NCBI RefSeq assembly: GCF_022808855.1
Contig: NZ_JAKZLF010000005.1
Coordinates: forward strand, 149,487 to 213,486
Length of the DNA: 64,000 nucleotides
Origin: Anaeromyxobacter soli
Lineage (GTDB): Bacteria; Myxococcota; Myxococcia; Myxococcales; Anaeromyxobacteraceae
Direction: 5' to 3'
In this document: piece by piece, positions 1 through 64,000 of the stretch
Position numbering within the stretch: position 1 is the first letter of the stretch
Layout: every line of letters begins with the position of its first letter
Position numbers and translations under genes: made by a program
Notes under the pieces: model-generated
Database searches by the model: none
What the model was told of the DNA's origin: nothing
Seen by the model: only the letters and a program-made list of their open reading frames with translations

Positions 1-36
1 GAGCGCTCGTCCGAGCGGTTCGGCGTGGCGGGCTAG
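1..36 (+). CDS. Possible 3' end of an upstream gene (partial)
   Basis: Frame 1 is open from the window edge to a TAG at 34-36 and would give a short tail ending in SERFGVAG. Nothing about function can be said. It could equally be non-coding. It is recorded because the following gene starts only at 166 and a same-strand neighbour is plausible. Confidence 0.2.
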   Translation, partial: ERSSERFGVAG

Positions 37-121
37 CGGGCCCTCGCGGCCTGCTGGCCGCCCCAGCCTGGCTCGGGCCGTCCGGGCGGCCCGAGCGTCT
101 CGCGCGCTCCGGTATTGAGCT

Positions 122-150
122 TGATCGAAATCAGGACAACCTTTCGATCA
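122..150. promoter_or_regulatory. 9-bp inverted repeat just upstream of the glyoxylate-bypass fusion gene
   Basis: TGATCGAAA at 122-130 is answered by its exact reverse complement TTTCGATCA at 142-150, with an 11-bp spacer. The right arm abuts the AGGAGG ribosome binding site (150-156) of the gene starting at 166. The geometry suits a dimeric repressor operator, or an mRNA hairpin that could mask the ribosome binding site. Which regulator would bind is not visible here. Confidence 0.5.
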
Positions 151-165
151 GGAGGAGCCTCCCGG

Positions 166-3100
166 ATGCCCACCCCCGAGACCCCGCCGCTCGATCTTCC
201 GCCCGGCATGGAGATCCGCGGCGCCCTGCCGCGACGCGCCCAGGAGGTGCTCACGCGCGAGGCGCTCGCGCTCGTCGCGGACCTCGTGCGCCGCTTTCGC
301 CCGCGCGTGGAGCAGCTGCTCGAGCGGCGCCGCGAGCTGCAGCGCCGCTACGACGCCGGCGAGCGGCCGAGCTTCCTCTCCGCCACCGAGGACGTCCGCG
401 CGGGCGACTGGACCGTCGCGCCGCTCCCGGCCGATCTGCAGGACCGTCGGGTCGAGATCACCGGCCCGCTGGACCGCAAGACGATCATCGACGCGCTCGG
501 CTCCGGCGCGAACGTCTTCGTGGCGGACTTCGAGGACTCGAGCTCCCCCACCTGGCGCAACGTCGTCGAGGGCCAGGTGAACCTCCGGGACGCGGTCGAG
601 GGCACGATCGAGCACGACGCCCCCGAGACCGCCGAGCGCCACCGGCTCGGGGACCGGACCGCCGTCCTCATGGTGCGCCCGCGGGGCTGGCACCTGCTCG
701 AGAAGCACGTGCGCGTGGACGGGAGGCCCGTCAGCGCCGCGCTGTGGGACTTCGGCATCTACCTCTCGAGCGCCGCGCGGCGGCTCCTCGCGAAGGGCTC
801 CGGCCCGTACTTCTACTGCCCGAAGCTCGAGAGCCACCTCGAGGCGCGCCTGTGGAACGAGGTGTTCACCCTCGGCGAGGAGCGGCTCGGCCTCCCGAGG
901 GGCTCGATCAAGGCCACCTGCCTCATCGAGACCCTCCCCGCCGCGTTCGAGATGGACGAGATCCTGTGGGAGCTGCGCGAGCGCTCCGCGGGCCTCAACT
1001 GCGGGCGCTGGGACTACATCTTCTCGACCATCAAGCGCTTCCGCGCGGACGCGAAGCACGTCATGCCGGACCGCGCGCACATCACCATGGACAAGGGGTT
1101 CTTGCGCGCGTACGTGCAGCTCCTCATCCAGACGTGCCACCGGCGCAACGTCCACGCCATCGGCGGCATGGCCGCGCAGATCCCGATCGAGGACGATCCG
1201 GCGGCGAACGAGGCCGCGCTCGCCGAGGTGCGCGCCGACAAGCTCCGCGAGGTGACCGACGGCCACGACGGCACCTGGGTGGCGCACCCCGGCCTCGTGC
1301 CCATCGCCAGGGCGATCTTCGACCAGCACATGAAGACGCCGAACCAGCTCCACCGCAAGCGCGAGGACGTGCGCGTGACGGCGCGCGACCTGCTCGAGGT
1401 GCCGGACGGCCCGCGTACCGAGGCGGGCCTCCGCCACGACATCCGCGTCTCGGTCCAGTACCTCGAGGCCTGGCTCCGCGGGACCGGCTGCGTCCCGATC
1501 TACGGCCTCATGGAGGACGCCGCGACGGTGGAGATCTCCCGCTCGCTCGCGTGGCAGTGGATCCACCACGGCGCGACGCTCGACGACGGCGCGCCGCTCA
1601 CGGTCGAGCGGTTCCGCACCGTGCTCGCCGACGAGATGGATCGGATCCGCCTCGAGGTCGGGGACGCCGCGTTCCAGGGCGGCCGCTTCGAGGAGGCGCG
1701 CGCGCTCTTCGAGCGCATCAGCACGCAGGGGGACTTCGTCGAGTTCATCACCCTCCCCTCCTACGAGCTGCTCGAGGCCGAGGGCGAGGAGAAGGCGCGC
1801 ATGCTCGCCGGCGGCACGGAGGGCCTCGCCGACTCGCCCGCGCCGCACCACCCCGACCCGCGCCGCTGGGAGGGCATCGTCCGCCGCTACACGCGGGAGG
1901 ACGTCGAGAAGCTCCGCGGCTCCGTGCGCATCGAGTACACGCTCGCGCGGCTCGGCGCGAACCGGCTGTGGGACCTCCTCCACGGCGAGCCGTACGTGAA
2001 CGCGCTCGGCGCGCTCACCGGCAACCAGGCCGTGCAGATGGTGAAGGCGGGCCTCCGGGCCATCTACCTCTCGGGCTGGCAGGTCGCGGCCGACGCCAAC
2101 TCCGCCGGTCAGACCTACCCGGACCAGAGCCTCTACCCGGCGAACTCGGTCCCGGAGGTGGTCCGGCGCATCAACCGCGCCCTGCAGCGCGCGGACCAGA
2201 TCGAGCACTCCGAGGGGAAGGACGGAACGTACTGGTTCGCCCCCATCGTCGCCGACGCCGAGGCCGGCTTCGGCGGCCCCCTCAACGCCTTCGAGCTCAT
2301 GAAGGCCATGATCGAGGCGGGCGCCGCCGGGGTGCACTTCGAGGATCAGGTCGCCTCCGAGAAGAAGTGCGGCCACCTGGGCGGCAAGGTGCTCGTGCCG
2401 ACCTCGACGTTCGTCCGCACGCTCAACGCGGCGCGCCTCGCGGCCGACGTCATGGGGGTGCCGACGATCCTCGTGGCGCGCACCGACGCCGAGGGCGCGA
2501 AGCTCGTCATGAGCGACGTCGACCCGTACGACGCGCCGTTCATCGAGAAGGGCGAGCGCACCGCGGAGGGGTTCTACCGGATGCGGCCCGGCGTCGACAC
2601 GGCCATCGCCCGCGGCCTGGCCTACGCGCCGTACGCGGACCTGATCTGGTGCGAGACCCAGACGCCGGACCTGCGCGAGGCGCGGCGCTTCGCGGAGGGG
2701 ATCCACGCGAAGTTCCCGGGCAAGATGCTCGCCTACAACTGCTCGCCCTCCTTCAACTGGAAGAAGAACCTCGACGACGCGACCATCGCGAGGTTCCAGC
2801 GCGAGCTCGGCGCGATGGGCTATCGGTTCCAGTTCGTCACCCTCGCCGGGTTCCACGCCCTGAACCACGGGATGTTCCAGCTCGCCCGCGGCTACCGCGA
2901 GCGCGGCATGTCGGCCTACACCGAGCTGCAGCAGGCCGAGTTCGCCTCGGAGCGGCACGGCTACACCGCGACGCGCCACCAGCGCGAGGTCGGCACCGGC
3001 TACTTCGACCTCGTCGCGAGCGCGGTGTCGGGCGGCACCGCGTCGACGCTCGCCCTGGAGGGCTCCACCGAGGCGGCGCAGTTCACCGCCGCGGGCAGGA

Positions 3101-3495
3101 CCGGCGCGACCCACGCCGCCGAGCAGGTCCAGGCGGCCCTCCACGAGGACCACGGGCGGATCGAGGCGGTGGTGGACCGGCTCGGCGAGGCGAAGGACGT
3201 CGCCGCCATCACCGCCGCCCTCGAGTCGCTGGCGGAGCTCCTCACCGAGCACTTCGCGCACGAGGAGCACCAGAAGGGCTTCTACGGGCTCCTCGCCGCC
3301 TCCCCCGAGTACCGCGCCGAGGTGCTGCGCATGACCGACGAGCACCGGGAGCTCATCGCCGCGCTCCAGCAGGTCCGCGAGCGCGCGAAGGGCCAGGCGA
3401 CGGCGTCGGACCTGGCGCCCCTCACCTGCGCCCTCGGCGGCCGGATCCGCGACCACGAGGCGCGCGAGATGGTGCTCGCCCGGGCGCTACATTAG
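166..3495 (+). CDS. Malate synthase - isocitrate lyase - hemerythrin-like (HHE) triple fusion protein
   Basis: A 1109-residue protein carrying both glyoxylate-bypass enzymes. Residues ~1-545 are malate synthase A, with [11 protein letters not shown] and the [11 protein letters not shown] active-site region. Residues ~563-970 are isocitrate lyase, with the catalytic KKCGH loop (Cys ~735), so isocitrate would be split to succinate plus glyoxylate and the glyoxylate condensed with acetyl-CoA by the neighbouring domain. The last ~128 residues look like an HHE cation-binding domain, with LHEDH, HFAHEEH, DEHREL and RDHEARE supplying candidate iron ligands. The ATG at 166 is chosen over an upstream in-frame TTG at 115 because AGGAGG lies 9 bp before it. 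The two enzyme assignments are firm; a di-iron site and any oxygen or redox sensing by the tail are inferred. Confidence 0.9.
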
Positions 3496-3574
3496 GGGCC
3501 GCCGGCGCCCGGCGTCCGGGCGCCCCTCCGGACGCCCGAACTTGGCGCGCGACGATCCCGCGGGAGGGGTTACC

Positions 3575-4807
3575 TTGTCTCTCGTGCTCGAGCCGTCGTC
3601 GCGCCCCAGCGAGCCCTCCGGGCCCGACGTGGTCGTCGGCGTGCCGGCCGAGCCGGACCGCATGGCGGCCACCGAGGCCGCGATCGCGCTGGAGACCGGG
3701 CTCAAGGAGGCCTTTCCCGGGCGTCCCGCGCTGGCCGTCGTCCTCACCGGCGATCCGAGCGGCGCGGCGACGCCGGAGACGGTGCTCGCGCTCGTCGAGC
3801 GGGATCACCCCCCGGCGATCTACACGGGGGGTCACACCGGCCCGCAGGCCGCCCTGCCCACCCTGCTCGAGATCGCGGTCGCCCGCGACGCGCCCGCCTG
3901 CGCGCTCCTCCAGCCCCTGCCCCGCCCGAGCGACCCGCGGTGGCTCCGCGCGCTGCTCGAGCCGGTGCTCACGGGCGGGTTCGACCTCGTGGTCCCGTCC
4001 TACGCGCGCGGCCGGCTCGACGGCGTGCTCGTCACCGGCATCGTCTACCCGCTCACGCGCGCCCTGTTCGGGCAACGCCTGCGGCAGCCGCTCGGGCGCG
4101 AGCTGGTGCTCTCGCGCCGCCTCGCCCGGCACCTGCTGGCGGACACCGAGTGGCGGACGGATCCGGCGCACGCGGGCGAGGACCTGTGGTGCGTGACGAA
4201 GGCGCTCGCGCGCGAGGTGCGCATCGCGCAGGTGTTCATCGGTCCCCGGCCCCGCCCGGCGCCCCAGCCCTCCGACGTGTCCCAGGCCCTCGCCGGCGTG
4301 CTCGACACCCTCTTCCACGAGATGGAGGTGCACGCGCACTACTGGCAGCGGGTGATCGGCTCGCAGGTGGTCGCGACCTTCGGGGAGGAGCGGCTCGCGG
4401 AGGAGCCCGCGAACGCGCCGGCGGTGGCGCCACTCGTGGACGCCTTCGCCCTCGGCTGGCGCGACCTGCGACCGCTGTGGAGCAGCGTCCTGCCGCCGCA
4501 CACCCTGCTCGCGCTGCAGCGGATCCCGCGCGCGCCCCCGGAGGCGTTCCGCATGCCGGACGCGATCTGGGCGCGCGTGCTTTACGACTTCGCGGTGGCG
4601 TGGCGCTTCAAGCTGATGGAGCGCCGCCAGCTCCTGCGCTCGCTCACGCCCATCTACCTGGGCTGGGTCGCGAGCTACGTGAACGAGGTGGGACCGCTCG
4701 GACCGGACGCGGCGGACGAGCGCGTCGAGCGGCTCTGCTCCGCGTTCGAGGACGAGAAGCGGTACCTCATCTCGCGCTGGCGCTGGCCGGACCGCTTCAA
4801 CCCGTGA
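3575..4807 (+). CDS. GT-A-type glycosyltransferase, possibly glucosyl/mannosylglycerate synthase-like
   Basis: A 410-residue soluble protein with an N-terminal nucleotide-sugar-binding half (VVVGVPAEPDR; FDLVVPSYARG near residue 145) and a TGIVYPLTRALFG segment that resembles GT2/GT78/GT81-like synthases of glycerate-linked compatible solutes. The rest is helical with no membrane span. The TTG at 3575 is preferred because GGGAGG lies 6 bp upstream; an in-frame TTG at 3542 would add 11 residues. The next gene, a mechanosensitive-like membrane protein, begins 10 bp downstream, and glucan and trehalose enzymes follow, so a role in osmolyte synthesis is reasonable. The sugar donor and acceptor cannot be read from the sequence. 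Confidence 0.65.
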   Translation: MSLVLEPSSRPSEPSGPDVVVGVPAEPDRMAATEAAIALETGLKEAFPGRPALAVVLTGDPSGAATPETVLALVERDHPPAIYTGGHTGPQAALPTLLEIAVARDAPACALLQPLPRPSDPRWLRALLEPVLTGGFDLVVPSYARGRLDGVLVTGIVYPLTRALFGQRLRQPLGRELVLSRRLARHLLADTEWRTDPAHAGEDLWCVTKALAREVRIAQVFIGPRPRPAPQPSDVSQALAGVLDTLFHEMEVHAHYWQRVIGSQVVATFGEERLAEEPANAPAVAPLVDAFALGWRDLRPLWSSVLPPHTLLALQRIPRAPPEAFRMPDAIWARVLYDFAVAWRFKLMERRQLLRSLTPIYLGWVASYVNEVGPLGPDAADERVERLCSAFEDEKRYLISRWRWPDRFNP

Positions 4808-4817
4808 GGACGAGGCC

Positions 4818-5540
4818 ATGTGGGAACAGGTACGAGCAGTGCTGGGTGAGGCGTTCGAGCGGCTCGGGGCGGTGATCGCGGCGGACCTGCCGGGCATCGT
4901 GGCGATGCTCATCGTGCTCGTGTCCACGACCGTCGCGGCGTTCGTCATCCGGGCGATCCTGCGGGCGGTGCTCGGGCGCACCGGCTTCGATCGGCGCGCG
5001 CGAGAGTGGGGCGTGACCACCGGCCGGGACCTCGGGCCGCGCCAGGAGCCCTCCGCGATCGTCTCGCGCTTCGCGTTCTGGCTCGTGGTGGTGGCCGGCA
5101 TCGCCCTCGCGCTCGAGGTGCTCGGCGCGAGCACGGTGAGCGCGTTCGGCCTCTCCCTGCTCGTGTTCCTCCCGAAGCTCGTGGTCGGGGCCATCATCCT
5201 GCTCGTCGGCATCGGCGCCGCCCGCTTCCTCGAGCGGAGCACGCTCATCAGCGCGGTGAACCAGCAGATCCGCCAGGCGCGCCTCATCGCGCTCGCGGTG
5301 AAGTGGCTCGTCCTCGTCCTCGCGGCGGCGATGGCCCTCGAGCACGTCGGCATCGGCGGAGAGCTCCCCACGCTCGCGTTCGCGCTCGTGGTCGGCGGCA
5401 TCGTGCTCTCCGTCGCCCTCGCCGTGGGGCTCGGGGCGCGCGACGCCGTGTCGCGCGCGCTCGACCGGGAGACCCGCGGGGAGCCGCGGCCGGGCGAGCC
5501 AGGGCCGACCGGCCCCGAGGACAAGGTCCAGCACCTCTAG
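4818..5540 (+). CDS. Small mechanosensitive-channel-like membrane protein (conserved TM helix family)
   Basis: A 240-residue integral membrane protein with about five hydrophobic segments (residues ~22-48, 85-105, 110-135, 152-172, 183-205). It has the AxGLSLLVFLPKLVVGAI-type helices of the short MscS-related 'conserved TM helix' proteins, but lacks the large cytoplasmic MscS beta domain. It starts 10 bp after the glycosyltransferase and ends 12 bp before the glucanotransferase, so the three probably form one transcript. A role in relieving or sensing membrane tension alongside osmolyte synthesis is inferred from family and context. Confidence 0.7.
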   Translation: MWEQVRAVLGEAFERLGAVIAADLPGIVAMLIVLVSTTVAAFVIRAILRAVLGRTGFDRRAREWGVTTGRDLGPRQEPSAIVSRFAFWLVVVAGIALALEVLGASTVSAFGLSLLVFLPKLVVGAIILLVGIGAARFLERSTLISAVNQQIRQARLIALAVKWLVLVLAAAMALEHVGIGGELPTLAFALVVGGIVLSVALAVGLGARDAVSRALDRETRGEPRPGEPGPTGPEDKVQHL

Positions 5541-5552
5541 CCCGAGCGCCCC

Positions 5553-7073
5553 TTGCCCCGCGACCGCCGCAGCGGAATCCTGCTCCACCCGACCTCGCTC
5601 CCCGCCCCGCACGGCGTGGGCGATCTCGGCGCCGGGGCCCATCGCTTCGCCGCCTGGCTCGCCGAGGCGGGCCAGCGGCTGTGGCAGGTCCTCCCGCTCG
5701 GCCCGACCGGCTTCGGCGACTCGCCCTACCAGGCGCTCTCGTCGCGCGCCGGCAACACCCTGCTCGTCTCGCTGGAGACGCTCCGCAACGAGGGCTGGCT
5801 CGACGACGGCGACCTCGCCGGCGCGCCCGCCGCCGATCCCGAGCGCGCCGCGTACGACGAGGCGGGGCCCTGGAAGCGCGAGCGGCTCGAGCGGGCCGCG
5901 CAGGCCTTCGGGGCGCGCGCGGGCGCGGAGGCGCGCGCCGAGCTCGAGGCGTTCCGCGCCCGCGAGGCGGGGTGGCTCGAGGACTGGGCGCTATTCTGGG
6001 TCCTGAAGCAGGCGCACGAGGGGCGGCCCTGGACCGCCTGGGCGGAGCCGCTCGCCCGCCGCGACCCGCGCGCGCTCGACGCCGCCCGGGCCCGCTACGC
6101 GCGGGCGATCTTCGCGGAGGTGTTCGCGCAGTGGTGCTTCGCGCGGCAGTGGGACGCGCTCCGCGCGCGCTGCCGCGCCCTCGGGATCGCGCTCCTCGGC
6201 GACGTCCCCATCTACGTCGCGCACGACTCGGTCGAGGTCTGGTCGCGCCGCGAGCTGTTCCGGCTCGACGCCGCGGGACGGCCCGCCGCCGTCGCGGGGG
6301 TGCCGCCCGACTACTTCAGCGCCACCGGCCAGCTGTGGGGGAACCCGCTCTGGGACTGGGACGCCGTCGCGCGCGAGGGCTTCGCGAGCTGGATCGCGCG
6401 CGTCCGCGGCGCGCTCGCCCTCGTGGACCGGATCCGACTCGATCACTTCCGCGGCTTCGAGGCGTACTGGGAGATCCCCGCCGGCGCGTCCACCGCCGAG
6501 GAGGGCCGGTGGGTCCCGGGGCCGGGCGCGCGGCTGTTCGAGGCGCTCGAGGCCGCGCTCGGGGCGCTGCCGTTCGTGGCCGAGAACCTGGGCGTCATCA
6601 CCCCCGAGGTGGAGGCGCTGCGGCGGCGCTTCCGCCTGCCCGGCATGGCGGTGCTCCAGTTCGCCTTCGGCATCGATCCCCAGGCGCCCACGTTCCTGCC
6701 GCACAACTACGAGCGCGACACCGCCGCGTACACCGGGACGCACGACAACGACACGGTGACGGGCTGGTGGGCGGGCGGCGCCGGCGACAGCGTCCGCACC
6801 CCGGAGGACGTCGCGCGGGAGAAGGCGCACGCGCGCGCGTACCTCGCGACGGACGGTCGGGACATGAGCTGGGTGATGATCCGCGCGGTCCTCTCCTCGG
6901 TGGCGGACACCGCGATCGCGCCGATGCAGGACGTGCTCGGGCTCGGCTCGCCGGCGCGCATGAACACGCCCGCGACCCTCGGCGGCAACTGGCGCTGGCG
7001 AATGCGGGAGGAGGCGCTCGGGCCGGAGCGCGCGGCGCGCCTCGCGGAGCTCACCCGGCTCTACGGCCGGTGA
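5553..7073 (+). CDS. malQ: 4-alpha-glucanotransferase (amylomaltase)
   Basis: A 506-residue GH77 enzyme that transfers maltooligosaccharide units between alpha-1,4-glucans. The N-terminus carries the family signature SGILLHPTSLP. The three catalytic carboxylates are visible in DRIRLDHFRGFE (nucleophile), AENLGVITPEV (acid/base) and THDNDTVTGWW. Length is normal for the bacterial family. The start is a TTG, and no better in-frame start precedes the conserved N-terminus. It is the last gene of the rightward group, and its end faces the trehalose synthase pair on the other strand, so together they would interconvert maltodextrins and trehalose. Confidence 0.92.
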   Translation: MPRDRRSGILLHPTSLPAPHGVGDLGAGAHRFAAWLAEAGQRLWQVLPLGPTGFGDSPYQALSSRAGNTLLVSLETLRNEGWLDDGDLAGAPAADPERAAYDEAGPWKRERLERAAQAFGARAGAEARAELEAFRAREAGWLEDWALFWVLKQAHEGRPWTAWAEPLARRDPRALDAARARYARAIFAEVFAQWCFARQWDALRARCRALGIALLGDVPIYVAHDSVEVWSRRELFRLDAAGRPAAVAGVPPDYFSATGQLWGNPLWDWDAVAREGFASWIARVRGALALVDRIRLDHFRGFEAYWEIPAGASTAEEGRWVPGPGARLFEALEAALGALPFVAENLGVITPEVEALRRRFRLPGMAVLQFAFGIDPQAPTFLPHNYERDTAAYTGTHDNDTVTGWWAGGAGDSVRTPEDVAREKAHARAYLATDGRDMSWVMIRAVLSSVADTAIAPMQDVLGLGSPARMNTPATLGGNWRWRMREEALGPERAARLAELTRLYGR

Positions 7074-7090
7074 GGCCTCCGCCGCGCCGG

Positions 7091-7426
7091 CTACCCCGCG
7101 CGGAAGGTCCGGACGCCCAGGAGCGCCGACACGAGCCAGGACAGGACGGTGAGCGCGAGCGCGACGAGGAGCGCCCGCCAGAACCCGATCCCGTACGCGC
7201 CCATGATCACCGCGAGCCAGATCATCGCGTAGAAGAGCCACGGCAGGAGCAGGAACCAGAGGAACTTCGCGAGCGTGACGTAGTACGCGATCGAGAGGAC
7301 GACCGAGACCGCCACCGCGCGCCCGAAGGTGTTCGCCGGGTTCGCCGGAGACACCCAGGCGACGGCGAGCCAGAGGACGCCGGCGGAGAGGACGAGGCGG
7401 AGCAGGAACGCGACGAGGTGGGCCAT
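7091..7426 (-). CDS. Small membrane protein following trehalose synthase
   Basis: A 111-residue protein that is almost entirely hydrophobic, with about four transmembrane segments (residues ~5-24, 38-50, 53-76, 82-104) and no recognised domain. Its ATG lies 2 bp after the treS stop, indicating translational coupling in one operon. No function is assigned. Confidence 0.7.
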   Translation of the reverse strand: MAHLVAFLLRLVLSAGVLWLAVAWVSPANPANTFGRAVAVSVVLSIAYYVTLAKFLWFLLLPWLFYAMIWLAVIMGAYGIGFWRALLVALALTVLSWLVSALLGVRTFRAG

Positions 7427-7428
7427 GG

Positions 7429-9090
<1,662 letters not shown>

Positions 9091-9352
9091 CCGGCGTCCG
9101 TGACCTCCTGCCAGTTCTAAGATCGCACCGGGCACCCGCAAGCGGAGGATTCCGCGAGGGGTCCCGGATCCCGCGCGCTCCCGTGTATACGCCCGGACGG
9201 GCGGACGGGCGAGGGACCGCCGTCCCGGTTCTCGGAGCGTGAACGGGGCGGGGGCGGCCCGGCCGGGCGCGGGCCACGATGGGCCGGGGCGTTCGCGGCG
9301 GAGGTGGCGAGTCCTAGCTTCAGACGTGGTCGCTGCGCGGGGCGGGGGCATC

Positions 9353-9868
9353 GTGCGGATCTGGGCGGCGGCGATCGCGGCGGCGCTGTGCCTCGGCGCG
9401 TGCGAGCCCTGGCACTGCGACTTCTACGTCCGCGACGCGTGCATCGAGTTCGTGAACGATCCGGCCGATCTGGCCGACGCGGAGCAGCGGGTCTCCTCCC
9501 TGCTCGACCGCGAGCTTCCGTTCTGGGGGCTCGCGAACCTGGGCGGCTGGCGCATCCAGTTCCGCGAGGACGCCGAGTACGCCTGCTACCTCGCGTCGCA
9601 CAACGACGGCTGCACCGACTACCTGGAGAAGACCCTCTCGGTGCGGGTGCCGCCGGACGCGGAGGGCTGCTTCGAGGCGTCGGAGCTCCTCCACGAGCTC
9701 GGACACTACAAGCTCGGCGACCCCATGCACTCGAACTCGCGCTGGGAGCAGGTGGACGCGCAGTTCGCGCCGATGGTGTGGGACCGTCCCGACGCCGCCC
9801 CCTCCTGCGTTCGGCGCTACACCGGTGTCGAGCGCGGGATGTGGCCGGTGCGGATCGACAAGTTCTGA
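9353..9868 (+). CDS. Putative lipoprotein with an HExxH zinc-metalloprotease-like motif
   Basis: A 171-residue protein. From a GTG at 9353 it begins [17 protein letters not shown], a lipoprotein signal peptide with LGAC lipobox. The mature part has several cysteines and a C-terminal [13 protein letters not shown] segment near residues 119-131. The HExxH motif with a further His is zincin-like, but the spacing does not fit classical metzincins. No family is recognised, and activity as a peptidase is inference only. It is flanked by unrelated genes and appears to be a single transcription unit. Confidence 0.7.
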
Positions 9869-9991
9869 GCGTCACGCACGCGGCGCCGCCCCGGGTCCCT
9901 CGCGGGCAAGCCCCGCTTTTTCCACGCTGCGTCGCGGCGCCTCGCCCCGCCCGCTCGTTACGGACCCATCCTCCCCAGAGAGGAGCGGCGC

Positions 9992-10411
9992 ATGGCCTCG
10001 ATCCACAAGCACGTGACCCGCGACGTCGTGGCGCTCGACGCCACGGCCCCCATCCGCCAGGCGGCGCAGCTCATGGCCGATCGGAGGATCGGCTCCGTGG
10101 GCGTGAAGGACGCCGGCGGCGTGGTCGGGCTCGTCACCGAGCGCGACCTCGTCATGACCGTGCTCGCCCGCGGCGGCGACGGCGGCCTCCCCATCCGCGA
10201 GGCCATGCGGACGGGCCTGCCGCACGTCCCGTCGAGCGCGAGCGAGGCGGAGTGCGCGGCGCTCATGCGCGACCACTACACCCGCCACCTGCTCGTCGAG
10301 GAGGAGGGGCGCGTGGTGGGCGTCGTCTCGATGCGCGACATCATCCAGCTCATGCTCGACGAGAAGCAGTTCGTGATCGAGCAGTTGCAGGACTACATCA
10401 CGGGGAGGTAG
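9992..10411 (+). CDS. CBS-domain pair protein
   Basis: A 139-residue soluble protein made of two CBS motifs (residues ~7-62 and ~70-130; VGLVTERDLVMTVL and VGVVSMRDIIQLML are the diagnostic strand-helix units). Stand-alone CBS pairs usually bind adenine nucleotides and regulate partner enzymes or transporters; the partner here is not evident. GAGAGGAG lies about 9 bp upstream of the ATG. The gene stands alone between the lipoprotein and the transhydrogenase genes. Confidence 0.88.
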   Translation: MASIHKHVTRDVVALDATAPIRQAAQLMADRRIGSVGVKDAGGVVGLVTERDLVMTVLARGGDGGLPIREAMRTGLPHVPSSASEAECAALMRDHYTRHLLVEEEGRVVGVVSMRDIIQLMLDEKQFVIEQLQDYITGR

Positions 10412-10505
10412 CCCGGAGCCCGGTCGCGCGAGTTGCGCCGGCCCGAGGCGGTCTCCCCGCCCTGGCCGCCGGGCGTTCCTGCGCCGTCCCGCCCGCCGGG
10501 CGCCT

Positions 10506-10697
10506 TCACTCCCCGGGAGCGTTGGGATCCATCGGCGCCTCCGGCCGCTCCGGCCGGCGGCCGGGGAGCTCGGGCTCCGGCCGGGGGATGCCCGGCACCT
10601 CGCGGCCCGGCTGCGCGCCACGCCCCGGCAGCTCCGGTTGCGGCGGTGGCACGCGGGGGATCTCCGGCGCGTCCTGTCCTGGTCTCCGTTCTCCCAT
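10506..10697 (-). CDS. Small proline-rich repeat protein (hypothetical)
   Basis: A 63-residue ORF with an ATG preceded by GAGGAGG at about 6 bp. The product has few hydrophobic residues and contains two imperfect copies of an IPR-x3-PEPELPGR-like unit (PEIPRVPPPQPELPGR and PGIPRPEPELPGR). It is probably disordered. The good ribosome binding site and internal repeat support a real gene, but no homologue is recognised and GC-rich DNA readily yields proline-rich frames by chance. It occupies the otherwise empty 441-bp stretch between the CBS gene and pntAa; nothing else was found there. Confidence 0.45.
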   Translation of the reverse strand: MGERRPGQDAPEIPRVPPPQPELPGRGAQPGREVPGIPRPEPELPGRRPERPEAPMDPNAPGE

Positions 10698-10852
10698 GGT
10701 GTCCTCCTCGGCGCGGCGCGTCGCTTTGCCCGGGCCTTTGCACCTTGCGCCGCGCCGTTGCCCGGTTAGAGGCTCCCCCGGCGACCGTGCGGCCTCCAGG
10801 AGGGGCCGGGCGGCCGCGTGTCGCCGCGGCGGACGCGGCGCGCGAGGGAACC

Positions 10853-11950
10853 ATGCGCATCGCAGTGGCGAGGGAGACGTCGCCCGGGGAGCGCCGCGTG
10901 GCGCTCGTGCCGGAGAACGTGGCGCGGCTCGTGAAGCAGCAGCACGAGCTCCGCGTCGAGCGCGGCGCCGGGGTGGCGGCCGGCTTCCCCGACCAGGCCT
11001 ACGAGGCCGCGGGGGCGGCGCTCGCGGACGGCCCCGCCGCGCTCGAGGGCGCCGAGGTGGTGGTGCGCGTGCAGCGGCCGTCGGAGGCGGAGGCCGACCT
11101 CCTGCCGCAGGGCGCGCTCCTCGTCGCGCTCCTCGCGCCGCACCAGGGCGGGCCGCTCCTCGCGCGGCTCGCGGCGCGGCGCGTGTCGGCGCTCGCCATG
11201 GAGAAGGTGCCTCGCACGACGCGCGCCCAGTCCATGGACGCGCTCAGCTCCCAGGCGACGCTCGCCGGGTACAAGGCCGTCCTCGTCGGCGCGAACGCGC
11301 TGCCTCGCATCCTCCCCATGATGACCACCGCCGCGGGCACGCTCGCGCCGGCCAAGGCGTTCGTCGTCGGCGCGGGGGTCGCCGGCCTGCAGGCCATCGC
11401 CACCGCGCGACGGCTCGGCGCGGTGGTCTCCGCCTTCGACGTGCGCCCGGTGGTGAAGGAGCAGGTGCAGTCGCTCGGCGCGTCGTTCGTGGAGGTCCAG
11501 GAGGTCGCCGCGGAGGGCGCGGGAGGCTACGCGAAGGAGCTCGGCGCCTCCGAGCAGGAGCGCGTGCTCGGCGCGATCGCGGCGCACGTGAAGGACATGG
11601 ACCTCGTCGTCACGACCGCCCAGATCCCCGGCCGGCCGGCGCCGCGGCTCCTCACCGCCGACATGATCCGCTCGATGCGGCCCGGCTCGGTGGTGGTGGA
11701 CCTCGCGGCGGAGTCGGGCGGCAACTGCGAGCTCACGCGCCCGGGCGAGGTGGTGGTCGAGGCGGGCGTCACCGTGCTCGGCCCCCTGAACCTCCCCTCC
11801 ACGGTGCCGTTCCACGCGAGCCAGATGTACGGCCGCAACGTCACGACCTTGCTGCAGCACCTCGCGAAGGACGGCCGGCTCGTGCTCGACCCGCAGGACG
11901 AGATCACCGGCGCCATGCTCGTCGTCCACGACGGGCAGGTCCGCGGCTAG
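10853..11950 (+). CDS. pntAa: NAD(P) transhydrogenase subunit alpha, part 1 (NAD(H)-binding domain I)
   Basis: A 365-residue protein that binds NAD(H) in proton-translocating transhydrogenase, which couples hydride transfer between NADH and NADP+ to the proton gradient. It has the alanine dehydrogenase/PntA N-terminus (VARETSPGERRVALVPE), the Rossmann loop VVGAGVAGLQAIATARRLGA and the NLPSTVPFHASQMYGRN segment. The ATG at 10853 fits the conserved start. It lacks membrane helices, which are encoded by the next gene 12 bp downstream. The three-gene split is the normal form in many bacteria and not a frameshift. Confidence 0.93.
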   Translation: MRIAVARETSPGERRVALVPENVARLVKQQHELRVERGAGVAAGFPDQAYEAAGAALADGPAALEGAEVVVRVQRPSEAEADLLPQGALLVALLAPHQGGPLLARLAARRVSALAMEKVPRTTRAQSMDALSSQATLAGYKAVLVGANALPRILPMMTTAAGTLAPAKAFVVGAGVAGLQAIATARRLGAVVSAFDVRPVVKEQVQSLGASFVEVQEVAAEGAGGYAKELGASEQERVLGAIAAHVKDMDLVVTTAQIPGRPAPRLLTADMIRSMRPGSVVVDLAAESGGNCELTRPGEVVVEAGVTVLGPLNLPSTVPFHASQMYGRNVTTLLQHLAKDGRLVLDPQDEITGAMLVVHDGQVRG

Positions 11951-11962
11951 GGAGGATCATCC

Positions 11963-12265
11963 ATGCCAGGCCTGGAGCTCATCGAGATCTACGTCTTCGT
12001 GCTCGCCGGGTTCGTGGGGTTCTTCACGATCACCCGCGTGCCCGCCCTCCTCCACACGCCGCTCATGTCGGCGACGAACGCCATCAGCGCGATCTCGCTC
12101 GTCGGCTCGCTCGTCATGGCGGGCGCGGACCGCGGCGCCCTCCCGACCGTCCTCGGGTTCATCGCGGTGACGAGCGCCACCATCAACGTCGTCGGCGGCT
12201 TCATCATCACCGACCGCATGCTCAAGATGTTCAAGCGGGCCGACCGCGGGGGGCCGCGCAAGTGA
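11963..12265 (+). CDS. pntAb: NAD(P) transhydrogenase subunit alpha, part 2 (membrane domain)
   Basis: A 100-residue membrane protein with about three transmembrane helices, forming part of the proton channel (domain II) of transhydrogenase. The sequence VGFFTITRVPALLHTPLMS followed by NAISAISLVG is characteristic of the family. GGAGG lies 7 bp before the ATG. Its TGA overlaps the GTG of pntB (GTGA), which indicates translational coupling. Confidence 0.92.
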   Translation: MPGLELIEIYVFVLAGFVGFFTITRVPALLHTPLMSATNAISAISLVGSLVMAGADRGALPTVLGFIAVTSATINVVGGFIITDRMLKMFKRADRGGPRK

Positions 12266-13650
12266 GCCCCCGCACCGTCTTCATCGAGGCCGCCTACCTC
12301 CTCGCCTCGATCCTCTTCATCCTCGGCCTGCGCAGCCTCACCCTCCCCGATCGCGCCCGGCGCGGCATGCAGCTCGCCGCGCTCGGCATGCTCGTCGCGA
12401 TCGTGGGCACGCTCGTGAACCACGAGATCGTGCGCTACGAGTGGATCATCGCCGGGCTCGTGCTCGGCTCGCTCGTCGGCTACCCGCTCGGCGTGTACGT
12501 GCCCATGACCGCGATGCCGCAGCGGATCGCGATCTCCCACATGTTCGGGGCCGTCGCGGCCACGCTCGTCGGGGTCGCGGAGTTCTGGCACCTCGGCAAC
12601 GGGGCGGAGGTCTCGCGGTCCGTCATGGCCGCGCTGGGCTTCGAGGTGCTGTTCGGCGCGCTCACCATCACCGGCAGCTTCATGGCGTTCGGGAAGCTGC
12701 AGGAGCTGCTCCCCTCCCGGCCGGTGACGTTCAAGGGCCAGAACCTCGTCTCGATCGGCATGTTCGCCGCGGCCGCCGCGCTGTTCGCCTGGCTCGTCGC
12801 CGACCCGGCGAACCCGGGCGCGTTCTACGCGATGGTCGTGCTCGGCCTCGTCTTCGGCGTCTCCCTGGTGCTGCCCATCGGCGGCGCCGACATGCCGGTC
12901 GTCATCTCGCTCCTCAACTCGTACGCCGGCCTCGCCTCCTCGGCGACGGGGTTCGCCATCGGCAACAACGTCCTCATCATCGCGGGGGCGCTCGACGGCG
13001 CCTCCGGCTTCATCCTCTCCATCATCATGAGCCGGGCGATGAACCGGTCGTTCGCGAACGTGCTCTTCGGCGCGTTCGGCGCCGCCCCCGAGGCCGCGCA
13101 GAAGACCGCGCAGGGGCTCACCGTCCACGCGATCACCCCCGAGGACGCCGCCATCCAGCTCGCCTACGCCCGGCTCGTCATCGTGGTGCCGGGCTACGGC
13201 ATGGCCGTCGCGCAGGCGCAGCACCAGGTCCGCGAGCTCGCGGCGCTCATCGAGAAGAACGGCGGGACGGTGCTCTACGCCATCCACCCGGTCGCCGGCC
13301 GCATGCCCGGCCACATGAACGTGCTGCTCGCCGAGGCGGACATCCCCTACGAGAAGCTGAAGGAGATGGACGAGATCAACGACGAGTTCAAGAACGCCGA
13401 CGTGGCGCTCGTGATCGGCGCGAACGACGTCGTGAACCCCGCCGCCCGCACGGACAAGGCCTCGCCCATCTACGGGATGCCCATCCTGAACGTCGACGAG
13501 GCGAAGCAGGTCATCGTGATGAAGCGCTCGATGAACCCCGGCTTCGCCGGCATCGAGAACGAGCTCTTCTACCGGGAGAACACCGCGATGCTCTTCGGCG
13601 ACGCGAAGGCGTCGCTCGCGAAGCTCGTGCACGAGATCAAGCAGGCGTGA
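12262..13650 (+). CDS. pntB: NAD(P) transhydrogenase subunit beta
   Basis: A 462-residue protein whose N-terminal ~270 residues form about eight to nine transmembrane helices and whose C-terminal ~190 residues bind NADP(H) (VIVVPGYGMAVAQAQHQVREL, IHPVAGRMPGHMNVLLAEA, GANDVVNPAA). It starts at a GTG overlapping the pntAb stop by 4 bp. With pntAa and pntAb it makes a complete proton-pumping transhydrogenase, a likely NADPH source for biosynthesis during growth on acids. Confidence 0.94.
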   Translation: MSPRTVFIEAAYLLASILFILGLRSLTLPDRARRGMQLAALGMLVAIVGTLVNHEIVRYEWIIAGLVLGSLVGYPLGVYVPMTAMPQRIAISHMFGAVAATLVGVAEFWHLGNGAEVSRSVMAALGFEVLFGALTITGSFMAFGKLQELLPSRPVTFKGQNLVSIGMFAAAAALFAWLVADPANPGAFYAMVVLGLVFGVSLVLPIGGADMPVVISLLNSYAGLASSATGFAIGNNVLIIAGALDGASGFILSIIMSRAMNRSFANVLFGAFGAAPEAAQKTAQGLTVHAITPEDAAIQLAYARLVIVVPGYGMAVAQAQHQVRELAALIEKNGGTVLYAIHPVAGRMPGHMNVLLAEADIPYEKLKEMDEINDEFKNADVALVIGANDVVNPAARTDKASPIYGMPILNVDEAKQVIVMKRSMNPGFAGIENELFYRENTAMLFGDAKASLAKLVHEIKQA

Positions 13651-13786
13651 GCCCTCTTCCGCGGCCGTCGTGAAGAGAAGCTGGATGACGCATGCGGGAA
13701 TTTGCCGTTTCCTCGCGCGGCGGTCCGGCGCACATTACCTCCCGTTCCCCGGAGCGCTCCTCGCGGAGCCGTCGAAAGGAAGCCCG

Positions 13787-14839
13787 ATGTCGAAGACCCC
13801 CGCCTACGCCGCCCCCTCCCCCGGAGCGCCGCTCGCTCCCTTCACCGTCGAGCGCCGCGACCCGGGGCCGCACGACGTGCTCATCGACATCCTGTACTGC
13901 GGGGTCTGCCACTCCGACATCCACCAGGCGCGCGACGAGTGGGGCGGCGGGATCTTCCCCATGGTGCCGGGCCACGAGATCATCGGCCGCGTCCGCCAGG
14001 TCGGGAAGGCCGTGACGAGGCTCGCGCCGGGCGACGTCGCGGGCGTGGGGTGCATGGTCGACTCCTGCCGCGAGTGCGATCCCTGCCGGCACGACAGCGA
14101 GCAGTTCTGCGAGAAGGGCGCCGCCTTCACCTACAACGGGACGGAGATGGACCGGCGCACGCGGACGTACGGCGGCTACTCGACGCGCGTCGTCGTCGAC
14201 GAGCGGTTCGTCCTGAAGGTCCCGGCCAGCCTCGATCCGGCCGGCGCCGCGCCGCTCCTCTGCGCCGGCATCACCACCTACTCCCCGCTGCGCCAGTGGA
14301 ACTGCAAGCCCGGCGACCGCGTCGCCGTGGTCGGCCTCGGCGGCCTGGGCCACATGGCCGTCAAGCTCGCGGCCTCCATGGGCGCCGAGGTCACGATGCT
14401 GAGCACGTCCGCCTCGAAGGAGGCGGACGCGCGCCGGCTGGGCGCGCACGGGTTCGCGTCCACCAAGGACGCCTCCACGTTCTCCAGGCTCGCGGGCCGC
14501 TTCGACCTCATCGTGGACACCATCTCGGCGCCGCACGACTACAACGCGTACCTCGGCCTCTTGCGCCCGAAGGGCGCCATGGTGCTGCTCGGCGTGCCCC
14601 CCGAGCCGACCCCCGTCGCCGCCTTCTCCCTCATCTCCGGGAACAAGCGGCTCGCCGGATCGCTCATCGGCGGCATCGCGGAGACCCAGGAGATGCTCGA
14701 CTACTGCGCCGCGCACGGCATCGTCTCGGACGTCGAGATCATCCCGATCCAGAAGATCAACGAGGCGTACGATCGCATGATGCGCGGCGACGTCCGCTAC
14801 CGGTTCGTCATCGACGTCTCGAGCCTCGAGCGCGCTTGA
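13787..14839 (+). CDS. Zinc-dependent NAD(P) alcohol dehydrogenase (YahK/cinnamyl-alcohol-dehydrogenase type)
   Basis: A 350-residue medium-chain dehydrogenase that reduces aldehydes or oxidises alcohols. Catalytic zinc ligands are in CGVCHSD and GHE, structural zinc ligands in the CRECDPCRHDSEQFC cluster, and the dinucleotide fold in GLGGLGHMAVK. The sequence AFTYNGTEMD and the TYGGYSTRVVV segment match the YahK-like class. The ATG at 13787 has AAAGGA 6 bp upstream. Substrate is unknown. It stands alone downstream of pntB; an NADPH-dependent aldehyde reductase would fit that neighbour. Confidence 0.88.
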   Translation: MSKTPAYAAPSPGAPLAPFTVERRDPGPHDVLIDILYCGVCHSDIHQARDEWGGGIFPMVPGHEIIGRVRQVGKAVTRLAPGDVAGVGCMVDSCRECDPCRHDSEQFCEKGAAFTYNGTEMDRRTRTYGGYSTRVVVDERFVLKVPASLDPAGAAPLLCAGITTYSPLRQWNCKPGDRVAVVGLGGLGHMAVKLAASMGAEVTMLSTSASKEADARRLGAHGFASTKDASTFSRLAGRFDLIVDTISAPHDYNAYLGLLRPKGAMVLLGVPPEPTPVAAFSLISGNKRLAGSLIGGIAETQEMLDYCAAHGIVSDVEIIPIQKINEAYDRMMRGDVRYRFVIDVSSLERA

Positions 14840-14887
14840 GCCGACCCACCCCGGGCGCGGCCGACGCGCGGCGCTCGGCCAATCCCG

Positions 14888-15346
14888 TCACGCGTGCGGC
14901 CGCTTCTCGGTGGCGCGCGCCCCGGCGCCGGCCTGCGGCGCGGTCGCGACGCCGAGCTGGCGCATGAGCCCGAGCGCGTCCCACTGGGTCCACTCCTCGA
15001 CGAGCTTCGCGCCCTTGAACTTCCCCACCGTGATCCCCTCGACCGTGCAGCGCGTCCCGGTGGGCTCGATGCCCATGAGCGCCGCGCGGTGCGTTCCCGT
15101 CATGCGCCACCGCGTGATCACCGTGTCGTGATCCGCGAAGGAGCCGAGGATCGTCGGGGCCATGTCGGGGAAGGCGTCCCGGTACTGGCGGCACAGCTCG
15201 CGCGTCTTCTCGAGATCGGTGTCTCCGGCCAGCGGATCGTGGCTCCGGTACTTGGGGTCGCAGAGCTCGTCGAAGATGCCGAAGTTCCCCTTCCCCCAGG
15301 CCTCCTCGAACATCCTGCGGTGAGACTGCTTGATGTCCACGGCCAT
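14888..15346 (-). CDS. SnoaL-like polyketide cyclase family protein
   Basis: A 152-residue protein with the NTF2-like alpha+beta fold of the SnoaL ester-cyclase family. It has the typical DPKYRSHDP, FPDMAPTILGSFADHDTVITRWRM and VEGITVGKFKGAKLVEEW blocks. Such proteins are often of unknown role outside antibiotic clusters, and nothing nearby suggests polyketide synthesis. AAGGGAG lies about 9 bp before the ATG. The C-terminal ~20 residues (Ala/Gly-rich, ending KRPHA) extend beyond the domain. Confidence 0.82.
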   Translation of the reverse strand: MAVDIKQSHRRMFEEAWGKGNFGIFDELCDPKYRSHDPLAGDTDLEKTRELCRQYRDAFPDMAPTILGSFADHDTVITRWRMTGTHRAALMGIEPTGTRCTVEGITVGKFKGAKLVEEWTQWDALGLMRQLGVATAPQAGAGARATEKRPHA

Positions 15347-15668
15347 GACTCGCTCCCTTCCACCTCCCCTGAAGACCTTCGAGGGGGAGGCGGGACTGAC
15401 GTAGGCAACGGCCCGGTGGGGCGCGCGGTCAACGCTCGCTGACCCCCGAGATCACGGGGCGGTGGAGCCCAGCCGTCGGGGGCACGGCGGATGGACGCCG
15501 GTCCCGCGCGGGCGCCGCCCCGCCCGGCTGCTTCACGGCGCGCCCCTCGCGCAGCACCTGACGGAGCCGGCCGCGCCTGCCGCGTGGGCCTCGTCGTCCT
15601 CCACACGCAGCACTAAGAAAAGGTTTGCCACGGTCCGCCGCCTCGTTCGCGGCGCGAGGGAGAGAGAG
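15347..15668. other. Intergenic region upstream of the ICL2-type isocitrate lyase
   Basis: This 322-bp gap separates the divergently transcribed SnoaL-like gene and isocitrate lyase. No convincing gene was found. A short AT-richer patch around 15603-15632 precedes the lyase and is the likeliest promoter area, but no clean -35/-10 pair is visible. Confidence 0.4.
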
Positions 15669-17921
15669 ATGGATCTCGAGAAGGAGGTCGCCGAGCTTCG
15701 CCGCTGGTTCGAGAGCCCCCGCTTCGCGGGCATCAAGCGGATCCACTCGGCGCGCGAGGTGATCGAGCAGCGGGGCACCATCCGGCCGGACTACACGGTG
15801 GCCCGGTCCGCCGCCGAGGCCTTCCACGCGCGCCTGCGCGAGCTGTTCGAGCAGAGGCGGTGCATCACCACCTTCGGCCCGTACTCGCCCGGGCAGGCGG
15901 TGGCGATGAAGAAGATGGGGATCGAGGGCATCTACCTCGGCGGCTGGGCCACCTCCGCGAAGGGCTCCTCGCACGAGGACCCCGGCCCCGACCTCGCGAG
16001 CTATCCGCTGAGCCAGGTCCCCGACGAGGCGGCGCCGATCGTCCGCGCCCTGCTCACCGCCGACAGGAACCAGCTCCACGCCCGCGCGCGCATGACCGAG
16101 GAGCAGCGCAGGGCGACGGCGGCGGTGGACTTCCGGCCCTTCATCATCGCGGACGCCGACACCGGCCACGGCGGTGACGCGCACGTGCGCAACCTCATCC
16201 GGCGCTTCGTCGAGGTGGGCGTGCCGGGCTACCACATCGAGGATCAGAAGCCGGGCGTGAAGAAGTGCGGCCACCAGGGCGGCAAGGTGCTCGTCTCCGA
16301 GGACGAGCAGCTGAAGCGCCTCTCCGCGGCCCGCTTCCAGCTCGACATCATGGGCGTGCCGGGCATCCTCGTCGCCCGCACCGACGCCGAGTCGGCCACC
16401 CTGCTCGACGGGCGCGGCGACGACCGGGACCAGCCGTTCATCCTCGGCGCCAGGAACCTCGCGCTGCCCACCTTCAAGGCCGCCTTCCTCGCCATCCTGC
16501 GGCAGTTCCAGCGGGCCGGCGTGGAGGAGCTCTCCGGCCACGAGCTCTACGCGCTCTGCGAGGAGGAGCTCGCGGCCGCCGACGCCTGGCTCGAGCGGAC
16601 CGGGTTCGCGAAGGGGATCGCCGCCGCGGCCGCAGGCTACCTCCGGGGAGCGATCCGCTCCGTGGACGCCGCGCTCGACGAGGTCTTCGACGCGTTCGTC
16701 GACGCCTGGCAGCAGGAGGCGGGCATCTCCACCTACGCCCAGGCGGTGGGCGAGGCGATCGCCTTCCGCGAGAACGAGGGCGACCCGCCGGCGATGAGCA
16801 AGGCCGACTGGCTCGCGTTCGCCGAGCGCGCCCCGTTCTACCGGGCGCGGGAGCGGGCGCGCTCGATCGGCCTCGACGTCACCTGGGACTGCGAGCACGC
16901 GAAGACCCCCGACGGCTACTACCAGGTGCGCGGCGGCCTCGACTACGCGATCGCCAAGTCGCTGGCCGCGGCGCCGTTCGCGGACCTGCTCTGGATGGAG
17001 ACCAAGACGGCCGACCTGCACGACGCGAGGCGGTTCGCGGACGCCATCCACGCCGCCTTCCCCGACAAGATGCTCGCCTACAACCTCTCCCCGTCCTTCA
17101 ACTGGGACACCACCGGGATGGACGACGAGCAGATGCGGCGCTTCCCCGAGGAGCTCGGGAAGCTGGGGTTCGTGTTCAACTTCATCACCTACGGCGGGCA
17201 CCAGATCGACGGCCTCGCCGCGGAGGAGTTCGCGAGCGCGCTCCGCCAGGACGGCATGCTCGCGCTGGCGCGCCTGCAGCGGAAGTTCCGCCTGCTCGAG
17301 TCGGGCTACCGCACGCCGCAGACGCTGGTGGGCGGGCCGCGCGCCGACGCCGGGCTCATGTCGATCTCGGGCCGCACCGCCACCACCAAGGCGATGGGCC
17401 AGGGCTCGACGCAGGTCCAGCACCTCGTGCAGACCGAGGTGCCGCCCAAGCTGCTCGAGGAGTGGCTCGACGCGTGGCGCGAGCACCACGGGGTGCAGGG
17501 CAAGCTGCGCGTCGCCCTCCGGCCGCACACCGCGGAGTCCGATCTGCTCGAGCTCGCGCTCGTCTCGGCGGACGGGGAGAAGAAGCTCGACGTGATCTTC
17601 GCGAGCATCCACGACCGGCGCGGGCGCAGCATCCTGTCGGTGCGCGACCAGAACAACTTCGATCTCGGCCTGCGCAAGAAGCGGCTGATGACGCTCGTGC
17701 TCCTGTTCCTGTTCCACCGCTACAAGGTGGACTCGGTGCACTTCGTGACGCCCACCGAGGACAACCAGCGCCAGGCGGAGGGCATGAGGGCGCAGGGGCT
17801 GTTCGGCACGGTCGTGCAGGAGGTCGGCGAGATCATCGTCGCCGACGTGAACAAGGCGCGGGTGAAGGAGCTGCTCGCGCCGGACCGGGCGGCGCTCAAG
17901 GCGCTCATCGCGAGGCGATAG
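15669..17921 (+). CDS. aceA: Isocitrate lyase, long ICL2-type form
   Basis: A 750-residue isocitrate lyase that splits isocitrate to succinate and glyoxylate. The catalytic [10 protein letters not shown] loop holds Cys200, and the metal-binding [10 protein letters not shown] and [12 protein letters not shown] segments are intact. Compared with ordinary ~430-residue lyases it has an insertion around residues 270-350 and a C-terminal domain from ~590. This is the architecture of mycobacterial ICL2, where the C-terminal domain is reported to mediate acetyl-CoA activation. GAGGGAG precedes the ATG at 15669. It is a second lyase in addition to the one in the fusion at 166-3495, and so may serve a different carbon source or regulatory state. 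Confidence 0.92.
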
Positions 17922-17946
17922 GCGGGAGACCGGGCGAGCGCCCGTT

Positions 17947-18002
17947 CCGGATCGAAACGGCTTCCCCTCCCGGATCGGAACGGTCGCACGGGTTCGGAAC
18001 GG
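17947..18002. repeat. Three direct copies of a 14-bp motif between aceA and the exported-protein gene
   Basis: CCGGATCGAAACGG (17947-17960), CCGGATCGGAACGG (17970-17983) and CGGGTTCGGAACGG (17989-18002) form an iteron-like array with start-to-start spacing of 23 and 19 bp. The last copy runs into GGAACGGTTCC, a palindrome about one base pair. This is likely a protein-binding array controlling the exported protein at 18126; the regulator is unknown. Confidence 0.5.
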
Positions 18003-18125
18003 TTCCGGCGCGGCCGCGTGTCGCGATCCGGCGCCGGACCCGCGATCTCGCCGGCGAGCGGGGCGTGGCACGACGCGCGCAATGGCGTCGTCCCGTCTCA
18101 CTCACGACGAACGACGAAAGGCCCG

Positions 18126-18674
18126 GTGACGAAGATGACCGTTCAGAATGCCCAGCAGTCCGCTCGCGTCCGCTCCAGCCTCCTCCGCAGGATCTCCTTC
18201 GCCCTCGCAGCGCTCGCGCTCGCGGGCTCCGCCGCGGCGGACGTCACGTTCAATCCCGCGACCGGCCAGGGCTTCGTGGGGAAGGGCGACGTGCAGACCC
18301 CCTTCGCCTGGAACAACGCCATGCTCCAGTCGTACGCCAACGCCATCGCGTTCAGCTACGAGTCCGAGGCGGTCTACGACGTGACCTGCGAGAAGGAGGG
18401 GAAGAAGACCACCCTGACCAAGCAATTCAAGCGGAGCCGCGCCTCGGAGCTGAGCATCCAGTTCGAGACCCGCAACAACAAGAAGCAGGTGACCGGCTTC
18501 TTCCTCATCGGCTACGGCGACGAGGTCGAGAGCACCGTCGACGGCAGCGACATCTGCCCGGCCTCGGACAACGACATCGCCTGGGTGGAGGTGCCCGGAA
18601 CCCGCGTGACGCTCTCCACGACGCCGGCCCGTCTCTACGTGACGTTCGGCGCGTCCCGGGCCCTGCTGTACTGA
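18126..18674 (+). CDS. Exported protein of unknown function
   Basis: About 182 residues. A basic N-terminus and hydrophobic stretch (LLRRISFALAALALAGSAAA) form a Sec signal peptide with likely cleavage after SAAA. The mature ~140 residues are beta-rich, with a Cys in VTCEKEG and another in SDICPAS that could form a disulfide. No family is recognised. The GTG at 18126 has AAAGG 5 bp upstream; an ATG at 18135 is an alternative. A repeated palindromic element starts directly after the stop codon. Confidence 0.65.
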   Translation: MTKMTVQNAQQSARVRSSLLRRISFALAALALAGSAAADVTFNPATGQGFVGKGDVQTPFAWNNAMLQSYANAIAFSYESEAVYDVTCEKEGKKTTLTKQFKRSRASELSIQFETRNNKKQVTGFFLIGYGDEVESTVDGSDICPASDNDIAWVEVPGTRVTLSTTPARLYVTFGASRALLY

Positions 18675-18773
18675 ACGTCGGTTCGTGATTCGCGATCACC
18701 TTCGGTGATGAATCACGCTGGTCCCCTGCGCCGCCGCGAGCGGCGTCGCCCCAGCGGGCTCGCTGCACTCGCC
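18675..18773 (+). repeat. Composite intergenic repeat, copy 1, with 3'-end hairpin
   Basis: Starting right after the TGA at 18672-18674, a 40-bp block (18681-18720) and a 53-bp GC-rich block (18721-18773) recur, in the same order and in the same orientation to the upstream gene, after the gene ending at 32799. The first block folds into a strong hairpin: GTGATTC (18685-18691) pairs with GAATCAC (18710-18716), and inside it ATCACC pairs with GGTGAT around loop TTC. No T-run follows, so it is not a classical terminator. Confidence 0.7.
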
Positions 18774-18858
18774 GCCGCGCCTTCGCTCGACGCCGCCCCG
18801 GCCCGCCAGGCCGGGGCGGCGCTGCGTTCGCCGCGGGCCTCGAGGCCTCCGGCCCAGC

Positions 18859-19581
18859 TCAGCACGGGCCGAGCAGGCGTTCGCGCAGCCGCGCGACCTC
18901 GGCCGCGAGGGAGCCCAGCTCCCTCCCCGCCAGCAGCGCGTCCTCGAGCGCCGCGGCCGCTTCCGAGAGCGCGGGGAGCCCGAACGTCCCGGCGGTCCCC
19001 CGCAGCCGATGGGCGAGCCGACCCGCCGCGTCCGCCTCACCCGCGGCCACCTTCGCCTCGAGCTCCTGGGCCACGGCGTCGAGCGAGGAGACGAAGCCGG
19101 CGCGCAGCGACGCGACGTCCACGCGCGCGGCGGCGGGACGAGGAGGCGGCGCAGCCGGCTCCGCCGGCTTCTCCGGGAGAGCTCGCGGCGGCGCCGCTCG
19201 CTCCCAGATGGCCAGCACCTCGGCCGCGAGCGCCAGCGGATCGAAGGGCTTCGTCACGACGCCCGCCGCACCCATCGCGCCGTAGGCTGCCACCTCCCCC
19301 GGCTGCACGCGCGCCGTGAGGAACACCACCACCGGTGCCTGCGTCCCCGCGCACGCGCGCAGCGCGGCCAGCGTCGCCGGACCGTCGGTGCCCGGCATCA
19401 TCACGTCGAGCAGGATCAGGTCGGGGCGGAGCTCGTCGAGGCGAGCGATGGCATCCGTCCCGCTCGCGCACTCCGCCACCTCGAAGCCGCCCACCGCCTC
19501 GAGCGCGATCCGCGCGACCGTTCGGATGTCGCGCTCGTCGTCGACGACGAGCACCCTGCGGAGCGGCCGCGCGGCGCTCAC
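18859..19581 (-). CDS. Response regulator receiver fused to an HPt domain
   Basis: A 240-residue phosphorelay protein. Residues ~8-125 are a receiver domain (VLVVDDE; phospho-acceptor Asp59 in LLDVMMPG; TAR and KP switch residues). A Pro/Ala linker (~138-160) leads to an HPt helical domain with AHRLRGTAGTFGLPAL and phospho-acceptor His191. There is no DNA-binding output domain, so it should shuttle phosphate from the kinase next door to another receiver, plausibly the NtrC-type protein encoded divergently at 23201. Its GTG overlaps the kinase stop by 4 bp. Confidence 0.88.
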   Translation of the reverse strand: MSAARPLRRVLVVDDERDIRTVARIALEAVGGFEVAECASGTDAIARLDELRPDLILLDVMMPGTDGPATLAALRACAGTQAPVVVFLTARVQPGEVAAYGAMGAAGVVTKPFDPLALAAEVLAIWERAAPPRALPEKPAEPAAPPPRPAAARVDVASLRAGFVSSLDAVAQELEAKVAAGEADAAGRLAHRLRGTAGTFGLPALSEAAAALEDALLAGRELGSLAAEVARLRERLLGPC

Positions 19582-21797
19582 GTGGCCTCCGCGGTCGCGG
19601 CGCGCACCGCCGCTGGCTCCGCCGGGAGCTCCACGAAGAACGTGGTGCCCTCCCCGGCGGCGGAGACGTAGTCGATCCGGCCGCGCATGCGCTCCACGAG
19701 GGACCTCGCGATGGAGAGCCCGAGCCCGGTCCCCTCGCGCGCGCGGGTGCTCGACGCGTCGGACTGCGAGAAGCGCTCGAAGATGTGCTCCCGGAACGCC
19801 TCGGGGATGCCGGGGCCGCGGTCCCGCACCTCGATGCGGACGGTCCCCGCGCCGACGTCGACGGCGCGGACCTCGACGCGGCCGCCCGGGGGCGAGTACT
19901 TGCACGCGTTCGACAGGAGGTTCGACATGATCTGCTGGAACCGGTGGCGATCCACCGAGACGACGATCGGGGGGAGCGCACCGACCGTCGCGATCTCCAC
20001 CTGCAGCCGCTGCGCGAACGCCTGGTTCAGCGCCACGGCCTCTCTCAGGAGCTCCGGGACGGGCGCCGGCTCGAACCTGAACTGCATCGCGCCGGACTCG
20101 ATCTTCTGCACGTCGAGGAGGTCGTTGATGAGGCGCGACAGACGCTCGCCGTTCTCGTCGGCGATCGTGACGAGCTGGCGCTGCTTCTCGTCGAGCGCGC
20201 CGACGACCCCGCCGCGGAGGAGCCCGAGCGCGCCACGGACCGCGGTGAGCGGCGTCCGGAGCTCGTGGCTCACGACCGAGACGAACTCGCTCTTCATGCG
20301 CTCGATCTTCCGCCGCTCCGTGAGGTCGCGCACGAGGCCGACGAAGACCGGACGACCCCGCAGCCGCACCTCGCTCACGGACAGCTCCATCGGGAACGGG
20401 TCGCCGCTGCGGCGAAGGCCCTCGACCTCGCGGCCGCTCCCGATCACCTTGCGCTCGCCCGTCTCGAGGTACCGTCGAACGTAGCCGTCGTGGTGCGAGC
20501 GATCGGGCTCCGGCATGAGGCACGAGACGCTCCGCCCGAGGACCTCCGCGGCGCGCCACCCGAAGATCCGCTCCGCGCCGTGGCTGAACGACTCGATCCG
20601 GCCGTGCTCGTCGATGGTGACGAGCCCGTCGAGCATGTGATCCACGATCTCCCGGAGGCGCGACTCCGCGAACTCGAGCTCGAGGGTGCGCTCCGCCACC
20701 CGCGCCTCCAGCGACCCCTGCGCCGCGCGCAGGCCGTCCACCATGTGCTGGAGTGTCCGGGCGAGCTGGGCGGGCTCGTCCTCGCCCACGGTCTCGAAGC
20801 GCACGTCGTCGCTGCGCCCGCGCTGGACCGCGTCGGCCGCGAGGGAGAGGCGTCGAAGCGGAGCCAGGAGCCGGCGCGCCGAGATCCACGAGGCCGCGCC
20901 CGCCAGGACGAGGACGACCGCGCCGCCGATCGCGTACATGAGCGCGAGCCGGGAGAGCGGCGCGAGCGCCGTCGCGCGCTCCGTCTGGACCGAGACCGTC
21001 ATGTCGAGCGGCAGCGCGAGGCCGGCCGTCCCCAGCGCGACGGCCACCTCCAGGGGATCGCCCGGGCGCGGCGGACCGGGGGCGACGATCTCGTTCAGCC
21101 GGTCGCCGCTCGTGACGCGCAGCGCGGCGACGTGGCCCGCCGGCAGCATGCGCGCAGCCCGCCCGAACACCGCCGAGATCGGCAGCTCCAGCACGAGCGC
21201 CCCCTCGGGCAGGCGGGTCGCGGGGTACACCACCGGATATGCGAGGACGAGCGTGGGCTCGCCGTGCTCGCCCTCGTCGAGCATGCCGGCGTGCTCCACG
21301 CCTCGCTCGACGAGGGCGCTCCACCACGGGCGACCGCCGAACCGCCCCGTCAGCTCGGCGCTCGAGGCGATGACCTTCCCGGTGTGGTCGGCGAGCCCGA
21401 GGCGATACGGCGTCACGTCCAGCGGGGCCGGGAGGCGATGGTCCCGAAGGAAGGGCTGGAGATAGCTCGCCCTCCCCGCGGAGTCGACGAGCCCGTTCGC
21501 GACGAGCGGGCTCCGCGCCAGCCCCGCGACGTCCGACTGCACTGCGAGCAGATAGCCCTCGAACCGCTGCGCGACGAGCGTCGCCTCGCTGGTGAGCGAC
21601 GCCCGGACCCCGTCGACGACCACGGCGCGCGTGACGAGGAACGCGAGGGCCCCCGTGACCACGACGAACGAGGCCGCCAGCGCAGCGCCCAGGATCACGA
21701 TGCGGTTCGCGATGCTCCGCCGGATCCAGCGCGCCGCGCGAGCGGTGACGCCGAGACGCTCCGTGGCGGTCCTGCGAAGGCGACCGGACGCGCTCAT
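19578..21797 (-). CDS. Membrane sensor histidine kinase (dCache-like sensor, HAMP, PAS, HisKA, HATPase)
   Basis: A 739-residue kinase. TM1 (~32-55) and TM2 (~284-303) bracket a ~225-residue periplasmic region with the look of a Cache-type sensor. HAMP (~305-360), PAS (~378-495, LVTIDEHGRIESFSHGAERIFGW, FixL-like) and HisKA follow, with His511 in SHELRTPLTAVRG. The ATPase domain has N-box NLLSNACKYSP and G-boxes DRGPGIPE and GTGLGLSIA. It lacks its own receiver; that function is in the overlapping downstream gene. Its ATG overlaps the stop of the binding-protein gene by 4 bp, so ligand-loaded binding protein may present the signal to the sensor domain. Confidence 0.92.
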   Translation of the reverse strand: MSASGRLRRTATERLGVTARAARWIRRSIANRIVILGAALAASFVVVTGALAFLVTRAVVVDGVRASLTSEATLVAQRFEGYLLAVQSDVAGLARSPLVANGLVDSAGRASYLQPFLRDHRLPAPLDVTPYRLGLADHTGKVIASSAELTGRFGGRPWWSALVERGVEHAGMLDEGEHGEPTLVLAYPVVYPATRLPEGALVLELPISAVFGRAARMLPAGHVAALRVTSGDRLNEIVAPGPPRPGDPLEVAVALGTAGLALPLDMTVSVQTERATALAPLSRLALMYAIGGAVVLVLAGAASWISARRLLAPLRRLSLAADAVQRGRSDDVRFETVGEDEPAQLARTLQHMVDGLRAAQGSLEARVAERTLELEFAESRLREIVDHMLDGLVTIDEHGRIESFSHGAERIFGWRAAEVLGRSVSCLMPEPDRSHHDGYVRRYLETGERKVIGSGREVEGLRRSGDPFPMELSVSEVRLRGRPVFVGLVRDLTERRKIERMKSEFVSVVSHELRTPLTAVRGALGLLRGGVVGALDEKQRQLVTIADENGERLSRLINDLLDVQKIESGAMQFRFEPAPVPELLREAVALNQAFAQRLQVEIATVGALPPIVVSVDRHRFQQIMSNLLSNACKYSPPGGRVEVRAVDVGAGTVRIEVRDRGPGIPEAFREHIFERFSQSDASSTRAREGTGLGLSIARSLVERMRGRIDYVSAAGEGTTFFVELPAEPAAVRAATAEAT

Positions 21798-22990
21798 CTG
21801 ACGGGCCCGTCCGAGCGCACGAGGGCGCCATCGGGCGCGAAGCGGGCGAGGAAGACGTCCCCCGGCCCGAGGGCCTCGTGACGGGTGGCCGTGAAGGGGT
21901 GGCGGTACGTCTTCACGAGGCCGTCGTACTCTCCGAGCTGCTCGAGGGCCCTGCGTATGGCTTTCCGGTCGGTGCTGCCCGCCCGGTCGATGGCCCTCGC
22001 GAGCAGGTGGACGAGGTCGTACGCGTGCGCGACGCCGACCGGGGCCTCCACCGCGCGCGGCCCGTGGACGCCGAACTCGTCGCGCAGCGCCCGCAGGACC
22101 CGCCGCGCGTTCGGATCGCGGGCGCCGACGAAGCTGTACGTCTGCACGACGTGGAGGGACACCTGCTGCAGCGCATCGCCCGCGAGCCTGGTGAACTGCC
22201 CGCCCGTGAGGCCCCAGTGGCAGAACAGGGGACGCCGCTCGTCCGGCGGGAGGCCCGCCATCTCCTTCACCAGGATCGAGCCCTCCCCCTCGTTCGCGAC
22301 GAGCACGACCGCCTCCGCCCCGGCCGCGAGCAGCGTGCGGTATGGCGCCTTCAGCGAGGCGTCGCCCCAGTTGTACCAGGCGGTCGCGACCAGCGAGGAC
22401 CGCCGGCTTCGCTGCGTGTACCGCTCGGCCGCGGCCAGCGAGCTGCGGCCCCAGCTGGTGTTCGGGAGGACGAGCCCGACGCGTTTGAGCCCCTGCCGCT
22501 CGATGCCTCGGAACAGCGCCTCCATGGCCCAGGTGTCGTTGAGCGACAGCCGGAACACGTAGTTGGGCGTGCGGCCGTTGTGGACGATCGCGTCCGAGGC
22601 GGACCAGGCCGCGAGGAGCGGGATGCCGAGCTCGTGGACGACCGGGATGAGCTCCTCCACGACGGGGCTGAACTTTCCCGTCATCACGGCGACCACGTCC
22701 GGGTTGGCCGCCACCTCCCTCACGTTCTCGATCGCGCGCGACGGGACCGAGCGGTTGTCCCGGGTGACGAGCTCGAGCGGACGTCCGTCCAGCACGCCGC
22801 CCTTCGCGTTGACCTCGGCCGCGGCGATGAGCGCGCCCCTGCGGATTGCCTCGGCGGAGGTGCTCGTCGCGTGCCCGAACTCGAGATCGAGGGCGAGGAG
22901 CACGGGGCGCGTCGAGGGGCCGCCCGCTCCGTGGCCGGGCGTCGTCGCGAGGGCGAGCAGCAACGCCACCACGCGATGCAGAGGAACCAT
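21794..22990 (-). CDS. Periplasmic ligand-binding protein (Peripla_BP_6 / amino-acid-type)
   Basis: A 398-residue protein with a short signal peptide (MVPLHRVVALLLALATTPGHGAG). It has the two-lobed fold of branched-chain amino acid-type binding proteins: ALIAAAEVNAKGGVLDGRPLELVTRDN, VAVMTGKFSPVVEELIPVV and a typical C-terminal KAIRRALEQL region. No permease or ATPase genes are nearby. Instead it is translationally coupled to a sensor kinase, so it probably acts as a sensing accessory (as in TorT/TorS- or LuxP/LuxQ-type pairs) and not in import. The ligand is unknown. Confidence 0.85.
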   Translation of the reverse strand: MVPLHRVVALLLALATTPGHGAGGPSTRPVLLALDLEFGHATSTSAEAIRRGALIAAAEVNAKGGVLDGRPLELVTRDNRSVPSRAIENVREVAANPDVVAVMTGKFSPVVEELIPVVHELGIPLLAAWSASDAIVHNGRTPNYVFRLSLNDTWAMEALFRGIERQGLKRVGLVLPNTSWGRSSLAAAERYTQRSRRSSLVATAWYNWGDASLKAPYRTLLAAGAEAVVLVANEGEGSILVKEMAGLPPDERRPLFCHWGLTGGQFTRLAGDALQQVSLHVVQTYSFVGARDPNARRVLRALRDEFGVHGPRAVEAPVGVAHAYDLVHLLARAIDRAGSTDRKAIRRALEQLGEYDGLVKTYRHPFTATRHEALGPGDVFLARFAPDGALVRSDGPVR

Positions 22991-23200
22991 GGCCTGCCTC
23001 TGCGCGGGCGAGGTCCCCGCGTCATCGCCACTCTACGCGCCAGGGCGCGCTCGAGCGCGCCAATCCTGGGAACCGGACGGAGTGGGCCGAAGGGGCGGCC
23101 ACGGCGGACCCGGTCTCCGCGACGGTGACTCCGCGGCATTCAGCGCGGTGGCGGACGCCGGGGCGCCGTGCTGGAATGTCGGTGCGCCGGGGGCGGACCG

Positions 23201-24664
23201 ATGGGCGAGGGTGAGCCGGTCAGGGTGTTCGTGGTCGACGACGACCCGCACCTCCGCGCGCTCGTCGGCGCGTGGCTCGAGGCCGCAGGCCTCTCCCCTG
23301 CCCTGGTGGACAGCGGCGAGAGCTGCCTGCTCGCGCTCGCGGACGAGACCCCCGCGGCGGTGCTGCTCGACCTGTCGATGCCGGGGCTCGGGGGGATCGC
23401 CACCCTCGAGCGCATCCGCGCCCACCACGCGCACGTGCCGGTCATCGTGCTCACGGCCGCGGCGGACGTCGCGACGATCGTCGAGACCATGCGCAAGGGG
23501 GCCTACGACTTCCTGTCGAAGCCCATCGAGCGGACGAAGCTCGTGACCACCGTCGTGAACGCGATCGAGAAGCACGCGATGGAGCTGCGCATCGCCTCGC
23601 TCGAGCGGGACGCGGCGGGCGCGATGCCGGGGTTCACCGGCGAGTCTCCGCCGATGCGCCGGCTCTACCACCTCATCGACCGGGTGGCTGCGACGGACAT
23701 CTCGGTGTTCATCCACGGCGAGAGTGGAACGGGCAAGGAGCTCGTCGCGCGCGCCATCCACGCGCGGAGCGGGCGCGCCGAGGCTCCCTTCGTGGCGCTC
23801 AACTGCGCGGCCATCCCGGAGTCGCTCCAGGACTCGGAGCTGTTCGGCCACGAGAAGGGGGCGTTCACCGGGGCGGCCGCGCGCCGTCTCGGGAGCTTCG
23901 AGCAGGTGGCGGGCGGGTCCCTCTTCCTCGACGAGGTCGCCGAGCTCTCCCCGGCGACGCAGGCGAAGCTGCTGCGCGTGCTGCAGGAGCGGCGCCTGCA
24001 GCGCGTCGGCTCCTCGCAGGAGATCCCCGTCGATTTCCGGCTCATCTCGGCGACGCACCAGGATCTCGGCGCCGCGGCGCGCGCGGGGCGGTTCCGCGAG
24101 GACCTGTACTACCGGATCGTCGTGTTCGAGCTCGAGGTGCCGCCGCTGCGGCAGCGAGGGGACGACGTGGTGCTGCTCGCGCGACGGTTCCTGGCGCAGG
24201 CGGGCCGCGAGCTGCGGGGGCGCGAGGTGACGATCTCGGAGGAGGCCCTGGCGCGGCTGCGCGCGCACCGGTGGCCGGGGAACGTCCGCGAGTTGCAGAA
24301 CGTCTGCCAGCGGGCGCTCGTCACGTGCGAGGACGGCGTCGTGCGCCCCGGGGATCTGCCGGGCGGGCTCGGGCTGCCCTCCGCGCCGAACGGCCCGAGC
24401 GAGGGCGCCGCGGCGCCGGCCGCGCTCTCCCCGAGCGCGGAAGAGCTCCCGACGACCTCGGCGCCTTCGACCCTCGCGAGGGCTCCCGCGGAGCCCCTCG
24501 GATCCGCCGGCGAGGACGCCGGGCTGTCGCTCGCGGGAATGGAGAAGCAGGCCATCGTCGAGGCGCTGCGGCAGTACGGGGGCAACCGGGCGCGCGCCTC
24601 GAAGCAGCTCGGCATCGGCCGGACCACGCTCTACCGGAAGCTGCGCGAGTACGGGATCGAGTGA
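23201..24664 (+). CDS. Sigma-54-dependent response regulator (NtrC family)
   Basis: A 487-residue activator. The receiver domain (residues ~7-120) has Asp57 in LLDLSMPG. The AAA+ domain (~150-385) has Walker A GESGTGKE, an intact GAFTGA loop (~220-225) for sigma-54 contact, and Walker B GGSLFLDEV. After a Pro/Ser/Ala-rich linker comes a Fis-type helix-turn-helix (GNRARASKQLGIGRTTLYRKL). The ATG at 23201 begins the conserved domain; its upstream SD is weak, and an in-frame GTG at 23168 is possible. It is divergent from the binding protein-kinase-REC-HPt operon and is the likely final acceptor of that phosphorelay. Its target promoters are not apparent here. Confidence 0.92.
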   Translation: MGEGEPVRVFVVDDDPHLRALVGAWLEAAGLSPALVDSGESCLLALADETPAAVLLDLSMPGLGGIATLERIRAHHAHVPVIVLTAAADVATIVETMRKGAYDFLSKPIERTKLVTTVVNAIEKHAMELRIASLERDAAGAMPGFTGESPPMRRLYHLIDRVAATDISVFIHGESGTGKELVARAIHARSGRAEAPFVALNCAAIPESLQDSELFGHEKGAFTGAAARRLGSFEQVAGGSLFLDEVAELSPATQAKLLRVLQERRLQRVGSSQEIPVDFRLISATHQDLGAAARAGRFREDLYYRIVVFELEVPPLRQRGDDVVLLARRFLAQAGRELRGREVTISEEALARLRAHRWPGNVRELQNVCQRALVTCEDGVVRPGDLPGGLGLPSAPNGPSEGAAAPAALSPSAEELPTTSAPSTLARAPAEPLGSAGEDAGLSLAGMEKQAIVEALRQYGGNRARASKQLGIGRTTLYRKLREYGIE

Positions 24665-24676
24665 TCGCGGGGGCGA

Positions 24677-24688
24677 GACCGGCCGGTC
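24677..24688. repeat. 12-bp perfect palindrome between converging genes
   Basis: GACCGGCCGGTC sits in the 47-bp gap between the NtrC-type gene and the converging membrane-protein gene. It may help separate the transcripts, but with no loop it is not a standard terminator. Confidence 0.3.
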
Positions 24689-24711
24689 GTCGCGAGCGCT
24701 CCCGTGCACCG

Positions 24712-25107
24712 TCATCGCCCCGTCGCCCTGGCGACGGCCGGCGTCACGGACCGTGACGCGCCCGGGCGTCGGGCCGTGACGAGGAGCCCGACGGCCAGCA
24801 GCGACAGGATCGCCGCGTGGTAGGCGAGGTCGGGCGCGGTGCGGGGGCCGACGCCGACGGCGATGGTGAACAGGCCCACGAGCGTCCCCAGGAGCGCGAA
24901 CGCCTGGGCCGCGAGCCCGATCGCGCGCGTGCGCGGCGCGCTCGCGAAGGTGAGCGCGAGCGCCGCGAGCAGCACCCCGCCGATCACGCTCTCGGCCGTG
25001 CCCGCCTTCTGGTGCTCGTAGCCGCGGGCGAGCACGCCGAAGTGAACGAGCGCCGCGGCCACGAAGCTCGTGCCCTCGAGGACTAGGAGGAGTCGAATCC
25101 GTCTCAT
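24712..25107 (-). CDS. Small membrane protein, four-helix
   Basis: A 131-residue integral membrane protein with four predicted helices (~5-27, 40-56, 65-88, 95-112) and a basic tail. It resembles small DoxX/DUF-type membrane proteins in topology only; no specific family is recognised. The ATG is preceded by GAGG at about 7 bp. It lies downstream of, and in the same direction as, the broken regulator at 25329-25845 but is separated from it by about 220 bp with no visible gene. Confidence 0.65.
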   Translation of the reverse strand: MRRIRLLLVLEGTSFVAAALVHFGVLARGYEHQKAGTAESVIGGVLLAALALTFASAPRTRAIGLAAQAFALLGTLVGLFTIAVGVGPRTAPDLAYHAAILSLLAVGLLVTARRPGASRSVTPAVARATGR

Positions 25108-25328
25108 GATCGTGCCTCGCCCGGGAGTCTGGCGAGCGAGTGCGTCCCGCGCTTTTCGCGATGACGAAGTTTCATTGCGCGCGGCGGCGAGGAGTCCGCC
25201 GCGCGGCGCGCTCCCCGCCCCCGGCGGACGCGCCCGCGCCCCCGGGCGTGGCGCAGGCGCATGCCCTGCGGTCAGGTGCCGGGGAGCCGCCCGTGCGCTC
25301 ACTCCGCGAGCGCCCCGGTGCGCTGCCC

Positions 25329-25845
25329 CTACGGCCCCCGCTCGAGCGCCGCAGAGTCGATGCGGTCGAGGCGCAGGTGGCGCTCCTCCCCGGTGCTCGA
25401 GTCGACGCAGTGGACGAGCGTGGTGTGCCTCTCCATCACCACCCCGACCACCCGCACGACCCGCTCGCCGACGCCGCCGTCCGAGCAGCTCGCGCTGCGC
25501 CGACACCGACAGCGCACCTCGAACCTTGTCGAGCGCGGCCTCGAGCGTCTCGCCGAAGGGGAGCAGCCGCATGGCGCTCGCGTAGGCGCCGAGCGCGACG
25601 AGCACGGCCGCCTCGCGCGCGTTGAGGTTGACGGGCGGCAGCGAGTAGTGCCGGTCGAGCGCGTACCCGCCGCCCCGGCCCTGCTCCGCGTGCAGCGGCA
25701 GGTCTCCCGCCCGCAGCGCGTCGAGGTCGCGGTAGACGGTGCGGACGGTGACGCCGAAGCGCTCGGCGATCCGCTGCGCGGTCACCCCGGTGCGGCGGCC
25801 GCGCAGGTACTCGGCGATGGCGAACAGGCGAGCTTGTCGCGTCAC
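25329..25845 (-). pseudogene. Disrupted YafY/DeoR-type HTH-WYL transcriptional regulator
   Basis: From a GTG at 25845 (GAGG upstream) the frame encodes an intact HTH domain (IAERFGVTVRTVYRDLDALR) and the start of the linker domain up to SAQREL near 25490. The remainder in that frame is Arg/Gly-rich nonsense. A different frame then encodes a typical WYL C-terminus (VVMERHTTLVHCVDSS, HLRLDRIDSAAL) ending at 25329. About 119 plus 50 residues remain of the ~230 usual for this class, so roughly 50 residues are missing and a frameshift joins the pieces near 25480-25490. The divergent VOC gene is the usual partner of this regulator class. The protein may still act as a DNA-binding fragment. Confidence 0.7.
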
Positions 25846-25864
25846 GGGGCCTCGAGAGGAAACC

Positions 25865-25880
25865 TGACATAACGATGACA
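25865..25880. promoter_or_regulatory. Tandem TGACA half-sites in the regulator/VOC divergent promoter region
   Basis: TGACA occurs at 25865-25869 and 25876-25880, 11 bp (one helical turn) apart, between the divergent starts at 25845 and 25948. This is a candidate operator for the adjacent, now broken, regulator. Evidence is positional only. Confidence 0.3.
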
Positions 25881-25947
25881 CACCCGGCGCGCATCTTACG
25901 CCCACGACGACGGATTCCTCCGTTCGTCCTTCAAGGGAGACGAGGCG

Positions 25948-26340
25948 ATGACGAGCGCGATCAACTGGTTCGAGCTGCCGGTCGAGGATCTGGAGCGGGC
26001 CCGGAGGTTCTACGAGACGGTGCTCGCCACCCCGCTCGGAGGTGGGGCCCGCGTGAACGACGGTGGGCTGCCGATGGCGTTCTTCCCGAGCTCCGACGGC
26101 GTCGGCGGCGCGCTCGTGAAGGACCCGCGCTTCAGGCCGGCCTCGGACGGGGCGGTGGTGTACCTGAACGCCGACGGCGTGCTCGACGCATGCGTGCGGC
26201 GCGTCGAGGCGGCGGGCGGCAAGGTCCTCGTGCCGAAGACGGACATCGGCGAGCACGGCCACTTCGCGCTGCTGCTCGACACCGAGGGCAACCGCGTCGG
26301 CCTGCACGACCGGACCCGCCGCGCTCCCGAGCGGGCCTGA
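25948..26340 (+). CDS. VOC-family (glyoxalase/bleomycin-resistance-like) protein
   Basis: A 130-residue protein with paired betaalphabetabetabeta modules: INWFELPVEDLERARRFYETVL begins the first and VYLNADGVLDACVRRVEAAGGKVLVPKTDIGEHGHFALLLDTEGNRVGLH gives the second. This is the PhnB/YafY-associated subgroup of unknown substrate. A GGGAGACGAGG stretch supplies the SD. It is followed by a strong terminator hairpin at 26401. Confidence 0.87.
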   Translation: MTSAINWFELPVEDLERARRFYETVLATPLGGGARVNDGGLPMAFFPSSDGVGGALVKDPRFRPASDGAVVYLNADGVLDACVRRVEAAGGKVLVPKTDIGEHGHFALLLDTEGNRVGLHDRTRRAPERA

Positions 26341-26400
26341 CCCACGTCGGGCCGCGGCTTCGCGCGGGACGCCGCTCGGTGCCCGATCCCGGAACGCACG

Positions 26401-26425
26401 CCCCGGCGCCCGTCCGGCGCCGGGG
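26401..26425 (+). terminator. Hairpin terminator after the VOC gene
   Basis: A perfect 10-bp stem (CCCCGGCGCC, 26401-26410; GGCGCCGGGG, 26416-26425) with a 5-nt loop is followed by TCTTG. It lies 60 bp after the VOC stop and before the converging aldo/keto reductase gene. Confidence 0.6.
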
Positions 26426-26516
26426 TCTTGCGCCTCGAGAAGGTGAACCCGGCGGCGACCGGCTGAAGTGAAGCTCTCGAAGCAACGTGCGCGCCGGTGA
26501 ACACGCGACCCGTCGT

Positions 26517-28203
<1,687 letters not shown>

Positions 28204-28275
28204 GGCCCCCACACTCGCTCCCACCGCAGCGCCTTGTCCGACCGGGCGCAGCGTGCTAAACGCCGCTTCAATTTG

Positions 28276-28291
28276 CCGAATGGAGATTCGG
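28276..28291. promoter_or_regulatory. Inverted CCGAAT/ATTCGG site over the efflux adaptor ribosome binding site
   Basis: CCGAAT (28276-28281), the SD GGAG, then ATTCGG (28286-28291) form an inverted repeat directly before the ATG at 28295. The half-sites are the same as those of the palindrome at the TetR start, in opposite order. It may be a second TetR site or an mRNA hairpin around the SD. Confidence 0.4.
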
Positions 28292-28294
28292 ACG

Positions 28295-29386
28295 ATGACT
28301 CGTACCCTCCCCCGTCTCGCCGTCCTCGCCGCCCTCACCCTCGCCTGCGGCCGCGGCGGCGGCGCCGCCCTCCCCGCCGCCGCGCCGAGCGACGCGCACC
28401 CCGACGCCATCGGCGTCCGGACCGTGAAGCCCCACGCCGGCTCCGCCCAGGTGACGCGCGCGACCGGCGAGCTGCGCGCGCGCCACGAGGCCGTGCTCTC
28501 CGCCGAGACCTCCGGCCGCATCCAGCGCTTCCTCGTGGACGTCGGGTCCCGGGTGAAGAAGGGCGACGTGCTCGCCGAGCTCGACGCCTCGACGGCGCGC
28601 ATCCAGGTGCAGCAGGCGGAGGCCGCGCGCGCGGCCGCCGCCGCGGCCCACAAGGGCGCCGAGTCCGATCTCCGCCGCGCGCGCGAGCTCGCCCGCGGCG
28701 ACGCGGCCTCGCCCGCGGCGGTCGAGCGGGCGGAGACCGTGGAGCTGCAGACGGCCGCCGCGCTCCAGCAGGCGAGCGCCGCCGTCGCGGCCGCGCAGGA
28801 CCAGCTCTCGAAGCACGTGCTCCGGGCGCCGTTCGACGGCGTCGTCACCGCGCGGACGAAGAGCGCGGGCGAGTTCGTCGCGATGGTGCCGCCGACCCCG
28901 GTGCTCGCGATGGTGGACCTCGGCTCGCTCGAGGTGCGCGCGGGCGTGCCGGAGGCGGTCGCGGACCTCCTCGCGCCCGGCGCCGAGCTCGCCGCCACGG
29001 TCAGCCCGTCGGGCAAGCCGTTCAAGGCGCGGATCCGCTCGGTGGGCGCGGTCGTCGAGGCGGGCACCCGCACCGTCGACGTGCGCGCCGACCCCATCGG
29101 CGGCCCGCTGAAGGAGCTCCGGGCGGGGGCCATCGTCGAGATCGCGCTCGGCGGGAGCGCCGCCGCCGAGGGGCTCTTCCTCCCCGCGGGCGCGGTGGCG
29201 GAGGAGGCCGGCGCGCAGTTCGTCTGGACGGTCGAGGCCGACAAGCTGAAGCGCCAGCCCGTCAAGGTCGAGAAGCTCGGGCCCGGCACGGTCCGCGTCC
29301 TGTCCGGCGTCGGTCCCGACGCGCTCGTCGTCGCCGAGAGCGGCGCGGCCCTGAAGGACGGCGCGTCCGTCCGCGTCCTCCAGTGA
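28295..29386 (+). CDS. RND efflux periplasmic adaptor (membrane fusion protein), lipoprotein
   Basis: A 363-residue adaptor linking an inner-membrane RND pump to an outer-membrane channel. The N-terminus has a lipobox (LAALTLAC). The lipoyl half-motif ETSGRIQRFLVDVGSRVKKGDVLAELD, an Ala-rich helical hairpin (~105-175) and the second lipoyl half (LRAPFDGVVTARTKSAGEFV) are in order, followed by beta-barrel and membrane-proximal domains. GGAG lies 9 bp before the ATG. The pump gene starts 25 bp downstream. No outer-membrane TolC partner is encoded here. Confidence 0.92.
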   Translation: MTRTLPRLAVLAALTLACGRGGGAALPAAAPSDAHPDAIGVRTVKPHAGSAQVTRATGELRARHEAVLSAETSGRIQRFLVDVGSRVKKGDVLAELDASTARIQVQQAEAARAAAAAAHKGAESDLRRARELARGDAASPAAVERAETVELQTAAALQQASAAVAAAQDQLSKHVLRAPFDGVVTARTKSAGEFVAMVPPTPVLAMVDLGSLEVRAGVPEAVADLLAPGAELAATVSPSGKPFKARIRSVGAVVEAGTRTVDVRADPIGGPLKELRAGAIVEIALGGSAAAEGLFLPAGAVAEEAGAQFVWTVEADKLKRQPVKVEKLGPGTVRVLSGVGPDALVVAESGAALKDGASVRVLQ

Positions 29387-29411
29387 TCCGACAGAGAGCC
29401 GAGGCACGCAC

Positions 29412-32400
29412 GTGAGCCCCATCCGAACGTTCATCCGCCGCCCCATCTTCACGAGCATGCTCCTGCTCGCGGTGGTGGTGTTCGGCCTGTTCTCGTACCC
29501 GCGCATCGGCGTCGACCAGATGCCCGAGGTCGACTTCCCCATCGTCACCGTCACGACGATCCTGCCGGGCGCCGACCCCGAGACCGTCGAGGAGAACGTC
29601 TCCAAGCCGCTCGAGGAGGCGCTCAACACCATCTCCGGCCTCGACACCCTCCGCTCCCAGAACTTCGAGAGCGTCTCGATGGTCGTCCTGCGCTTCGAGC
29701 TCTCGAAGCCCGTCGACGTCGCCGCCCAGGACGTGCGCGACAAGGTGCAGGCGACCCTCTCCAAGCTGCCGAAGGAGATCGAGACGCCGGTCGTCCAGAA
29801 GCTCGACCTCGGCGCCATGCCGATCGTCCAGCTCGCCCTCTCCGGCCCGGTGCCCATCGAGGAGCTCACCCGCATCGCCGAGGACGAGCTGAAGCCCGGC
29901 CTCCAGCGGCTCCAGGGCGTGGGCTCCATCGACGTGGTCGGCGGGCGCGAGCGCGAGGTCAACGTGGTCGTCGACCCGGTCCGGCTCCGGTCCTACGGCC
30001 TCGCCGCGACCGACGTGTCCCAGGCGATCCGCGCCCAGAGCATCTCCGTCCCCGGCGGCCGCACGCTCGAGCCCGGCCAGGAGCGCGTGGTCAAGCTCGA
30101 GACCGAGGCCCGCTCGGTCGAGGAGATCCGCGATCTCGTCGTGGCGAGCCCCGGCAACCGGCCCATCCGCGTGCGCGACGTCGCGAACGTGGTGGACGGC
30201 CCCGGGGAGGCGCGCTCGGCGGCGACCCTCGACGGCCGCTCGGCGGTCGCGCTCGTCATCCGCAAGCAGTCGGGCGCGAACACCGTCGAGGTGGCCGAGC
30301 GCGTGAAGGGGGACCTCGCCGCGCTCACCCAGCGCCTCCCGGCGGGCTCCAAGCTCGAGATCGTCACCGACAACTCCAAGTTCATCCGCGGCTCCATCTC
30401 GGCGGTGCAGCACGACCTCGTCATCGGCGCGATCCTCGCCGTGCTCGTCGTGCTCGTGTTCCTGCGCGACTGGCGCGCCACCATCGTCTCCGCGCTGGCG
30501 CTGCCGACCTCGGTCATCGGCACCTTCGCCGTCATGCACGCGCTCGGCTTCACCTTCAACACCGTGACGATGCTCGCGCTGACCCTCTCGATCGGCCTCC
30601 TCATCGACGACGCCATCGTCGTCATCGAGAACATCGTCCGCCACCTGGAGAAGGGCGAGCGGCCGCGCGAGGCGGCGCTGAACGGGACCGGGCAGATCGC
30701 GCTCGCGGTGCTCGCGGTGACCCTCTCGGTCATCGCGGTGTTCATCCCCGTGGCGTTCATGAAGGGGATGGTCGGCCGCTTCTTCTTCCAGTTCGGCGTG
30801 ACGGTCGCGGTCGCGGTGGCCATCTCGTACTTCGTCTCGATGACGCTCACGCCGATGATGTCCGCGCGCATCCTGGCGAAGCACGGGCACGGCACGTCGC
30901 GGGTGGGGGCCGTGCTGGAGCGGTTCTTCACGGCCATCGAGCGCGGCTACCGCCGCACGCTCGAGTGGGCGCTCGCGCACCGCGCCCTCACCGTCGCGGC
31001 GGCGGTGGGCGTGCTCTTCGTGACGGTCGGCCTCGGCAAGTTCCTCCAGTTCACGTTCATCCCGTCGCAGGACCAGGGCGGCGTCACGGTGAGCGTGGAG
31101 CTCCCCGTCGGGACGCCGCTCGCGGAGACGCAGCGCGAGGCGGAGCGCATCGCCGGCCAGATCCGCGGCGTGCCCGGCGTCGTGAACGTCTTCTCCCTCG
31201 TCGGCGGCGGCGTGGACGAGGCGGTGAACAAGGCCGACCTCACGGTGAACCTCCTCCGGGTGAACGAGCGCCGCTACAGCCAGGAGGAGTTCAAGCAGCA
31301 CCTCCGGCAGTCGCTCGCGGTGCCTCCGGGCACGGTGCTCTCCGTGGCCGACCAGCAGATGATGGCGGGCGGCGGCTCGCGCCCCCAGCCGGTGCAGTTC
31401 AACATCCGCTCGGACGACTGGGACGCGATCCTCGCGGCGGTGGAGAAGACCAAGGCCGCGATGCTGAAGAACCCCGGCCTCACCGACGTGGACACCACCT
31501 ACCGCGCAGGGCGGCCCCTGCTCTCGGTGCAGGTGGACCGCGACCGGGCCGCCGCGGTGGGGCTCCCGGCGGCGGCCGTCGGCCAGACGCTGCGCGCGTT
31601 CCTCGGCCAGGACGCCTTCGGGACGTACCGCGAGAAGGGCAACCAGTACGACGTGAAGCTCCGGCTCCCGGACGAGACCCGCGCTGACCCGGACGCGATC
31701 GGCGCGCTCACCCTGCGCACGCCCAAGAACGAGCTCGTCGAGCTGCGCAGCGTGGCGCGGCTCCAGGGCGGCGAGGGCCCGTCGCAGATCGAGCGCCAGG
31801 CCCTGAAGCGCCAGGTGACGATGCTCGCGAACCTCAAGGGCTACTCGCTCGGCGAGGCGATCTCGTTCCTGAACGGGATCGCGAAGGAGTTCCCGCCGCA
31901 GGTGCAGACGGACTTCGAGGGCCAGGGCAAGGAGCTCGCGAACACCGGGCGCGAGTTCCTCATGGCGCTCCTGCTCGGGATCATCCTCATCTACATGATC
32001 CTCGCGGCGCAGTTCGAGAGCCTCCTCGACCCGGTCACCATCATGCTCTCCCTGCCGCTCGCGGTGATCGGCGCCATCGCGGCGCTGCTCCTCGCCCACG
32101 AGTTCATGTCGATGCTCGCCATGATCGGCATGATCATGCTCGCCGGCCTCGTGACGAAGAACGGCATCCTCATCGTGGAGTTCACGAACCAGCTCCGCGC
32201 CGAGGGCCGGACCACGCTCGAGGCGCTCCTCGAGGCGGGCCCGCTGCGGCTCCGCCCCATCCTCATGACGTCGATCGCGATGATCGCCGGCATGATCCCC
32301 GTCGCGTTCGCGCGCGGCGACGGCGCCGAGATGCGCACCGGCATGGCCTGGGCGATCATCGGCGGCCTCGCCGCCTCGACGGTCCTCACGCTCGTCGTGG

Positions 32401-32504
32401 TCCCGGTGGTGTACGCGCTCCTCGACGGCCTGCGCGGGCGGCTCGTCCGCGCCCTCCCGGCCGCCCCTCACGAGGAGGAGGAGACCGGGGACAAGGCCGC
32501 GTAG
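29412..32504 (+). CDS. RND-family efflux transporter (HAE-1 type, AcrB-like)
   Basis: A 1030-residue proton-driven exporter with the usual 12 helices in two repeats. It begins SPIRTFIRRPIFTSMLLLAVVVFGL. The proton-relay aspartates are in GLLIDDAIVVIENIVRH (Asp399, Asp400) and the partner lysine in GLVTKNGILIVEF (Lys916). Periplasmic porter domains lie between TM1-2 and TM7-8. The start is GTG with GAGG upstream. Substrates cannot be told from sequence; the TetR gene upstream suggests drug- or solvent-like inducers. Confidence 0.95.
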   Translation: MSPIRTFIRRPIFTSMLLLAVVVFGLFSYPRIGVDQMPEVDFPIVTVTTILPGADPETVEENVSKPLEEALNTISGLDTLRSQNFESVSMVVLRFELSKPVDVAAQDVRDKVQATLSKLPKEIETPVVQKLDLGAMPIVQLALSGPVPIEELTRIAEDELKPGLQRLQGVGSIDVVGGREREVNVVVDPVRLRSYGLAATDVSQAIRAQSISVPGGRTLEPGQERVVKLETEARSVEEIRDLVVASPGNRPIRVRDVANVVDGPGEARSAATLDGRSAVALVIRKQSGANTVEVAERVKGDLAALTQRLPAGSKLEIVTDNSKFIRGSISAVQHDLVIGAILAVLVVLVFLRDWRATIVSALALPTSVIGTFAVMHALGFTFNTVTMLALTLSIGLLIDDAIVVIENIVRHLEKGERPREAALNGTGQIALAVLAVTLSVIAVFIPVAFMKGMVGRFFFQFGVTVAVAVAISYFVSMTLTPMMSARILAKHGHGTSRVGAVLERFFTAIERGYRRTLEWALAHRALTVAAAVGVLFVTVGLGKFLQFTFIPSQDQGGVTVSVELPVGTPLAETQREAERIAGQIRGVPGVVNVFSLVGGGVDEAVNKADLTVNLLRVNERRYSQEEFKQHLRQSLAVPPGTVLSVADQQMMAGGGSRPQPVQFNIRSDDWDAILAAVEKTKAAMLKNPGLTDVDTTYRAGRPLLSVQVDRDRAAAVGLPAAAVGQTLRAFLGQDAFGTYREKGNQYDVKLRLPDETRADPDAIGALTLRTPKNELVELRSVARLQGGEGPSQIERQALKRQVTMLANLKGYSLGEAISFLNGIAKEFPPQVQTDFEGQGKELANTGREFLMALLLGIILIYMILAAQFESLLDPVTIMLSLPLAVIGAIAALLLAHEFMSMLAMIGMIMLAGLVTKNGILIVEFTNQLRAEGRTTLEALLEAGPLRLRPILMTSIAMIAGMIPVAFARGDGAEMRTGMAWAIIGGLAASTVLTLVVVPVVYALLDGLRGRLVRALPAAPHEEEETGDKAA

Positions 32505-32523
32505 GACAGGCACTCGCACGAAA

Positions 32524-32555
32524 GCGGGCTCCCCGGGATGACCCGGGGAGCCCGC
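32524..32555 (+). terminator. Strong hairpin after the RND gene
   Basis: A perfect 14-bp stem (32524-32537 with 32542-32555) closes a 4-nt loop ATGA, 20 bp after the RND stop. It is followed by TCGAGG rather than a T-run, so termination may be inefficient or factor-assisted. Its core GGGCTCCCCGG reappears in the hairpin at 34259. Confidence 0.6.
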
Positions 32556-32598
32556 TCGAGGCCCGGGCGCGCCTAAGAGGTTGATCATGATTCGCGAA

Positions 32599-32802
32599 CA
32601 GGCGAGCGAAGCGAGCCCGCCGGGGCGACGCCGCGGAAGCGGCGAAGCCGCTCGCGGCGGCGCACGGGACCCGGCGAGCAGGGGTGGGGCCCCGACGAGC
32701 TTCGCCCGGCGGGGCGGGGGCGCAGCCCCCGTTCGAACATGGCTAAACGACAGCGTGATTCGCGTCACCGAAGGTGATCGCGAAGCACGAACTGTCGTTT
32801 AG
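32599..32802 (-). repeat. Composite intergenic repeat, copy 2, with a 60-nt hairpin
   Basis: Read on the minus strand it begins at the TAA of the Omp85-like gene. The arms CTAAACGACAG (32743-32753) and CTGTCGTTTAG (32792-32802) are perfect 11-bp complements. Inside, TTCGCG pairs with CGCGAA and TCACC with GGTGA around loop GAA. The block 32751-32792 matches 18681-18720 with one substitution and a 2-nt length difference. The block 32599-32670 matches 18721-18773 apart from a ~19-nt insertion. Unlike copy 1, about 80 nt containing a further GC hairpin separates the two blocks. This element fills the gap between the RND and Omp85-like genes. Confidence 0.7.
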
Positions 32803-34082
32803 AACGCCTCCAGCACGAGCACGTACACCTCGACGCCCGTCCGGCTCGCGGCCAGGTCGAGCCGGATGTTGGCGCCCTCCTCCGTGAGCCGGAAGCGCAG
32901 GCCGGCGCCGCCGGTGACCTGCACGGTCCGCAGCGAGAGGTCCCGGAGCCCCGGGGCGACGGCGCCCGCCGCCGCGAAGGTGGTGGCGCTGATCCGCTGC
33001 CAGACCGGCACCCGCAGCTCCGCCTGCGCCGCCCAGTCGAGCCGGTCGCGGTAGCGGCCCTCCCGGACGCCGCGCAGGAAGTGGGTGCTTCCGAGCTTCG
33101 GCAGCAGCGTGAACGGTGGGTCGCCGTGGGCGCCCTCGGCGTAGCCGTCGAGCCCGAGCACGCGCCCGCGGCCGAGCCCCAGGAACCGGCTCACCTCCAG
33201 GACCCCGCGCCCGAAGCCGTGGCTCCGGCCGAACCCCTCCGGCGCGTAGACGTACCAGGTCTGCGCCAGGGTCCCCGTGGTGGGCCAGAAGGCGCTGTCC
33301 CGCGAGTCCCAGCGCGCGCTCGCGCCGAGCGCGGCCGCGGAGTAGCCGTTCCACCCGGTGACGTCGCCTTCCGCGAGCGCGCTTCCCGGCCGCCGGTCGC
33401 GGATCTCCTCCGCACGGAGGTCCAGGCGCGGCCCGGCGCTCAGGTGCGCGACGATCGGGAACTCGGCGGCGATCACCAGCTCGGCCGCGCGGCGGGTGAA
33501 GTCCTCGCGCTGCGCGGTCGTGGTGTGCGGGCCTATCCCGTAGAACACGTCGGGGAAGTGGACGACGCGCGCGCGCCCGGACAGGAGCGCACCGCCCGGG
33601 AGGTAGACGTCCCCCGCGACGTCCAGCGAGCCCTGCCGCTGCAGCGTGTAGACGGCGCCGGCGAAGAGGCTGCTCGTCCGCGGAGCGCCGTCGAGGTGGA
33701 GATGGAGGCCGCCGCTCACGCCGAAGCCGAGCCGGGTCTCGGGAAGCCAGAACAGGACCGGTAGCGCGAACCAGCGGCTCCCGCGGTGCGTCGCCTCGGC
33801 GGCTGCGACGTGCCCGGACTGATGGGCGGAGGTCTCGGCGGACCGCTCTCCGGGCTCGGTCGGCGGCGCCGGAGGAGGCGGCGGCGGAGCTGCTCGAGGG
33901 CGTGACTCCTGCGGCGCGGGGTCCGTGGCCTGCGACGCCGGCGCCGCCGGCGCGCTGCGCGGTGCGTCCCCCGCCTGCGCGCCCTCCGCGGGCGCCGCCG
34001 CGGCCGAGGGATCCGGCGGAGGCAGCTCGGGCGCGCCGGCGCACAGCGCTGCGGATGCGAGGAGGACCAGGGCGACGCTCAT
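32799..34082 (-). CDS. Outer-membrane Omp85/surface-antigen-type beta-barrel protein
   Basis: A 427-residue protein. A signal peptide (MSVALVLLASAALCAGA) is followed by a ~75-residue Pro/Ala-rich disordered segment, then a beta-barrel region typical of the bacterial surface antigen (D15/BamA C-terminal) domain, with alternating aromatic strands. It ends in a phenylalanine (YVLVLEAF), as outer-membrane barrels do. There are no POTRA domains, so it is not a BamA but a short relative. The barrel assignment is reasonably firm; its role is unknown. The TAA stop lies inside a repeat hairpin. Confidence 0.78.
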   Translation of the reverse strand: MSVALVLLASAALCAGAPELPPPDPSAAAAPAEGAQAGDAPRSAPAAPASQATDPAPQESRPRAAPPPPPPAPPTEPGERSAETSAHQSGHVAAAEATHRGSRWFALPVLFWLPETRLGFGVSGGLHLHLDGAPRTSSLFAGAVYTLQRQGSLDVAGDVYLPGGALLSGRARVVHFPDVFYGIGPHTTTAQREDFTRRAAELVIAAEFPIVAHLSAGPRLDLRAEEIRDRRPGSALAEGDVTGWNGYSAAALGASARWDSRDSAFWPTTGTLAQTWYVYAPEGFGRSHGFGRGVLEVSRFLGLGRGRVLGLDGYAEGAHGDPPFTLLPKLGSTHFLRGVREGRYRDRLDWAAQAELRVPVWQRISATTFAAAGAVAPGLRDLSLRTVQVTGGAGLRFRLTEEGANIRLDLAASRTGVEVYVLVLEAF

Positions 34083-34258
34083 GGGTCGAGAACGAAGCTA
34101 CCGCCGGGCCAGGCGCTGCGCAGGGCGAGGAGCGGGGCCTCCCTCATGGCGCAGAGAAGGCGTCCTCCGGCGCACGGCCCCCGCGGACACCCGCGAGGAG
34201 CGGGTCGAGGAGGAGGCCGCGGAGCCGGCGCTCGCGCCAGGCGCCTCGCAAATGCAAG

Positions 34259-34286
34259 GGGCTCCCCGGAGACGTCCGGGGAGCCC
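34259..34286 (-). terminator. Hairpin terminator after the coiled-coil protein gene
   Basis: A 12-bp stem (34259-34270 with 34275-34286) with loop GACG lies 24 bp past the gene's stop on the minus strand and is followed there by CTTGCATTTG, moderately T-rich. It shares the GGGCTCCCCGG core with the hairpin at 32524. Confidence 0.6.
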
Positions 34287-34310
34287 TTCGAGCAAACGCC
34301 GCCTGCGGCG

Positions 34311-34874
34311 CTACTTCATCTTCTCGGCCTTGATCTCCACGGCCAGCGGCTTGTCGTCCTTGAGGTTGAACGACGCCTTCACGTCCTGCCCCTGCTTCAG
34401 CTGGGACGCGGCGACGTGCTGGCCGTCGAGCTCGATCTTCGTGTTGTGATCGACGCTCAGCTTGGCCGCCGGCAGCTCGTCGCGACGGACGGTGATCGAG
34501 CTCGCAGTGACGGCCTCGATCTTGCCCTTCACCTCGTAGTTGTCCTTGCCCTCGAACATCGGGTGCTTCCGCTCGTCGCGCGCCGCCATCGAGCCGGTGC
34601 CCGTGCCCGCCGCGGTGCCCTGGCGCATCTCGTCCCTGCGCGCGTCCTGCACCTTCTCCTGAGCCTCCGCCTTCTCCTTGCGGACGTCCTTCTGCGCCTC
34701 GGCGGTCTTCTTCTGCGCGTCCGCCTGGGCCTCTGCGGTCTTCTCGTGCGCCTTGGCCTCCGCCTTCTGGACCTTCTCCTGCGCCTCGGCCTCCGCCTTC
34801 GCCGGATCCTCCGCCCGGACGCCCTGCGCCCAGGCGAGCGCGGCCAGCGCGCCCACGATTGCGATCTTTCTCAT
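34311..34874 (-). CDS. Periplasmic coiled-coil protein with a C-terminal DUF5666-like beta domain
   Basis: A 187-residue protein. The signal peptide MRKIAIVGALAALAWAQGVRA is followed by a highly charged Ala/Lys/Glu repeat region (~22-85; units such as KAEAEAQEKVQ and KTAEAQ), predicted as a long helix. The C-terminal ~80 residues (VKGKIEAVTASSITVRRDE, LDGQHVAASQLKQGQDVKASF) look like the small beta domain of DUF5666-type proteins. GGGAGGGGAG precedes the ATG. No function is known. Confidence 0.72.
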   Translation of the reverse strand: MRKIAIVGALAALAWAQGVRAEDPAKAEAEAQEKVQKAEAKAHEKTAEAQADAQKKTAEAQKDVRKEKAEAQEKVQDARRDEMRQGTAAGTGTGSMAARDERKHPMFEGKDNYEVKGKIEAVTASSITVRRDELPAAKLSVDHNTKIELDGQHVAASQLKQGQDVKASFNLKDDKPLAVEIKAEKMK

Positions 34875-35174
34875 GGTCAACTCCCCTCCCTGTGGCGGGC
34901 GTCGCGCCCGCAAGCGAGAAGGTGCGCACTCTCCCGCCGTCCGGGAAACCTGGCGTCTGCGAGCGGGTCGATGCACGCCAGGGGGCGGAGGCGGACGCAG
35001 CGGCGCCCGTCCACCCCTCGACGTTCCATCCGCCCGCGCGGCGCGCGAGGGAGCGAGCCCCTTCTCCGAGCGTGCACCTTCGACTCGGCTCGCCGCGATC
35101 GCGACGGCAGGCGCGGCGCGCCTATTCAAGCGCCCCGCGGGCTCCCTCCGCCGCGGGGCTCGAGGGTCGAGGTG
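34875..35174. other. Intergenic region without recognised features
   Basis: These 300 bp lie upstream of the coiled-coil protein gene and downstream of the acyl-CoA ligase gene, both on the minus strand. They must contain the promoter of the former. No gene, convincing hairpin or repeat was found. Confidence 0.4.
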
Positions 35175-36815
35175 CTAGGCGGTTTCGATCCGGGCGGCCT
35201 TCTCGAGCCCGAGCTCCTGGATCGCCTGCTCGCGCATGCGGAACTTCTGGACCTTGCCGGTGACCGTCATCGGGAACGCGTCCACGAACTTGTAGTAGCG
35301 CGGGATCTTGTAGGTCGCGATCTTGCCGCGGCAGAGCCGCCGGAGATCGTCGCCCGTGAGCGTCACGCCGGGGCGCAGCTTCACCCACGCCATGAGCTCC
35401 TCGCCGTACTTCGCGTCCGGCACCCCGATCACCTGCACGTCGGAGACGCCGGGGAGCGTGTAGAGGAACTCCTCCACCTCGCGCGGGAAGACGTTCTCCC
35501 CGCCGCGCAGGACCATGTCCTTGATGCGGCCGACGATCTTCACGTAGCCGTCGGCGTCCACCGTGGCGAGATCGCCCGTGTGCATCCAGCGCCCGGTGTC
35601 GATCGCGTCGCGCGACGCGGGCGCGTCGTTCCAGTAGCCGATCATCACCGAGTAGCCGCGCGTGCACAGCTCGCCCGGCGTGCCCCGCGGCACGACGCGC
35701 CCGGTGGTCGGATCGACGACCTTGATCTCGACGTGCGGGTGGACCTGGCCGACGGTGGTGACCCGCTTCTCGAGCGGATCGTCCGGGCGCGACTGCGTGG
35801 ACACCGGCGAGGTCTCGGTCATGCCGTAGCAGATCGTGACCTCCGGCATGTGCATGTCCCGCTGGACCCGCTTCATCACCTCGATCGGGCAGGGCGAGCC
35901 CGCCATGATGCCGGTGCGGAGCGACGAGAAGTCGAACGCGGAGAACTCCGGGTGGTCGAGCTCGGCGATGAACATCGTCGGGACGCCGTAGAGCGAGGTG
36001 CAGCGCTCCTCCTGCACGGTCCGCATCACCGACTGTGGCTCGAAGCTCTCCGCCGGGATCACCATCGCCGCGCCGTGCGTGGTGCAGGCGAGGTTCCCCA
36101 TCACCATGCCGAAGCAGTGGTAGAAGGGCACCGGGATGCAGACGCGGTCCTCCTCGGTGTAGCGGAGGTACTGCGCGACGAAGTAGCCGTTGTTGAGGAT
36201 GTTGTGGTGCGAGAGCGTCGCGCCCTTCGGGAAGCCGGTCGTGCCGCTCGTGTACTGGATGTTGATCGGCTCGTCGAACTGCAGGTCGCGCTCGACGCGC
36301 GAGAGCTCCTCCTCGGAGAGGCGGCGCGCGTCCTGCCGGAGGTCGGTCCACTCCTCGTCGATGACGATCGTCTGCCGCAGCTCCGGGCAGCGGAGCCGGA
36401 CCTCCCGCACCATCGTGACGTAGTCGGCCTGGCGGAACGCGCGCGCGAGCAGGAGCGTCGAGACGCCCGCGTGCCGGAGCGCGTACTCGAGCTCGTGCAC
36501 GCGGTAGGCGGGGTTCACGTTCACGAGGATCGCGCCCACGCGGGCGCAGGCGTACTGGAGCACCACCCACTCGAACCGGTTCGGCGACCAGAGCCCGACG
36601 CGGTCGCCCTTGCGCACGCCGCGGACGAGCAGCGCCCGCGCGATCTCGGAGGTCTGCTCCCAGAGCTCGCGGTACGTCGCGCGGTACCCCTGCTGGACCG
36701 AGACGAGCGCCTCGCGCTCCGGGAACCGGGTCACGGTGCGGCGCAGGTTCTCCCCGATGGTCTCGCCGAGGAGCGGCGCCGAGGACGGGCCGCTCAGGTA
36801 GGAAGGTGCGTACAA
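35175..36815 (-). CDS. Acyl-CoA synthetase (AMP-binding, medium/long-chain fatty acid-CoA ligase type)
   Basis: A 546-residue ANL-superfamily ligase that activates a carboxylate to acyl-AMP and then acyl-CoA. Motifs are intact: P-loop [17 protein letters not shown]5 [12 protein letters not shown]7 [20 protein letters not shown]8 [15 protein letters not shown] and catalytic Lys in TGKVQKF. The TTG at 36815 is preferred, with GGGAGG 7 bp upstream and a start at YAPSYLSGP, over a TTG 10 codons earlier. The chain-length preference is not certain. It would feed beta-oxidation and hence the glyoxylate bypass. Confidence 0.9.
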
Positions 36816-36893
36816 AGAGATGCCTCCCGCGCGCGGTTCGCGCAAAGGTCGGCATCGTATTTCGGCGGGCGAGCGGCCGCTAGACCCTGCGCG

Positions 36894-37865
36894 TCAGGGC
36901 AAGAGCACCACCGACCCGGTGGTCTCGCGCGCCGCGAGCGCCCGCTGCGCGTCGGCGGCCTCCGCGAGCGGCAGGGTCCGGCCGATCTGCACCCTCACCT
37001 TCCCGGTCCGCAGCATCTCGAAGAGCGCGGCGGCCCCGCGCTCGAGGTCCTCCCGCCGGGCGATGTACGTGAAGACCGACGGCCGCGTGAGGAAGAGCGA
37101 GCCCTTCCGCCCGAGCACGGCGGGGTCGAACGGCGGGACCGACCCGGAGGCGTTCCCGAAGAGGACCATCAGCCCGAGGGGCGAGAGGCAGTCGAGCGAT
37201 CCGTCGAAGGTGGCCTTGCCGACGGAGTCGTAGACGACCGGGACGCCCGCGCCGCCGGTGATCTCGCGCACGCGCCTCGGGAAGTCCTCGCGCGTGTAGA
37301 CGATCACGTGGTCGCAGCCGTGGGCGCGCGCGATCTCCGCCTTCTCGTCCGAGCCGACGGTCCCGATGACGGTCGCGCCGAGCGCCTTCAGCCACTGCAC
37401 CGCGATGAGCCCGACGCCGCCGGCGGCGGCCTGCAGGAGCACCGTCTCTCCCGCACGGACCGCGTGCGTGCGCCGCACCAGCGCGTGCACCGTGAGCCCC
37501 TTCGTCAGGACCGCCGCGGCCGTGCGATCGGCGATGTCGTCGGGCAGCTTCACGAGCCGGTCCGCCGGGACGAGCCGCACCTCCGAGTACGAGCCCGGCG
37601 GCCCGGTGTAGGCCACGCGATCGCCGGCGTGCACGTGCGTGACGCCGGCGCCGACCGCCTCCACCACGCCGGCGCCCTCGACCCCGACGCCGGACGGGAG
37701 CGGCAGCGGGTAGAGCCCGGAGCGGTGGTAGATGTCGACGAAGTTCACGCCGATCGCGGTGTGGCGGACGCGCGCCTCGCCCGCGCCGGGCGCGCCGACC
37801 TGGACGTCCTCGAGCCGGAGCACCTCCGGCCCGCCGGTCTCGTGGAAGCGGATGGCCCTGGGCAT
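36894..37865 (-). CDS. qor: NADPH:quinone oxidoreductase (zinc-independent, MDR family)
   Basis: A 323-residue medium-chain reductase without zinc-ligand cysteines. It has the quinone oxidoreductase signature GVNFVDIYHRSGLYPLPLPSG and the NADPH-binding LLQAAAGGVGLIAVQWLKALGA. The C-terminal half ends TTGSVVLLP as in QorA proteins. It lies 78 bp upstream of the acyl-CoA ligase on the same strand. Substrate specificity within the family varies widely. Confidence 0.9.
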   Translation of the reverse strand: MPRAIRFHETGGPEVLRLEDVQVGAPGAGEARVRHTAIGVNFVDIYHRSGLYPLPLPSGVGVEGAGVVEAVGAGVTHVHAGDRVAYTGPPGSYSEVRLVPADRLVKLPDDIADRTAAAVLTKGLTVHALVRRTHAVRAGETVLLQAAAGGVGLIAVQWLKALGATVIGTVGSDEKAEIARAHGCDHVIVYTREDFPRRVREITGGAGVPVVYDSVGKATFDGSLDCLSPLGLMVLFGNASGSVPPFDPAVLGRKGSLFLTRPSVFTYIARREDLERGAAALFEMLRTGKVRVQIGRTLPLAEAADAQRALAARETTGSVVLLP

Positions 37866-37984
37866 GCCCGGCTCCTAACCTTGGGCGGCGCGGCACGCCA
37901 GGGCCCGCCCGGCGCGGGCGAGGCCGAGAAAATCAGGGGAGCAGGCAGGCGGAGCCCCATCGGCGTGCCGACACTGTCCCCGCC

Positions 37985-39271
37985 ATGCGCCCCGCCAACC
38001 ACCTCCTCGCACCTCGGCCGTCCGTCCTCCTCCTCGCCGCGTCGGCCCTCGGGGCGCTCCTGGCGTGCGGCGGCGCGGGCGGTCCGCCCTCCTCGGGCGC
38101 CACCGCCGGCGCGGCGGGTCCCGATGTGCCACCGCCGCCGTCCTCCAGCCCCATCGCCGCGTCGGGCGCGCCCGGAGCGGCCTCCCTGGACCTCGAGCGG
38201 CTCGACGCCGCCGCCGAGTGCGACGCGCTCGTCCCCACCGCTGCGCCCGAGCCGGTGACCGTCCGGCTGACCGCCCCCGCGGGCGGTACCTGCGTCGCCG
38301 GCAGCGCCGACGGGACCGGCGCGGTCGCGCTCGGCGTGCGCGACGCGGCGGGTGCGCTCACCTGGCAGGCGCGCTCCCGCGACGGTAGCCCGCTGGGCAC
38401 CTTCGCGGCCGAGGCGCTCGTCGCCGCGCCGGACGGCTGGCAGGGGCTCGCCGGAGCGGCCGGCACGGTCGAGCACGTCTCGATCGCGCCCGACGGGCGG
38501 GTGCGCCGCGCCTCCCCGATCTCGCCGGACCCGGCGCTGCGCACCGGCTTCCGCTCGAGGCTGGCGCAGGATCCCCAGGGCGGGAGCGTGGTGCTGTTCC
38601 GCTCGGTCACGGTGGCCGGCAACCACTGGAACGCGCTCGACGCGTTCCGCTTCGACGCGAGCGGGGCGCCCCGCTGGCCCGAGGCGGTGCCGGTGTCGTC
38701 CGACCCCGACGCGGCGGAGCCGTACTTCATGGCCGCCGGCGTCTCCATCACCGGCGCCGCGCTCATGCTCTTCCAGGACTCCGCCTACCTCCGCGCGCAC
38801 TGGGTCGAGCCCTCGGGCGCGGCGGTGGCCGACGCCGGCGAGCCCGAGGCCTCCGCCGCCGTCGTCGGCGAGGGGCTCAGCCACGACGTGGACGTCGCGC
38901 CGCTCCTCGACGGCGGGCTCGCGGTCCGCTCGGACGGGAGCTGGCTGCGCCGCTACGCGCCGCTCGCCGCGCGCTCGGAGCCCCTGCCGGCCTGGCTCGC
39001 GGAGCGCGCGCGCTGGGGGTACCGCCTCACGCGCGGCAACGCGGGCTACGCCGCCCTGGAGCCCGCCGGCGTGGCCGCGCCCGACTGCGTGCAGCGGATC
39101 GAGCTCGTCGCGCCCTCGGGCCGGCTCTGCGGTCGCATCACGATCCGTGAGGGCGCCCAGGGCTGCACGACCGGCGCCCTCGACCAGGGCTGGGACGGGA
39201 CGGTGGTGCAGCAGTCCGGCAAGGACGCGTGCACGTTCCGCTGGTGGCCCGCGCTGCTCGCCCGCGGCTGA
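37985..39271 (+). CDS. Lipoprotein of unknown function, probably beta-propeller-like
   Basis: A 428-residue protein. The N-terminal signal with lipobox (SALGALLAC) is followed by a ~45-residue Gly/Ser/Pro/Ala linker and then a ~340-residue beta-rich domain with repeated blades of the type DGWQGLAGAAG, DPQGGSVVLFRS and LLDGGLAVRSDGSWLRRYAP. There are several pairs of Cys near the C-terminus. No enzymatic motif is seen. The Sec-rhodanese candidate follows 94 bp downstream on the same strand. Confidence 0.72.
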   Translation: MRPANHLLAPRPSVLLLAASALGALLACGGAGGPPSSGATAGAAGPDVPPPPSSSPIAASGAPGAASLDLERLDAAAECDALVPTAAPEPVTVRLTAPAGGTCVAGSADGTGAVALGVRDAAGALTWQARSRDGSPLGTFAAEALVAAPDGWQGLAGAAGTVEHVSIAPDGRVRRASPISPDPALRTGFRSRLAQDPQGGSVVLFRSVTVAGNHWNALDAFRFDASGAPRWPEAVPVSSDPDAAEPYFMAAGVSITGAALMLFQDSAYLRAHWVEPSGAAVADAGEPEASAAVVGEGLSHDVDVAPLLDGGLAVRSDGSWLRRYAPLAARSEPLPAWLAERARWGYRLTRGNAGYAALEPAGVAAPDCVQRIELVAPSGRLCGRITIREGAQGCTTGALDQGWDGTVVQQSGKDACTFRWWPALLARG

Positions 39272-39365
39272 GGGCCCGACGGCCGGCCCCGGCCGAACCC
39301 TCCATCCCTCCCGCGGCTCTCATCGGGCGGCGGCCTCTCGCCGCCCCCGCAGCCGGAGGAACGCC

Positions 39366-39785
39366 GTGCGCTCGAGCCTCATCGCCGTGGCAGCCGTCCT
39401 CGCCGCGCTCGTCCTGCCGGGCGCGGCCGGCGCCCAGGTCAGGACCGTCGGCGCCGACGAGGTCCGGGCGCTCGTCTCCGGCGCGCGGAAGGCCGTCCTC
39501 GTGGACAGCCGCAGCCCCGAGGAGTACGCCGAGGCCCACCTGCCGGGCGCCATAAGCATCCCGGCGGCGTGGACGAAGGCGTACCAGGGCTCCCTCCCGA
39601 AGGACCGCGCGGCGCCCATCGTCTTCTACTGCCGCGGCGGCGGCTGAACGCTGAGCCAGGAGGCCGCCCGTGCGGCGGCCGAGATGGGCTACAAGAACCT
39701 CCACGTCTACCAGGGCGGCCTGCCGGACTGGCTCGGCCGTGGATTGCCGGTGGAGCGCGGCGGGCCGGCGGCGAAGCGCGGCTGA
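39366..39785 (+). CDS. Exported rhodanese-domain protein with in-frame TGA: candidate selenoprotein
   Basis: The reading frame encodes a 139-residue single-domain rhodanese if TGA at 39645-39647 is read as an amino acid. The GTG at 39366 has GGAGGA 5 bp upstream, and residues 1-24 are a Sec signal peptide (LVLPGAAGAQ). The frame is rhodanese-like on both sides of the TGA: DEVRALVSGARKAVLVDSRSPEEY before it, and LSQEAARAAAEMGYKNLHVYQGGLPDWLGRG after it. The TGA is codon 94 in the active-site loop FYCRGGG-U-TLS, where homologues of the CxGPxCxxS subgroup have a second Cys; Cys89 is kept. A perfect 7-bp hairpin with loop CGTGC starts 14 nt after the TGA, with the loop 21 nt away. The alternative is a nonsense-mutated gene giving a 93-residue truncated product. 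Confidence 0.72.
39662..39680 (+). promoter_or_regulatory. Putative bacterial SECIS hairpin
   Basis: GGCCGCC (39662-39668) pairs perfectly with GGCGGCC (39674-39680) around CGTGC. The loop lies 21 nt after the TGA and contains G and U near its start, as known for bacterial SECIS elements read by SelB. The Ala-rich code in this GC-rich genome could produce such a stem by chance. Confidence 0.5.
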
Positions 39786-39817
39786 CCCTCGACGTCCGCG
39801 CCGCGGCCGCCGGTGGC

Positions 39818-40861
39818 TCAGCGGAGCGCGTCCATGAGGGCGTCGAGCACCTCCCGCGGCGGCCGCACCGCCTCCGCGGGCAGCGTCGCGAGCGGCGCGT
39901 CCACGAGGTTCAGGAGATCGACGAGGCTCGGCGCCTTCGCGTCCACGAAGAGCACGCCGGTGAGCACGTCGCCGCCCGCCTGCGCCTCGACGAGGCGCGA
40001 CATCGCCCGGCCGCGGTCGCGCGGATCGTACCCCTCCTCCAGCTTGCGCAGCCGCAGGTGCGAGCCGTCGTGCATCGTCACGTCCACGGTGGTCCCCGGG
40101 TCGTACTCGACCGCGAGGTCCTCGAACGCCGGCACGAACTGGAGCTCGTGCAGCGGGACGTCGTGCTCCTTCATGTACGCGTAGGACTTGGTCGAGCCCT
40201 CGTGGTCGTTGAACGTGACGCAGGGCGAGACCACGTCGAGCATCGCCGTCCCCCGGTGCGCGAGCGCCGCCCGCAGCATGGCCGAGAGCTGGCGCTTGTC
40301 GCCCGAGAAGGAGCGGCCGACGAACGTGGCGCCGAGCTGGATCGCGAGCGTGCAGAGGTCGATGGCGGGCAGGTCGTTCTGCACGCCGGTCTTGAGCTTC
40401 GCCCCGAGATCGGCCGTCGCCGAGAACTGCCCCTTCGTGAGCCCGTACACGCCGTTGTTCTCGACGACGTAGAGGATCGGGAGGTTCCGGCGCATGAGGT
40501 GCACGAACTGGCCGATCCCGATGGAGGCGGTGTCCCCGTCGCCGGAGACGCCGAGCGCGAGGAGCTCGCGGTTCGCGAGGACCGCGCCGGTCGCGACGGA
40601 CGGCATGCGCCCGTGCAGCGCGTTGAACGCGTGCGAGCGGCTCATGAAGTAGGCGGGGCTCTTCGACGAGCAGCCGATCCCGGAGAGCTTGGCGACGCGC
40701 TCGGGGGGCACCCCCATCTCGTACATCGCCTCCAGGATGCGCTCGGAGATCGCGTTGTGGCCGCAGCCGGCGCAGAGCGTGCTCTTCGCGCCCTTGTACT
40801 CGACGACGCTGAGGCCGAGCCGGTTGGTGCGCGGGGCGGCGGGGGTCGCGGGGGTGGCCAT
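39818..40861 (-). CDS. korB: 2-oxoacid:ferredoxin oxidoreductase subunit beta (2-oxoglutarate type)
   Basis: A 347-residue thiamine-diphosphate-binding subunit. CAGCGHN and GIGCSSKSPAY supply cluster and active-site residues, and the GDGDTASIG ... NNGVYGLTKGQ block binds ThDP and magnesium. The enzyme converts 2-oxoglutarate (or a related 2-oxoacid) and CoA to the acyl-CoA, CO2 and reduced ferredoxin, reversibly. Its ATG follows the korA stop after 1 bp. The 2-oxoglutarate preference is by family resemblance. Confidence 0.9.
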   Translation of the reverse strand: MATPATPAAPRTNRLGLSVVEYKGAKSTLCAGCGHNAISERILEAMYEMGVPPERVAKLSGIGCSSKSPAYFMSRSHAFNALHGRMPSVATGAVLANRELLALGVSGDGDTASIGIGQFVHLMRRNLPILYVVENNGVYGLTKGQFSATADLGAKLKTGVQNDLPAIDLCTLAIQLGATFVGRSFSGDKRQLSAMLRAALAHRGTAMLDVVSPCVTFNDHEGSTKSYAYMKEHDVPLHELQFVPAFEDLAVEYDPGTTVDVTMHDGSHLRLRKLEEGYDPRDRGRAMSRLVEAQAGGDVLTGVLFVDAKAPSLVDLLNLVDAPLATLPAEAVRPPREVLDALMDALR

Positions 40862-40862
40862 G

Positions 40863-42701
40863 TCAGCGCGCCTCCTCGGCGCGGATCGCGTCGGACACCG
40901 TGCGGGCGTCGAGCGGCAGCCCGTCGAGGTGCGGGACGGGGCGGAGCCGCGGGACGAGCGCGGCCGGCAGATCGAGCTTCAGCAGCGCCGCGAGCTGCCC
41001 GTCGCGGTTCTGCTCCACCACGTACACCCGCTCGTGCGCCTCCACGAACTCGCGCACCTCGCGCGAGAACGGGTAGGCGCGCACGCGCAGGTAGTCGGAG
41101 TCGAGCCCCGCCTCGCGGCGGAGCTGATCGCGCGCCTCGCGGAGCGCCGGATCGGAGGAGCCGTAGGCGAGGAGGCCGAGCTTCGCCTCGCCGGAGCCCT
41201 CCCGCACCGGCGCGGGCAGGAGGTCGCGCGCGCCGTCGAGCTTCTTCTCGAGCCGGGCGAGGTTCCGCTCGAACGTGCGCGGGTCCTCGCTGTAGGCGGC
41301 CTGCTCGTCGTGGCCCGTGCCGCGCGTGAAGTAGGCGGCCTTCGGGTGCGGCGTGCCCGGCAGCGTGCGCCAGCCGATCCCGTCGCCGTCCACGTCGGCG
41401 TACCGCGCGAATCCGCCCAGCCGGTCGAGGTCGTCCTTCCCGAGCACCTTCCCGCGATCGAGCGGGCGCGCCGGGTACGGGAAGGGGTCGGACATCCACA
41501 CGTTCATGCCGAGATCGAGGTCGGTCATCACGAACACCGGCGTCTGGAGGCGCTCGGCGAGATCGAACGCGTCCACCCCCATCGTGAAGCACTCCTCGAC
41601 CGACCCCGGGAAGAGCAGCACGTGGCGCGTGTCGCCGTGGGAGAGGAACGCCGTCGAGAGCACGTCGCCCTGGGCGGTGCGCGTGGGGAGCCCCGTCGAC
41701 GGGCCGACCCGCTGGACGTCGAAGATCACCGCGGGGATCTCCGCGTAGTACGCGAGCCCGGCGAACTCGCTCATGAGGGAGACGCCCGGTCCGGCCGTGG
41801 CGGTCATCGCCCGCGCGCCGGCCCAGCCCGCCCCGATGGCCATCCCCACCGCCGCGAGCTCGTCCTCGGCCTGCACCACCGCGAAGGTCGCCTTGCCGTC
41901 CGGGCCGATGCGGTACCTGCGGAGGTGGCCGATGAGCGTCTCGACGAGCGAGGACGAGGGCGTGATGGGGTACCAGGCGACGACCGTGACGCCCGCGAAG
42001 AGGGCGCCCATCGCCGCCGCGGCGTTGCCGTCCACCAGGATCTTCCCCGCCGTCCGGTCCATCCGGCGCACGACCAGCGGATCGCGCTTCTCGAGCGTCG
42101 CCGCGTGGTCGAAGCCGGCCCGCGCCGCCGCGACGTTCAGGTCGCGGGCCCTGGGCTTGCCCGGAAACTGCTTCTCGATGGCGTGCTCCACCTCGCCGAG
42201 GTCGAGGTCGAGCAGCCGCGCGAGGACGCCCACGTACGCCATGTTGCGGAGGAGCCGCCGGAGCTTCGGCTCCTTCGTGAGCGGCTCGACGAGCGCGTCG
42301 AACGCCACCGGGTAGTACACGAGGTCGGGCCGGAGCTCCGCGAGCGCGAGCGGCGCGTCGTAGACCACCGCCGCGCCGGCGGAGAGCCCGAGCACGTCGT
42401 CGCGCGCCGTCTCGGGGTTCATCGCGACGAGGAGGTCCACCTCCTTCTTCCGCGCGATCCAGCCGTCCCGCGAGGCGCGGATCGTGTACCAGGTCGGCAG
42501 GCCCGCGATGTTCGACGGGAACAGGTTCTTGCCGGAGACCGGCACGCCCATCTGGAAGATCGCCCGCAGGAGCACGGTGTTCGAGCTCTGCGAGCCCGAG
42601 CCGTTCGCGGTCGCGACCTGGATCGAGAAGTCGTTCACCCGCGCGCCACCGTCCGGCCGGGCGGCCGGCAGTGGCGCGACGGAGCTGTCCGGGGACGCCA
42701 T
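40863..42701 (-). CDS. korA: 2-oxoacid:ferredoxin oxidoreductase subunit alpha (gamma-alpha fusion)
   Basis: A 612-residue protein. The N-terminal ~190 residues are the gamma domain (NDFSIQVATANGSGSQSSNTVLLRAI). From ~210 the alpha domain carries AWYPITPSSSLVE, which binds the pyrimidine end of ThDP, and the AEDELAAVGMAIGAGWAGARAMTATAGPG segment. GAGGAG lies 6 bp before the ATG at 42701. It forms a two-gene operon with korB. As the enzyme is oxygen-labile in most organisms, the bacteriohemerythrin gene just upstream is a suggestive neighbour. Confidence 0.92.
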   Translation of the reverse strand: MASPDSSVAPLPAARPDGGARVNDFSIQVATANGSGSQSSNTVLLRAIFQMGVPVSGKNLFPSNIAGLPTWYTIRASRDGWIARKKEVDLLVAMNPETARDDVLGLSAGAAVVYDAPLALAELRPDLVYYPVAFDALVEPLTKEPKLRRLLRNMAYVGVLARLLDLDLGEVEHAIEKQFPGKPRARDLNVAAARAGFDHAATLEKRDPLVVRRMDRTAGKILVDGNAAAAMGALFAGVTVVAWYPITPSSSLVETLIGHLRRYRIGPDGKATFAVVQAEDELAAVGMAIGAGWAGARAMTATAGPGVSLMSEFAGLAYYAEIPAVIFDVQRVGPSTGLPTRTAQGDVLSTAFLSHGDTRHVLLFPGSVEECFTMGVDAFDLAERLQTPVFVMTDLDLGMNVWMSDPFPYPARPLDRGKVLGKDDLDRLGGFARYADVDGDGIGWRTLPGTPHPKAAYFTRGTGHDEQAAYSEDPRTFERNLARLEKKLDGARDLLPAPVREGSGEAKLGLLAYGSSDPALREARDQLRREAGLDSDYLRVRAYPFSREVREFVEAHERVYVVEQNRDGQLAALLKLDLPAALVPRLRPVPHLDGLPLDARTVSDAIRAEEAR

Positions 42702-42861
42702 CGTGCGCTCCTCCATCTGCTTCATAGAGGGAGCGACATCTGGCCGCAGGAGCTTCTGCTGGGCGGGGTCGGCGGGCGGGTCGAGCGGGCAATGCCGCCC
42801 GGAGTCCGCCGGGTGCGCGCTCCCTCCGAGGGGCGTCGCGATCGGGCCTCGCCGGGGAGGC

Positions 42862-43257
42862 CTAGCGCCCGAGATGCAGCGCCAGGTCCCGATCGAGCCC
42901 GGCGAGGTGCTCGCGCAGCCAGTCGGAGAGCCAGTTGTGGAGCGCGAGGCCGGCGGCGGCGCTGCCGCCGTCGCGCGCGTGGGCTCGGAGGTGGCCCTCG
43001 AGCTCACCCCGGAAGCGGGCGTGCGCGGCGCGGTGCTCCTCGAGGCGCGGGTAGCCGGCGGCGACCATGAGCCGCTCCTCCGCGAGGAAGTGCCGCTCCG
43101 CGTAGCCGGCGAGGTACGTGAACAGCGCCTCGACCCCCGCCCGATCGCCCGTGCGCAGCGCGCGCACGAGCCGCTCGGCCCGGTGGAACAGCTCGACGTG
43201 GTCGGCGTCGATCTCCGCGACCCCGACCGCGAGCGACGGGCTCCACTCGAGCGGCAT
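42862..43257 (-). CDS. Bacteriohemerythrin
   Basis: A 131-residue di-iron oxygen-binding protein. Ligands appear in order: IDADHVELF (His20), RHFLAEERLM, EEHRAAHARF and the C-terminal REHLAGLDRDL, matching the H...HxxxE...HxxxH...HxxxxD pattern. Such proteins store, deliver or scavenge oxygen in microaerophiles and anaerobes. It is located between pyruvate carboxylase and korAB on the same strand, with gaps of 108 and 160 bp. Confidence 0.9.
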   Translation of the reverse strand: MPLEWSPSLAVGVAEIDADHVELFHRAERLVRALRTGDRAGVEALFTYLAGYAERHFLAEERLMVAAGYPRLEEHRAAHARFRGELEGHLRAHARDGGSAAAGLALHNWLSDWLREHLAGLDRDLALHLGR

Positions 43258-43365
43258 GCCCGACGAGTGCGCCCATCGCGACGATCCGTCAACGTCGCGG
43301 CCGCGCGCCTTTCGGGCATGCGCCGCGGCGCGCAGCGCGGCCGCCTTCCCGGCCGGCCCGGCCGG

Positions 43366-46300
43366 TCACGCGAGCACGAGGAGGAGGTCCTCCTTCTCCA
43401 CCTTGTCGCCCTCCTTGAAGCGGACCTCGGCGACGGTGCAGTCCGCCTTCGCCTTCACGTTCGTCTCCATCTTCATCGCCTCGGTGACGAGCAGCACCGC
43501 GCCGGCCTTCACCTGCTCGCCGGCCTTCACGTTCACCTTCACGACCTTGCCGGGCATGGGGGCGCCGACGTGGGCGGGGTTCCCGCGCTCGGCCTTCGGC
43601 CGGGCCTGGGCCCCCTGCGCCGCGGACTGGTCGCGCACGGTGATGGTGCGCGCCTCGCCGTTCAGCTCGAAGAAGAGATCGCGCGTGCCGTCCTTCTCGA
43701 GCTTGCCGACGGTCACGAGGCGCACGATGAGCGTCTTGCCGGGCTCGATCTCGATCGAGGTCTCCTGCCCCGGCTCGAGCCCGTAGAGGAACACCGGCGT
43801 CGGGACGACCGAGGTGTCCGAGAACTCCTCGCGGTGACGCACGAGGTCCGGCCACACGTTCGGGTAGAGCAGCCACGACACGAGCGCCTTGTCGTCCACC
43901 GGTACGCCGGCGCGCTCCGCCGCGCGCGCCCGCTCGCGCTCCAGGTCGGCGGGCTCGAGCAGCTCGCCCGGGCGGCGCGTGATGGGCTCCTGGTCCTTCA
44001 GGATCACCCGGCGGAGCTCCTCCGGGAAGCCGCCGTGAGGCTGGCCGAGCATGCCCCTCGCGAGGCCGACCACCGACTCCGGGAAGGCGAGATCCCTGCC
44101 CTTCTCCGTGAAGAGGTCCTCGGGCTCGAGGCCGTTCTTCACGAGGAACATGGCCATGTCGCCCACGACCTTGGACGACGGCGTCACCTTGACGATGTCC
44201 CCGAAGAGCAGGTTCACCTTCCGGTACATGTCCTTGCACTCCTCCCACCGGTCGAGGAGGCCGAGCCCGGCCACCTGCGGCTTGTAGTTGGAGTACTGGC
44301 CGCCGGGGATCTCGTGGCGATAGACCTCGGCGGTCCCGCTCCGCAGCCCGGACTCGAAGGGCGCGTACCACTCGCGCACCGTCTCCCAGTAAGCGGCGAG
44401 CTCCTGCAGGCCGCCCTCGTCGAGCGCCGGGTCCCGCTCCTCGCCGCGCAGGACGGCCGCGAGCGAGTTCAGGTTGGGCTGGGCGGTGAGGCCGGAGAGG
44501 GGCGCGAGCGCCGCGTCCACCACGTCCACGCCCGCCCGCGCCGCCTCGAGCAGCGTCGCGGACGCCACGCCGGAGGTGTCGTGGGTGTGCAGGTGGACGG
44601 GGATGCCCACCGCCTCCTTGAGCGCCTTCACCAGCTTCGCCGCGGCGAAGGGCTTCAGGAGCCCCGCCATGTCCTTCACCGCGAGGAAGTGTGCGCCCAT
44701 GCGCTCGAGCTCCTTCGCGAGCTTCACGTAGTAGTCGAGCGGGTACTTGTCGCGCCGCGGATCGCTGATGTCGCCCGTGTAGCAGAGCGCCGCCTCCAGC
44801 ACGGCGTTCTTCTGCCGCCGCACCGCCTCGCAGGCGACCGTCATGCCCTTCGTCCAGTTGAGCGAGTCGAAGACGCGGAAGACGTCCACCCCGCTCCTCG
44901 CGGCCTCCTCCACGAACCGCTCGACCACGTTGTCAGGGTAGTTCGTGTACCCGACCGCGTTCGAGCCGCGGAGCAGCATCTGGAAGAGGACGTTCGGGAT
45001 CGCGGCGCGGAGCTTGTGGAGCCGCTCCCAGGGGTCCTCCTTGAGGAAGCGCATCGACACGTCGAACGTCGCGCCTCCCCACAGCTCGAGCGAGAAGAGC
45101 CCTGCGGCGAGGCGGGCGGTGGCGGGGGCGATGCGGACCAGGTCGTCGGTGCGCACGCGCGTCGCGAGCAGCGACTGGTGCGCGTCGCGCATGGTGGTGT
45201 CGGTGAAGAGCAGCCGCCGCTCCTCGAGCGCCCAGCGCGCGAGCCCCTCCGGCCCGCGCTCGAGGAGGAGGTCGCGCGATCCCTTCGGCGGGCGGCCCGA
45301 CATCTCCACCTTCGGCAGGCGCGGCTCGCGGAGCTCCGCCGAGCGGAGCGGCTTCGCCACGCCGGGCGAGCCGTTCACGATCACCTCGCCGAGGTAGCGC
45401 AGGAGCTTCGTGCCGCGGTCCTTCTTGACCTTGGCCTGCATGAGCTCCGGGTGCCCCTCGATGAACGATGTGTCGCAGTCGCCCGCCAGGAACACGGGGT
45501 GGCGCGCGACGTTCTCGAGGAAGGCGATGTTGGTCTTCACCCCGCGGACGCGGAACTCCTGGAGCGAGCGGTCCATCACCCGCGCCGCCGCGCCGAGCGT
45601 CAGCCCCCAGGTGGTGATCTTCACGAGCAGCGAGTCGTAGTGCGGCGTGATAACCGCGCCGGTGAAGGCGCTGCCCGCGTCGAGCCGCACGCCGAACCCG
45701 CCCGGCGAGCGGTACGCCTTCAGCACCCCGTAGTCGGGCGCGAAGCCGTTCTGCGGGTCCTCGGTGGTGATGCGGCACTGGATGGCGAAGCCTCGGCGCT
45801 GCACGTCCTCCTGCCGCGCGATGCCGATCTCCGGATCGGAGAGCTTCTTCCCCTGGGCCACGAGGAGCTGCGCCTGCACGAGGTTGCGGCCGGTGATGCT
45901 CTCCGTGACCGTGTGCTCCACCTGGATGCGCGGGTTCACCTCGATGAAGTAGTGCCGCCCCTCGCGGTCCACGAGGAACTCCACCGTGCCGGCGTTCCGG
46001 TACGCCACGCTGCGCGCGATCTTGAGCGCGTCCTCGCAGATCGCCGCGCGCTGCGCCTCGGAGAGCGCGAGCGAGGGCGCGAACTCGACGACCTTCTGGT
46101 GCCGGCGCTGGATCGAGCAGTCGCGCTCGAACAGGTGGACGAGGTTCCCGTGGTGGTCGCCGAGGATCTGCACCTCGATGTGCTTCGGCCGCTCGATGTA
46201 CCGCTCGAGGAAGACGGCCGGGTTGCCGAACGCCGCGCCCGCCTCGCTGCGCGCCGACACGAGCCCCTCGACGAGCTCGCGCTGGTTGCGGGCGACGCGC

Positions 46301-46815
46301 ATGCCGCGCCCGCCGCCGCCCGCGCTCGCCTTGATGATGATGGGGTAGCCGTGCTCGCGCGCGAAGACGAGCGCCTCCTCGTCGTGCGCGATCGGCTCGG
46401 CGGTGCCGGGCACGACCGGTACGCCCGCCGCCTGCGCCGCCTTGCGGCCCGCCACCTTGTCGCCCAGCCGGCGCTGCATCTCCGGCGTCGGCCCCACGAA
46501 GACGATGCCGGCCCGCTCGCACGCCTCGGCGAACTCCGCGTTCTCGGAGAGGAAGCCGTAGCCGGGGTGGATCGCGTCCACCTCGAGCCGCTTCGCGAGC
46601 GCGACGATCTCCTCGATGCCGAGGTACGCGTCGATGGGCTTCTTGCCCTTGCCGACGAGGTACGCCTCGTCCGCCTTGTAGCGGTGCAGCGAGAGGCGGT
46701 CCTCCTCCGAGTAGATCGCGATCGTCTGGATCCCGAGCTCGGTGCAGGCGCGGAAGATGCGGATGGCGATCTCGCCACGGTTGGCGGCCATCACTCTCTT
46801 GAACGGGACGGGCAT
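43366..46815 (-). CDS. pyc: Pyruvate carboxylase
   Basis: A 1149-residue single-chain enzyme making oxaloacetate from pyruvate, bicarbonate and ATP. Domains in order: biotin carboxylase (~1-455; KRVMAANRGEIAIRIFRA, ASAGGGGRGMRV, FIEVNPRIQVEHTVTE), carboxyltransferase (~530-800; FTDTTMRDAHQSLLATRVRT), the tetramerisation region, and a biotinyl domain with TEAMKMETNV (biotin on Lys ~1115). GAGGAG lies 7 bp before the ATG. This anaplerotic step complements the glyoxylate bypass encoded elsewhere in the window. Confidence 0.96.
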   Translation of the reverse strand: MPVPFKRVMAANRGEIAIRIFRACTELGIQTIAIYSEEDRLSLHRYKADEAYLVGKGKKPIDAYLGIEEIVALAKRLEVDAIHPGYGFLSENAEFAEACERAGIVFVGPTPEMQRRLGDKVAGRKAAQAAGVPVVPGTAEPIAHDEEALVFAREHGYPIIIKASAGGGGRGMRVARNQRELVEGLVSARSEAGAAFGNPAVFLERYIERPKHIEVQILGDHHGNLVHLFERDCSIQRRHQKVVEFAPSLALSEAQRAAICEDALKIARSVAYRNAGTVEFLVDREGRHYFIEVNPRIQVEHTVTESITGRNLVQAQLLVAQGKKLSDPEIGIARQEDVQRRGFAIQCRITTEDPQNGFAPDYGVLKAYRSPGGFGVRLDAGSAFTGAVITPHYDSLLVKITTWGLTLGAAARVMDRSLQEFRVRGVKTNIAFLENVARHPVFLAGDCDTSFIEGHPELMQAKVKKDRGTKLLRYLGEVIVNGSPGVAKPLRSAELREPRLPKVEMSGRPPKGSRDLLLERGPEGLARWALEERRLLFTDTTMRDAHQSLLATRVRTDDLVRIAPATARLAAGLFSLELWGGATFDVSMRFLKEDPWERLHKLRAAIPNVLFQMLLRGSNAVGYTNYPDNVVERFVEEAARSGVDVFRVFDSLNWTKGMTVACEAVRRQKNAVLEAALCYTGDISDPRRDKYPLDYYVKLAKELERMGAHFLAVKDMAGLLKPFAAAKLVKALKEAVGIPVHLHTHDTSGVASATLLEAARAGVDVVDAALAPLSGLTAQPNLNSLAAVLRGEERDPALDEGGLQELAAYWETVREWYAPFESGLRSGTAEVYRHEIPGGQYSNYKPQVAGLGLLDRWEECKDMYRKVNLLFGDIVKVTPSSKVVGDMAMFLVKNGLEPEDLFTEKGRDLAFPESVVGLARGMLGQPHGGFPEELRRVILKDQEPITRRPGELLEPADLERERARAAERAGVPVDDKALVSWLLYPNVWPDLVRHREEFSDTSVVPTPVFLYGLEPGQETSIEIEPGKTLIVRLVTVGKLEKDGTRDLFFELNGEARTITVRDQSAAQGAQARPKAERGNPAHVGAPMPGKVVKVNVKAGEQVKAGAVLLVTEAMKMETNVKAKADCTVAEVRFKEGDKVEKEDLLLVLA

Positions 46816-47358
46816 GTGCGGCTCCTCGAAGCGAACGGTGGACGCCCACCCGTCGCGGCGGCGCGGGCGTCGGGGTCTCGGGTGTCGTTCGCTGCTGGCC
46901 GCCCGGCCTGCCGGAGCAGGCGCGGTTGCGAGGAGGATCAAGTCGGGCTTGGCGAGCCTCGGCTCGGTCCAGCGCGTCCTACGTGCGGCAATGGAGCACA
47001 GTTCGACGCGACGTGTCGAGGGGTCCGTGAGCCACGCGGACGTGATTCTGGAGTCGAGCGGCGGGGGATGGGCGGGGCCGCCGCGCCGGCGGCCCGAGGA
47101 CGGGGGAAACGGGCCGGCGAGCGGTGATTCCGGGCTTTGTCCGGGGATTTCGAGGCCCTGGGGCGGCCGGATGGCGCGGCGTCGGCCCCGCGGGCCATCG
47201 AAAGCCGGACGACGAATCTTCACCCATCGTGACTTGATTGAGCGGACGTCGACCGCCACCGTGCGCCGCCACCCTCGCGGCGCTCCGCGGGCAGCGCAGC
47301 TCTTTGCCGCACGACACGGCTGCACGGGCCTGACGGAGCGGCGTGGCAGGATCGCGCA
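46816..47358. other. Intergenic region upstream of pyruvate carboxylase
   Basis: This 543-bp gap contains no convincing gene; frames open across it are low-complexity and out of phase with codon bias. It holds an 8-bp-stem hairpin at 47075-47095 (GGGCCGCC/GGCGGCCC, loop GCGCC) and must hold the pyc promoter. The composition is slightly less GC-rich than the neighbours, and the region adjoins the orphan gene and RAYT, so it may mark an insertion boundary. Confidence 0.4.
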
Positions 47359-47712
47359 GTGGGCAAGATCTCCGCTGCGATTCTCGACACCGCCGAGCCC
47401 TTCATCACGGCGCTACCAGATCACGCCTCGGCCGTGGCGCGCGAGGACGCCATCCGCCTCGGCGTCCTCATCTGGAATGCGCTCGTGTGCCAGCGCCTTG
47501 GCGATCCCGAGCCCTTTCGAGAAGCGCTCGCGCGGTTCCGCGCGCTGCCCGAGCCGCAGTGCACGGTGATGGCCACGCTCGTGGCCCAGGTCGTCGAGCG
47601 CAAGGTGGAGCGATACGCCGACGACGTACGGATGGTGCGCGACTGGAAGCTCACCCAGCGCGAGAACGGCGAGGCGACGCTCTGGGCCGAAGCCGTCACG
47701 TCACGTCCGTAG
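47359..47712 (+). CDS. Hypothetical protein
   Basis: A 117-residue soluble, mostly helical protein starting at GTG. It has no signal peptide, membrane helix or motif that I recognise. The composition (ordinary mix with aromatic and charged residues, e.g. RLGVLIWNALVCQRLGDPEPFREALARFRALPEPQ) is that of a real protein. It lies 119 bp before the transposase gene and may be cargo of the same insertion. Confidence 0.55.
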   Translation: MGKISAAILDTAEPFITALPDHASAVAREDAIRLGVLIWNALVCQRLGDPEPFREALARFRALPEPQCTVMATLVAQVVERKVERYADDVRMVRDWKLTQRENGEATLWAEAVTSRP

Positions 47713-47831
47713 CCTGACCCCGCGCACAATCGCATCGAGATGGGGCGCGCGGCGGGGGGCGAGCTCTTCGATGCCGAACGTCAGGGGCACGTGGCAACGT
47801 TCGCCCAATCAAGTTGCTCAGGGTGAACCCC

Positions 47832-48500
47832 ATGGCCTCCCGCACCCCTCAGCTGCCCCTCCTGCTCCCGCCCCGGCCAGGCTGGGGCGGTGCGCGTCCG
47901 AACGCTGGGCGGAAGCCACGCGGTGAGAAGCCGGGGCTGCCGCATCGGACGCGCGTTCAGGTCGACCCGCGCACGCCGCTCCACGTGACGCTTCGCACGC
48001 GAGCGCACGTGTGGAACCTGCGGAGCCGGCGCTGCTACGCGATCTTCGCGGGTGCGCTTCGCGCCGTCGCCGGACGAACGGACTTCCGCGTCGTGCACTT
48101 CTCCGTCCAGGGGAACCACCTGCACCTCGTCGTCGAGGCGGACGACGCGCGAGCGCTCGCGGGCGGGATGAAGGCGGTCTCGGGACGGGTCGCGCTGGGG
48201 CTCAACGCGCTCATGGAGAAGCGCGGGCCCGTCTTCACGGATCGCTATCACGCGCACGCCCTCCGCACGCTGGCCGAGGTCCGAAACGCGCTCCGGTACG
48301 TTCTCGGCAACTTCTCGAGTCACGCGTTGCGGCGCGGGGAGGCGGTGCCGGCGAGCTACGTGGACGCCTACTCGTCCGCCGCGGCGCGCTGCCCCGACGG
48401 CGAGCCGCCGCCGGTGGCGGCGCCGCGCACGTGGGTGCTGCAGGTGTGCGGCGGGCCGAGTTCCGCGCGGAGCCGGGCCGGCCTCGCGGCCGGCTCGTGA
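47832..48500 (+). CDS. REP-associated tyrosine transposase-like protein (RAYT, Y1_Tnp family)
   Basis: A 222-residue single-strand transposase of the IS200/RAYT type. The HUH motif is in QGNHLHLVVEA, and the candidate nucleophile Tyr is in FTDRYHAHAL. The HVTLRTR...LRSRRCYAIFAGALR and VRNALRYVLGNFSSH segments match Y1 transposases. The basic GARPNAGRKPRGEKPGLPHRTR N-terminus is typical of RAYTs, which are usually single-copy genes that process REP palindromes and not their own ends. Palindromes lie on both sides: 47775-47803 before, and a strong hairpin right after the stop. Confidence 0.85.
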   Translation: MASRTPQLPLLLPPRPGWGGARPNAGRKPRGEKPGLPHRTRVQVDPRTPLHVTLRTRAHVWNLRSRRCYAIFAGALRAVAGRTDFRVVHFSVQGNHLHLVVEADDARALAGGMKAVSGRVALGLNALMEKRGPVFTDRYHAHALRTLAEVRNALRYVLGNFSSHALRRGEAVPASYVDAYSSAAARCPDGEPPPVAAPRTWVLQVCGGPSSARSRAGLAAGS

Positions 48501-48535
48501 GGCGGAGGGAGGCGAGCGCGTCGCCCCCCTCCGCC
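48501..48535 (+). terminator. Large hairpin between the RAYT gene and dctM
   Basis: GGCGGAGGG (48501-48509) pairs with CCCTCCGCC (48527-48535), then an A/C mismatch, then GGCGA pairs with TCGCC around loop GCGCG. It begins at the base after the transposase stop and lies between converging genes, so it may work as a bidirectional terminator or as the transposase's recognition structure. Confidence 0.55.
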
Positions 48536-48562
48536 CGAGCACGGCGCGCGGGCGCGGCCGCG

Positions 48563-49912
48563 TCAGCGCATCCCCATCACCGCGTCCGGGAGCCAGGTCG
48601 CGATCCCGGGGAAGACGCACAGGAGCACGACCGCCACCACCATGAGGCCCACGAACGGCATCACGCCCCAGACGACGTCGCGGAGCGGGATGTCCGGCGC
48701 GACGTTGTTGATGACGAAGATGTTGAGGCCGACCGGCGGGTGGATGAGCCCCATCTCCATCACCACGGTCATCACCACGCCGAACCAGACCAGGTCGAAC
48801 CCGGCCGCCTTGAGGGGCGGCAGGATGATCGGCGCGGTCATGAGGATGATCGAGACCGGCGGCAGGAAGAAGCCGAGCACCACCACGAACACGAGGATGG
48901 CCGCGAGGAGCACCCAGCGCGAGAGGTGCATGGCCACGATCCACTCGGCGGCCGACTGGCTGATGTGCAGGTAGCTCATCACGTACGAGTACAGGAGCGA
49001 CATGCCGATGATGAACAGCAGCATGGTCGACTCCTTGAGCGTCCCCGCGAAGATCGGCTTCAGGTCGCGCGGGCGCCACATGCGGTAGATGATCCCCACC
49101 AGCACGAGCGCCAGGATCGCGCCGAGGCCCGCGGTCTCGGAGGGCGTGGCGAAGCCGCCGTACAGCGCGACCATGACGCCGACCAGCAGGACCACGAAGG
49201 GGAGGACCTTCGGCAGCATCCGCGTCTTCTCGGCGAGCGAGAGCTCCGGCTCGTCGAGGTGCGCGGCGCGGACGCCGGTGCGCTCGTAGGTGGCGAGGGC
49301 GGCGCGGTACTCCTTCTTGAAGCGGAACACCGTGTAGCCCGCGAACAGGAGCACGAGCAGCGCGCCCGGGCCGATGCCGGCCAGGAAGAGCCGCCCGAGC
49401 GACTGCTCCGACGCGACCGCGAAGAGGATCATGGTGATCGACGGCGGCAGGAGGATCCCCAGCGTCCCGCCCGCGGCGATGATCCCCGCCGCGAGCCGGG
49501 GGGAGTACCCGCGGGACCGCATCTCGGGGATGCCGGAGCTGCCGATGGCGGACGCGGTCGCCGGGCTCGACCCGGCCATGGCCGCGAACAGCGCGCACGC
49601 GAACACGTTGGCGATGCCGAGGCCGCCCGGGATGCGCCGGATCCAGGCGTGGATGGCGGAGTAGAGGTCCGCCCCGGCGCGCGACTTGCCGATGGCCGCG
49701 CCCTTCAGGATGAAGAGCGGGATGGAGAGGAGCGTGATGCTCGACATCTCCTCGTAGACGTTCTGGGTGACGGTGTCGAGCGCCGCGCCGGGCATGAAGA
49801 AGTACATGAAGACGACCGCCACCATCCCGAGCGCGAAGGCGACCGGCACGCCCGAGAACATCACGAGCAGGGTGGCCGCGCCGTAGAGACCGCCGACGAC
49901 GGAGACGCTCAT
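48563..49912 (-). CDS. dctM: TRAP transporter large permease (DctM-like)
   Basis: A 449-residue membrane protein with about 12 helices that forms the ion-coupled channel of a TRAP importer. Diagnostic segments are LLSIPLFILKGAAIG, AAMAGSSPATASAIGSSGIPEM, GGTLGILLPPSITMILFAV and GLIHPPVGLNIFVIN. Its ATG overlaps the dctQ stop by 4 bp. Context within malonate genes suggests malonate as substrate, known for some TRAP systems but inferred here. Confidence 0.93.
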   Translation of the reverse strand: MSVSVVGGLYGAATLLVMFSGVPVAFALGMVAVVFMYFFMPGAALDTVTQNVYEEMSSITLLSIPLFILKGAAIGKSRAGADLYSAIHAWIRRIPGGLGIANVFACALFAAMAGSSPATASAIGSSGIPEMRSRGYSPRLAAGIIAAGGTLGILLPPSITMILFAVASEQSLGRLFLAGIGPGALLVLLFAGYTVFRFKKEYRAALATYERTGVRAAHLDEPELSLAEKTRMLPKVLPFVVLLVGVMVALYGGFATPSETAGLGAILALVLVGIIYRMWRPRDLKPIFAGTLKESTMLLFIIGMSLLYSYVMSYLHISQSAAEWIVAMHLSRWVLLAAILVFVVVLGFFLPPVSIILMTAPIILPPLKAAGFDLVWFGVVMTVVMEMGLIHPPVGLNIFVINNVAPDIPLRDVVWGVMPFVGLMVVAVVLLCVFPGIATWLPDAVMGMR

Positions 49913-50469
49913 TCGGTTGCTCCTTCCGGCGCGAGGCGATGCAGGACCTGCAGCACGAGCTGGAGGGTGAGGAGGGTCATCCCCACCGTCATGAGCGAGT
50001 ACGGGATCCACATCGGCGGGCCCCACGACGAGGACGACGTCTGGCCGTCCACGACCGCCTCGTGGAGGAGCGCCCAGGACTTCCAGGTGAAGAACGTGCA
50101 GAACAGGAGCGACACCAGGTCCGCGACGAGCGCGCGGGCCCGGTTCACGCGGGGCGGCAGGATCGAGGCGAGCGCCGCGATGGCCACGTGCCCCCGCTGC
50201 GCCTGGACCTGCGCCGCCGTCAGGAAGGTCGCGCCGACCATGAGGAACACGGCCGCCTCGTCCTGCCAGTCGGTCGGGACCTTGAAGAAGTAGCGGGTGA
50301 CGACGCTGCCCGTGAGGACGGCCGCCGCGCCGAGGATCGCCAGGGCGGAGACGATCACGGTGTGGCGGTTCAGGGCGGCGAGCGCGCGCATGGCCACGCC
50401 GAGGGCGCCCGCGCGCGGCAGCGCCGGCAGCTCGGCTGCCCTGGCCTCGAGCTCGAATCCGTGGCTCAC
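49909..50469 (-). CDS. dctQ: TRAP transporter small permease (DctQ-like)
   Basis: A 186-residue protein with four helices, the small membrane subunit that joins DctP and DctM. VVTRYFFKVPTDWQDEAAVFLMVGATFLTAA with nearby RGHVAIAAL is the family signature. Its GTG overlaps the dctP stop (GTGA) and its TGA overlaps the dctM start. Confidence 0.92.
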   Translation of the reverse strand: MSHGFELEARAAELPALPRAGALGVAMRALAALNRHTVIVSALAILGAAAVLTGSVVTRYFFKVPTDWQDEAAVFLMVGATFLTAAQVQAQRGHVAIAALASILPPRVNRARALVADLVSLLFCTFFTWKSWALLHEAVVDGQTSSSSWGPPMWIPYSLMTVGMTLLTLQLVLQVLHRLAPEGATE

Positions 50470-51494
50470 AGGGTCTTCTCCGCGAGCGAGAGGAGCCGGG
50501 CGCAGCGCTCGTTGCGCGCGGCGAAGTCCTTCCAGGCGGTGGCGCGGGCGATGTCCTGCCAGCGACGGACGGTGGCCTCGGACAGGTCCACGGGCTTCGC
50601 GCCCGCCTTCGCGAACGCCGCCGCGACGAGCTGGTCGTCCGCCTTCGCGGAGTTGACGCCGAACGACTCGAGCTCCGCGCCGACCGTCATGATCACCGAC
50701 TGCAGGTCCTTCGGCAGCCCGTCGAAGATCGCGCGCGACATGATGAGCGGCTCGAGCATGAACCAGTAGGCCTTCCCGCGACCCGTGACGAGCTGCTTCG
50801 CGACCTCCTCCAGGCGGAAGGAGATGAGGCTCGTCGACGAGGTCATGGCCGCGTCGAGCGCCCCCGTCTGCATGCCCGCGTAGATCTCGTTCGAGGGGAG
50901 CGAGACCACGGTGGCCCCCGCCTCCTTGAGGACCATGTCCATCTCGCGGCTGCCGCCGCGGACCTTCTGCCCCTTCGCGTCCTGGGGCTCGACGATGGCG
51001 CCGCTGCGGCAGGCGACGCCGCCCGCCTGCCAGACCCAGCTCACGATCACGATGCCCTTGTCGGCGAGGAGATCGGTGAGGTACTTGCCCACCTCGCCGT
51101 GCTTCCAGGCCATGCCCTGCTCGTACGAGGTCACGACGCCCGGCATGAGGCCGATGTTGAGCTCGGGGACCTCGCCGCCCGCGTACGAGAGCGGGAAGAG
51201 GCTCATGTCGAGCGCGCCCTTGCGGGCGGCGCTGAACTGCGCGTTGACCTTCATGAGCGAGGAGCTCGGGTAGACCGTCCCGGTCAGCGCGCCGTTCGTC
51301 CGCTTCGCGATCTCGGCCGCGAACCGGCGGCACAGGCGGTCGCGGAAGTCGCCGTCCGTGAGGGTGCCGCCGGGGAACTGGTGCGAGATCTTGAGCTCCG
51401 TCGTGCCCGCCGCGAGGGCGCGCCGGCCGACGAGCGCCAGCGCCGGCGAGGCCAGCATTCCGAACAGCAGGTTCCTGCGGGTGAACTGGTGCAC
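50466..51494 (-). CDS. dctP: TRAP transporter substrate-binding protein (DctP-like)
   Basis: A 342-residue periplasmic binding protein. The N-terminus TRRNLLFGMLASPALALVG has a twin-arginine-like motif and hydrophobic core. The mature part shows the DctP fold, with LKISHQFPGGTL, NIGLMPGVVTSYEQGMAWKHGEVG and the substrate-contacting VRGGSREMDMVLKEAGATVVSLPSNEIYAGMQTGALDAA region including the conserved Arg. GGAGG lies 5 bp before the GTG. It begins 20 bp after matB, so ligase and importer are co-transcribed. Confidence 0.92.
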   Translation of the reverse strand: MHQFTRRNLLFGMLASPALALVGRRALAAGTTELKISHQFPGGTLTDGDFRDRLCRRFAAEIAKRTNGALTGTVYPSSSLMKVNAQFSAARKGALDMSLFPLSYAGGEVPELNIGLMPGVVTSYEQGMAWKHGEVGKYLTDLLADKGIVIVSWVWQAGGVACRSGAIVEPQDAKGQKVRGGSREMDMVLKEAGATVVSLPSNEIYAGMQTGALDAAMTSSTSLISFRLEEVAKQLVTGRGKAYWFMLEPLIMSRAIFDGLPKDLQSVIMTVGAELESFGVNSAKADDQLVAAAFAKAGAKPVDLSEATVRRWQDIARATAWKDFAARNERCARLLSLAEKTL

Positions 51495-51514
51495 GATCGC
51501 CTCCGCGCTGCGGG

Positions 51515-53089
51515 TCAGTGGGTTGGGACGACGGGACGGGACGCTTCGACGGCATACGTTTCGCGCAGCGCGCTCTTCAGGACCTTCCCCATCGCGTTGC
51601 GGGGGAGGTGGTCGACGAAGTGCACGTGCTTCGGGACCTTGTAGGAGGCGAGCCGGGCCTTCAGCGCGCCCACGATCCGGCCGGCGTCGAGCGCCGGATC
51701 GCGCCGGACCACGACGGCGGTGACCGCCTCGCCGAGGTCGCGGTGGGGCACGCCGATGACGGCCGACTCGACGACGCCGGGGAGCGCGTCGAGGGCGAGC
51801 TCGACCTCCTTCGGGTAGACGTTGAACCCGCCGGAGATGACGAGATCGCTCGTCCGACCGACGAGCGTCACGTACCCGTCCTCCGCCACGGTGCCGAGAT
51901 CGCCGGTGCGGAACCAGCCGTCGGCGGTGAAGGCCTCCGCCGTCTTCTCCGGCTGGCGCCAGTAGCCCTTCATCACCGCGGGGCCGCGGATCTGGAGCAC
52001 GCCCACCGCGCCCCGGGAGAGCGGCCGGCCCTCGGCGTCGGCGACGCGCAGCTCGACCCCTTCGATGGCCCTCCCGACGCTGCCCGGACGGCGCTCGCCG
52101 TCGAGCGGGTTCGAGGTGATGACGACGGCCTCCGTCATGCCGTAGCGCTCGAGCACGGCGTGCCCGGTGCGCTCCGCGAAGGCGCGGCTCGTCTCCGCGA
52201 GCAGGGGCGCCGACCCCGAGGTGAAGAGCCGCACGGACCGGCACGCCTCCGGGCCGAACCCGGGCAGATCCAGCAGGCGGGTGTAGAACGTCGGGACGCC
52301 CATCATCGCGGTGGCGCGAGGCAGGAGCTCCGCGACGCGCTCGGCCGAGAACCTGGCGAGGAACAGCATCGCGCTGCCGGAGAGCAGCGCGCAGTGCGCG
52401 GCGATGAAGAGGCCGTGGGCGTGGAACAGCGGCAGCGCGTGCAGCAGCCGATCGCGTTCGGTGAACCCCCACAGGTTCGTCAGGGCCCGGGCGTTGCTCG
52501 CCAGGTTCCCGTGCGTGAGCATCGCGCCCTTCTGCCGCCCGGTCGTCCCGGACGTGTAGAGGATCGCGGCGACGTCGTCGCGCCCGCGGGGCGCGGTGGG
52601 GAACGCGTCGTCCTCGGCGGCGGCGCGCTCCGCGAGCGTCCCCTTCCCCGCGGCGTCCAGCGTGAGGCAGGCCGGGACGCCGCACGCGGCGGCCAGCGGC
52701 GCCTTGCCCGCCGCGTCGGCCGGATCGAACACGAACGCGGCGGGCGCGGCGTCCTCGAGGAAGTACCGGAGCTCCGCCACCGTGTAGGCGGGGTTCAGCG
52801 GGACGTAGATGCCGCCGCGCCGGAGCACCGCCAGGTACAGGCAGTAGGCCTCTGGCGACTTCTCGACCTGGACGGCGACCCGGTCGCCGGGCTCCACCCC
52901 GTGCGCGGCGAGCGCGTTCGCGTACCGCCCGATGAGCGACCGCAGCTCGGCGTACGTGAGCCGCCGCCCGCCGTCCGTCTCGATGAAGGTCGCGTCGTCG
53001 CGCCCGCGCTCCGTGAGGACGTCGAACAGGTTTTCGCTAGGTGCGTCCGTTCGTCGCATCGTCCCGTCCGTTCGGTCGGCATCGTGCAT
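51515..53089 (-). CDS. matB: Malonyl-CoA synthetase (malonate-CoA ligase)
   Basis: A ~524-residue ANL-family ligase forming malonyl-CoA from malonate, ATP and CoA. It has P-loop LYTSGTTGRQKGAMLTH, RYGMTEAVVITSNPLDGERRPGSVG (the MatB-type substrate pocket region), SGGFNVYPKEVELAL and catalytic Lys in MGKVLKS. The ATG at 53089 is exactly 9 bp after a TATACA box, as in two neighbouring malonate genes, and has no SD. An internal ATG at 53059 would give 514 residues and is the more conventional start. It heads the matB-dctPQM operon. Confidence 0.9.
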   Translation of the reverse strand: MHDADRTDGTMRRTDAPSENLFDVLTERGRDDATFIETDGGRRLTYAELRSLIGRYANALAAHGVEPGDRVAVQVEKSPEAYCLYLAVLRRGGIYVPLNPAYTVAELRYFLEDAAPAAFVFDPADAAGKAPLAAACGVPACLTLDAAGKGTLAERAAAEDDAFPTAPRGRDDVAAILYTSGTTGRQKGAMLTHGNLASNARALTNLWGFTERDRLLHALPLFHAHGLFIAAHCALLSGSAMLFLARFSAERVAELLPRATAMMGVPTFYTRLLDLPGFGPEACRSVRLFTSGSAPLLAETSRAFAERTGHAVLERYGMTEAVVITSNPLDGERRPGSVGRAIEGVELRVADAEGRPLSRGAVGVLQIRGPAVMKGYWRQPEKTAEAFTADGWFRTGDLGTVAEDGYVTLVGRTSDLVISGGFNVYPKEVELALDALPGVVESAVIGVPHRDLGEAVTAVVVRRDPALDAGRIVGALKARLASYKVPKHVHFVDHLPRNAMGKVLKSALRETYAVEASRPVVPTH

Positions 53090-53107
53090 TCTGTACGCTG
53101 TATACAA
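53087..53107 (-). promoter_or_regulatory. Malonate operator/promoter site A (matB-dctPQM)
   Basis: On the minus strand TTGTATACA (53107-53099) is followed by 9 nt and the matB ATG (53089-53087). TGTATACA is a palindrome that also offers a -10-like TATACA. It matches site B at 54234-54254 over 18 of 20 positions. No SD is present, and a -35 is not convincing. Confidence 0.6.
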
Positions 53108-53172
53108 AGCAACCTGCGACAAAGCGGTCAACCCCCCGTCCGCCCCCTTGTTGGGGCGGGCGGACGAGCGAC

Positions 53173-54225
53173 TCAGGTCGGGATGGCGGGAGGGGCCGCG
53201 GCGGCGCGGCGGGCGTAGCGCTCGGCGAGGGCCGAGCACGCGAAGAGCTGAAGCTGGTGGTAGCACATGACCGGCAGCACGATCAGGCCGAGGCCGGGCT
53301 GCGCTCCGAACAGCACCTTCGCCATCCCCACTCCCGAGGAGAGCGCCTTCTTCGAGCCGCAGAACACCGCCGCGATCTCGTCCTCCTTCGCGAGCCCCAC
53401 CCAGCCCGCCACCGCCGTCGTGAGGGCGAGCACGAGGGCGAGGAGCACGGCCGCGCCGGCGAGCGTCAGCGCGAGGACCCCGGGGCCGTGGTGCGACCAA
53501 AGGCCCGAGCTCACCGAGTCGCAGAACGCCACGTAGACGATGACGAGGATCACCGCCTTGTCGAGGCGGTGCGCCTGGCGCTCGTGGCGCGCGTAGAAGC
53601 CCCCGAGGAGCGGGCGGAGCGCGAGGCCGACGGCGAGCGGGACGAGGATGAGCACGCCGACGGTGAGGATGGAGCGCGCGAGCGGCGGCCGGCCGCCGCC
53701 GGACGCGCTCCCGGCGAGGGACACGAGGAGCGGCGTCACGAAGACGCCGAGCACGTTCGACGCGATGGCGTTGAAGATCGCGCCGGGGACGTTGCCGCGC
53801 GCGATGCCCGTCATGGCGACGGAGGACGAGATCGTGGACGGCAGCACGCTCAGGTAGAAGAAGCCGAGCAGGAGCGGCCGCGGGAGGAAGCGGCCGAACG
53901 TGGCGCCGAGCGCGAGGTACAGGACCGGGAAGACACAGAACGTGAACGCCTGCACGACGGCGTGGAGCCTCCAGCGCAGGAGCCCGGCCTTCAGGCGAGC
54001 GGTGTCGAGCCCGAGCCCGTGCAGGAGGAAGATGGCGAAGATCCCGGCGTCGGCCACGCGATCGCCGTGCATCGGACCGCCGGTCCTCCCCGCCCCCGGG
54101 AGCGCCGTCGCGAGCACCACCGCGCCGATCATCCCGGCGAGAAACCCGTGTCGCCGCAGCGCGTTACGCTGGCGACCCCCACCTGAGCTCCCGCCTGTCC
54201 GCCCGTTCTCCGGTTGAGCTGGCAT
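53173..54225 (-). CDS. BASS-family (bile acid:sodium symporter-like) transporter
   Basis: A ~350-residue membrane carrier with about nine to ten helices. It has the SBF-like features HGFLAGMIGAVVLATALPGAG, FFYLSVLPSTISSSVAMTGIARGNVPGAIFNAIASNVLGV and CGSKKALSSGVGMAK. The family imports organic acids with sodium. The ATG at 54225 is 9 bp after TATACA on the minus strand, and there is no SD. A later start near LRRHGFLAG is possible. It is divergent from mdcA and upstream of matB, so it is probably a second malonate or related acid carrier; the substrate is inferred from context only. Confidence 0.8.
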   Translation of the reverse strand: MPAQPENGRTGGSSGGGRQRNALRRHGFLAGMIGAVVLATALPGAGRTGGPMHGDRVADAGIFAIFLLHGLGLDTARLKAGLLRWRLHAVVQAFTFCVFPVLYLALGATFGRFLPRPLLLGFFYLSVLPSTISSSVAMTGIARGNVPGAIFNAIASNVLGVFVTPLLVSLAGSASGGGRPPLARSILTVGVLILVPLAVGLALRPLLGGFYARHERQAHRLDKAVILVIVYVAFCDSVSSGLWSHHGPGVLALTLAGAAVLLALVLALTTAVAGWVGLAKEDEIAAVFCGSKKALSSGVGMAKVLFGAQPGLGLIVLPVMCYHQLQLFACSALAERYARRAAAAPPAIPT

Positions 54226-54254
54226 GTTCTCTGTTGTATACAGCATGCAGAATG
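54214..54254. promoter_or_regulatory. Malonate operator/promoter site B, shared by mdcA and the BASS gene
   Basis: The palindrome TGTATACA (54235-54242) gives a -10-like TATACA to each strand. Rightward: TTGAGC (54214-54219), 17 bp, TATACA (54237-54242), 9 bp, ATG of mdcA (54252). Leftward: TATACA (54240-54235), 9 bp, ATG of the BASS gene (54225). Repressor binding would shut both promoters at once. The GntR regulator MatR of Rhizobium is reported to bind TTGTATACAA, nearly the same sequence. Confidence 0.65.
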
Positions 54255-55916
54255 CTGAATACCACCACGCGCGCGCCGGTTCCCGCTTCGCCCTGGAGAA
54301 CACGCCCCGCCGAGAAGGCCCGCCGGCTCGGGCGCGTCGCTCCCTTCGTGGACGGAAAGGCGCTCCGCGCCGACCGGCTGGTGGAGGCGCTCGAGGCGCT
54401 CGTCTCTCCCGGCGACCGCGTGGCGCTGGAGGGCGACAACCAGAAGCAGGCGGACTTCCTGTCGCGCTCGCTCGCGCGGGTGGACCCCGCGGCGGTGCAC
54501 GACGTGCACCTGCTCATCTCCAGCATCAGCCGGCCCGAGCACCTCGCCCTGTTCGAGCACGGGATCGCGCGCAAGGTGGACTTCGCCTTCGCCGGACCGC
54601 AGAGCCTCCGGCTCGCGCAGCTGCTCGAGGACGGCAAGCTCGAGATCGGCGCCATCCACACCTACGTCGAGCTCTACGCGCGGATGTTCGTGGACCTCAC
54701 GCCGAACGTGGCGCTCGTCTGCGCGGACAAGGCGGACGCGCACGGCAACCTCTACACGGGACCGAACACCGAGGACACGCCCACGATCGTGGAGGCGACC
54801 GCGTTCCGCCACGGCGTGGTCGTCGCGCAGGTGAACGAGATCGTGGACGAGCTGCCGCGCGTGGACGTCCCGGGCTCCTGGATCGACCTCGTCGTGGTCG
54901 CCGACAGGCCCTACGCGGTCGAGCCGCTCTTCACGCGCGACCCGCGGCACATCAACGAGCTGCAGATCCTGATGGGGATGATGGTCATCCGCGGGATCTA
55001 CGAGCGGCACGGCGTCACCTCGCTCAACCACGGCATCGGGTTCGACACCGCGGCGATCGAGCTCCTCCTGCCGACCTACGGCGAGTCGCTCGGGCTGCGC
55101 GGCCGGATCTGCCGGAACTGGGCGCTGAACCCCCACCCCACCCTCATCCCCGCCATCGAGCGCGGCTGGGTGGAGAGCGTCCACTGCTTCGGCAGCGAGG
55201 TCGGGATGGAGGACTACGTGCGGGCGCGCCCCGACGTGTTCTTCACCGGCAAGGACGGCAGCCTGCGGTCGAACCGCGTGCTGTGCCAGCTCGCCGGGCA
55301 GTACGGCGTGGACCTCTTCATCGGCTCGACGCTCCAGATGGACGCGGACGCGAACTCCTCCACGGTCACGCTCGGCCGCCTCGCCGGGTTCGGCGGTGCG
55401 CCGAACATGGGCCACGATCCGCGGGGACGCCGTCACGCGAGCGCGCCGTGGCTCGACCTCATCACGGCGGAGGGAGACGTCGTCCGCGGGCGCAAGATCG
55501 TCGTCCAGCTCGCCGAGACCTACCAGAAGGGCGGCCAGCCGGTCTTCGTCGAGTCGCTGGACGCGGTGCAGGTCGGGAAGGCGAGCGGGATGCCGGTCGC
55601 GCCCGTGATGATCTACGGCGACGACGTCACGCACGTCGTGACGGAGGAAGGGATCGCCTACCTCTACCGCGCGGACGGGCCGACGGAGCGCCGCGCGGCC
55701 CTCGCGGCGGTCGCCGGGGCGACGCCCGTGGGGCTCGGAGCCGACGCCCGGCGGACCGAGGGGCTGCGCCGGCGCGGCATCGTCGCGTTCCCCGAGGACC
55801 TCGGCGTGCGCCGCCTCGACGCGAGGCGCTCGCTCCTCGCGGCCCGCAGCATCGACGACCTCGTCGCCTGGTCGGGCGGGCTCTACCGGCCGCCCGCCCG
55901 CTTCCGGTCCTGGTGA
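54252..55916 (+). CDS. mdcA: Malonate decarboxylase alpha subunit (acetyl-S-ACP:malonate ACP transferase)
   Basis: A 554-residue subunit that swaps acetyl for malonyl on the decarboxylase acyl carrier protein. It resembles Klebsiella MdcA throughout: ALEGDNQKQADFLSRSLA, FSGPQSLR-like FAGPQSLRLAQLLEDG, IGAIHTYVELYARMFVDL, LNHGIGFDTAAIELLLPTYGESLGL and the terminal WSGGLYRPPARFRSW. The ATG at 54252 lies 9 bp from the TATACA of site B without an SD. It leads mdcABCDEGH, all on the plus strand with overlaps or gaps of a few bases. Confidence 0.95.
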   Translation: MLNTTTRAPVPASPWRTRPAEKARRLGRVAPFVDGKALRADRLVEALEALVSPGDRVALEGDNQKQADFLSRSLARVDPAAVHDVHLLISSISRPEHLALFEHGIARKVDFAFAGPQSLRLAQLLEDGKLEIGAIHTYVELYARMFVDLTPNVALVCADKADAHGNLYTGPNTEDTPTIVEATAFRHGVVVAQVNEIVDELPRVDVPGSWIDLVVVADRPYAVEPLFTRDPRHINELQILMGMMVIRGIYERHGVTSLNHGIGFDTAAIELLLPTYGESLGLRGRICRNWALNPHPTLIPAIERGWVESVHCFGSEVGMEDYVRARPDVFFTGKDGSLRSNRVLCQLAGQYGVDLFIGSTLQMDADANSSTVTLGRLAGFGGAPNMGHDPRGRRHASAPWLDLITAEGDVVRGRKIVVQLAETYQKGGQPVFVESLDAVQVGKASGMPVAPVMIYGDDVTHVVTEEGIAYLYRADGPTERRAALAAVAGATPVGLGADARRTEGLRRRGIVAFPEDLGVRRLDARRSLLAARSIDDLVAWSGGLYRPPARFRSW

Positions 55917-55920
55917 ACGC

Positions 55921-56793
55921 ATGATCGCGATCGCGCACGCGCCGCCCCCTCACGCCTCGCGGCGGGCCGACCGGCTCGCGGACCTGGCGGTGTCGGCGCT
56001 CCTCGACGAGGCGGAGCTCACGCCCAAGCCCGGCCTCGTCGACCGTCGCGGCAGCGGCGCGCACGCGGACCTCGACCTCCCGACGATGCGCCGCTCCGCC
56101 CACGCGCTCCGCGGCGCCTTCGCCGAGATGGCCCGGGCCGCCCGCGGCTCCCGTCCGGCGGACGCGCTGCGCACCACGCTCGGCGCGATCGGCCGCGAGG
56201 GCGAGGCCGCCATGCTCGCCGCCACCGGCGGCGCGAACGCGCACCGCGGCGCGATCTGGGCGCTCGGCCTCCTCGTCGCCGGCGCCGCCATCGAGGGCGC
56301 CCGCGGCGGGCCCGCGGCGATCGCGGCGCGCGCCGCGGAGCTCGCGCGCTGCCGCGATCGGCTCGCCCCCGTGCCCGAGACGAACGGCGCCCGCGCGTGC
56401 GCCCGCTACGGCGTGCGAGGCGCGCGGGGCGAGGCGGCGTCGGGGTTCCCGCACGTCGTCTCGTGCGGGCACCCTGCCCTGCTCCGGGCGCGCGCGCGGG
56501 GCGCGGCCGAGGACGACGCGCGGCTCGAGGCGCTGCTCGCCGTGATGTCGACGCTCGACGACACCTGCCTGCTGCACCGCGGCGGGCCGCGCGCGCTCCA
56601 CGTCGCCCAGCGCGGCGCCGCGGCGGCGCTCCGGGCGGGCGGACCCGGCACCGCGGCCGGCCGGGCGGCGCTGCTCGCGCTCGACGCCGAGCTCCTCGCC
56701 CTGAACGTCTCGCCCGGCGGGAGCGCCGATCTGCTCGCCGCGGTCCTGTTCCTCGATGGCGTCGGCGCCGAGCTCGCGCCGCCGCGGAGGTGA
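55921..56793 (+). CDS. mdcB: Triphosphoribosyl-dephospho-CoA synthase
   Basis: A 290-residue enzyme making the prosthetic-group precursor 2'-(5''-triphosphoribosyl)-3'-dephospho-CoA from ATP and dephospho-CoA. It has the CitG/MdcB signatures ELTPKPGLVDRRGSGAHADLDLPTM, GGANAHRGAIWALGLLV and STLDDTCLLHRGG. It starts 4 bp after mdcA. The product is transferred to the carrier protein by MdcG. Confidence 0.93.
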   Translation: MIAIAHAPPPHASRRADRLADLAVSALLDEAELTPKPGLVDRRGSGAHADLDLPTMRRSAHALRGAFAEMARAARGSRPADALRTTLGAIGREGEAAMLAATGGANAHRGAIWALGLLVAGAAIEGARGGPAAIAARAAELARCRDRLAPVPETNGARACARYGVRGARGEAASGFPHVVSCGHPALLRARARGAAEDDARLEALLAVMSTLDDTCLLHRGGPRALHVAQRGAAAALRAGGPGTAAGRAALLALDAELLALNVSPGGSADLLAAVLFLDGVGAELAPPRR

Positions 56794-56796
56794 TGC

Positions 56797-57090
56797 ATGG
56801 AGACCCTCGAGTTCCGCTACCCCGCCCGCGATCCCGTCGGGCGCCGCGCGCACGTCGGCGTCGTCGGCTCGGGCGACCTGGAGGTGCTCCTCGAGCCCTC
56901 GGGTGACGGCGAGGCGCGCGTCCGGATCCGCACGACCGTGGACGGCTACGGCCAGGTCTGGCGGAACGTCCTCGACCGGCTCTTCTCGCGCTACCACGGC
57001 GCGGCCGCCATCGAGGTGAACGACTTCGGCGCCACCCCGGGGATGGTGCTCCTCCGCCTCGAGCAGGCCATCGAGGAGAGCGCGCCATGA
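56797..57090 (+). CDS. mdcC: Malonate decarboxylase acyl carrier protein (delta subunit)
   Basis: A 97-residue carrier protein bearing the dephospho-CoA-derived prosthetic group. The modified serine is Ser25 in GVVGSGDLEVLLEP, the same position reported for Klebsiella MdcC. VDGYGQVWRNVLDRLF and EVNDFGATPGMVLLRLEQA are family-typical. Its stop overlaps the mdcD start (ATGA). Confidence 0.94.
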   Translation: METLEFRYPARDPVGRRAHVGVVGSGDLEVLLEPSGDGEARVRIRTTVDGYGQVWRNVLDRLFSRYHGAAAIEVNDFGATPGMVLLRLEQAIEESAP

Positions 57091-57950
57091 GCGCCCCCGT
57101 GACGGAACCTCGACCCCTCGCCCGCGAGAGCTTCATCGAGCTCACCGCGCGCGAGCGCGTGCGGGCCGTGCTCGACGCGGGGCGTTTCCGCGAGCTGCTC
57201 TCGCCCTTCGACCGGCTCCACTCACCGTGGCTGGAGCGGCAGGGGGTCGTGCCCCAGGAGGACGACGGCGTGGTGCTCGCGCGGGGCCGGATCGACGGCG
57301 AGCCGGCCGTCGTGGCGGCGGTGGAGAGCGCGTTCCAGGGCGGCAGCATCGGCGAGGTCGCGGGCACGAAGATCGCCTGCGCCCTGGAGCTCGTGGCGCG
57401 GGACCACGCCCGCGGCGTCCCGACGCGCCCCGTCCTCCTGCTCGAGACGGGCGGCGTGCGGCTGCAGGAGGCGAACCTGGGGCTCGCGGTCATCGCGGAG
57501 ATCCACGCGGCCATCGTCGCCCTCCGTCCTCGCGTGCCGGTGGTCGGGGTCGTGGCGGGGATGGTCGGGTGCTTCGGCGGGATGTCGCTCGCGGCGGCGC
57601 TCTGCAGCCACCTCGTCATGACTCGCCAGGCGCGCCTCGGCATGAACGGCCCCGAGGTGATCGAGCAGGAGGCCGGGCTCGACGAGCTCGACGCCTCGGA
57701 CCGCCGGCTCGTCTGGAGCCTCGTGGGCGGCGAGCAGCGCCACGCGACGGGCCTCGCCGACGCGCTCGTCGAGGACGACGTCGCCGCGGTCGCCGCCGCG
57801 GTCCGCGCCGCGTTCCGGAGCGGGCGCCCGGCCCGGCACCGCACCGAGCAGGTGGAGCTCTTCCTCGATCGCCTCGCGGCGATCGACCCGGCCGGACCGC
57901 CGGAGCCGGCGGCGCTCCGGCAGGCGTGGGGAAACGAGGAGGGCGCATGA
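57087..57950 (+). CDS. mdcD: Malonate decarboxylase beta subunit
   Basis: A 287-residue crotonase/carboxyltransferase-fold subunit which, with MdcE, decarboxylates malonyl-S-ACP to acetyl-S-ACP. It shows ESFIELTARERVRAVLD, QGGSIGEVAGTKIACALELV, LLLETGGVRLQEANLGL and VGVVAGMVGCFGGMSLAAALCS. It overlaps both mdcC and mdcE by 4 bp, indicating coupled synthesis of the two halves of the decarboxylase. Confidence 0.94.
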   Translation: MSAPVTEPRPLARESFIELTARERVRAVLDAGRFRELLSPFDRLHSPWLERQGVVPQEDDGVVLARGRIDGEPAVVAAVESAFQGGSIGEVAGTKIACALELVARDHARGVPTRPVLLLETGGVRLQEANLGLAVIAEIHAAIVALRPRVPVVGVVAGMVGCFGGMSLAAALCSHLVMTRQARLGMNGPEVIEQEAGLDELDASDRRLVWSLVGGEQRHATGLADALVEDDVAAVAAAVRAAFRSGRPARHRTEQVELFLDRLAAIDPAGPPEPAALRQAWGNEEGA

Positions 57951-58777
57951 GCGGATCGAGCTCCAGCGCGAGCCGCGGCGCGACGTGGCTCGCGGCGCTC
58001 ACCGGCGCGGACGGCGCGGTGCAGGGCGGCCCCGCGTCGGTGCGGGTGGTGGACGCGCCGCTCGGTGACGAGCGCGCGCGGTTCCTCGCCGTGGTGCCGG
58101 ACCCGGGCAGCCGCTTCCCGCGCGCGCGGAGCGGCGAGGTGGGCCTCGCGGAGGCCTGGGCGCTCGCCCGCCACGTCCGCGAGGCGATCGCCGCCGACGC
58201 CGACGGCGCCCGCCGCCCGCTCGTCGCGATCGTGGACGTGACGAGCCAGGCGTACGGACGGTGCGAGGAGCTGCTCGGGATCCACCTCGCCTGCGCGGCC
58301 GCCGTCGACGCCTACGCGACGGCGAGGCTCTCGGGCCACCCCGTCGTCGCGCTGCTCGTCGGGTCCGCCATGTCGGGGGCGTTCCTCGCGCACGGGTACC
58401 AGGCGAACCGGATCGTGGCCCTGGACGATCCGGGCGTCCTCGTGCACGCCATGGGCAAGAGCTCGGCGGCGAGGGTGACGCGCCGCTCCGTCGCGGAGGT
58501 GGAGGCGCTCGGGGAGAAGATCCTGCCGATGGCCTACGACGTCCGTGCGTTCGCGCGGCTCGGCCTCGTCGACGAGCTCGTCGGCGGCGTGAACGCCGAC
58601 GCACCGATCGGCGACGACGCCGCGCGCGTCCGGCGATCCCTCGTCGCCGCCGTGGCGAGCGCCCGCTCCGGGGCGCGCCACCTCGGCTGCAGGCTCACCT
58701 CCGCGGCGGCGCGGGAGACGCGCGCCGCGTCGATCGAGGTGCGGCGCAGGCTCGTGGAGCAGTGGTCGGGTGCATGA
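57947..58777 (+). CDS. mdcE: Malonate decarboxylase gamma subunit
   Basis: A 276-residue carboxyltransferase-fold partner of MdcD. AIVDVTSQAYGRCEELLGIHLACAA, VALLVGSAMSGAFLAHGYQANRIVALDDPG and HAMGKSSAARVTRRSV are the conserved blocks. Its ATG overlaps the mdcD TGA. The C-terminus overlaps a possible early start of mdcG. Confidence 0.93.
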   Translation: MSGSSSSASRGATWLAALTGADGAVQGGPASVRVVDAPLGDERARFLAVVPDPGSRFPRARSGEVGLAEAWALARHVREAIAADADGARRPLVAIVDVTSQAYGRCEELLGIHLACAAAVDAYATARLSGHPVVALLVGSAMSGAFLAHGYQANRIVALDDPGVLVHAMGKSSAARVTRRSVAEVEALGEKILPMAYDVRAFARLGLVDELVGGVNADAPIGDDAARVRRSLVAAVASARSGARHLGCRLTSAAARETRAASIEVRRRLVEQWSGA

Positions 58778-58805
58778 GGGGCGCGAGGCCCGCGAGGTGG
58801 GAGGC

Positions 58806-59495
58806 ATGAGTCACGCCGAGCCCGGCGGGCGAGCCGGCCCCGCGCGCCCCGAGGGGTCGGTGCTCCCGCACGATCTCCTCGTGCTCGCGCGCCCGGACGC
58901 CCTCGAGCCCGAGTCCCCGCCGCCGCCGTGGGCGCCGGCGCGCCTGCGCCTCGCGCCGCTCGTCGTCGTCCGGCGCGCGGCTCCACGCGGGACCGCGATC
59001 CCCGTGGGCGTGCGCGGCGCGGAGCGTCGCGAGCGCTTCGCGGCGTGGCTCGCGCCCCAGGCCGTCGCGGCCCGGGTGACGCCCGAGGAGCTCGCCCGCG
59101 CGGCGCGCTGGCGCGAGCGGCGTTCACGCCTGCCCGCGCTCGCGGCGCTCGACGCCGCCTTCGAGATCCTGGCGGCGACGGGGCTCGGGTGGGGACCCGT
59201 CGGCGCGGTCGGGTTCGAGCTCGCGAGCGGCGTCCCTTCCGTCTCGGCGACGAGCGACCTCGACGTGCTCGTGAGGGCCCCTGCGCGCGTGCCCGCGGCG
59301 AGCGCGCGCGCCCTGCTCGCCGCGCTCGCCGGCCTGGCGGCCCGCGTGGACGTGCAGCTCGAGACGCCCGCGGGCGGCGTGGCGCTCGCGGAGCTCGCGG
59401 CGGAGCCGCGGACGGTCGTCGCCCGGACCGCCGCCGGGCCGCGCCGCGTCGCCGATCCCTGGCAGCCCGGCGCGGGCGCGGAGCGCCTCCCGTGA
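58806..59495 (+). CDS. mdcG: Phosphoribosyl-dephospho-CoA transferase
   Basis: A 229-residue nucleotidyltransferase-type enzyme that attaches the MdcB product to MdcC. It has LPHDLLVLARPDAL near the N-terminus, GWGPVGAVGFELASG and the metal-binding SATSDLDVLVRAP (Asp pair). The ATG at 58806 follows GAGGTGGGAGG; an ATG at 58770, overlapping mdcE by 8 bp, would add 12 residues. Its TGA overlaps the GTG of mdcH. Confidence 0.88.
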   Translation: MSHAEPGGRAGPARPEGSVLPHDLLVLARPDALEPESPPPPWAPARLRLAPLVVVRRAAPRGTAIPVGVRGAERRERFAAWLAPQAVAARVTPEELARAARWRERRSRLPALAALDAAFEILAATGLGWGPVGAVGFELASGVPSVSATSDLDVLVRAPARVPAASARALLAALAGLAARVDVQLETPAGGVALAELAAEPRTVVARTAAGPRRVADPWQPGAGAERLP

Positions 59496-60427
59496 GGATC
59501 GCCCTCCTCTGCCCGGGCCAGGGGGCGCAGTCGCCGGGGTTCCTGGATCGCCTCCCCCGCCACCCGGCGGTCACGGCGACGCTCGACGAGGCGAGCGCGG
59601 CGCTCGGGCAGGACGTCCGCTCGCTCGACGACGCGGCCGCGCTCGAGTCCACGGTCGCCGTCCAGCTCACCACGGTGGTCGCCGGCGTCGCGGCGGGCCG
59701 CGTGCTCGCGGCGGAGGACGGCGCGCCCGACGCGGTGGCCGGCCTGTCCGTCGGCACGTTCACCGCGGCGGTGCTCGCCGGCGCGCTGCCGCTCGCCGAG
59801 GCCGTGCGCGCCGTGCGCCTCCGCGCCGAGCTGATGGAGGGCGCGTTCCCGCGCGGCTTCGGGCTCGCCGCGGTCGTCGGTCTGCCCGAGCGGCGCGTCG
59901 CCGCGCTCGTCGCGGAGGTGACCGGGCGAGGTCCTTTGCACGTCGCCAACGTGAACGCGCCCGCGCAGATCGTCCTCGCCGGCGCCGACGCGGCGCTGGA
60001 CGAGGTGCTGGACCGGGCCCGGGTGGCGGGCGCGCGCAGGACGGAGCGGATGGCGGTTGCGGTGCCGTCGCACTGCGCGCTGCTCGCGCCGGTCGCTGCG
60101 CGACTCGCCGCAGCGCTGCGCGACGTCGCGCTCTCCGACGCACGCGTGCCGTACGTCACCTCCGGCCGCGCCCGCCCGACCCGCGACCGCGAGCGGATCC
60201 GGGACGACCTGGCCCGGAACGTGATGGAGCCCGTGCGCTGGCACGACGCGACGACGGTGCTCGTCGAGCTCGGGGTGCGGCTCTTCCTCGAGGTGCCGCC
60301 GGGGCGCACCCTCGCGACGCTCGCGGCCGAGGCGTTCCCCGAGGCGCGGGCGGTCGCCGTCGAGGACGCCGGCGCCGCCGCGGCGGCCGCGCTCGCCCGG
60401 CGCGAGCGCCGCCTGGAACCCCTCTAG
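59492..60427 (+). CDS. mdcH: Malonyl-CoA:ACP transacylase, malonate decarboxylase epsilon subunit
   Basis: A 311-residue acyltransferase that loads the decarboxylase carrier protein with malonyl to start the cycle. It has LLCPGQGAQSPGFLD, nucleophile elbow GLSVGTFTAAV, and active-site His in AVPSHCALL. The start is GTG, overlapping mdcG by 4 bp. The TAG overlaps the stop of the converging regulator gene by 3 bp, so the operon ends here. Confidence 0.92.
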   Translation: MRIALLCPGQGAQSPGFLDRLPRHPAVTATLDEASAALGQDVRSLDDAAALESTVAVQLTTVVAGVAAGRVLAAEDGAPDAVAGLSVGTFTAAVLAGALPLAEAVRAVRLRAELMEGAFPRGFGLAAVVGLPERRVAALVAEVTGRGPLHVANVNAPAQIVLAGADAALDEVLDRARVAGARRTERMAVAVPSHCALLAPVAARLAAALRDVALSDARVPYVTSGRARPTRDRERIRDDLARNVMEPVRWHDATTVLVELGVRLFLEVPPGRTLATLAAEAFPEARAVAVEDAGAAAAAALARRERRLEPL

Positions 60428-61116
60428 CCTGGCACCTTGCGCGCCGCGCTGCGGGCCGCGGCCGCCATGCTCGCGACGACGTCCGCGAAGCGCGCGCCCT
60501 GGATCTCCACGTGGGCCCGGACGTGCTTCGCCGCGAGCTCCCCGTCGCCTCGCCCGATCGCCTCGACGACGAGCTGGTGCTCCGCGAACGACGACTCCAT
60601 CCGCCCGGGCACGCGCAGCTGCAGGCGCCGGAACGGGCGCAGCCGCCGGTGCAGCTGCGTCGCCTGCTCGGCGAGGAACCCGTTGTGGCAGGCGGCGTAC
60701 AGCGCGAGGTGGAACTGCTCGTTCAGCCGGTAGTACGCGTCGGGATCGTTCGCGCGCATCGCCTGCTCGCAGGCCGCGTGCGTCGCGCGGAGCACCGCCC
60801 GGTCCTCGTCGCTGCTGCGCCCCGCCGCGAGCCGCGCGCAGGCGGCCTCGAGCTCGGCCATGACGTCGAACATCTCGCGCAGCCGCTCGGGAGGGATCTC
60901 CGCGACGACGGAGCCCCGCCGCGGACGCATCTCCACGAACCCCGCCGACGCGAGCTGGATGAGCGCCTCGCGGATGGGGGTCCGCGACACGCCGAAGGTC
61001 TTCGCGAGGTCCATCTCGTCGAGGCGCGCGCCCGGCGGGTACTCGCCGACGACGATCCGCTCCTCGATCCGCTCCCGGAGCTGCTCCGAGAGCTTCGTTC
61101 CGATGACTTGTTCCAA
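60424..61116 (-). CDS. GntR/FCD-family regulator of malonate utilisation
   Basis: A 230-residue regulator. The N-terminal winged helix is clear (LRERIEERIVVGEYPPGARLDEMDLAKTFGVSRTPIREALIQLASAGFVEMRPRRGSVV). The FCD ligand domain has metal-ligand-like His and Asp/Asn residues in LNEQFHLALYAACHN and FAEHQLVVEAI. TTG at 61116 is favoured by AGAGG 6 bp upstream; a GTG at 61137 adds 7 residues but lies in operator-like sequence. It resembles MatR/MdcY regulators and is the likely protein binding the TGTATACA-type sites at 53099, 54235 and, for autoregulation, the degenerate site at 61135. Confidence 0.9.
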   Translation of the reverse strand: MEQVIGTKLSEQLRERIEERIVVGEYPPGARLDEMDLAKTFGVSRTPIREALIQLASAGFVEMRPRRGSVVAEIPPERLREMFDVMAELEAACARLAAGRSSDEDRAVLRATHAACEQAMRANDPDAYYRLNEQFHLALYAACHNGFLAEQATQLHRRLRPFRRLQLRVPGRMESSFAEHQLVVEAIGRGDGELAAKHVRAHVEIQGARFADVVASMAAAARSAARKVPG

Positions 61117-61134
61117 TGCGCCCCTCTCGCCGTC

Positions 61135-61157
61135 CACAGCATACAGAATACACGAAT
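61135..61157. promoter_or_regulatory. Degenerate malonate operator, site C, upstream of the GntR gene
   Basis: ACAGCATACAGAAT (61136-61149) matches the ACAGCATGCAGAAT segment of site B at 13 of 14 positions but lacks the TGTATACA palindrome. It lies just upstream of the regulator's start on the opposite strand orientation. A weaker site of this kind fits autoregulation. Confidence 0.45.
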
Positions 61158-61231
61158 GGACGGGCGCACGTGAACTGCGGTGTCCGCAGCGCCACGCTCG
61201 GGGCGAGCTCCGCTCCCGGGGCGAAGCGCGC

Positions 61232-62167
61232 TCACTCTCCGTTCGCCGTCCCCGTCCGCGGCGACGGCGCGATCGCGGGCTTCTCCTCCGCCGCCTTCAC
61301 CACCTGCCCCGGCGCCGGCGCGGCGACGCCGCTGCCGGGCTCGATCGTCGGAGCCGCCGGCTGCGCCGCCGGGGCCGCCGTGGCCGCGGGGACGCACTCC
61401 GGGACCTTCGCCGCGATCACCGTCTTCTTCGACGTCGCCTTGCGCTTCGCCGCGGTCGTCGCCGGCTGCGACGGAGCGGGCGCGCACGCGAGGACGGCGG
61501 GCTCGGCGGGCGTGGCCGGGGCGGCGAGCCAGGGCGTCGCGTTCGCGAACGCCACGGGCGCGGTCGCCGGGCTCGCGCGCTCCGTACGCTCCTTGCTGTC
61601 CATCTGCGCACGCCCGTCGCTCGAGGCGGTGGCGGTCGCGGTCGCCGGCGGGGAGGCCTTCTTCGCCGCCTCGCCGAGCGCCGCGGCGAGCTGCTCGTGG
61701 CTCGCGTACATCCGGTCGTGCTCGAGCTCGGAGCGCTTGCGCAGCGCGTCCCGATCGCCGGCGACGTCCGCGAGGCGCTCCTTCGCGAAGGAGAGCCGCT
61801 CATCCGCGGCCTCGAGCCTGCTCTTCAGCGCGTCGTTCTCGGCGAACCCGGCGCGCGCCGCGTCGCTCGCGCACGTGGCGAGCACGTTCGCCTCGCGGTC
61901 CTGCGGCATCGGCTCGCCGCGGCTCCACGCGGCGAGCGCCCGCATCTGCCAGCGGTAGTCCTCGCGGGCGACGCACTCCTGCACGAGGCGGGTGAGGCGG
62001 TCGTCCGACCAGGGGGACGCGGTCCGCGCGCAGGGGCCGACGTCCTCGCGGACCTGGCCGAAGATCTTCTCCGTCCGGCGCACCCAGCAGCCGTCCCGCT
62101 GCGTCACCTTCACCGAGGTGCAGCCGCTCACCGCCGCGACGAGCACGATCGCGCTCAGAGCCCTCAT
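61232..62167 (-). CDS. Lipoprotein with coiled-coil and Ala/Pro-rich tail
   Basis: A 311-residue protein. A signal peptide with lipobox VSGC leads to a ~90-residue globular part with Cys in GCWVRR, GPCAR and ECVARED. A helical segment follows (~110-165; LKSRLEAADERLSFAKERLADVAGDRDALRKRSELEHDR), predicted coiled coil, then a long low-complexity Ala/Pro/Thr tail. No family is recognised. It could be a periplasm-spanning or peptidoglycan-associated structural lipoprotein; that is speculation from shape alone. Confidence 0.7.
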   Translation of the reverse strand: MRALSAIVLVAAVSGCTSVKVTQRDGCWVRRTEKIFGQVREDVGPCARTASPWSDDRLTRLVQECVAREDYRWQMRALAAWSRGEPMPQDREANVLATCASDAARAGFAENDALKSRLEAADERLSFAKERLADVAGDRDALRKRSELEHDRMYASHEQLAAALGEAAKKASPPATATATASSDGRAQMDSKERTERASPATAPVAFANATPWLAAPATPAEPAVLACAPAPSQPATTAAKRKATSKKTVIAAKVPECVPAATAAPAAQPAAPTIEPGSGVAAPAPGQVVKAAEEKPAIAPSPRTGTANGE

Positions 62168-62556
62168 GTGCGCCCCCCCATCGGCCGACCCGGACGGCAG
62201 CCGGCATTCATCTTAGGGAGCCGCCGGCACCCCGGGCAGCGCTCGGACTCCGCGTGAGACGCCACGGGCCCCACCGCGGACGCGCGGGCGCCGCGGCGGG
62301 GGAGTTGCCCGGAGACCCCCGCAGGCGGACGCGGCCGCGAGCGGGCAGTGCTCCGGCGAAAGAGTCCCTCCGGCCGACGGCTCGTCGCTCCGCCTGGTGA
62401 ATCAGCGTCCGAGCTCGCAGCCGGGCCAGGCACGCGAGGTGTCGGGCCTCGCGCATCCAGGTCTCCTCCAGCCCGAGGCTGCATGACAGCGTGGCCAGGG
62501 AGGTACTCGGACGGGGCGACGGGCGGCGGAAAACCTGCTACCTTGAGGTGCTTCAC
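62168..62556. other. Intergenic region between divergent genes
   Basis: This 389-bp gap separates the lipoprotein and FAD-oxidoreductase genes, and both promoters should lie here. A minus-strand 82-codon frame (62208-62456) has GGAGG about 8 bp before its ATG, but the product is Arg/Ala-rich with no recognisable features, so it is not called. No strong hairpin or repeat was seen. Confidence 0.4.
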
Positions 62557-64000
62557 ATGCAGCGCCCCATCCTCGAAGCCGCGCTCGCCCCCGCTCCCGC
62601 CGTCCGGGAGATCCCCTTCAACTACACGTCCGCCGACGACCGGGCGGCGATCTCCCAGCTCCTCGGCCCGGAGCTGTGGGCGAAGCTCGAGGAGCTCCGC
62701 AGCCTCCGCGTCACCGGGCGCAGCGCCCGCCTGCTGATGCGGTTCTTCGGCGAGCTGCTCATCCATCGGCGGAACGCGTTCCTCTTCCAGGAGCTCGTGG
62801 ACTCGGGGGCGCGCCGGCGCCGGTTCTTCCGCAACATCGAGAAGGACCTCGGCCTCGTCGGGCGGAACGCGAACGGCGAGCCGCGCGTGACGGAGGTGCT
62901 CGGCGCCTGCCGGAAGCTGCTCGCCGCCTTCCGCGCGGACGTCGAGGGCGCGGGTGAGCTGCGCGGCCGCATGCTGCGCGTGCTCGGCGCGGTGGTCGGC
63001 AAGGACAACGTCCTCTTCGACCCGTTCACGCTCGTCTCGCACGCGACCGACGCGACCGACTGGCGCCTCCACCTGCCCGTCGCCGTCGTGATGCCCGACG
63101 ACGAGCGGCAGGTCGCGCCGCTCCTCGCCGCCATCGGCGGCCTCGGGCTCAAGGCGATCCCGCGCGGCGCCGGCACCGGCCTCACCGGCGGCGCCGTCCC
63201 CCTGCGGCCCGGCTGCGTGGTCGTGAACACCGAGAAGCTGAACCGGATCCGCGGGATCGCGGACCGGCCCTTCCGGCTCGGCGACGGGCGCGAGGCGACC
63301 GCCAAGGTGGTCGAGCTCGAGGCGGGGGTCGTCACCGAGCGCGCGATGGAGCACGCCGGCGAGCGCGGCCTCGTGTTCGCGACCGACCCGACGAGCGCGT
63401 GGGCCTGCACCATCGGCGGCAACATCGCGGAGAACGCGGGCGGCAAGGACTGCGTCCTGTGGGGCACCTGCATCGACAACCTGGTGTCGTGGCGGATCGC
63501 GATGCCCTCGGGCCGCCAGTGGACGGTGCGCCGCGTCGATCACCGCCTGCGCAAGATCCTGCCGGAGGACCCGGTCACGTTCGACGTCGTCGAGGACGAC
63601 GGCCGGCTCGTGAAGCGGATCGCCCTCACCGGCGCCGACATCCGCAAGAAGGGGCTCTGGAAGGACATCACCAACAAGGCGCTCGGCGGCGTCCCGGGCC
63701 TGCAGAAGGAGGGCACCGACGGCGTCATCACCTCCGCCGAGTTCGTCCTCTACCCGGAGTACGAGGCGAAGCGCACGCTCTGCCTCGAGTTCTTCGGGCC
63801 CGACTTCGACGAGGCCTCGCGCGTCATCCTCCAGCTCGCCCGGGCCTTCCCCTTCCCCGACGGCGGCAAGGAGGCCCTCACCGCCCTGGAGCACTTCGAC
63901 GACGAGTACGTCCGCGCCATCGACTACAAGGTGAAGGCGCCGCGGCCGGAGACGCCGAAGGCGGTGCTGCTCGTGGACGTGGTGGGCCACTCGGGCGAGG
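62557..64000 (+). CDS. Large FAD-linked oxidoreductase (D-lactate/glycolate dehydrogenase-like), 3'-truncated by window edge
   Basis: The frame stays open from ATG 62557 to the edge (481 codons). Residues ~15-150 form an N-terminal domain (IPFNYTSADDRAAISQLLG, VVGKDNVLFDPFTLVSHATDATDWR) seen in long FAD/Fe-S dehydrogenases (DUF3683 type). From ~160 an FAD_binding_4 domain follows: LGLKAIPRGAGTGLTGGAVPL, TDPTSAWACTIGGNIAENAGGKDCVLWGT and GTDGVITSAEFVLYPE. GAGG lies 8 bp before the ATG. Family members of this size usually carry C-terminal Fe-S and cysteine-rich domains beyond this point and oxidise 2-hydroxyacids such as D-lactate; the substrate is inferred. Confidence 0.85.
   Translation, partial: MQRPILEAALAPAPAVREIPFNYTSADDRAAISQLLGPELWAKLEELRSLRVTGRSARLLMRFFGELLIHRRNAFLFQELVDSGARRRRFFRNIEKDLGLVGRNANGEPRVTEVLGACRKLLAAFRADVEGAGELRGRMLRVLGAVVGKDNVLFDPFTLVSHATDATDWRLHLPVAVVMPDDERQVAPLLAAIGGLGLKAIPRGAGTGLTGGAVPLRPGCVVVNTEKLNRIRGIADRPFRLGDGREATAKVVELEAGVVTERAMEHAGERGLVFATDPTSAWACTIGGNIAENAGGKDCVLWGTCIDNLVSWRIAMPSGRQWTVRRVDHRLRKILPEDPVTFDVVEDDGRLVKRIALTGADIRKKGLWKDITNKALGGVPGLQKEGTDGVITSAEFVLYPEYEAKRTLCLEFFGPDFDEASRVILQLARAFPFPDGGKEALTALEHFDDEYVRAIDYKVKAPRPETPKAVLLVDVVGHSGE

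Follow-up and report, generated by a model that had tools for sequence, protein, structure and literature searches.

A predicted selenocysteine-containing exported rhodanese from Anaeromyxobacter soli and its order-wide relatives with selenocysteine or cysteine at the same codon

Introduction

Rhodanese-type selenoproteins have been predicted since 2005, and several families of them are already present in the literature (PMC13188914, PMC9312934). An inventory from 2026 distinguishes five rhodanese forms by their motifs, namely UxxS (form 1), UxxG (form 2), CxU (form 3, NF041203), a further UxxG (form 4) and UxxxxU (TsoB, NF045694) (PMC13188914). The UxxS form goes back to Zhang and Gladyshev (2005) and has WP_010941598.1 as its reference (PMC13188914, Table 1). 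The 11-protein selenoproteome of Anaeromyxobacter dehalogenans, described in 2006, does not include a rhodanese (PMC1794560), and our search of the literature yielded no paper on rhodanese selenoproteins of the Myxococcota.

Here, we analyze a gene from Anaeromyxobacter soli that lies at positions 39366..39785 on the plus strand of a 64,000-nucleotide stretch of genomic DNA (the window) and is interrupted by an in-frame TGA. An earlier interpretation based on the letters of the DNA (the sequence-only reading) had proposed a rhodanese-type selenoprotein at this place and considered such a protein unusual in the periplasm, a judgement that, in view of the known families, is only partly right. 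Our comparisons indicate, with a probability of about 95%, that UGA codon 94 is read as selenocysteine (Sec) via SelB and tRNA-Sec, directed by a hairpin that overlaps the coding sequence. The predicted product is best read as an exported, single-domain periplasmic rhodanese with a Cys89-x4-Sec94 active-site loop. Since ordinary gene callers cut the gene at the UGA, its family is easily missed.

Results

The gene starts with a GTG codon at 39366, which is preceded at a distance of 6 nt by a Shine-Dalgarno-like GGAGG sequence (39355..39359, plus strand). When the TGA at 39645..39647 is read through, it encodes a protein of 139 residues, with Sec as residue 94. Residues 1-23 (39366..39434) resemble a signal peptide with an AGA/Q24 boundary, as judged by eye from the translation, and the protein would be directed to the periplasm. 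Start codon, ribosome-binding site and N-terminus are thus as the sequence-only reading had described them. The interrupting codon is the only in-frame TGA within the gene, and there is no frameshift. Another 45 sense codons lead from it to the true stop codon, a TGA at 39783..39785, whose position coincides within a few codons with the ends of the homologues; the continuation to a normal stop had been recognized before, but its length had been given as 46 codons. The read-through protein matches the Pfam Rhodanese profile (PF00581) over residues 30-123 with 70.1 bits (cut-off 22.2), in a single domain that spans the TGA, in line with the initial view of an otherwise intact rhodanese. The gene stands by itself, with a convergent oxidoreductase gene after it, and the same downstream genes adjoin the orthologues in two other genomes of the genus (G008 and G005).

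The active-site loop reads FYC-RGGG-U-TLS and is opened by the expected catalytic residue, Cys89 (codon TGC, 39630..39632), five residues ahead of Sec94. In an AlphaFold2 model generated from a four-row alignment (pLDDT 77.7, pTM 0.72), Cys89 is located at the end of a strand formed by residues 85-88, followed by a loop (residues 89-94) and a helix (residues 95-106), while the signal-like N-terminal stretch is of low confidence. According to this model, Sec94 therefore ends the active-site loop and is positioned at the start of a helix, where the pKa of a thiol or selenol is generally reduced. The solved structures that match the model best are rhodanese domains (3tp9, 6mxv, 3nhv, YgaP and GlpE).

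The host genome (5.3 Mb, 100% complete) contains the machinery for Sec incorporation. The sequence-only reading had suggested looking for selA, selB, selC and selD and would have been refuted by a lack of selB, selC or selD. All four are present: selA scores 537.8 bits, selB 306.9 bits (over its cut-off) and selD 392.9 bits (L149, G000:C44:21000-24500), and there is a tRNA-Sec with a TCA anticodon (tRNA-Sec(UCA)). The selD gene has an in-frame TGA of its own, within the motif GAGUACK and directly followed by a hairpin, and SelD is accordingly read as a selenoprotein itself.

Related rhodaneses occur in all nine genomes of the genus. Orthologues in four of them (G008, G005, G003 and G004) are 84, 77, 58 and 48% identical to the A. 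soli protein and carry a TGA at the same codon. A TGA at this codon also occurs in a second Sec-rhodanese subfamily with the loop sequences FYCKNTRU, FYCSGPRU and FYCASPTU, found in G001, G002, G003, G005, G006 and G007; the FYCKNTRU loci (L068, L073 and L075 in G001, G002 and G006) are from further species of the genus. Among the three most closely related species, dN/dS ranges from 0.12 to 0.27 after the TGA and from 0.14 to 0.34 before it, which indicates that both halves of the gene are under purifying selection.

A scan of the genome contigs with the single protein returned three distant loci only and was replaced by a whole-genome search. Using a profile at E <= 1e-22, we identified 78 places in 58 of the 145 genomes of the order investigated, all of which were read individually. 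The first loop cysteine is invariant among the 78 family members. The codon corresponding to Sec94 is TGA in 37 cases, spread over several families of the order, TGC in 36 and TGT in five; TAA, TAG or codons for other residues do not occur. Thus, homologues have either a TGA or a cysteine codon at exactly this site and none of the other stop codons that would have refuted the sequence-only reading. The site corresponds to the second cysteine of a C-x4-C rhodanese loop (FYCRGTGC, FYCNGPNC or FYCANEKC in the Cys forms), as that reading had placed it. The nearest Cys form, from another genus of the family (G118), is 46% identical and has the loop FYCRGTGC-TLS. The host genome itself encodes a Cys paralogue with the loop FYCNGPNC and several tandem rhodanese domains (L100, G000:C26:33475-34449), and plasmid records returned distant rhodaneses only.

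A quick tree of the 78 short sequences implies about seven exchanges between Sec and Cys, at least three of them on well-supported branches. The count is rough because resolution is poor, with 32 of the 75 inner branches open. SelB was detected in all 27 Sec-form genomes of at least 90% completeness, compared with 10 of the 16 genomes in which every form has Cys; completeness is 61-82% for the three Sec-form genomes with no detected SelB. Three Cys forms, L079 and L102 from G059 (98% complete) and L091 from G145 (88% complete), are nested among Sec forms belonging to the same family group. A SelB over the cut-off was not found in either of these two genomes, and the three proteins likely represent cases in which Sec was replaced by Cys after loss of the machinery. 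A long-branch Sec form, L119 from G140, has the loop sequence FYCNGPTUGKS and a hairpin in another register, whose loop is located 20 nt after the TGA; it may reflect a separate origin of Sec.

Downstream of the TGA in the A. soli gene, a perfect 7-bp stem (GGCCGCC, 39662-39668; GGCGGCC, 39674-39680) encloses the loop CGTGC (39669-39673). The loop of this SECIS-like hairpin (39662..39680, plus strand) begins 21 nt after the TGA, and a 57-nt stretch folds at -22.6 kcal/mol. The published constraints on bacterial SECIS elements comprise a loop of 3-9 nt, a stem of 4-16 bp, G followed by G or U in the first loop positions, a distance of 16-37 nt from the UGA and a folding energy of <= -7.5 kcal/mol (PMC13188914). 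The hairpin falls within all of these limits, and its description in the sequence-only reading proved exact. No part of the window matches an Rfam model at gathering scores, a result to be expected because general models cannot capture the variety of bacterial SECIS elements. Taken from the gene alone, the hairpin is modest evidence and proves little by itself: when the stretch is recoded synonymously with local codon usage, 2.7% of the variants form a hairpin of equal quality, because the encoded segment is alanine-rich and the genome GC-rich, and for the G003 sequence this fraction rises to 54%.

Comparison across the family, by contrast, provides strong evidence. A hairpin with at least 6 bp in its stem, the published loop rule (G, then G/U) and a distance of 16-37 nt past the codon is found in 37 of 37 TGA forms versus 3 of 41 Cys forms, although the species counted are not independent of one another. 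Only three Sec/Cys contrasts are located on well-supported branches; the hairpin follows the same direction in one to three of them and the opposite direction in none. In 34 Sec forms, the stem pairs share a common register. Pair 20/26, whose two bases are both third codon positions, is C-G throughout these 34 forms, whereas it is paired in only 13 of the 41 Cys forms. Pair 17/29 is C-G in 31 Sec forms and T-A in three, and pair 14/32 is G-C in 25, C-G in four and unpaired in five. The compensatory changes in the stem thus include C-G to T-A, C-G to G-C and G-C to C-G, and one set of them alters amino acids: pair 16/30, which joins codon position 2 to codon position 1, is G-C instead of C-G in L086 (G100), L090 (G132) and L103 (G157), recoding Ala-Ala-Arg-Ala-Ala-Val to Gly-Ala-Arg-Ala-Ala-Leu, with the Ala-to-Gly and Val-to-Leu exchanges occurring together. 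At these three loci, the RNA element seems to determine which amino acids are encoded.

Discussion

The recoding signal, the Sec machinery and the conservation of the site can all be read from the sequences, and they strongly favor the decoding of codon 94 as Sec over several other explanations of the in-frame TGA. The sequence-only reading had named a decayed gene as the alternative, in which the TGA would be an ordinary nonsense mutation and the downstream part a remnant. Seen singly, a lone TGA looks alike in both cases, and some rhodaneses show recent coding drift. However, a decaying gene is hard to reconcile with 37 homologues from several families that share a TGA at the same codon but never have a TAA or TAG there, with the absence of frameshifts and the low dN/dS downstream of the codon among the three nearest species, or with the presence of selA, selB, selD and tRNA-Sec, and we consider this scenario barely credible. 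A similarly negligible likelihood attaches to the notion that the UGA specifies a different amino acid, for instance Trp, or undergoes plain, selenium-free readthrough. We found no point in support of it, whereas all 41 non-TGA homologues have Cys at the site, the hairpin tracks the TGA, and TGA serves as a normal stop in the neighbouring genes and in most genes of the genome. The UGA could also act as a selenium-dependent switch that, at low selenium levels, stops translation at residue 93 to release a functional short product, given that any Sec codon causes termination when Sec-tRNA is scarce. Yet, judging from the structural model, a product of 93 residues, ending before helix 95-106 and the remainder of the domain, should not fold, and nothing suggests a separate conserved role for it, making such a switch very unlikely.

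Assuming that codon 94 indeed specifies Sec, a chemistry can be proposed for the protein. SelB would bring Sec-tRNA to the UGA codon, guided by the hairpin just downstream within the coding sequence, and the read-through rhodanese would be exported to the periplasm. There, Cys89 would accept a sulfane sulfur as a persulfide, as other rhodaneses do, and Sec94, which closes this six-residue loop, could provide another nucleophile, either attacking the persulfide or relaying the sulfur. A transient Cys89-Sec94 selenenylsulfide would form in the process, and an outside reductant would reopen the bond. The protein may accordingly act as a sulfane-sulfur transferase or persulfide reductase that is faster than its C-x4-C relatives. 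We see about even odds for a sulfur relay from Cys89 to Sec94. As a real, if less probable, possibility, Sec94 may be present in an enzyme that is not a sulfurtransferase, with Cys89 and Sec94 forming a dithiol-like redox pair that reduces periplasmic peroxide, disulfides or oxyanions such as selenite or arsenate. Redox enzymes make up most of the selenoproteins with known function, and the same is assumed for uncharacterized ones (PMC13188914); moreover, the two loop positions are always occupied by Cys/Sec or Cys/Cys. On the other hand, the rhodanese fold and the catalytic cysteine in its usual place are retained throughout the family, which speaks against this alternative.

The family represents a clean natural experiment: sister genomes, some with SelB and some lacking it, carry the same enzyme in a Sec or a Cys version, and orthologues such as the Sec form of A. 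soli and the Cys form of G118 make the benefit of selenium to a sulfurtransferase directly testable. It also offers a case in which an RNA signal may shape a protein, with the flip of a stem pair carrying two amino acids along in three genomes. The most far-reaching picture, which we regard as possible but less likely than not, would be an order-wide lineage of rhodanese selenoproteins outside the five listed forms that operates a periplasmic Cys/Sec relay through persulfide and selenenylsulfide intermediates and has repeatedly exchanged Sec and Cys, following the presence of SelB.

Among the known systems, form 1 (UxxS) shares with the A. soli protein a rhodanese domain, one Sec and the Sec-x-x-S motif (here U94-T-L-S97), and the protein may simply belong to this form, with the comparison resting on the listed motif. 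Forms 2 and 4 (UxxG) likewise combine a rhodanese domain with one Sec, but the sequence here is U-T-L-S rather than U-x-x-G. The small rhodaneses of form 3 (NF041203, rhodanese_LYCAU) also have a Cys/Sec pair in the loop, yet their Sec follows two residues after the Cys instead of five, giving C-x-U rather than C-x4-U, and the protein reaches only 44.9 bits against the cut-off of 115 bits. The best NCBIfam match is the rhodanese part of TsoB (NF045694; 62.2 bits, profile positions 40-159, cut-off 805 bits). The spacing of its U-x4-U motif equals that of C-x4-U, but TsoB contains two Sec residues and a DsbD-like part of ~400 residues, whereas the protein described here is a lone domain; in a sample of the phylum, no genome passed 805 bits, and only the DsbD-like part was matched. 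PspE and GlpE of Escherichia coli consist of one rhodanese domain each, and PspE is exported to the periplasm (PMC2593051). Both have one active-site Cys and no second Cys or Sec, and the match is 30.1 bits at a cut-off of 102. The C-x4-C exported rhodaneses of the order (for example L050/L084, L100 and L106) usually lack a SECIS-like hairpin but have the same domain and loop, with Cys at the position of Sec. Viewed alongside these systems, the A. soli protein is very probably a real rhodanese selenoprotein and a new member of a kind that is itself already known.

Follow-up and report, generated by a model that had tools for sequence, protein, structure and literature searches.

In the FadR subfamily of GntR regulators, operators follow the consensus GTM-N0-1-KAC, and "additional boxes" are reported at a distance of 7-12 nt from their centre (PMC4494728). 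Leaderless genes are reported in 8 of 33 delta-proteobacterial genomes, at a mean of 15.8% and with a TANNNT element about 12 bp upstream (Zheng et al. 2011, PMC3160421), and other reports describe the same design in Mycobacterium and Deinococcus (PMC3898074, PMC12340547). Salmonella and E. coli are reported to have symmetrical -10 boxes shared by transcripts whose starts lie 7-25 bp apart (PMC10268837, PMC12825309). A literature search returned no paper on leaderless genes in Anaeromyxobacter and none on the question in Myxococcus xanthus.

The DNA analysed here, which we call the window, is a stretch of 64,000 nt from Anaeromyxobacter soli that contains a malonate locus. The gene for the malonate decarboxylase alpha subunit, mdcA (54252..55916, plus strand; TIGR01110, 940 bits, match from residue 15), is followed by the remaining mdc cluster of six called genes (55921..60427, plus strand), of which the mdcB, mdcD and mdcG proteins were tested and the others were named from their order; profile matches on this strand besides mdcA were to mdcB, the beta subunit and mdcG. 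Divergent from mdcA is a gene for an SBF-like (BASS-type) carrier (53173..54225, minus strand; PF13593, 313.8 bits from residue 27), which has a further in-frame ATG upstream at 54246. It is followed on the same strand by matB, encoding malonyl-CoA synthase (51515..53089 with its start at 53089 or 53059; NF005702, 738 bits from residue 19). A stable hairpin between the carrier stop and matB (53118..53175, minus strand; -29.7 kcal/mol, z -2.18) is consistent with a separate transcription of matB. A GntR/FCD regulator is encoded at 60424..61116 on the minus strand (PF00392, PF07729) and starts at the TTG at 61116, which has a Shine-Dalgarno (SD) sequence of energy -7.4; its orthologs align from residue 1. 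The minus strand of the window also carries a TRAP set (DctP, DctM), and downstream of the TRAP genes lies a pyruvate-carboxylase-type biotin enzyme (43366-46815, minus strand). Outside the Myxococcota, the MdcA proteins nearest to this one (named genomes, L153-L232) share about 78-83% identity with it and come mostly from alpha- and beta-proteobacteria, which suggests a past gene transfer.

A 17-bp imperfect palindrome, TTGTATACAGCATGCAG, lies between mdcA and the carrier gene (54234..54250, no strand assigned), with TGTATACA at 54235-54242, and its motif is also found at malonate genes of two relatives, G011 and G015. A second site, TTGTATACAGCGTACAG, precedes matB (53091..53107, minus strand; TATACA at 53099-53104), and the identical 17-mer stands before dctP in G011. 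When the sites were aligned along the direction of transcription, they gave the 17-bp imperfect palindrome YTGTATAC-N-GTATACAR, from which 6 of 11 sites differ by 1-3 mismatches (matB and mdcA here; dctP, mdcA and gntR in G011; mdcA in G015) and the other five by 4-6, the site of G020 fitting poorly with 6. Before the window's gntR there is a weak candidate, CTGTATGCTGTGGACGG (61130..61146, minus strand; 4 mismatches), and G011 has a better gntR site. A scan of the window's own genome with a near-identical pattern, allowing up to 3 mismatches, returned only the matB site, the mdcA/carrier site and one chance-like site, and within the window TGTATACA occurs at 53099 and 54235 and at no other position. 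The GTATAC at the matB and mdcA sites provides the palindromic GTM-N0-1-KAC core of an FCD-type operator, and a second half-site, lying some 8 nt away from the centre, agrees with the additional boxes reported for the subfamily (PMC4494728).

The proposal that these boxes are a GntR-type operator gains support from their co-occurrence with one group of regulator orthologs and from the predicted operators before mdcA, dctP and gntR in relatives, where G015 has gntR and mdcA divergent. Among 145 genomes searched, close orthologs of the window's GntR (67-80% identity) were found beyond its own genome only in G011, G015 and G020, and all three carry a GTATACA or TGTATAC box in the mdcA region; G092 has an ortholog of 49%. 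Neither form of the box occurs in the mdc loci of G003, G006, G009, G014, G017 and G019 or in the second cluster of the window's own genome, scanned on both strands over each whole locus (the separate upstream stretches of the second-type mdc loci L002, L004, L008 and L009 were not used), and all of these except G006 have a regulator of 38-43% identity. That second mdc cluster (L031, G000:C27:10000-27000), which is without TGTATACA, adjoins a GntR paralog of 42% identity. GTATAC within 350 nt of mdcA was found at 4 of 80 loci from named genomes (Telmatospirillum L153, KBS0706 L155, L211, which is G020, and L218, which is G015), and the N9 spacing described below is absent from all four.

The locus resembles the MatR/MdcY-type FCD GntR regulators in that a GntR/FCD protein adjoins the mdc/mat genes. 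It differs from them in that its site is a 17-bp composite lying on the start region and in that its GntR does not reach the cut-off of any of the 25 NCBIfam models listed for this protein. The sequence-only reading had likened the box to the reported MatR operator, a string for which our literature search found no published description; the relevant part of PMC12303837 deals with the lac operator.

The box at mdcA is very probably also the -10 element, judging from the letters upstream of it in three genera. As had been claimed, TTGAGC stands 17 bp before TATACA (54214..54219 and 54237..54242, plus strand), so that the putative -35 lies inside the carrier gene. The corresponding elements are TTGACG-N16 in G011 and TTGACG-N18 in G020, and G015 has 3 of 6 matches at N15; over these four mdcA loci, G015 included, the joint shuffle p is 0.0002. 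At dctP of G011 the arrangement is TTGACG-N15. A strict consensus scan for sigma-70 promoters over 52900-54450 found none, because TATACA is without the final T. That missing T, the -35 at mdcA and the use of the box as an operator set the locus apart from the TANNNT leaderless genes, with which it shares a -10-like box 9 nt before ATG and the lack of an SD (PMC3160421).

The same symmetrical box is probably also the -10 of the carrier gene (TATACA at 54235..54240, minus strand). The divergent ATGs are 26 bp apart and each lies 9 nt from the one palindrome between them, an arrangement like that of the bidirectional promoters, and the predicted starts, about 21 bp apart, fall inside the 7-25 bp range given for these (PMC10268837). 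The optimum stated there is 18 bp; the locus further differs in that both mRNAs are predicted to have short leaders and the box is an operator. The sequence-only reading assigned the palindrome to both genes as their -10 box, which is supported for mdcA with its conserved -35; the carrier half is less well placed, since no -35 was found upstream of the minus-strand TATACA. Elsewhere in the order, divergent OsmC-like and SET-domain genes of G096 (L251, C120; 4581-5460) have one TGTATACA in common, from which their ATGs are 8 and 6 nt distant; they form another two-way pair with short leaders and have no connection with malonate.

All three genes have TATACA exactly 9 nt before ATG, at 53087-53104 (matB, minus strand), 54223-54240 (carrier, minus strand) and 54237-54254 (mdcA, plus strand), within the range of about 6-9 nt that marks the -10-like box of a leaderless gene. 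Their SD pairing energies, calculated against an assumed anti-SD tail, are -0.1 kcal/mol for matB, -1.7 for the carrier, which keeps a weak AGAG before its ATG, and 0 for mdcA; when the 355 called starts of the genome are ranked, all three fall among the weakest 6 to 12%. The absence of an SD at the three starts is thereby borne out; the accompanying statement that strong SDs precede nearly all other genes went too far, because one called start in five (20%) has an energy weaker than -3 kcal/mol, and the contrast with other genes is thus milder than claimed. No alternative in-frame ATG, GTG or TTG occurs between 54252 and the conserved domain of mdcA. We consider it likely that mdcA is leaderless, its mRNA starting about 0-3 nt ahead of the ATG; for the carrier this is plausible, and for matB the case is weak. 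In G011, mdcA keeps TATACA-N9-ATG with different intervening letters, while two other genera retain the box and start later with an SD, G020 at 31 nt beyond it (energy -9.5) and G015 at 63 nt (energy -8.5), which indicates that the promoter box is steadier than the mode of translation. The suggested fusion of operator, -10 and start codon is supported as regards the operator and, at mdcA, the -10 with its conserved -35; the start codon is no fixed part of the cassette, since mdcA of G020, mdcA of G015 and dctP of G011 have SD-led starts about 30-65 nt away from this operator.

Short distances between a -10-like box and the start are not confined to the malonate genes. In five related genomes, 66 of 979 genes carry TAnnnT at a distance of 12-15 nt ahead of the start codon, where 10.6 would be expected; when position 3 is limited to T or C, the figures are 32 and 5.2. 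Genes were called with our own codon-usage script, which set the starts of mdcA and of the carrier further downstream than is likely, so that these counts do not include those two. Stop codons were rejected as the source of the peak, as TGA is not enriched, and the peak persists when the genes considered are those that have no co-directional neighbour closer than 35 nt; some of the TAG hits may be SD-related. At the genome's other genes with TAnnnT near the start, enrichment of a -35 was not clear (1/24 versus 7/331). Together with the published leaderless and symmetrical -10 cases, these counts mean that the malonate design is not unique.

We propose, with a probability of roughly 0.62 and on the strength of sequence features, conservation and co-occurrence, from which binding, transcript starts, ligand and translation are inferred, that the product of gntR (60424-61116), an FCD-type repressor, binds GTATAC-core operators at the malonate genes and would be released by malonate or a derived compound. 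At mdcA the operator would cover the -10 and the transcription start, and the bound repressor would block polymerase; once it is gone, polymerase would start 0-3 nt upstream of the ATG and yield an mRNA that is translated without an SD. The same box would probably serve as the -10 of the carrier gene, and the two transcripts would then begin on opposite strands some 21 bp from each other. The matB operator would occupy the equivalent position, and translation would start either at 53089, without a leader, or at 53059, behind a leader of about 33 nt.

An alternative explanation is that hexamer and spacing coincide by chance. TATACA-N9-ATG occurs three times in the window and not once in 100 shuffles, and the genome scan that had been suggested (80 contigs, 5.3 Mb; 73% GC in the stretches that were read) added a single further match, at C14:9283, so that three of the four matches lie in one functional island. 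TTGTATACAA, with one mismatch allowed, matches at 53098-53107 and 54234-54243, and matB and mdcA share the context TTGTATACAGC(G/A)T(A/G)CAGAATG, 21 nt that include the start codon and are alike except in two places; because these two have far more than TATACA in common, the three boxes are not independent arrivals of one hexamer. In 24 genomes, TGTATACA was followed by ATG at N4 to N16 in 14 cases, 7 of them at N9, and after removal of three rRNA-type matches 7 of 11 are at N9 (p about 4e-6 under uniform spacing), although the matches are not independent, and the N9 matches that stand at genes are four, the window's three and mdcA of G011. Coincidence finds some support in N9 matches without a called gene start, which include the other three of the seven; TGTATACA-N9-ATG of this kind occurs upstream of matB in G015 and antisense in G020, G016 and G037, where an N9/N9 case has ORFs of just 4 and 30 residues. 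It is nevertheless very improbable, given that shuffling predicts none, that the matches cluster and that mdcA of G011 conserves box and N9 with different letters before the ATG.

Two ideas about the spacing were rejected. The operator letters do not fix N9, as mdcA of G011 and the carrier keep it with other letters, and N9 is not special across the order: outside the family, 46 of 87 non-rRNA hits fall at N6-N9 (26.8 expected) and 12 at N9 itself, in a count that contains many orthologs and from which rRNA-type N15 hits had been excluded beforehand. Several occurrences may be noted in their own right. In G015, TGTATACA-N9-ATG upstream of the SD-led matB (L063, 15563-15570) opens a 7-codon frame, MQGSKSR, which is possibly a leaderless upstream ORF, or chance. 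In G079 (L246) it precedes a 214-residue ORF for which no Pfam match was found, and the same string recurs within that one genus in G033, G070 and G073. In G066 (L252) and G127 (L255), TGTATACA-N6-ATG precedes a conserved 179-residue ORF, presumably GreA-like.

Another explanation would be that TGTATACA is a repressor site and nothing else, lying beside the ATGs by chance, with promoters further upstream and ordinary leaders that lack an SD. The matB box fits this, as it is without a usable -35 and has a TTGACC 21 bp away, and so do the operators of G011 dctP, G015 mdcA and G020 mdcA, which are far from the starts. We consider it unlikely, since the mdcA and carrier starts are 26 bp apart and a longer leader would begin inside the other gene, and since TTGA(C/G) lies 16-18 bp from TATACA in three genera. 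The identical 17-mer about 60 nt before the SD-led dctP of G011 also identifies the letters AGC(G/A)T(A/G)CAG after the box as operator, and as a context for leaderless translation they were rejected.

For matB, the odds are even that translation is SD-led from 53059, 30 nt downstream, which would leave only mdcA and perhaps the carrier leaderless and is compatible with the repressor-and-promoter reading proposed above. The box at matB has 1 of 6 matches to a -35 at 17 bp and no -35 at 15-19 bp. A TTGACC (53126..53131, minus strand) is 21 bp upstream, too far for a -35, and in G015 it is 13 bp from the box; at these distances TATACA is not simply the -10 of matB. MatB of G015 and G004 begins three residues before NLF (M-N-G-NLF and M-S-G-NLF), and the start at 53059 lies 9 residues before NLF and that at 53089 19 residues, so the orthologs point to a true start nearer 53059, though neither matches theirs exactly. 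At 53059 the SD energy, -6.2, is close to the median of the genes and is attained by 54% of called starts, but it is weak evidence because 24% of random ATGs also reach it, and 53089 shares its 21-nt context with mdcA. The two starts predict different N-termini, one containing HDADRTDGT (53089) and the other MRRTDAPSENLF (53059).

The cassette is real and partly conserved in relatives, and it combines known features, namely short-leader genes, core-promoter operators and shared two-way promoters, and introduces no new mechanism. A stronger version, in which one repressor site of a three-gene regulon would combine the roles of operator, -10 for both directions, start point of transcription and context of a leaderless start codon, with the control region of two operons within 26 bp and the mode of translation switched between genera while the promoter stayed unchanged, we put forward only tentatively, as less likely than not in its entirety. 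If true, repression, two-way transcription and leaderless translation would all rest on one 8-bp palindrome, a compact natural case, and the cost and control of leaderless translation could be compared directly between mdcA orthologs whose promoters have the same box but differ in whether a leader follows it. It would also suggest that leaderless starts need attention in the gene annotation of this group.
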